A DNA stretch of 21,028 nucleotides from a virus, in IMG/VR virus record IMGVR_UViG_3300021365_000145, positions 1 through 21,028 of that record; one strand, 5' to 3'. The notes under the pieces are model-generated. The model was not told the origin of the DNA, did no database searches, and saw only the letters and a list, made by a program, of their open reading frames with translations. Shown here piece by piece: positions 1-21,028 of the stretch. The position numbers and the translations under genes are program-made. Position 1 is the first letter of the stretch. Every line of letters begins with the position of its first letter.

Positions 1-69
1 CAAATAGTCCAAATAATCTATCAAGAAAACGATGGAAATGTGTTGGAGCTAAGTCTAGAAGATAAATAA
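1..69 (+). CDS. 3' end of an upstream gene (last 22 codons)
   Basis: Frame 1 is open from the first base of the window and stops at a TAA at 67-69, giving a 22-residue C-terminus that ends in LELSLEDK. The start lies outside the window, so the product cannot be named. The acidic, hydrophobic ending is compatible with a folded phage protein but not diagnostic. It is followed by a 37-base gap that holds a TAnnTTTG promoter-like box, so it is probably the last gene of the preceding transcription unit. The codon use is AT-rich like the rest of the window. Confidence is limited by the very short visible part. Confidence 0.55.
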   Translation, partial: QIVQIIYQENDGNVLELSLEDK

Positions 70-80
70 TAAATATTTAT

Positions 81-88
81 TATATTTG
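81..88 (+). promoter_or_regulatory. Bacteroidetes-type -7 promoter element (TATATTTG)
   Basis: TATATTTG fits the TAnnTTTG -7 consensus of Bacteroidetes promoters. It lies in the intergenic gap and ends 18 bases before the ATG at 107. No clear TTG -33 element is seen at the usual spacing. It probably drives the micro-gene cluster that follows. Confidence 0.5.
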
Positions 89-106
89 TTATAAATAATT
101 ACTATT

Positions 107-304
107 ATGAAAAAACAAGGATATAATTCAAGACTAGATGAATCTTTAGGTGCAAAGCACGGAAAGAAGTCTCAATCTTTTAAAGATCGTAGAGACGAAT
201 CAAAAGCTATGTCAAAAAAAAAGTTTGGTCACGCCTATGGGGGAGACTCAGGAATGTCATACAGACACTCTTCAAGTTGGAAAACTCATAAACATTTAAG
301 TTAA
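107..304 (+). CDS. Small highly basic phage protein, 65 aa
   Basis: This 65-residue protein is rich in Lys, Arg, His, Ser and Gly and has almost no hydrophobic core. The N-terminal half carries YNSRLDESLGAKHGKKSQS and a KDRRDESK stretch. From memory, similar small basic proteins occur in genomes of Bacteroidetes phages, always without assigned function. The composition would suit nucleic-acid binding or a minor virion or packaging-associated protein, but this is inference. It has no membrane segment, signal peptide or cysteine. The ATG follows a TAnnTTTG box by 18 bases and an AT-rich leader. Its TAA overlaps the next gene's ATG by one base (TAATG), which suggests translational coupling. Confidence 0.8.
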   Translation: MKKQGYNSRLDESLGAKHGKKSQSFKDRRDESKAMSKKKFGHAYGGDSGMSYRHSSSWKTHKHLS

Positions 305-462
305 TGGCAAAGAAAAAAAAAGTTACGGTAGTTAAGAAACCCAAAAGCGTTCAGCAAGTAGACTATGTTTCTAGAAATTCTGAAGTACAAAAAAGAATTG
401 ACGAAAGAAACAAGTATATTGAAAGCCTTTTAGAAAATAAAATAGAAGACAATGAAAAATAA
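304..462 (+). CDS. Small Lys-rich hypothetical protein, 52 aa
   Basis: The ATG at 304 shares its A with the stop codon of the preceding gene, and translation runs to a TAA at 460-462. The product has a poly-lysine head (MAKKKKVTVVKKPKS) and a charged, probably helical C-terminal half (about residues 26-52: EVQKRIDERNKYIESLLENK) that could form a short coiled coil. No family is recognised. The tight stop-start overlaps on both sides, with the next ATG at 452 lying inside its 3' end, argue that it is translated as part of the micro-gene operon. A scaffold or minor virion role is possible but unsupported. Confidence 0.65.
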   Translation: MAKKKKVTVVKKPKSVQQVDYVSRNSEVQKRIDERNKYIESLLENKIEDNEK

Positions 463-532
463 AGTAAAACCTTGTCAGTGCGGAAACACTCAGGATCCTA
501 ATGGAAACTGTGACGGATCGCATAGAAATTAA
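452..532 (+). CDS. CDGSH-like micro-protein (26 aa), putative Fe-S or Zn binder
   Basis: Translation from the ATG at 452, inside the end of the previous gene, gives 26 residues whose core is CQCGNTQDPNGNCDGSH. This resembles the CDGSH iron-sulfur motif C-x-C-x2-(S/T)-x3-P-x-C-D-G-(S/A/T)-H of mitoNEET-type proteins, whose 3-Cys/1-His set binds a 2Fe-2S cluster. The candidate ligands are C8, C10, C20 and H24. The spacing between the second and third Cys is nine residues rather than the canonical eight, and Pro is shifted accordingly. Little exists outside the motif: seven residues before and two after. CDGSH proteins are normally dimers with a larger fold, so cluster binding here is inference. 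The micro-ORF is supported by the intact motif and the overlap with its neighbour. Confidence 0.7.
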   Translation: MKNKVKPCQCGNTQDPNGNCDGSHRN

Positions 533-549
533 ATCAATAAATTAAAATA

Positions 550-711
550 ATGAGCAAATCAAAAGGTCTTGGAGACACGATCGAAAAAATCACAACGGCA
601 ACCGGAATTAAAGCAGTTGTGGAGAAAGTAGCGGCAGTTACTGGAAAACCATGCGGTTGTCAACAACGTAAGGATACTCTAAATAGAGTTTTTCCATACG
701 ACAATAAGTAA
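550..711 (+). CDS. Small protein with a CGC motif, 53 aa
   Basis: The ATG at 550 opens a 53-residue frame ending with TAA at 709-711. The N-terminal part (about residues 7-32, GLGDTIEKITTATGIKAVVE) looks like an amphipathic helix. It is followed by a Cys motif, KPCGCQQRKDTLNRVFPY (C35 and C37). From memory, small proteins with a CGCxxRKxxLN-type ending recur in flavobacterial phages and prophages and remain functionally unassigned. Two Cys alone could bind metal only as part of a multimer. It follows the CDGSH-like micro-gene after 17 bases, so two CxC micro-proteins sit side by side. No membrane segment is visible. Confidence 0.75.
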   Translation: MSKSKGLGDTIEKITTATGIKAVVEKVAAVTGKPCGCQQRKDTLNRVFPYDNK

Positions 712-750
712 GAATAAAAAAGAGAATTTTTAACCCTCTAAATTAAAAAC

Positions 751-1284
751 ATGGCGTACCCTAAAATTACCGTTAATACCGGTCTAGTATTAAACCCTAT
801 AGCAAGCGACTCGCTTCCTATTCCTTCACCTGACTTACCACAATTAACTGGCGCAACTACAGCAACAACTTCTGATAAATTAGTTGACGTTGGAGCAGAC
901 TTCAGTAATGTTGAGGTCAATGATATTGTTTACAACACAACTGATAACACATCAGCATTTGTTACAGCAATAGACAGCAGTACGATATTATCAATCAGCG
1001 CTGATATTTTTACATCACCAGAAGATTATATTGTATTTTTAGGAGGCCCACATGGATCCCAAAGAATTAATTCTTCAGAAGGATGTTTAATATATGTTGG
1101 AAGCAGCGAAGGAACAATGGATTTAGCAAAGTCTTATGTAGATATTAAAGTAAAAACCATATCTGGAAACGATGTAACGTTTTCAAATTTCAAGGTAGGA
1201 GAATATTTACCTGTACAATGTTTACAGATTTTTTCTACTGGCACCGATGCAGCTGTTAGAAATAACTGTCTTGCAATATGGTAG
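751..1284 (+). CDS. Beta-rich structural or decoration-like phage protein, 177 aa
   Basis: The protein begins MAYPKITVNTG and carries two beta-rich modules. The first (about residues 41-97) contains LVDVGADFSNVEVNDIVYNT followed by a run ending in the IDSSTILSIS strand; this resembles a small beta module common in structural proteins of Bacteroidetes phages. The second (about residues 109-177) has YVGSSEGTMDLAKSYVDIKV, a VTFSNFKVGEYLPVQC stretch, and ends FSTGTDAAVRNNCLAIW. The terminal pattern of a TGT followed by hydrophobic residues and Trp recalls small virion proteins such as head or tail decoration proteins. The exact location in the particle cannot be told. There is no signal peptide or TM segment. 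It opens the gene run that leads into the lysis cassette. Confidence 0.75.
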   Translation: MAYPKITVNTGLVLNPIASDSLPIPSPDLPQLTGATTATTSDKLVDVGADFSNVEVNDIVYNTTDNTSAFVTAIDSSTILSISADIFTSPEDYIVFLGGPHGSQRINSSEGCLIYVGSSEGTMDLAKSYVDIKVKTISGNDVTFSNFKVGEYLPVQCLQIFSTGTDAAVRNNCLAIW

Positions 1285-1394
1285 ACAAAACAGTACCATG
1301 CCCTGAGTATGTGCAAACAAATTCAGCGCTAACTAACTTAGAAGTAACTTATGAAATCGTTAATAATGGAAGACTGGAAGCTATACACAATTAA
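1278..1394 (+). CDS. Possible 38-aa ORF overlapping its neighbours
   Basis: An ATG at 1278, seven bases before the upstream stop ends, opens a 38-residue frame beginning MVDKTVPCPEYVQTNSALTN and ending in EIVNNGRLEAIHN. It overlaps the upstream gene by 7 bases and the next gene by 29 bases. No family is recognised and one Cys (C8) is present. It fills the only space between the structural protein and the small membrane protein. Overlapping starts are common in this window, so it is likely translated, but the length alone gives little statistical support. No function is proposed. Confidence 0.5.
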   Translation: MVDKTVPCPEYVQTNSALTNLEVTYEIVNNGRLEAIHN

Positions 1395-1503
1395 TACTAC
1401 GGCATTTGCATTGTCGCTAACGGAAATAGAAATAACTTTAAAAATTATATTGTTAGTATTGTCCATTGGATATACGGTTCATAAGTGGAAGAAATTAAAA
1501 TAA
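1366..1503 (+). CDS. Small one-TM membrane protein, candidate holin or antiholin, 45 aa
   Basis: The ATG at 1366 gives a 45-residue protein that stops at TAA 1501-1503, eight bases before the endolysin start. Residues 1-20 (MEDWKLYTINTTAFALSLTE) are a polar to amphipathic head. Residues about 23-38 (ITLKIILLVLSIGYTV) form a single hydrophobic segment, followed by a basic tail HKWKKLK. The basic end should be cytoplasmic, giving an N-out/C-in protein. The size, the single TM and the position directly before an M15 endolysin fit a small holin, pinholin or holin regulator. This is inferred from context because small holins have little conserved sequence. A larger holin-like gene lies at 2122-2520. 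Confidence 0.65.
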   Translation: MEDWKLYTINTTAFALSLTEIEITLKIILLVLSIGYTVHKWKKLK

Positions 1504-1510
1504 ACTACTT

Positions 1511-1975
1511 ATGATTAGTAAACATATATCAGAAAAAGAGGCAACAAAATCTATAACTGCCTTAAGACTTGGTTTAGCTAATACTCCGAACGGAAATGCA
1601 TTAGCCAACATGAAACAACTTGCTGAAAAGATTTTTGAACCACTTAGAGAATATGTTGGTGGCCCTATAAAAATAAACAGCATGTATAGATCAGAAGCTC
1701 TCAATAAAGCGATTGGGGGAAGTAGCAGATCACAGCATTGCCAAGGAAACGCAATGGATCTGGATGACATCTACGGACATAAAACAAACAAAGAGATGTT
1801 TGATTTTATAAAAGAAAAATTAGACTTTGATCAACTAATCTACGAATTCGGAAATGAAGAAAATCCTGATTGGGTTCATGTCAGTTATGTTGATAAAGAA
1901 AAAAACAGAAATAGAGTTTTAAAAGCTGTTAGAGATAAAGGTAAAACAGTTTATATAGACATTACAGATAAATGA
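1511..1975 (+). CDS. Endolysin, M15-family zinc peptidase, 154 aa
   Basis: The protein is a compact single-domain cell-wall peptidase of the M15 (D-Ala-D-Ala carboxypeptidase / L-Ala-D-Glu endopeptidase-like, Peptidase_M15_3) type. Visible features are INSMYRSEALNKAIGGSSRS (about residues 55-74), SQHCQGNAMDLDD with candidate zinc ligands H76 and D83, and DWVHVSY with the third ligand H123. The spacing and the YR-S...LN..IGG..SQH signature are characteristic of the family. It has no signal peptide, so it needs a holin to reach peptidoglycan; candidate holins lie on both sides (1366-1503 and 2122-2520). There is no separate wall-binding domain. Its TGA overlaps the next gene's ATG (ATGA), indicating coupled translation with the lipoprotein. 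Confidence 0.9.
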   Translation: MISKHISEKEATKSITALRLGLANTPNGNALANMKQLAEKIFEPLREYVGGPIKINSMYRSEALNKAIGGSSRSQHCQGNAMDLDDIYGHKTNKEMFDFIKEKLDFDQLIYEFGNEENPDWVHVSYVDKEKNRNRVLKAVRDKGKTVYIDITDK

Positions 1976-2118
1976 AAAAACTAATATTTATTTTAGCGCT
2001 TATTGTGAGTTGTGGAGTACATAAAAATCCACCACCACCCTCTTCAGGCGTATGGTTAGATGATCCTCCATCCATTAGAATAGATGTAAACAGAACAAAG
2101 GTTAAAATAAAACAATAG
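1972..2118 (+). CDS. Short proline-rich lipoprotein, candidate outer-membrane spanin (Rz1-like), 48 aa
   Basis: The ATG at 1972 overlaps the endolysin stop in an ATGA arrangement. The 48-residue product starts with a type II signal peptide, MKKLIFILALIVSC, with a lipobox (I11-V12-S13-C14) and the lipidated Cys at 14. The mature part is 35 residues and begins GVHKNPPPPSSG, a Pro-rich stretch reminiscent of phage Rz1 outer-membrane spanins. It ends with a basic, beta-prone tail (RIDVNRTKVKIKQ). Placement between endolysin and holin supports a role in disrupting the outer membrane at lysis. No inner-membrane spanin partner with a periplasmic coiled coil is evident next to it, so the spanin assignment is inference. 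It could be another small phage lipoprotein. Confidence 0.75.
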   Translation: MKKLIFILALIVSCGVHKNPPPPSSGVWLDDPPSIRIDVNRTKVKIKQ

Positions 2119-2121
2119 GTT

Positions 2122-2520
2122 ATGGGAAAAATATTAGCAAAATTATTTGGAGGAGCTGGCGCAGACATTGCCGGTAAAATATCAGGGATTATAGATAAAC
2201 ATACTTTTTCAAAAGAAGAAAGAGCTCAGTTAAAGCAAGAAATGGACAAGGTGTTTATTGAGGCTGAAGCGGATATGCAAAAAAATGTAACAGAAAGATG
2301 GAAGGCGGATTTGCAACACGGAAACTGGCTGACTAAATCAGTACGTCCTCTTACATTAATATTCTTAGTGGTATCTACAGTTATTATGGTGTTTATTGAT
2401 AGCGGGTTTATAACATTTGATGTTGAAGAAAAATGGACAGATCTTTTGCAGTTAGTTTTAATTACAGTGATTGGTGCGTATTTCGGAGGAAGGTCGATTG
2501 AAAAAGTAAAAAAAGGATAA
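2122..2520 (+). CDS. Holin of the GTA 3-TM holin type, 132 aa
   Basis: The N-terminal half (MGKILAKLFGGAGADIAGKI, then a charged helix with KEERAQLKQEMDKVFIEAEA) is followed by NWLTKSVRPLTLIFLVVS. The first hydrophobic segment covers about residues 75-96, a short loop contains DVEEKW, and a second hydrophobic segment spans about residues 106-121 and ends in GAYFGGRSIEKVKKG. This order of amphipathic N-terminus, W-[LT]-[ST]-K-x-V-R-P and a second TM ending YFGGRS, is typical of the GTA_holin_3TM family seen in phages and gene-transfer agents. It would form lesions that let the M15 endolysin out. It starts three bases after the lipoprotein stop and closes the lysis cassette. Confidence 0.85.
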   Translation: MGKILAKLFGGAGADIAGKISGIIDKHTFSKEERAQLKQEMDKVFIEAEADMQKNVTERWKADLQHGNWLTKSVRPLTLIFLVVSTVIMVFIDSGFITFDVEEKWTDLLQLVLITVIGAYFGGRSIEKVKKG

Positions 2521-2526
2521 TTTCTT

Positions 2527-2539
2527 TTGATTATCTTTG
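2527..2539 (+). promoter_or_regulatory. Bacteroidetes-type -7 element (TTGATTATCTTTG)
   Basis: The TATCTTTG box at 2532-2539 matches TAnnTTTG and lies 19 bases before the ATG at 2559, right after the lysis cassette. The 13-base string TTGATTATCTTTG recurs exactly at 9292-9304. A -33 TTG at normal spacing is not obvious. It likely starts a transcript covering the adhesion genes. Confidence 0.6.
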
Positions 2540-2558
2540 TAAATAATAAATTACTACT

Positions 2559-3278
2559 ATGGCAAGAATAAGTACATATCCATTAGACACACACTTAGTT
2601 GGATCAGATTATTGGATTGGATCGGACGCTGATAGTAACTACGCAACTAAAAACTTTACAATTGATTCCGTTGCGGAATACATGAATAGAGTTGCTACTC
2701 AACAACAAGCGTTAAGATTTAAATATACAAATACGATTCCAAGAACAGATGGATGTTTTTTTGGAGCAGACGGAGCAACATCAGCACCAACAGTAGCATA
2801 CAACACAATAACAGGATTTACTTTAAGTAAATTTGAATTAACTAATTTAGGGATTGATATATCTTCTTTCTATGCTAATCCTTTAGGAGGTTCTGAGGTA
2901 TTAATTACGCAGTGTGATGATGTCTCTAGATGGGCAGTTTTTTCTTGGGTTTCTTCAGTGCAAAACGCAACTAATCCTAATTACTATGACATAGTTGTAG
3001 CGTATAAAGGAGGCAACAATGGCTTAATTGCAAACAAAGATTATTTCATATCTTTGCTAACGTACGCTGGAGCAAATGATGCGAATTTTTTGTACACTTT
3101 AGACGGAAGCGCAAGTGTTTATGTTATAGATCATAATTTAAATAAATATCCGTCAGTTACAATATTTGACACAAACAATGCTAATGCACAAGTAGAAACG
3201 CAAATAGCATTTAACAGTTTAAACCAAGCTACATTAACGTTTTCTTTACCATTTACAGGAGAAGCGTCATTTAATTAA
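2559..3278 (+). CDS. Fibre-like virion protein with MARIS N-terminus, 239 aa
   Basis: The N-terminal part (about residues 1-45) reads MARISTYPLDTHLVGSDYWI, then GSDADSNYATKNFTIDSVAE. This pattern recurs in the gene at 15898 (MARIS..., D-E-N followed by TK-x-T) and is likely an anchor shared by several virion proteins of this phage. The middle is Ser/Thr/Gly/Asn-rich and beta-prone. The last 56 residues (184-239) form a module with VYVIDHNLNKYPSVTIFDT and LTFSLPFTGEASFN, resembling C-terminal beta domains of phage fibre or receptor-binding proteins. A comparable module ends the next gene. No catalytic motif is seen. It follows a recognisable promoter box and opens the adhesion locus. A tail-fibre or tail-tip role is inferred. 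Confidence 0.75.
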   Translation: MARISTYPLDTHLVGSDYWIGSDADSNYATKNFTIDSVAEYMNRVATQQQALRFKYTNTIPRTDGCFFGADGATSAPTVAYNTITGFTLSKFELTNLGIDISSFYANPLGGSEVLITQCDDVSRWAVFSWVSSVQNATNPNYYDIVVAYKGGNNGLIANKDYFISLLTYAGANDANFLYTLDGSASVYVIDHNLNKYPSVTIFDTNNANAQVETQIAFNSLNQATLTFSLPFTGEASFN

Positions 3279-3291
3279 TAAATAAAAAATT

Positions 3292-4785
3292 ATGGCAATA
3301 TCGTATTTATCAAGTATAGCACTTAACAACAACCAGCTTAAAACCTTTAAGGTTGATAATCAAGCTAGTGATCCTACAGTGTCAGGAGTAGGTCAAATGA
3401 TATTTGATACTACGAATGACGTATTAAAATATAACACATCAACTGGATGGAAAACAGTAAGCTCAGGAATGGTGACCTGGATTTTGAAAGGAGATTCTGG
3501 AGCGGATCAAACAATTGGAGATGGACAATCAGCATCAATATTAGGAGAAACAGGATTTATAACTACAACAGCTGGAGCAACTAGACAGGTTGAAATTACA
3601 ATGGATGATAATGCGCCTAGTGCAGCAGCCGGAAGCGTTGCGTATCCAGCAAGTATTTCATACAATAAAAAAGGACAAATAACAGCTGTTACAGCAAGTA
3701 CAGAACCAATAACTGATTTTATTATTACAGACGGAACTACTCCGCAAACTATTGAAAACGGAAATACAATTACATTTGCACATAATACAGGATTAGATGC
3801 TGTGGTTAGCGCAACAGACACTGTGACTTACAATCTACAATTACAGGATTTACCAGACATGACACAAACATGGGTTGCGACTGATGAGTTTATTGTATTA
3901 GATGGAACGGCTCAAAAAAGAAAAGCAGGTAATGAAATTCCTATAAACTTATTAGGAACTCCTAACGCTGATTTAGCAATGGGTAATAATAAGATTACTG
4001 GATTATCTGCACCAACAGCAAACGCTGATGCGGCAACAAAACAATACGTTGACAATGCGGTTGTAGGATCTCTACAAATAAAGGGAGGGTTCAATGCTAC
4101 AACAGGTGTTATTGATGGTGGAACAGACAACTTAACGACGGGAGCTGCAAGAGTAGCGATAGCGGTTGGAGATTTTTATGTATGTACAACAGCAGGTAAT
4201 TTCTTTGGAAACACAGCAACGCCACTTACGGTGGGCGATCAAGTTATATGTAACACGGCAGCAGCGGCAGGAACTTCAGTTGAAGGAGATTTCGTAATAG
4301 TACAATCAGATACAGATTTAGCAACTGCAACTACAGTAGGTCTTGCAAGTTTTCCAACATCTGGAGGCTTAACGGTTAATGCTAGTGGTGCGGTATCTTT
4401 AGATGCTCAAACCGGAGTATCCGGATCTTATGGCGCAGTAACAAAATCATTACAAATAACAGCAGACGGAAAAGGAATAATAACAGGTATTGCAGACGCC
4501 GATATAGCTATCCCATCTACACAAATTACAGACTTCTGTACAGCGGTTGAAACATGTGTTGGTTCGGGATTAAATTATGCGGCAGATATTGGAAATAATT
4601 CTGCCACTACATACGCTGTAACTCACGGACTAGGAACAAGAGATGTCATTGTACAAGTTTATGATACTACAACTTATGACACGGTTATTTGTGACGTAGT
4701 GAGAACAAGCACAACAGTAGTTACATTATCTACAACAACAGCACTTGGTACTGGTGCCGCTAGAGTTCTTATATCTGTAAGTTAG
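3292..4785 (+). CDS. Tail-fibre-like protein, 497 aa
   Basis: The protein starts MAISYLSSIALNNNQLKTFK and then has a short GQMIFDTTNDVLKYNTSTGW module (about residues 34-53), a motif common in phage fibres. A Thr/Ala/Gly-rich beta shaft follows, containing a fibre motif KITGLSAPTANADAATKQYV at about residues 234-253. The C-terminus (about 438-497) is a beta module, TYAVTHGLGTRDVIVQVYD... ending AARVLISVS, that resembles the C-terminal module of the 2559 gene. It has no S74 chaperone domain, unlike the longer fibres downstream, and no enzymatic motif. The start is 13 bases after the previous stop, so it is cotranscribed. A receptor-binding or fibre-base protein is the likely role. Confidence 0.8.
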   Translation: MAISYLSSIALNNNQLKTFKVDNQASDPTVSGVGQMIFDTTNDVLKYNTSTGWKTVSSGMVTWILKGDSGADQTIGDGQSASILGETGFITTTAGATRQVEITMDDNAPSAAAGSVAYPASISYNKKGQITAVTASTEPITDFIITDGTTPQTIENGNTITFAHNTGLDAVVSATDTVTYNLQLQDLPDMTQTWVATDEFIVLDGTAQKRKAGNEIPINLLGTPNADLAMGNNKITGLSAPTANADAATKQYVDNAVVGSLQIKGGFNATTGVIDGGTDNLTTGAARVAIAVGDFYVCTTAGNFFGNTATPLTVGDQVICNTAAAAGTSVEGDFVIVQSDTDLATATTVGLASFPTSGGLTVNASGAVSLDAQTGVSGSYGAVTKSLQITADGKGIITGIADADIAIPSTQITDFCTAVETCVGSGLNYAADIGNNSATTYAVTHGLGTRDVIVQVYDTTTYDTVICDVVRTSTTVVTLSTTTALGTGAARVLISVS

Positions 4786-4800
4786 TTTTAATTTACTTAC

Positions 4801-7800
4801 ATGGCGATAAAATTTCTTAGTGGACAAACTATATCCGGAACTTTAACGGTATCTGGAAATGTACAAGGCGCTACGTTTAATGGTTTAGCCATAAACACTA
4901 CAGGTACTAATAATGTCGCTAATCAAATAGTAAGAACTCAAGCTAATGGTTATGTAAACTTTGGCTGGATCAACTCAGTATCTGGCAACCACACAGGAGC
5001 AATCACAAGAATTACAGCAAGCAACGATGCATATTTAAGATATGTAACACCAGCTCAATTTAGAACAGGTGTTACTGATGGGTTTTACGCTCCCTCATCA
5101 ACTGTAAGTGGAGTAACTTCAGTAGCAACTGGCAACGGATTAACTGGCGGAACAATTACTTCAACCGGAACGTTAACTATGTCTGGTAGTTATACTGGAG
5201 CATTTTCTGTCACAGGATTTACATCAAGCACAACAGGTTTTGGGATTAATTATGTTCCTGGTGCTACTGTACCTATGGTTATACTTGCTAACGCAACAAC
5301 TTATGGAATATTTTACAGAGAAGCATCGCCAGATCATATAGAATTTAAACATAATAATGCCGTAATGCAATCTTTTGACGGCAGTGGTAATGTTACCATG
5401 GCTGGAGACTTAACTGTTTCAGGAGGTGATATAACTTTAGGAGGTACAGGACGTATACAAGGTGTTGATACTGTTAGTGCAAGCACTGATGCTGCAAATA
5501 AAGCTTATGTAGATGCTCATCCAGGATCTGGAGGAACAGTAACATCGGTAGCTACCGGGAATGGATTAACTGGCGGAACAATTACTTCAAGCGGTACTTT
5601 AACAATGTCTGGTGATTACACGGGTAATTTTTCAATTACAGGCGCTAATCTTGCTGGAAATAGTTTTTCAGATCCTGATATAGTTTTAAGTATTACTGAC
5701 GAAGACACAACAGCTTCTATAAGAAATAAAATATCAGGTTCTACGGCTATAACAAAAGTTAGCGACGCTACAGCACCTGCGCCAGGATGTTTTCAGGTTA
5801 ATGGATCTTATTATCCACAAGGTTTTGGGCCTTCCTATAAAATTTCTGAAGGCGATGAATTTATTTTTGAATTATGGATAAGATATGTATCAGGCGCAGC
5901 CACTTATAATCTTTTATATGCTGGATCAAATTTTTATAATGCAGCTGGAACTTATTTAGGTAATTCACAAAGATATTGGGGTGAAGCGGCATTAAATATA
6001 AATGCTAATACTGGTACTGGCTGGTATCATGTATCTGGTACATTAGGCCCAACTAGAGGATCCGCCACTGGAGATATACCAACAACTGCTGAATCAATGA
6101 GGTTGTTATTTTTGTTTAATTATAATCCAAATGGAAGTATAGTAACAAATTATTGTGGTTTAAAAGTTTATAAATCAAATCCAACAGTAACTAAATTATA
6201 TAGAAAAACTCTAGGTAGTGAAGCAAGTAGCTCAGGTAGAAACAGAGATTTAGTTATTGATAGCGACGGTGATATTTTTGGAAAAGATATTACTGCAACG
6301 GGTACAGTAACTGCAACGGGTACAGTAACTGCACCAACTTTTGTTGGAGCTTTAACAGGTAATGCAAATACTTCTACAACTTTTAGTACCGGTAGAACAA
6401 ATTATAAAGGAGTGACTGACGGTGCAGTTGCTGGTCAGCTGATGTGGAAAAACTATGGTAATAATCACACTATTTTTGACGCATCTTCTTCGACATCACC
6501 AAATGGTGGGAGTGTTAATAACACTAACTCTGCTGTCGCATGGAGCGCAACTTACCCTACTCTTATGGGTTGGAATGGCACTAGCACTTATGGTGTCAGG
6601 GTTGATAGCGCAAGAATAGCAGATTCAGCTGCTAATCAAGGTAATTATCTGCTTTTAGCTGGTGGTACTATGTCAGGTGATATACAAATGCTCAGTAACA
6701 CATTGCGATTTGACCAATCAGGCACTAGAAGTTGGGCTATGAATGCTGCTAGTGGTAATCTTTTTATAAACTCAGGGGATAGTTTAGGTAGTGTTTCTTT
6801 AAATTGTGGATTAATTGTCGCTGACACACTTACAGCTAACAGTACGCTTTTTTTAAAAGACCGAATAACACTACCGGCATCTGGTTTAAGCTCAGTTAGC
6901 GGGCGACCAGCCTATAGTATATATCAAGAAGGTGGCGCTTGGACATCACCTTTTCCTGATTTGTGTATTGCTATGCACACAGGTATTAAATTCGGAGCAC
7001 ACGCAAGTTACAATGGAATGCGTTTTTACGATGATTATACTATGGCAACGCAAGTTATGTCAATTAATAATTCATCTGATCCATTAGGTGCAAACAACGT
7101 ATATGTTACTAATAGTCTACAAGCTGGTTCAAGCTTAAGAGCGCCGATATTTTATGATTCAAATGACACAGCTTATTATGTAAACCCAGCTACGGGTAGT
7201 AATTTAAAAGGTATTGTAACAAACACAAGCTCTAATACGGTAGGTTCTCAATTAAAAATATATACAACAACAAATCACCAATACCCTCAAATATACTCCA
7301 ACGGATCGCTTGAAGCAATGTGGAATTATAAAAATAGCGCAGCTGAGTGGTATGTTGGTATTAGAACAAGCTCTCAATTACTAGGCACTTCTGGCTTTCA
7401 TTTTTATAATACAACTTCAGGTCAAACTGTTGGTGGATGGAGTATAGATGGGAGTAGCTATTCTATTGTATCTTCAAGAGCACCAATATTTTATGATTCA
7501 AATAATACAAGTTATTATTTAGATCCAAGTGGCGCAAGTAATTTAAATGCAGGTACAATACAAGGGACATGGACAATGTCAACACAAAAAGCTTTAGTAG
7601 CAGACGACTATGGTAGAGGTGTTTATGGGTTGTATAACGCAAGTAGACTTCAACACATGTGGAGCATGGGAACCGCATATAATTTAGCGGACAATGGAAC
7701 AAGCGCCGGTAATTTATATGGTATGGCTTGGTCGCATCCAAACGCTGGTGGTGTTGCTGCAAACTTAAGTAATCATGGAGAGTTATTGCTTCTTAATGGT

Positions 7801-8895
7801 ACATATCAAGCCGCAATATCTGGGAGTATTAGATGTATAACAGATATGCGAACGCCTATTTATTATGACTCAAATAACACAGCCTATTATTTAAATCCAG
7901 CTAGTGATACATCAATAAACACTAAAGGTGCGTGGAGATGTGCCAGTAGTACATGGGACGGTGAATTTGCTGGTAAAATACAATATCATAGTAATTATTG
8001 GTATATGCAAACAACTAACGGGGTATATATTAGGAATGCATCAGGTGCTAATAATGTAACATTAGCTTCAAATGGTGTTTGTACAGCGGCTAATGATTGG
8101 AGAGCGCCTATATTTTATGATTCAGTTAATACAGCCTATTATGTGGATCCTGCTAGTACTAGTAATTTAAATGGACTAACAGTTGCTGGTACTATTACAG
8201 GAACTATTGAAACAGCTAATAAACTAGCCATTACAGGTTATCAAACAAATGGCCAAAGTTTTTATCAATCATCAGGTTCATTTGCAGGGTTTAGTGGTTG
8301 GCATAATTATTACATAGGTAATCACGGGAATGGCTCAAATTATTACAATACAACGATTGCATTTCCTTTTTGGGGGCCTCCAAGATACTCTAGATTAGAG
8401 AATAATGTATCTAGAGGGCCTTATAATTTTTTAACTAATGAAACCGATCAAACAATAGGGGTTTACTTACAAAGCACAACAAGCTTGCGCGCTCCTATAT
8501 TTTATGATTACAATAATACTGCGTTTTATTTAGATCCAAGCACTACAGGAACATCAGTAAATGTAGCGGGTGATGTTGTAGCTTATGCTAGTTCTGATAT
8601 TAGATTTAAAAACAATATTACACCAATAACAAATGCTTTAGATAAGTTAAGTAAGATAGGTGGTTACACTTTTGAGTGGAATGAAATATCTCACAAAGAA
8701 ACAGGTAAAAAAGATATAGGTGTAGTAGCGCAAGAGGTAGAAGAAATATTGCCAGAGATTGTGCAAACTAGATCTAATGGATACAAGGCTGTAGATTATC
8801 AAAAACTAACCGCACTGCTTATTGAGTCTGTAAAAGAACAACAAGTTATAATAAACGATTTAAAAACTAGAATAGAAACATTAGAAAATAATTAA
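4801..8895 (+). CDS. Long tail fibre with C-terminal Peptidase_S74 chaperone, 1364 aa
   Basis: This is the largest protein in the window. It begins MAIKFLSGQTISGTLTVSGN, an N-terminal pattern shared with the other S74 fibres. Two copies of VTSVATGNGLTGGTITS occur at about residues 105 and 247. A region around 286-470 without shaft repeats reads like a beta-sandwich, carbohydrate-binding-like insert (GDEFIFELWIRYVSG, GWYHVSG, YCGLKVYKS). Five RAPIFYDSNNTAYYLDP-type modules start at residues 780, 893, 1017, 1101 and 1230. The C-terminus is an intramolecular chaperone domain with SSDIRFKNNI: S1265 and K1270 are the expected catalytic Ser and Lys (S-D-x-R-x-K), and cleavage before S1265 would release about 100 residues that end in a coiled coil. 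The trimeric fibre binds host surface glycans or proteins (inference). Confidence 0.9.
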   Translation: MAIKFLSGQTISGTLTVSGNVQGATFNGLAINTTGTNNVANQIVRTQANGYVNFGWINSVSGNHTGAITRITASNDAYLRYVTPAQFRTGVTDGFYAPSSTVSGVTSVATGNGLTGGTITSTGTLTMSGSYTGAFSVTGFTSSTTGFGINYVPGATVPMVILANATTYGIFYREASPDHIEFKHNNAVMQSFDGSGNVTMAGDLTVSGGDITLGGTGRIQGVDTVSASTDAANKAYVDAHPGSGGTVTSVATGNGLTGGTITSSGTLTMSGDYTGNFSITGANLAGNSFSDPDIVLSITDEDTTASIRNKISGSTAITKVSDATAPAPGCFQVNGSYYPQGFGPSYKISEGDEFIFELWIRYVSGAATYNLLYAGSNFYNAAGTYLGNSQRYWGEAALNINANTGTGWYHVSGTLGPTRGSATGDIPTTAESMRLLFLFNYNPNGSIVTNYCGLKVYKSNPTVTKLYRKTLGSEASSSGRNRDLVIDSDGDIFGKDITATGTVTATGTVTAPTFVGALTGNANTSTTFSTGRTNYKGVTDGAVAGQLMWKNYGNNHTIFDASSSTSPNGGSVNNTNSAVAWSATYPTLMGWNGTSTYGVRVDSARIADSAANQGNYLLLAGGTMSGDIQMLSNTLRFDQSGTRSWAMNAASGNLFINSGDSLGSVSLNCGLIVADTLTANSTLFLKDRITLPASGLSSVSGRPAYSIYQEGGAWTSPFPDLCIAMHTGIKFGAHASYNGMRFYDDYTMATQVMSINNSSDPLGANNVYVTNSLQAGSSLRAPIFYDSNDTAYYVNPATGSNLKGIVTNTSSNTVGSQLKIYTTTNHQYPQIYSNGSLEAMWNYKNSAAEWYVGIRTSSQLLGTSGFHFYNTTSGQTVGGWSIDGSSYSIVSSRAPIFYDSNNTSYYLDPSGASNLNAGTIQGTWTMSTQKALVADDYGRGVYGLYNASRLQHMWSMGTAYNLADNGTSAGNLYGMAWSHPNAGGVAANLSNHGELLLLNGTYQAAISGSIRCITDMRTPIYYDSNNTAYYLNPASDTSINTKGAWRCASSTWDGEFAGKIQYHSNYWYMQTTNGVYIRNASGANNVTLASNGVCTAANDWRAPIFYDSVNTAYYVDPASTSNLNGLTVAGTITGTIETANKLAITGYQTNGQSFYQSSGSFAGFSGWHNYYIGNHGNGSNYYNTTIAFPFWGPPRYSRLENNVSRGPYNFLTNETDQTIGVYLQSTTSLRAPIFYDYNNTAFYLDPSTTGTSVNVAGDVVAYASSDIRFKNNITPITNALDKLSKIGGYTFEWNEISHKETGKKDIGVVAQEVEEILPEIVQTRSNGYKAVDYQKLTALLIESVKEQQVIINDLKTRIETLENN
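5113..5590 (+). repeat. Two-copy intragenic repeat in the first S74 fibre
   Basis: Two copies of a segment encoding VTSVATGNGLTGGTITS lie at 5113 and 5539. They share 28 identical bases (5137-5164 and 5563-5590, beginning GGATTAACTGGCGG). The spacing is 426 bases, so an exchange between the copies would remove 142 codons in frame. Confidence 0.8.
6292..6333 (+). repeat. 18-bp tandem repeat inside the fibre gene
   Basis: ACTGCAACGGGTACAGTA occurs twice exactly at 6292-6309 and 6310-6327, followed by a 6-base partial third copy. It encodes TATGTV-TATGTV in frame. The unit is a multiple of three, so slippage would change fibre length without a frameshift. Confidence 0.9.
7138..8560 (+). repeat. 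Five diverged RAPIFYD shaft modules
   Basis: Copies start at 7138, 7477, 7849, 8101 and 8488. Each encodes R-[AT]-P-I-[FY]-Y-D-S-x-[DN]-T-[AS]-[YF]-Y-[VL]-[DN]-P. They are 84 to 129 codons apart with different sequence between, so they look like conserved joints between fibre segments. They are diverged at DNA level, which suggests an old duplication. Confidence 0.85.
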
Positions 8896-8903
8896 TATCT
8901 TTG
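8896..8903 (+). promoter_or_regulatory. TAnnTTTG -7 element very close to the start codon
   Basis: TATCTTTG begins immediately after the fibre's TAA (8893-8895) and ends five bases before the ATG at 8909. If used, transcription would start at or next to the ATG, giving a nearly leaderless mRNA. No -33 element is evident upstream, so activity is uncertain. Confidence 0.45.
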
Positions 8904-8908
8904 CAACT

Positions 8909-9271
8909 ATGAATGTAACATACTCTTATAAAATAACACAAATGTTAATGGCTCCGTCATTAGATGGTTTAACAGATGTAGTCACGGTAGTTAAATTTGA
9001 CTATATTGGAACTGATTCTGATTCAGGGTATGATGGAACTTTTAATGGATCAATTCCTGTAGGAACACCTGATCCTAATAACTTTGTTCCATTACAAGAT
9101 TTAACAGAAGATGAGGTTATACAGTGGGTTGTTGCAACATATCCTAGTTGGGATCATCCACAAGAAGTTGTTTCAAATCAAATAAACAATCAGATAACTC
9201 CTGAGAACGAAACCGCTCCTATGCCTTGGGCTCCAGAGCCGCCAGAACCACTTCCGCCAAGCGACGAGTAA
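8909..9271 (+). CDS. Small fibre-associated protein, first paralogue, 120 aa
   Basis: This 120-residue acidic protein is a paralogue of the one at 15217-15579, which has the same length. Shared features are an N-terminal Y-K-[IW]-x-x-[QN] patch (SYKITQM here), a D-x-V-x-x-V-x-[FW]-x-Y strand, a central FVPLQDL/FVPYADD loop, a V-I-x-W helix (EVIQWVVATYPSWD) and an acidic proline-rich tail (PPEPLPPSDE). Both follow directly after an S74 fibre gene, so a fibre assembly factor, chaperone or small fibre-bound subunit is the natural guess, but no known assembly family is recognised. No signal peptide or TM segment is present. The ATG is chosen because a TAnnTTTG box lies five bases before it and the frame has no earlier start past the fibre stop. 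Confidence 0.75.
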   Translation: MNVTYSYKITQMLMAPSLDGLTDVVTVVKFDYIGTDSDSGYDGTFNGSIPVGTPDPNNFVPLQDLTEDEVIQWVVATYPSWDHPQEVVSNQINNQITPENETAPMPWAPEPPEPLPPSDE

Positions 9272-9291
9272 TTATAAAAGGTAATCTATAA

Positions 9292-9304
9292 TTGATTATC
9301 TTTG
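9292..9304 (+). promoter_or_regulatory. Bacteroidetes-type -7 element (TTGATTATCTTTG)
   Basis: TATCTTTG at 9297-9304 matches TAnnTTTG and lies 17 bases before the ATG at 9322. The 13-base context is identical to that at 2527-2539. It probably starts a transcript for the second S74 fibre. Confidence 0.6.
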
Positions 9305-9321
9305 TGTAAATTCTACTCTTT

Positions 9322-12237
9322 ATGGCAATAAGAATATTAAGCAGCGAAAATATAACAGGTAACATAACTGTTAGCGGAACAGGAACTTTTGCAGGAGATA
9401 TTACTTTAGATGACGATTTAAATTTTACTACAAATGGCTTTGCAGACATATCAAATACTGGTACGGGCGCTATGCGATTTAAACCAAGCAGTCAAACACT
9501 TGCTTTAACTTTAACAAACGCTAACGCAGCTTTTGAAGGAAAAGTAGGAATTGGGACGACTTCACCTGCAAGAGAGTTAGAAGTACAAGGAGGGGGTAAT
9601 GTATATATAAGAGTAACTGCTTCAACAGATAATGATAGTGCGGCATTAGAGCTTAAGAATACACAAGAAATGTGGACTATAAGAAATGAAGATACTAATG
9701 CAGATGCTTTACATTTTAATAGTGATGGTGGTACTAAAATGGTTATTGAAACTGGAGGAAACGTAGGAATTGGAGAAACAAGTCCTAACGAAAAACTTCA
9801 CGTGAACGGAGGCACAGCTAATGTTGTAGCTAACTTTGAATCTACCGATGCTAAAGCGTATATATCATTTAAAGATTCTAGTACTACTAATACAGATACT
9901 GTGTTTTTAGGAGCAGAAGGTAATAATATGACTTTTTATGCAGGAAGTGCGAGTTCAGAAAGAATGCGTATAGACAGTTCAGGTAACGTTGGAATTGGAG
10001 AAGCAAGTCCTGATTCGCTTTTAACAGTTGGAGGAGATTTTACAGCAACTACTGCAAAACCAACAGTAAGTGTTTCTGATATGACAAATGGGGGTTCTTT
10101 AGGAATTAGAGGGTTATCGCCTATATTAGCATTTGACAAAACAGCTAGTGGTGTACCAAAAATATTAATGGATGGTGGAGGTTTAGAATTTAAAGATGGA
10201 ACATTAGATTCACAAGGTTCTGTCGATTTAAAAATAGATTCTTCAGGAAACGTAGGAATAGGAAAAACTACTTCTTTAACAAGTCATAGATTAAGCATTT
10301 TAAAAGGTGGTTCAAATCAACAACTTGGTTTGTATTATGATGAAACTAATGTAGCTATGTTTGGTGCTAGGTCTAATGGGGATGCTCAAATATATGCTTG
10401 GAACGGAAGCTCGTATAGAAATATACTACTTGGCGTAGATGGTAGTTCTACAGGTGGAAACGTCGGGATCGGGACGGATTCGCCTTCAAGTGGTGCTAAA
10501 CTTGACGTAAATGGAAGTTTAGCCATAGCTAATACAGGGCAACTTAATCTTACTCGTACTTTGAATACTAATAATCTTTGGTATGGGATGAGATATGATA
10601 ATAATGAAGTTCAAATTTACACTTATTACCCGTCAGATAGAAGTATAACTTTTAATACTGTGTCTGGGGGAACAGGAATTACCACTCAATTAATGAAAAT
10701 TGAAGCTGGTGGAAACGTAGGAATAGGAACTGATTCGCCTAGTAATAAGTTAGATGTTTTTGCTGCAAATAATTATGAAGGGATTGCACTTACTGATTCC
10801 GATGAAACATTGTGGAATATTTTAAAGTCAGGGAGTTCTGTAAACACCTCTTATTTTAATATGTTTAGTGAGGGAGTTACAAAAGTAAGAATACACGCGG
10901 ATAACGTTTCATATTTTAATGGCGGTAATGTCGGAATTGGAACGACTTCGCCTACTCTTGGTAAACTTCAGGTAGCAGGTAGTGGATATTTTGGTCCTGT
11001 AGGAACTGGTAATGCAACCACTAAAGCTGAAATGCAAAGTAATGCTGTATTGAGATTAAAGCCGCATGATAATAATTCTACTAATATGAATTTTGCGCAA
11101 GTTAATGGTGGTGGTGGCATGGGAATACAAGTAACTAATGGCCCAGGAACAGCAAATTGGGATATTGCTTTAAGTCCTTTTGGAGGCAACGTAGGAATCG
11201 GAACGACTTCGCCTGCTGAAAAATTAACTATTGATGGAACAGTTAGCGGTGCTTATGTAAGAATTAGCAATGCAGGCTCTGGGGATGTTTCTTCGGGTTA
11301 TATGATTTATAATGGCAGTAATTTAGATTTTAATGTTTATACAAATCCGACTTTTGGAAATACTACATTATTAACAAGAGAGGCTTTAGCAATTAGAGCA
11401 GGAGGCTCAGAAAGAATGCGTATAGACAGTTCAGGAAACGTCGGAATTGGTACGACTTCGCCTTCTTATCCATTAGATATTAATGGAAACATGGCTATTA
11501 GAGGTGCAAGCGGACCACAGTTATTGTTTTTTGAAACTGGTAGCTCATACACAGAAGCCATGCGATTATTAAGGTATCAAGATAAATTGATTTTAACTTA
11601 TGGTTGGAACGCTAATGAGGAAGCTATAACAATTGTTGGTGGAACTGGAAGTGATGTAGGAAACGTAGGAATCGGTAACACTTCTCCACAAACAACTTTA
11701 CATACTGGGCCTACAACCACAGTTACTAATGCATTTACAGCTAGATTTGCTGCAAGTAACTTTTTTGCAAGTGGCGGAAATAGTATGTTTTATGTTCCTG
11801 ATGCAGCTGCAAATATAATGATGTTTGGTAGCAATCAATTTGGAACCAATCAAATAGAATTTTACCATAAAAATCCAGGAACAAGTCAAGCTTATGTAGG
11901 GCGAATATCTACATCTGGTTCAGCAACTTCATACGTTACAAGTTCTGATTATAGACTAAAGGAAAATATTGTTCCAATAAGTGAGTCTTTATCTAGACTT
12001 AATCAATTAAAACCAAGTAGATTTAATTTTATAGAAGAACCAGGTAAGGTAGTAGATGGATTTATAGCGCATGAAGTACAAGATATAGTTCCTGAGGCTA
12101 TTGTAGGAGAAAAAGATGAAGTTGATGAAGAAGGTGGTATTGTACCACAAGGTATAGATCAAGCTAAGTTAGTGCCATTGTTAGTTGCAGCAGTACAAGA
12201 ATTAGAAGCAAGAGTAAAAGAATTAGAAAATAAATAA
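9322..12237 (+). CDS. Tail fibre with GNVGIG shaft repeats and C-terminal Peptidase_S74 chaperone, 971 aa
   Basis: The protein begins MAIRILSSENITGNITVSGT, the N-terminal pattern shared with the fibres at 4801 and 12736. The shaft is built of ten GNVGIGTTSP-type motifs spaced 70-88 residues apart, commonly preceded by MRIDSSG or a similar turn; this motif is common in phage fibres with repetitive beta structure. The C-terminal domain contains SSDYRLKENI with predicted catalytic S875 and K880 of the S74 family, GFIAHEVQDIVPEAIVG, an acidic insert (EKDEVDEEGG) and a final coiled coil with VPLLVAAVQELEARV. Autocleavage before S875 would leave an 874-residue mature fibre and a 97-residue chaperone. 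It lacks a following copy of the 120-aa partner; the gene at 12242 follows after four bases. Confidence 0.9.
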   Translation: MAIRILSSENITGNITVSGTGTFAGDITLDDDLNFTTNGFADISNTGTGAMRFKPSSQTLALTLTNANAAFEGKVGIGTTSPARELEVQGGGNVYIRVTASTDNDSAALELKNTQEMWTIRNEDTNADALHFNSDGGTKMVIETGGNVGIGETSPNEKLHVNGGTANVVANFESTDAKAYISFKDSSTTNTDTVFLGAEGNNMTFYAGSASSERMRIDSSGNVGIGEASPDSLLTVGGDFTATTAKPTVSVSDMTNGGSLGIRGLSPILAFDKTASGVPKILMDGGGLEFKDGTLDSQGSVDLKIDSSGNVGIGKTTSLTSHRLSILKGGSNQQLGLYYDETNVAMFGARSNGDAQIYAWNGSSYRNILLGVDGSSTGGNVGIGTDSPSSGAKLDVNGSLAIANTGQLNLTRTLNTNNLWYGMRYDNNEVQIYTYYPSDRSITFNTVSGGTGITTQLMKIEAGGNVGIGTDSPSNKLDVFAANNYEGIALTDSDETLWNILKSGSSVNTSYFNMFSEGVTKVRIHADNVSYFNGGNVGIGTTSPTLGKLQVAGSGYFGPVGTGNATTKAEMQSNAVLRLKPHDNNSTNMNFAQVNGGGGMGIQVTNGPGTANWDIALSPFGGNVGIGTTSPAEKLTIDGTVSGAYVRISNAGSGDVSSGYMIYNGSNLDFNVYTNPTFGNTTLLTREALAIRAGGSERMRIDSSGNVGIGTTSPSYPLDINGNMAIRGASGPQLLFFETGSSYTEAMRLLRYQDKLILTYGWNANEEAITIVGGTGSDVGNVGIGNTSPQTTLHTGPTTTVTNAFTARFAASNFFASGGNSMFYVPDAAANIMMFGSNQFGTNQIEFYHKNPGTSQAYVGRISTSGSATSYVTSSDYRLKENIVPISESLSRLNQLKPSRFNFIEEPGKVVDGFIAHEVQDIVPEAIVGEKDEVDEEGGIVPQGIDQAKLVPLLVAAVQELEARVKELENK
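9541..11691 (+). repeat. Ten GNVGIG-encoding DNA repeats in the second S74 fibre
   Basis: Copies of a GGAAACGTAGGAATTGG-like core occur at about 9541, 9757, 9982, 10246, 10456, 10711, 10924, 11185, 11434 and 11659. They are in frame and 210-264 bases apart. One pair extends to 29 identical bases (9955-9983 and 11407-11435, TCAGAAAGAATGCG...TTCAGG), encoding SERMRIDSSG. Weaker copies occur in the fibre at 12736. Confidence 0.9.
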
Positions 12238-12241
12238 AATA

Positions 12242-12724
12242 ATGGCATTACCACAACCAGGAAATCCAATATCGGCAAATATGATAAACGTAGAAGCGTC
12301 TAGAGCAGGTAATACAGCTAACACTAAGTTGGCTGGAGCATCAACGCCAGCGGCAGGATCATTGGTTAAAATATATGCAACTGCTAGTCCTCCTGTAAAT
12401 CAGGTTGCGCCACATAAATTTTCTGAGTTTTATGGAAGAAGTTTTCCTACAACTACATCATACTCATCTTCAGTGATGGGAGTGTTTAACCAGGCGTGTC
12501 CATTTAATGGATCAAACCCTGGATTATCGCAGACGTATTACCATAATGGTAGTGGCAGTCTACCGGCAGCAGGAGATAGATGCACTTCTGACGCAGCAGG
12601 AAATACAGTTTTACTGGCAGGTTATTATAATATAAATTCAGCGACTGGGTTAGGCAACAGATCGTATATAAAAATATCATCAAATCAAGGAATAGTGGAC
12701 TCAGGTTACCCAGCATTATGTTAA
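12242..12724 (+). CDS. Small adhesin-like structural protein, 160 aa
   Basis: The N-terminal half has LPQPGNPISANMINVEASR (residues 3-21), TKLAGASTPAAGSLVKIY and PHKFSEFYGRSF (58-69), a pattern I associate with short tail or virion proteins of Bacteroidetes phages in which I-S-x-x-x-V and F-S-x-F-Y-G blocks recur. The C-terminal half (about 78-160) contains TYYHNGSGSLPAAGDRCTSD, LLAGYYNI, YIKISSNQGIVDSG and ends with a terminal Cys (ALC). This resembles a small beta module found repeatedly in Bacteroidetes surface proteins. Three Cys (86, 114, 160) could allow a disulfide. It lies between two S74 fibres and may be a tip or auxiliary receptor-binding subunit. Role inferred. Confidence 0.75.
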   Translation: MALPQPGNPISANMINVEASRAGNTANTKLAGASTPAAGSLVKIYATASPPVNQVAPHKFSEFYGRSFPTTTSYSSSVMGVFNQACPFNGSNPGLSQTYYHNGSGSLPAAGDRCTSDAAGNTVLLAGYYNINSATGLGNRSYIKISSNQGIVDSGYPALC

Positions 12725-12735
12725 AATAAAAAGAT

Positions 12736-15192
12736 ATGGCAATAAGAATATTAAGTGACGAAAATATAAGCGGTGAAGTTTTAATTGCAAGCGGTAAATA
12801 TTTGTCATGGGGCACAGCTGGTGCAACCTCTATTGAAGGAAGCACGGTAAGTAATAAATTACAGTTTAGAACCAACTCTACAAATGCTGTAATTATAGAT
12901 AGCTCTCAAAATGTAGGAATTGGAAATTTTACAAATCCAAGTGACGGTAATTTAGTAGTAAAAAAAGATGGTTTAAATACTGGAATTCCAAATTCTTTGA
13001 CAAGTGCCAGTTTTAGCGAAAGTGGTGGGCAGTTAAAAGGGTTAACAATAGGCTACAGAACAGATGAAACAACTGCTGTTATTGCCGCAAGAACTGCAAC
13101 AGGTGATATAGCTTTTATGGGTTATGATGGTGGATGGTTGGAAACTGCAAGATTTACAAACGACAATAAATTAGGAATAGGAACAAATGATCCTGATGGT
13201 AAAGTACATATTTTTAAAGGCAGTAATGGTGGAACCACATTAGGTACTGCATCAGATGAATTAGTTTTAGAAAACGACACGGATTGTGGTTTAACAATTC
13301 GAAGTGGTGCAGATAGCACGGGAGTAGTAAGTTTTGCATCGCCAACAGATCATAATGTTGGACAATTATATTATAACCATGATGACGATTCTATGGTTAT
13401 AAGAACCAACGATGCCATAAGAACAATTATTGGTAGCTCAGGTATAATGTATATTATGGGTGCTACAGCAAGCACAAACAACTCATTACAGTTACAATAT
13501 AATTCGACAGCAGGTTCTGCTGAAATATATTCTAAATCAACAGGTGGTAACACTACTTTTGAGTTTTACACAAGTAACTCAGGAACAACTACACAAAAAT
13601 TTAATATAGGTAGTTCTGGTGATGTTAAGATAACAACCAATGGTAAGTTTTTACAAGGTGTAAGAAATACTGGAAGTGCGACTATTGATATGATAGGTTT
13701 TGGAGCAGGAACAGATAGATTACAAATAAAAGGAGGAACAAGTGGAGGTGCGGAATCTATAGCGTTTTTTGATACCGCAGGTCAAATGGCTACATTTTAT
13801 AATTCCCGCTTTGGAATAGGAAATACTACTCCAAAATTTGCTCTCAACACGAATCTAGCCATGGAGGGTGCGTCTTTAGCCTACTTAGACGGGACATCTA
13901 ATAATCAAACAACAACAAACAATATAGGTGTTACTCACAATGCTTCAGGTTTCGGAGGAACTAATGGCGTACAAGGAGGGTTGTTTTTAGCTAATAATAA
14001 TAATGCTAATAACGCTCCTTCACCTATAATATTTTTTGGTGCTAGATCAGCATCTAATACATATAATCATGCTTATGCAGCTATATACGGTGTAAAAACT
14101 GGAGGTGGAGCAGATAGTAATTGGAATGTTGGGGAACTAACGTTTGCTACAGGTGACGGTACGGGCCCAAAAAGAAGAATGACAATTGATAAAGATGGAG
14201 ACGTAGGAATCGGAACCGCACCGTCAGCGGTTTTACACATTTACAACCAATACGATGTTACAGCTGATACTGATAAATGTGGAATTAGAATGACAAGAGT
14301 TGCGGGAGGATCTCAAAGCTGGTTATGGTCTTTAGGTCAATCAGCTGTTAGTAATGATTATTTTGGCCTTAGAGACATTACGCATGGAGTATATAAAATG
14401 ATGTTTAAAGAAGGAACTGGAACTCAAGTAATGTTTGGAAATCCTTCTAACAATGGAACTTTTGGTGCAAGTAATACTGTATTATCAATAAAAGGAAGCA
14501 CATCAGGTGGAGAGGGTATTTTACAAATAACGGGACTCGGTAACAATGCAACCGATAATGTTGGGAGAATTGATTTTCATAGTCAAGCAGAAGCAGACCC
14601 AATGTGTTCTATTAGGTCAGTTAGAGGAAATGCAGATGATGTTGGAGATTTAGAGTTTCACACAAATTCAGGTGGTGGAGCTCCATCTACAAGGATGATA
14701 ATTACTTCTGACGGTATAGTTGGAATAGGTGATTTAAACCCAACTTTAGCAACACGATTAGTTATTGCAGCGTCTTCAGGCTCAGGTAACGTATGTGACA
14801 TCCGTACAGGAACAACCGCTAATACTAATGTAGGCGCAATAGTTTTCAGAAATTCTGCATCTGCTTATTGTGGTCAAATTACAGTAAATGGTGCGACAGG
14901 TGTAACTTCATACTTATCAGCTTCTGACTATAGATTAAAAGAAGATTTAAAAGATTTTAAAGGCTTAGATTTAGTTTCCAATATTAAAGTATATGATTAT
15001 AAGTGGAAATCTGCTGATGAAAGAACTTATGGGGTAGTAGCTCACGAACTTCAAGAAGTGTTGCCTCAGGCTGTAAATGGAAATAAAGATGATGAACAAA
15101 TGCAAAGTGTTGATTATTCTAAAATAGTTCCATTACTAGTTGCAGCAATACAAGAACTAAAAGCAGAAATAGAATTATTAAAAAATAAATAA
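12736..15192 (+). CDS. Tail fibre with C-terminal Peptidase_S74 chaperone, 818 aa
   Basis: The start MAIRILSDENISGEVLIASG shares its first 20 bases exactly with the fibre at 9322. The shaft carries fewer and more diverged VGIG motifs (near 12910, 13168, 13807, 14200 and 14720), some glycine/serine-rich stretches, and RMIITSDG / RMTIDKDG turns before them. The C-terminal domain reads SASDYRLKEDLKDF with predicted catalytic S730 and K735, YGVVAHELQEVLPQAVNG, VDYSKIVPLLVAAIQELKAE and a final coiled coil. Cleavage before S730 would release about 89 residues. Together with the genes at 4801 and 9322 it gives three different self-maturing fibres in one locus. A 120-aa partner follows after 24 bases. 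Confidence 0.9.
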   Translation: MAIRILSDENISGEVLIASGKYLSWGTAGATSIEGSTVSNKLQFRTNSTNAVIIDSSQNVGIGNFTNPSDGNLVVKKDGLNTGIPNSLTSASFSESGGQLKGLTIGYRTDETTAVIAARTATGDIAFMGYDGGWLETARFTNDNKLGIGTNDPDGKVHIFKGSNGGTTLGTASDELVLENDTDCGLTIRSGADSTGVVSFASPTDHNVGQLYYNHDDDSMVIRTNDAIRTIIGSSGIMYIMGATASTNNSLQLQYNSTAGSAEIYSKSTGGNTTFEFYTSNSGTTTQKFNIGSSGDVKITTNGKFLQGVRNTGSATIDMIGFGAGTDRLQIKGGTSGGAESIAFFDTAGQMATFYNSRFGIGNTTPKFALNTNLAMEGASLAYLDGTSNNQTTTNNIGVTHNASGFGGTNGVQGGLFLANNNNANNAPSPIIFFGARSASNTYNHAYAAIYGVKTGGGADSNWNVGELTFATGDGTGPKRRMTIDKDGDVGIGTAPSAVLHIYNQYDVTADTDKCGIRMTRVAGGSQSWLWSLGQSAVSNDYFGLRDITHGVYKMMFKEGTGTQVMFGNPSNNGTFGASNTVLSIKGSTSGGEGILQITGLGNNATDNVGRIDFHSQAEADPMCSIRSVRGNADDVGDLEFHTNSGGGAPSTRMIITSDGIVGIGDLNPTLATRLVIAASSGSGNVCDIRTGTTANTNVGAIVFRNSASAYCGQITVNGATGVTSYLSASDYRLKEDLKDFKGLDLVSNIKVYDYKWKSADERTYGVVAHELQEVLPQAVNGNKDDEQMQSVDYSKIVPLLVAAIQELKAEIELLKNK

Positions 15193-15193
15193 T

Positions 15194-15201
15194 TATCTTT
15201 G
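15194..15201 (+). promoter_or_regulatory. Bacteroidetes-type -7 element (TATCTTTG)
   Basis: TATCTTTG follows the fibre stop codon by one base and ends 15 bases before the ATG at 15217. The same box precedes the paralogous 120-aa gene at 8909. A -33 TTG is not evident. Confidence 0.55.
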
Positions 15202-15216
15202 TAAAAATATTAAACT

Positions 15217-15579
15217 ATGGCAAATTTTTATAAATGGACAATAAATCAAATGAACGCCCGTATAGAAGAAGATGGGAATCAAAACGTAATCTACACAGTA
15301 CATTGGACGTATACCGCTCAAGACGACAAAGACTCGCAATACACCGCTAGTCAAATAGGAACTTACTCTTTACAGTACGATCCATCAACACCTTTTGTTC
15401 CTTACGCAGATGACGAAGGATTTGAGAATGTTGTTATTAGCTGGTTAAAAGCAGGCCTGTCTGTAAGTGATATGGAAGCAAGTTTATCTAAGCAAATAGA
15501 TTTAGAGAAGCATCCTATTGATGAGGATTTATACTTTACATGGGATAACCCAGTTCCTCCAGCACCGCCTGAAGAATAG
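15217..15579 (+). CDS. Small fibre-associated protein, second paralogue, 120 aa
   Basis: This is the second copy of the 120-residue protein found at 8909-9271, equally placed after an S74 fibre and behind a TATCTTTG box. Conserved positions by eye are YKWTINQM near the N-terminus, NVIYTVHWTYTAQDD, the FVPYADDEGFENVVISWLKA core and a Trp plus Pro-rich acidic C-terminus (WDNPVPPAPPEE). Overall identity to its paralogue is low, so the duplication is old or the two came from different phages. The domain is a conserved but uncharacterised phage one as far as I can tell. No membrane segment or catalytic motif is visible. A role in fibre assembly or as a bound subunit is inferred from the repeated linkage. 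Confidence 0.75.
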   Translation: MANFYKWTINQMNARIEEDGNQNVIYTVHWTYTAQDDKDSQYTASQIGTYSLQYDPSTPFVPYADDEGFENVVISWLKAGLSVSDMEASLSKQIDLEKHPIDEDLYFTWDNPVPPAPPEE

Positions 15580-15582
15580 TAA

Positions 15583-15600
15583 TATATTTACTATATTTAC
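15583..15600 (+). promoter_or_regulatory. Tandem 9-bp TATATTTAC repeat, promoter-like
   Basis: TATATTTAC occurs twice back to back (15583-15591 and 15592-15600) in the 53-base gap before the gene at 15633. Each copy matches TAnnTTT but has A where the -7 consensus has G. It could be a weak doubled promoter or an AT-rich leader. The ATG lies 32 bases downstream. Confidence 0.4.
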
Positions 15601-15632
15601 ATAAATAAAATTAACATTAAAAATAAATTAAA

Positions 15633-15893
15633 ATGAGTGAAATTAAATTAACTGAAGACGAATTAAAAAAAATTCAAGAACTAAACCAAGACTTTACTAA
15701 AGCTAAACTAGAGATTGCTGATAATGTATTAAGACAGCAAATGAATCTAAAAGCTTTAGAAGACTTAAGAGGTGCGTTTGGTATTGAAGAGAAAAAATTA
15801 GCGGAGAAATATGGACAAGATGCTGTTATTGATTTAGCAACAGGTATTGTCACTAAAAAACCGCAAGCAGTAGAAGCGGAACCTATAAAATAA
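15633..15893 (+). CDS. Coiled-coil small protein, 86 aa
   Basis: The protein is strongly helical. Residues about 3-60 (ELKKIQELNQDFTKAKLEIA, then DNVLRQQMNLKALEDLRGAF) show heptad-like spacing of Leu, Ile and Ala, as in prefoldin-like or scaffold coiled coils. The C-terminal quarter (GQDAVIDLATGIVTKKP) is less helical and ends in a loose acidic tail. No enzymatic motif, signal peptide or TM segment is visible. The gene begins a tightly packed group that runs into the packaging genes. Similar small coiled-coil proteins occur at this position in Bacteroidetes phages from memory, without known function. A chaperone or virion-assembly role is possible. Confidence 0.75.
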   Translation: MSEIKLTEDELKKIQELNQDFTKAKLEIADNVLRQQMNLKALEDLRGAFGIEEKKLAEKYGQDAVIDLATGIVTKKPQAVEAEPIK

Positions 15894-15897
15894 AACA

Positions 15898-16416
15898 ATG
15901 GCTAGAATAAGTAATACCACAGCGTACTCAAGTATAATTCCTACACTGCCGGATTACTTTGTGCTAACTGATGCAGAAAACAATTTAAACACTAAAACTT
16001 GTACGTTAGAAAACTTACAGACTTTATTTGGTTTAAACACTACGTCCGTTACAATAGCTATTCCAGAAACGTATTTAAAAGTAATTGCAGCACAACCATA
16101 CACATTGCTAGCTCCTCCTGGAGACGGTTATGTGTATGATGTTAGCCAGATTGTAAGTTTAATCATTCCAGGGTCAACTCCTTATAATTTTGTAAACACT
16201 TTAAATATAACGCAAGGCGCTATTCAAGAGCCGTTGCCACTACTTTTATTAAATGCTGCAAGTAAAAAAGTATATAAAAATGATCCTTCACCTGCTGAGT
16301 TTATTACAGAAAACGCAGGAATAACTTTAGGTGGGTTGGCTAGTCCAAGCGAAGGAAATGGAACTTTATATATAAATATTACATACAGAAAGCTAAAATT
16401 AGATTCTACATTTTAA
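15898..16416 (+). CDS. MARIS-type virion protein, 172 aa
   Basis: The N-terminus, MARISNTTAYSSIIPTLPDY, then TDAENNLNTKTCTLENLQTL, matches the pattern at the start of the 2559 gene (MARIS, an acidic D-x-E-N-N, then T-K-x-x-T-L/I). It therefore probably shares an attachment or assembly element of about 45 residues. The rest is different: a beta-rich stretch with PGDGYVYDVSQIVSLIIPGS, a hydrophobic LPLLLLNAASKKVYKNDP segment, and a C-terminal strand GNGTLYINITYRKLKLDSTF typical of small structural proteins. It has no TM segment of sufficient length. The start codon lies two bases after the previous stop. A tail or head-associated structural protein is the likely role. Confidence 0.7.
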   Translation: MARISNTTAYSSIIPTLPDYFVLTDAENNLNTKTCTLENLQTLFGLNTTSVTIAIPETYLKVIAAQPYTLLAPPGDGYVYDVSQIVSLIIPGSTPYNFVNTLNITQGAIQEPLPLLLLNAASKKVYKNDPSPAEFITENAGITLGGLASPSEGNGTLYINITYRKLKLDSTF

Positions 16417-16420
16417 TTAA

Positions 16421-16645
16421 ATGGACATTAGAAAGATTTCAATAGGAGCAGACTATAAGTCTGGAGCTATGCACTATATAACAGGGCAAGATGTACTTGG
16501 GGGATCTTATGTAATTCATTTAATACAACACGACGCATCTTCAAAATCATATAAAATCTGGATAGAAAAAAATCAAGAAATTCTTATATGGAAAGAGTTT
16601 AAAACTACAATGCCTATCTCTTTAGAATATAATATAAACTTTTAA
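16421..16645 (+). CDS. Conserved small protein, 74 aa
   Basis: The 74-residue product begins MDIRKISIGADYKSGAMHYI and continues with a QDVLGGSYVIHLI strand, SYKIWIEKN and a final SLEYNINF. The alternating hydrophobic pattern predicts a small beta-barrel or sheet. I recall similar short proteins in marine flavobacterial phages next to packaging genes, but no function. There are no Cys, signal peptide or TM segment. Its TAA overlaps the next ATG (TAATG at 16643-16647), so it is translationally coupled to the Cpn10-like gene and may act with that product. Function unknown. Confidence 0.75.
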   Translation: MDIRKISIGADYKSGAMHYITGQDVLGGSYVIHLIQHDASSKSYKIWIEKNQEILIWKEFKTTMPISLEYNINF

Positions 16646-17208
16646 TGCAATCACCATTCTCATTTATCGTACGTCCTGTAAATGGTACTAGGTATGATAA
16701 CGTAAAGAAAATAGGCGACTTAGATTTTTTAATTAGCGTATCTAAAGAAGATCACAAAACAGCTAATCGCTATGCGCAGGTGGTGTCAACTCCAATAAAT
16801 TATTCAGGAGATGTTAATACAGGAGATATACTTTTAGTACATCATAATGTTTTTAAATATTACAATGACATGTATGGGCGTGAGAAAAGTGGTAAAAGCT
16901 TTTTCAAAGATGATTTATTCTTTATTGACTTTGATCAATTTTTTTTGTATTATAATAAAGAAGAGTGGAAAAGCCATTCTAAATATTGTTTTATAAAACC
17001 TATTCCGCCAAAAAAATCTTTTTTAGGAAAGACTGGTAAAGAAGAACCTTTAATGGGTATTGTAAAATATAATAACAAAGAGTTAAAAAACTTAGGTGTA
17101 AGGGTGGGAGACGAAGTGTCTTTTACTCCAGAGTCAGAGTATGAGTTTTATGTAGAAGATGAAAAGCTATATAGAATGTTTACAGATAACATAACTATGA
17201 TTATGTAA
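16645..17208 (+). CDS. Putative tandem GroES/Cpn10-like co-chaperonin, 187 aa
   Basis: The sequence reads as two divergent Cpn10-like modules. Module 1 (about 5-103) has FSFIVRPVNG, the sheet RYAQVVSTP, DVNTGDILLVHHNVFKYYND and a final FFIDFDQFFLYY. Module 2 (about 114-187) has YCFIKPIPPK, EEPLMGIVKY, GVRVGDEVSFTPESEYEFYV and EKLYRMFTDNITMIM. In GroES the order is an RP/KP strand, a mobile loop, a G-x-V strand, V-K-x-G-D-x-V-x-F, then a final E-Y-x-x-x-x-x-x-D-I-x-A-I strand, and both halves follow this order. Phage co-chaperonins such as T4 gp31 help GroEL fold the major capsid protein. A capsid-folding role is inferred here from the neighbouring packaging genes. The match is by pattern only and needs a structure-based test; a plain structural beta-barrel is the alternative. 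Confidence 0.5.
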   Translation: MQSPFSFIVRPVNGTRYDNVKKIGDLDFLISVSKEDHKTANRYAQVVSTPINYSGDVNTGDILLVHHNVFKYYNDMYGREKSGKSFFKDDLFFIDFDQFFLYYNKEEWKSHSKYCFIKPIPPKKSFLGKTGKEEPLMGIVKYNNKELKNLGVRVGDEVSFTPESEYEFYVEDEKLYRMFTDNITMIM

Positions 17209-17483
17209 TGAATACAAAAGAAATTAAAGAACAAATCATAAAGGCCGGTGAAAAGGCTGTTATACAACTAATCAAAGTAGCAAAAGAAGATATTATTAAA
17301 TATGATAAGGATGATGAGCTGGCGGCGGATAGATTAAAGAATGCGGCAGCTACAAAAAAACTAGCCATCTTTGATGCTTTTGAAATCTTAAAACGTATAG
17401 AAGACGAAAAGCAATTACTAGAGGGTATAGATGTAACTAAAAATAACACACCTAAAGGATTTGCTGAATCAAGATCTAAATAA
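17208..17483 (+). CDS. Short helical protein, candidate small terminase subunit, 91 aa
   Basis: The ATG shares its first base with the preceding stop (TAATG). The protein is almost fully helical and charged: KEIKEQIIKAGEKAVIQLIK, then KDDELAADRLKNAAATKKLA and FDAFEILKRIEDEKQLLEG. It lies immediately upstream of the large terminase and overlaps it by 23 bases, which is where a small terminase (DNA recognition) subunit is normally found. At 91 residues it is short for TerS and I do not see a clear helix-turn-helix, so the assignment rests on position and helical content. It could instead be a packaging accessory protein. Similar short genes precede terminase in related phages from memory. Confidence 0.6.
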   Translation: MNTKEIKEQIIKAGEKAVIQLIKVAKEDIIKYDKDDELAADRLKNAAATKKLAIFDAFEILKRIEDEKQLLEGIDVTKNNTPKGFAESRSK

Positions 17484-19710
17484 CTTATATACTACACTAA
17501 CTAGAGTAGTTCCAAAAAATGTTTTATCTACAAAAAATAAAGCAAGAACTTGGGTTTATGGTTATAACGAAAAATATAATTTTGTTGTTATATCTAAATC
17601 AGGTCAAATAGGTGATGTTATAGAAATAAATGGCCTGCATATTGCGCTACCAAAACCTCCTACAAAAGTATACTCAAGGTCAAAAAAGAAAGAAGATCAG
17701 TATTGGGAAGCGTCTGAAATAAGTAAAGAACTAAAAAGAATACAGTCAATATTTCAGTGGCATGAAGCGCCAATACAATTCAAAAACAAATGGGTGGATT
17801 ATATCGAGCAAGAGTTTGATAAAAGAGAAGAGGGTTTTTGGTTTATGAATAACGGGGTTCCTACTTACATTACAGGAACACATTACATGTATTTACAATG
17901 GACAAAGATTGACGTTGGCCATCCAGACTTTAGAGAAGCAAATCGTTTGTTCTATATATTCTGGGAGGCATGCAAGGCTGATAAAAGAAGTTTTGGTATG
18001 TGTTACTTAAAAATAAGACGTTCAGGATTTTCATTTATGAGCTCGTGTGAGGGCGTGAATACGGCTACAATCACTAAAGATTCTAGAATAGGTATACTAT
18101 CAAAAACTGGTGCGGATGCAAAGAAGATGTTTACTGACAAGATAGTACCTATATCAAACAACTATCCTTTCTTTTTTAAGCCTATACAAGATGGTATGGA
18201 TAAGCCTAAAACAGAATTGGCTTATAGAGTTCCAGCTTCTAAGATTACTAAAAAGAATATGTATACAGTAAGTGAAGAGGAGCTTGAGGGATTAGATACA
18301 ACAATTGACTGGAAGAACACATCTGATAACAGTTATGATGGTGAAAAATTACAACTATTAATACATGATGAAAGCGGTAAATGGGAGAGGCCAGAAAATA
18401 TATTAAATAACTGGCGTGTTACTAAAACATGTTTAAGATTGGGTAGTAAAGTTATAGGTAAGTGTATGATGGGATCTACATCAAATGCGTTAGATAAAGG
18501 TGGTAGAAATTTTAAAGATTTATTTGAGTCATCTGATTGCAGAAACAGAAACTCTAACGGACAAACAAAAAGCGGTTTATATAATCTGTTTATTCCTATG
18601 GAGTGGAATATGGAAGGGTTTATTGACATGTATGGCATGCCTGTATTCAAAAATCCTGACAAGCCTGTTAAAGGAATAGACAAAGAACCTATTAAACAAG
18701 GTGCTGTAGACTACTGGAGCAATGAGGTTGAATCATTAACTTCTGATCCTGATGCTTTAAATGAATTTTATAGACAGTTTCCAAGAACAGAATCACATGC
18801 CTTTAGAGATGAAAGCAAACAGTCGTTGTTTAATTTAACTAAAATATACCAACAAATAGATTATAATGACTCTATAAACATGGGGCATTTTATGACACAA
18901 GGATCTTTTCATTGGAAAGATGGTATAAAAGATTCTAAGGTAATCTGGAGCCCAAATAAAAGAGGTAGATTTTTTGTAACTTACATCCCTAAAGCTTCTC
19001 TTCAAAACAATGTGATTACGAAGGGTGGAAAGATGTATCCAGGGAATGAACATATTGGATCGTTTGGCTGTGACTCTTATGATATTTCAGGAGTTGTAGT
19101 AGGTAAAGGTTCTAACGGAGCTTTACATGGGCAGACAAAATTTAATATGGATGATGCGCCTAGTAATGAATTCTTTTTAGAATATATTGCCAGACCTCAA
19201 ACCGCTGAGATATTTTTTGAAGAAGTTTTAATGGCGTGTATATTTTATGGCATGCCAATATTATGTGAAAATAATAAACCTCGTTTATTGTATCATTTTA
19301 AAAATAGAGGATACCGAGGCTTTTGTTTAAACAGACCGGATAAAACTTATAATAAGTTATCTAAGACTGAAAGAGAATTAGGAGGTATTCCAAATTCATC
19401 TGAAGATGTTAAGCAATCTCACGCCTCAGCGATTGAGTCGTATATTGAGAAATATGTAGGATTAGATTTTGAAGGAGATTATAGAGAAAAAGACGATATA
19501 GGTAGTATGTATTTTCAAAGAACACTAGAAGACTGGGCTAAATTTGACATAACAAACAGAACAAAGTTTGATGCTGCAATTAGTTCTGGTTTAGCAATTA
19601 TGGCAAATCAAAAACACTTGTATACACCCGTTCAAAAACAATCAAAAATAAGCATTAACTTTGCAAGATATAACAACAAGAACTCAGTAAGTCAATTACT
19701 TAATAAATGA
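17461..19710 (+). CDS. terL: Terminase large subunit (packaging ATPase-nuclease), 749 aa
   Basis: The ATPase half carries a Walker A-like KIRRSGFS (K184-S191), preceded by GFWFMNNGVPTYITGTHYMY, and a Walker B LQLLIHDE (D303, E304). A block NNYPFFFKPIQDGMDKP (about 236-252) recalls crAss-like phage terminases. The nuclease half has SFGCDSYDISG with acidic D538/D541, PILCENN with E603 and RTKFDAAISSG with D704, consistent with the RNase H-like active site. It cuts the concatemer and drives DNA into the prohead through the portal. Its first in-frame start is a TTG at 17461; the first ATG lies over 100 codons downstream, beyond conserved sequence. The TTG lies inside the previous gene, implying coupling. 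The next gene overlaps its stop by ATGA. Confidence 0.93.
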   Translation: MLNQDLNNLYTTLTRVVPKNVLSTKNKARTWVYGYNEKYNFVVISKSGQIGDVIEINGLHIALPKPPTKVYSRSKKKEDQYWEASEISKELKRIQSIFQWHEAPIQFKNKWVDYIEQEFDKREEGFWFMNNGVPTYITGTHYMYLQWTKIDVGHPDFREANRLFYIFWEACKADKRSFGMCYLKIRRSGFSFMSSCEGVNTATITKDSRIGILSKTGADAKKMFTDKIVPISNNYPFFFKPIQDGMDKPKTELAYRVPASKITKKNMYTVSEEELEGLDTTIDWKNTSDNSYDGEKLQLLIHDESGKWERPENILNNWRVTKTCLRLGSKVIGKCMMGSTSNALDKGGRNFKDLFESSDCRNRNSNGQTKSGLYNLFIPMEWNMEGFIDMYGMPVFKNPDKPVKGIDKEPIKQGAVDYWSNEVESLTSDPDALNEFYRQFPRTESHAFRDESKQSLFNLTKIYQQIDYNDSINMGHFMTQGSFHWKDGIKDSKVIWSPNKRGRFFVTYIPKASLQNNVITKGGKMYPGNEHIGSFGCDSYDISGVVVGKGSNGALHGQTKFNMDDAPSNEFFLEYIARPQTAEIFFEEVLMACIFYGMPILCENNKPRLLYHFKNRGYRGFCLNRPDKTYNKLSKTERELGGIPNSSEDVKQSHASAIESYIEKYVGLDFEGDYREKDDIGSMYFQRTLEDWAKFDITNRTKFDAAISSGLAIMANQKHLYTPVQKQSKISINFARYNNKNSVSQLLNK

Positions 19711-21028
19711 AAGAAGTAACAATAGATATACAGGCTGCTGCATTTCCAGATCAATTTGTTTCTGACGCTACAAAAGACACTGTAGAGTATGGATTACAAA
19801 TAGGTCAAGCAATACAATACGAATGGTTTAGAAGAGACAGCGGCTCATGTAGATTTTATAGTCAATGGAGCGAGTTCATGCGATTACGTTTGTATGCTAG
19901 AGGAGAGCAATCCGTAGCAAAATACAAAAATGAATTAGCAATAGATGGCGACTTAAGTTATCTCAATTTAGATTGGTCACCCGTACCTATAATCCCAAAG
20001 TTTGTCGACATCGTGGTAAACGGAATGTCAGACAGACTTTTTAAAGTTAAGGCCTACGCTGAGGACGCATTGTCTGCTGAGAAAAGAAATGAGTTTCAAG
20101 AAATGGTAGAAGGTGAAGTATTAGCAAAACCTTTATTTGAACAACTACAAGCAGATTTTAATGTTAATGCATTTACATTGAATCCAGATGAACTACCAGA
20201 AAGTGATGATGAAATGGAGTTGTTCATGCAAATGAAATACAAGCCTGCTATTGAAATAGCACAAGAAACGGCTATTGATACGTTAATGGCTGAAAACCAT
20301 TATAATGATATTAGAAGTAGAGTTGATTACGATTTAACAACAATAGGTATTGGAATTACTAAACATGAATTTTTACCTGGCTCTGGTGTGAAACTAGATT
20401 ATGTAGATCCAGCTAATGTTGTTTATAGTTATACGGAAGATCCGTATTTTAAAGATTGCTTTTATTGGGGTGAAATAAAAACAGTTCCAATGACAGAACT
20501 AATTAAAATTGATCCAGATCTGACAAATGACGATTTAAACCAGATTGCTAAGTACAGTCAATCATGGTATAATTATTTTAATACTGCGCAGTTTTACGAG
20601 AACAGCATGTTCTATAGAGATACTGCAACATTAATGTATTTTAATTATAAAACAACACATTCATTTGTCTACAAAAGAAAAAAATTAGCAGACGGATCAT
20701 ACAAGACGGTTGAAAAAGACGATCAGTTTAATCCTCCTCAGGAAATGATGGAAGAAGGAAAGTTTGAAAAGGTAACTAAAAGAATTGACGTATGGTATGA
20801 TGGTGTTATGGTTATGGGAACTAATATTGTTCTGCAATGGAAATTATCTGAAAACATGGTAAGACCTAAATCCTCTAACCAATTTGCTATGCCTAATTAT
20901 GTTGCATCAGCACCTAGAATGTACAAAGGATCTTTAGAGTCTTTAGTTAGAAGAATGATTCCGTTTGCAGATTTAATACAAATGACACATCTTAAAATCC
21001 AACAAGTGGTATCAAGAGTTGTGCCAGA
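19707..21028 (+). CDS. Portal protein, N-terminal 440 residues (truncated by window end)
   Basis: The frame is open from the ATG at 19707 (overlapping the terminase TGA as ATGA) to the last base, with 440 complete codons visible. Residues 64-110 contain YARGEQSVAKYKNELAIDGD, LSYLNLDWSPVPIIPKFVDI and VVNGMSDRLF, which look like the N-terminal part of portal proteins of crAss-like and related Bacteroidetes podoviruses. Acidic helical stretches (NPDELPESDDEMELF, about 165-180) and VKLDYVDPANVVYSYTEDPY (about 230-250) follow. The position right after terL is the standard place for the portal, the dodecameric ring through which DNA enters. The C-terminus is beyond the window. Identification is by pattern memory plus synteny. 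Confidence 0.8.
   Translation, partial: MKEVTIDIQAAAFPDQFVSDATKDTVEYGLQIGQAIQYEWFRRDSGSCRFYSQWSEFMRLRLYARGEQSVAKYKNELAIDGDLSYLNLDWSPVPIIPKFVDIVVNGMSDRLFKVKAYAEDALSAEKRNEFQEMVEGEVLAKPLFEQLQADFNVNAFTLNPDELPESDDEMELFMQMKYKPAIEIAQETAIDTLMAENHYNDIRSRVDYDLTTIGIGITKHEFLPGSGVKLDYVDPANVVYSYTEDPYFKDCFYWGEIKTVPMTELIKIDPDLTNDDLNQIAKYSQSWYNYFNTAQFYENSMFYRDTATLMYFNYKTTHSFVYKRKKLADGSYKTVEKDDQFNPPQEMMEEGKFEKVTKRIDVWYDGVMVMGTNIVLQWKLSENMVRPKSSNQFAMPNYVASAPRMYKGSLESLVRRMIPFADLIQMTHLKIQQVVSRVVP

Follow-up and report, generated by a model that had tools for sequence, protein, structure and literature searches.

The window, the whole stretch of 21,028 nucleotides analysed here, is a 21-kb virus contig (IMG/VR record IMGVR_UViG_3300021365_000145) that carries genes for a large terminase subunit, an M15 endolysin and a holin. 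In tblastn searches the terminase was closest to those of an environmental podovirus and of Flavobacterium, Cellulophaga and Tenacibaculum phages, which points to a probable host among the Bacteroidota. The features relevant to the small gene studied here are as follows.

107..304, + strand: 65-aa small protein (QGYNSRLDESLG...), common to other Bacteroidota-type phages (12 loci)
304..462, + strand: 52-aa basic ORF upstream of the CDGSH ORF, found in near kin only (3 loci, among them L119 and L012, which are both one contig)
452..462, + strand: 11-nt overlap between the stop of ORF 304-462 and the start of the CDGSH ORF, seen in the sequence
452..532, + strand: 26-aa naked CDGSH-module protein, translation MKNKVKPCQCGNTQDPNGNCDGSHRN, assigned from homologues and dN/dS
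473..523, + strand: CxCG-x8-CDGSH core with the putative metal ligands Cys8, Cys10, Cys20 and His24, in invariant alignment columns
550..711, + strand: 53-aa CxC microprotein (KPCGCQQRKDTLNRVFPY) containing KPCGCQQR, of a very common family
1511..1975, + strand: M15 peptidase endolysin (PF08291, E 5.8e-17; phrog_894, E 1.1e-33)
2122..2520, + strand: holin (GTA_holin_3TM / phrog_3427)
17461..19710, + strand: terminase large subunit (phrog_6681, E 2e-175; tblastn)

The ATG of the 452-532 ORF lies only two codons beyond the preceding in-frame stop, and its start is therefore essentially fixed. The translation bears out an earlier note on this DNA, which described a CxC...CDGSH micro-ORF with one extra residue ahead of the third Cys. 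The core at 473-523 reads C-Q-C-G-N-T-Q-D-P-N-G-N-C-D-G-S-H, with seven residues ahead of the first Cys and two beyond the His, and the gap between the second and third Cys is nine residues, one more than in the CDGSH consensus. The overlap with the upstream neighbour recorded in the same note is also present, and the identical 11 nt recur in L012 and L013, the two near relatives, suggesting that translation of the CDGSH ORF may be coupled to that of ORF 304-462. A +1 frameshift that would fuse ORF 304-462 into the CDGSH frame was considered and rejected, as the ATG is conserved and the family stands alone elsewhere.

The second CxC microprotein that was said to adjoin the micro-ORF is located at 550-711 and has at least 585 relatives in IMG/VR. 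It belongs to an abundant phage family without a name, with the pattern KGLGDT...CGC.RR.DTLNRVFPY, in which CGC is conserved. The idea that it is a partner of the CDGSH protein was abandoned, because within fetched flanks of up to 2.5 kb a CDGSH ORF was found near only 2 of 80 relatives, both of them kin of the window.

Relatives of the micro-ORF were sought with a degenerate DNA pattern for CxCG-x8-CDG[S/T]H. The in-frame pattern matched at least 120 IMG/VR contigs, compared with 11 matches for a one-base-short, out-of-frame control, and it also matched at least 120 bacterial contigs. When 300 Flavobacteriaceae genomes were sampled, the forward pattern was present in 15 and a reversed control pattern in none. 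Chance is excluded as the source of these matches, since those of the in-frame pattern far outnumber those of the controls. Most are stand-alone ORFs of 22-35 aa, and among the matches listed 65 viral and 100 bacterial ORFs do not exceed 35 aa. Against 50,697 annotated phages nothing usable came from tblastn with the 26-mer or with longer relatives, nor did it from blastn with a fused form. BLAST is weak for queries of this length, and these negatives do not prove absence, although the motif was missing from two 42-kb phage stretches that were read directly.

Because the pattern matches had been selected by the motif, conservation was re-tested on loci fetched without it. The phage set was fetched via the gene for a membrane protein that in one group of phages lies ahead of the micro-ORF, and the bacterial set via YceI in a genus sample centred on Polaribacter. 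Where the membrane-protein-gene loci had enough sequence, the ORF was directly downstream in 45 of 78. Conservation of the four ligands in relatives had been proposed as a check, and Cys-Cys-Cys-His is retained in all 45 phage copies (two of them CDSSH), which are not independent and comprise 21 distinct DNA cores. An intact ORF was found 49-93 nt 3′ of YceI in 10 of the 30 Polaribacter-centred loci, with the four ligands and identical spacing in all 10. The frameshifts or decay in homologues that would have spoken against a gene were confined to one copy, L352, a decayed remnant just 3′ of YceI in which the first Cys is replaced by Phe, a stop lies just upstream and there is no start codon. 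The others of the 20 YceI loci that lack an intact ORF show nothing recognisable at this position, and most relatives of the endolysin in the window are likewise without an intact copy. Pairwise comparison of the window with L013 by the Nei-Gojobori method gave pS 0.75 and pN 0.09, and omega from the same method was 0.13 for the phage membrane-protein-gene set and 0.29 for the Polaribacter set. Overall dN/dS is thus about 0.1-0.3, and the reading frame is under purifying selection. Given this conservation, the dN/dS values and the absences at the YceI and endolysin loci, 452-532 is a real, selected and dispensable gene.

The motif of CISD proteins comprises 17 residues with eight between C4 and C13; C2, C4, (S/T)7, P11, C13, D14, G15, (S/T/A)16 and H17 are universally conserved, and positions 1 and 12 are hydrophobic (PMC3174974). 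Lin et al. 2011 (PMC3174974) grouped these proteins, also called zf-CDGSH, as types 1-7 and concluded that their iron-sulfur module depends on a beta-sandwich dimerisation module with N-strand and P motif, always in a pair. The window protein has all four ligands in the arrangement C-x-C ... C-x3-H, and its T13, D21, G22 and S23 correspond to (S/T)7, D14, G15 and (S/T/A)16, positions of which (S/T)7, D14, G15 and (S/T)16 are kept across the family except in the two phage CDSSH copies. However, its motif is one residue too long, which breaks the 17-residue length, and P11 is lost, with P-x-G-x-C in place of P-x-C. It also has no N-strand, P motif or beta-sandwich, for which 26 residues leave no room. 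By the criteria of Lin et al. it is not a CISD protein, because the spacing is broken, P11 is lost and there is no space for the sandwich, but it may work like a CDGSH site. The CDGSH-like identity proposed earlier thus holds for the four conserved ligands and for the best family and structure leads, all of which are CDGSH proteins, and fails for the standard CISD spacing, P11 and the sandwich.

Profile searches point to the same relationship. The window protein itself has no Pfam match (the gathering score of PF09360 is 29.5 bits), whereas 19 of 38 family members matched PF09360 at E <= 1, all below threshold, with a best E of 0.005 and scores of 14.7 and 16.6 bits for the examples scored. 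The alignments, where inspected, span only profile positions 32-48, the ligand half. When the family profile was compared with the PDB, the best matches were the CDGSH proteins 3tbn and 3tbm (E 0.22-0.24). The AF2 model obtained for a relative of 30 aa (pLDDT 74) shows single-residue bridges and a 4-residue helix. Searched with Foldseek against 350,542 PDB chains, it gave exactly two matches at E <= 10, 3tbm (type 4) and 3tbo (type 3), both CDGSH proteins and with rmsd 1.4-1.5 A over 22 columns; as the E-values of about 8 are alone not significant and Foldseek also draws on sequence, the weight of this result lies in the agreement.

Two further forms connect the micro-ORFs with CDGSH proteins. 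L227, an 80-aa two-CDGSH protein from a Gammaproteobacteria MAG (PF09360, 61 bits; single-sequence AF2 model unusable, pLDDT 42), has a first motif, CRCGKSSNPLGNCDGSH, that shares both the nine-residue spacing and the P-x-G-N insertion, but it has the full domain context, its second motif is canonical and it resembles type 6. Naked modules with canonical spacing are common in phages, with 12 residues or fewer ahead of the first Cys in 66 of 124 matches. A representative, L536 (MKKCTCGESQTKPTCDGSHKNKGK), is likewise a stand-alone ligand module with almost nothing N-terminal, but modules of this type have eight-residue spacing, retain P11 and have non-lysis neighbours. These two forms argue for common descent of the micro-ORF family and CDGSH proteins rather than convergence.

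The window protein is a member of a microprotein family that is widespread in both cells and viruses, a point absent from the earlier note. The family was found in marine Bacteroidota, Paenibacillus/Brevibacillus, Verrucomicrobiota and phages, and no description of a stand-alone CDGSH microprotein family was found in the open-access literature. The module also occurs fused to other proteins, namely YceI (L239), a PSP1/RicT-like protein (L230) and the phage XkdF protease (L118).

A CDGSH-like module forms the C-terminal tail of XkdF-type serine protease proteins in L118, L137, L143, L144, L147, L151, L201 and L206, where the domain was recognised as PF14550 in L118 and by sequence likeness in the other loci. 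An extra Cys pair precedes the module in these fusions (e.g. QCRKNGGC). In Cryomorphaceae/Flavobacteriales the module is at the C-terminus of a PSP1-domain (RicT-like) protein (L230:2554-3735 and L321:5977-7128). In L239 (902-1564) and L254 it is at the N-terminus of YceI, with the domain confirmed for L239, and this fusion partner is the same gene that adjoins the naked module in other genomes. Verrucomicrobiota, mostly Opitutae, carry tandem long-spacing modules, two per protein and mostly in proteins of 54-92 aa (L228, L240, L265, L266, L268, L281, L285, L296, L309, L313 and L324), which are possibly an intramolecular pair. Paenibacillus species have a near-invariant 25-aa form (MGKCACGNTQNTEGNCDGSHAKKDK) that has no fixed neighbour, some copies being near genes for SLH-domain proteins (L242, L246, L248, L259, L267, L284, L301, L312, L318, L326 and L327). 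In L419, L437 and L441, relatives of the membrane protein used to fetch the phage set lack the micro-ORF and have a Cys tail of their own instead (KCKCGKNECKCEGE, QCTCGANDCICKGD).

In bacterial loci, among the matches listed, YceI is the nearest upstream gene in 57 of 97 and FMN_red the nearest downstream gene in 16 of 56. MarR (19 loci), HxlR and DoxX genes recur near the bacterial copies; pirin-like genes were recognised by eye only. In L231, from Bacillales, the micro-ORF is closely flanked by a MarR-like gene upstream and a flavodoxin-fold reductase-like gene downstream, again as judged by eye. MhqR, a MarR-type repressor, controls quinone resistance in Staphylococcus (PMC6798810), and by analogy a link between the bacterial micro-ORF and quinone or electrophile stress is plausible. 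Phage modules that are naked and canonically spaced adjoin genes for 2OG-Fe(II) oxygenase (29 loci), AhpC (13) and CMD (13); in L524-L643 such micro-ORFs lie beside 2OG-Fe(II) oxygenase, AhpC/TSA peroxiredoxin or carboxymuconolactone decarboxylase genes. Together with these genes they could form a phage peroxide/redox module. Of the three neighbourhoods found, two have redox or iron chemistry in common. The third, around the naked long-spacing phage copies, is composed of lysis genes, and because it is unlike the bacterial YceI neighbourhood, function may differ between phage and bacterial copies.

The explanation that we consider moderately probable is that 452-532 is a genuine late gene of the phage and encodes a naked CDGSH module, predicted to bind metal and to have a redox or iron-related role. 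The computations establish that the frame is coding, that the ligands are conserved, that the module is fused to other proteins and that redox and lysis genes lie near it. We infer its metal binding, cluster type, role as carrier or sensor and timing as follows. The protein would represent the approximately 17-residue CDGSH [2Fe-2S] loop cut free of the beta-sandwich, with one residue inserted ahead of the third Cys. One [2Fe-2S] cluster is the most likely occupant of the site formed by Cys8, Cys10, Cys20 and His24, more so than a single Fe or Zn ion. The protein could then be a small carrier or sensor, redox-labile or responsive to iron, and dock on a partner protein; relatives have the same module fused to XkdF protease, to YceI and to PSP1 proteins. 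Bacterial relatives of the same size appear to belong to YceI/FMN-reductase redox operons, and the phage would most likely supply an activity of this bacterial type late in infection, the micro-ORF being expressed together with the lysis genes and its translation coupled to that of the gene before it. The requirement for a beta-sandwich in the CISD structure work, the loss of P11, the sub-cut-off profile scores, the non-significant Foldseek E-values, the dispensability of the gene and the contrast between its phage and bacterial neighbourhoods all count against this explanation. The more specific proposition, that the 26-residue protein, lacking the sandwich, wraps a [2Fe-2S] cluster by itself or with the help of a partner and is a portable redox unit of bacteria and phages that is put to late use, is tentative and somewhat doubtful. 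A role in the virion, also raised in the earlier note, is not supported for the stand-alone form.

Zinc is the main rival to [2Fe-2S] for the window protein. The same four ligands would then hold Zn (or a mononuclear Fe) in a knuckle, a purely structural or interaction micro-finger without redox chemistry. Three Cys and one His spaced as CxC...CxxxH also make a workable Zn site, and a length of 26 residues is usual among zinc knuckles but very small for an Fe-S protein. The terminal fusions to XkdF, YceI and PSP1 would also fit an interaction tag. However, the residues of the cluster module that are not ligands, (S/T)7, D14, G15 and (S/T)16, are kept in the motif-independent sets, the sequence and structure searches both lead to CDGSH Fe-S proteins, and the neighbours are redox enzymes. 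Pfam scans of the window protein and 38 relatives matched no zinc-knuckle family. With these points on either side, a Zn knuckle appears unlikely.

It is less likely still that the phage protein regulates the lysis cassette by direct action on holin or endolysin, perhaps as a lysis timer that depends on redox state or metal, instead of serving general redox or iron metabolism. Among the matches listed, an M15 endolysin or holin gene lies within 2 kb in 56 of the 80 loci with naked long-spacing phage copies, as detected with profiles built partly from these same loci, compared with 2 of 31 contigs with fused phage forms. Zero lysis counts for other phages are a weak control for the same reason. 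Single-linkage tblastx grouping of the phage loci was dropped because shared lysis genes themselves joined the groups, and nucleotide groups were used in its place; 10 of these 19 groups show the linkage but nine do not. The lysis genes are before or after the micro-ORF and, in the representatives read, on the same strand. None of 100 bacterial relatives has such genes nearby, and late-gene co-expression suffices for the clustering, so that the lysis neighbourhood of the phage copies may only reflect late expression.

That 452-532 is no gene, only an accidental reading frame that happens to contain a striking motif, might be suspected from its 26 codons, its overlap with another ORF and the lack of an annotated-phage or Pfam match for the window protein itself, but is highly improbable in view of the conservation in phages and bacteria, the selection on the frame, the control patterns and the fusion of the module to known proteins.

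If the naked module that we favour does bind [2Fe-2S], CDGSH clusters would not need a beta-sandwich dimer, and the window protein would rank with the smallest iron-sulfur proteins in nature and offer a minimal model on which the mitoNEET site could be tested. The searches also expose a widespread family of genes of about 25 aa that profile libraries have missed, for which the bacterial YceI, FMN reductase and MarR-HxlR operons and the phage AhpC-CMD and lysis neighbourhoods offer a functional lead.

Elsewhere in the window, the large fibre-like proteins at 4801-8895, 9322-12237 and 12736-15192 share similar ends (e.g. YRLKEDLKDFKGLDLVSNIKVYDYKWKSADERTYGVVAHELQEVLPQAV), which, judged by eye only, resemble intramolecular chaperone (Peptidase_S74-type) domains.
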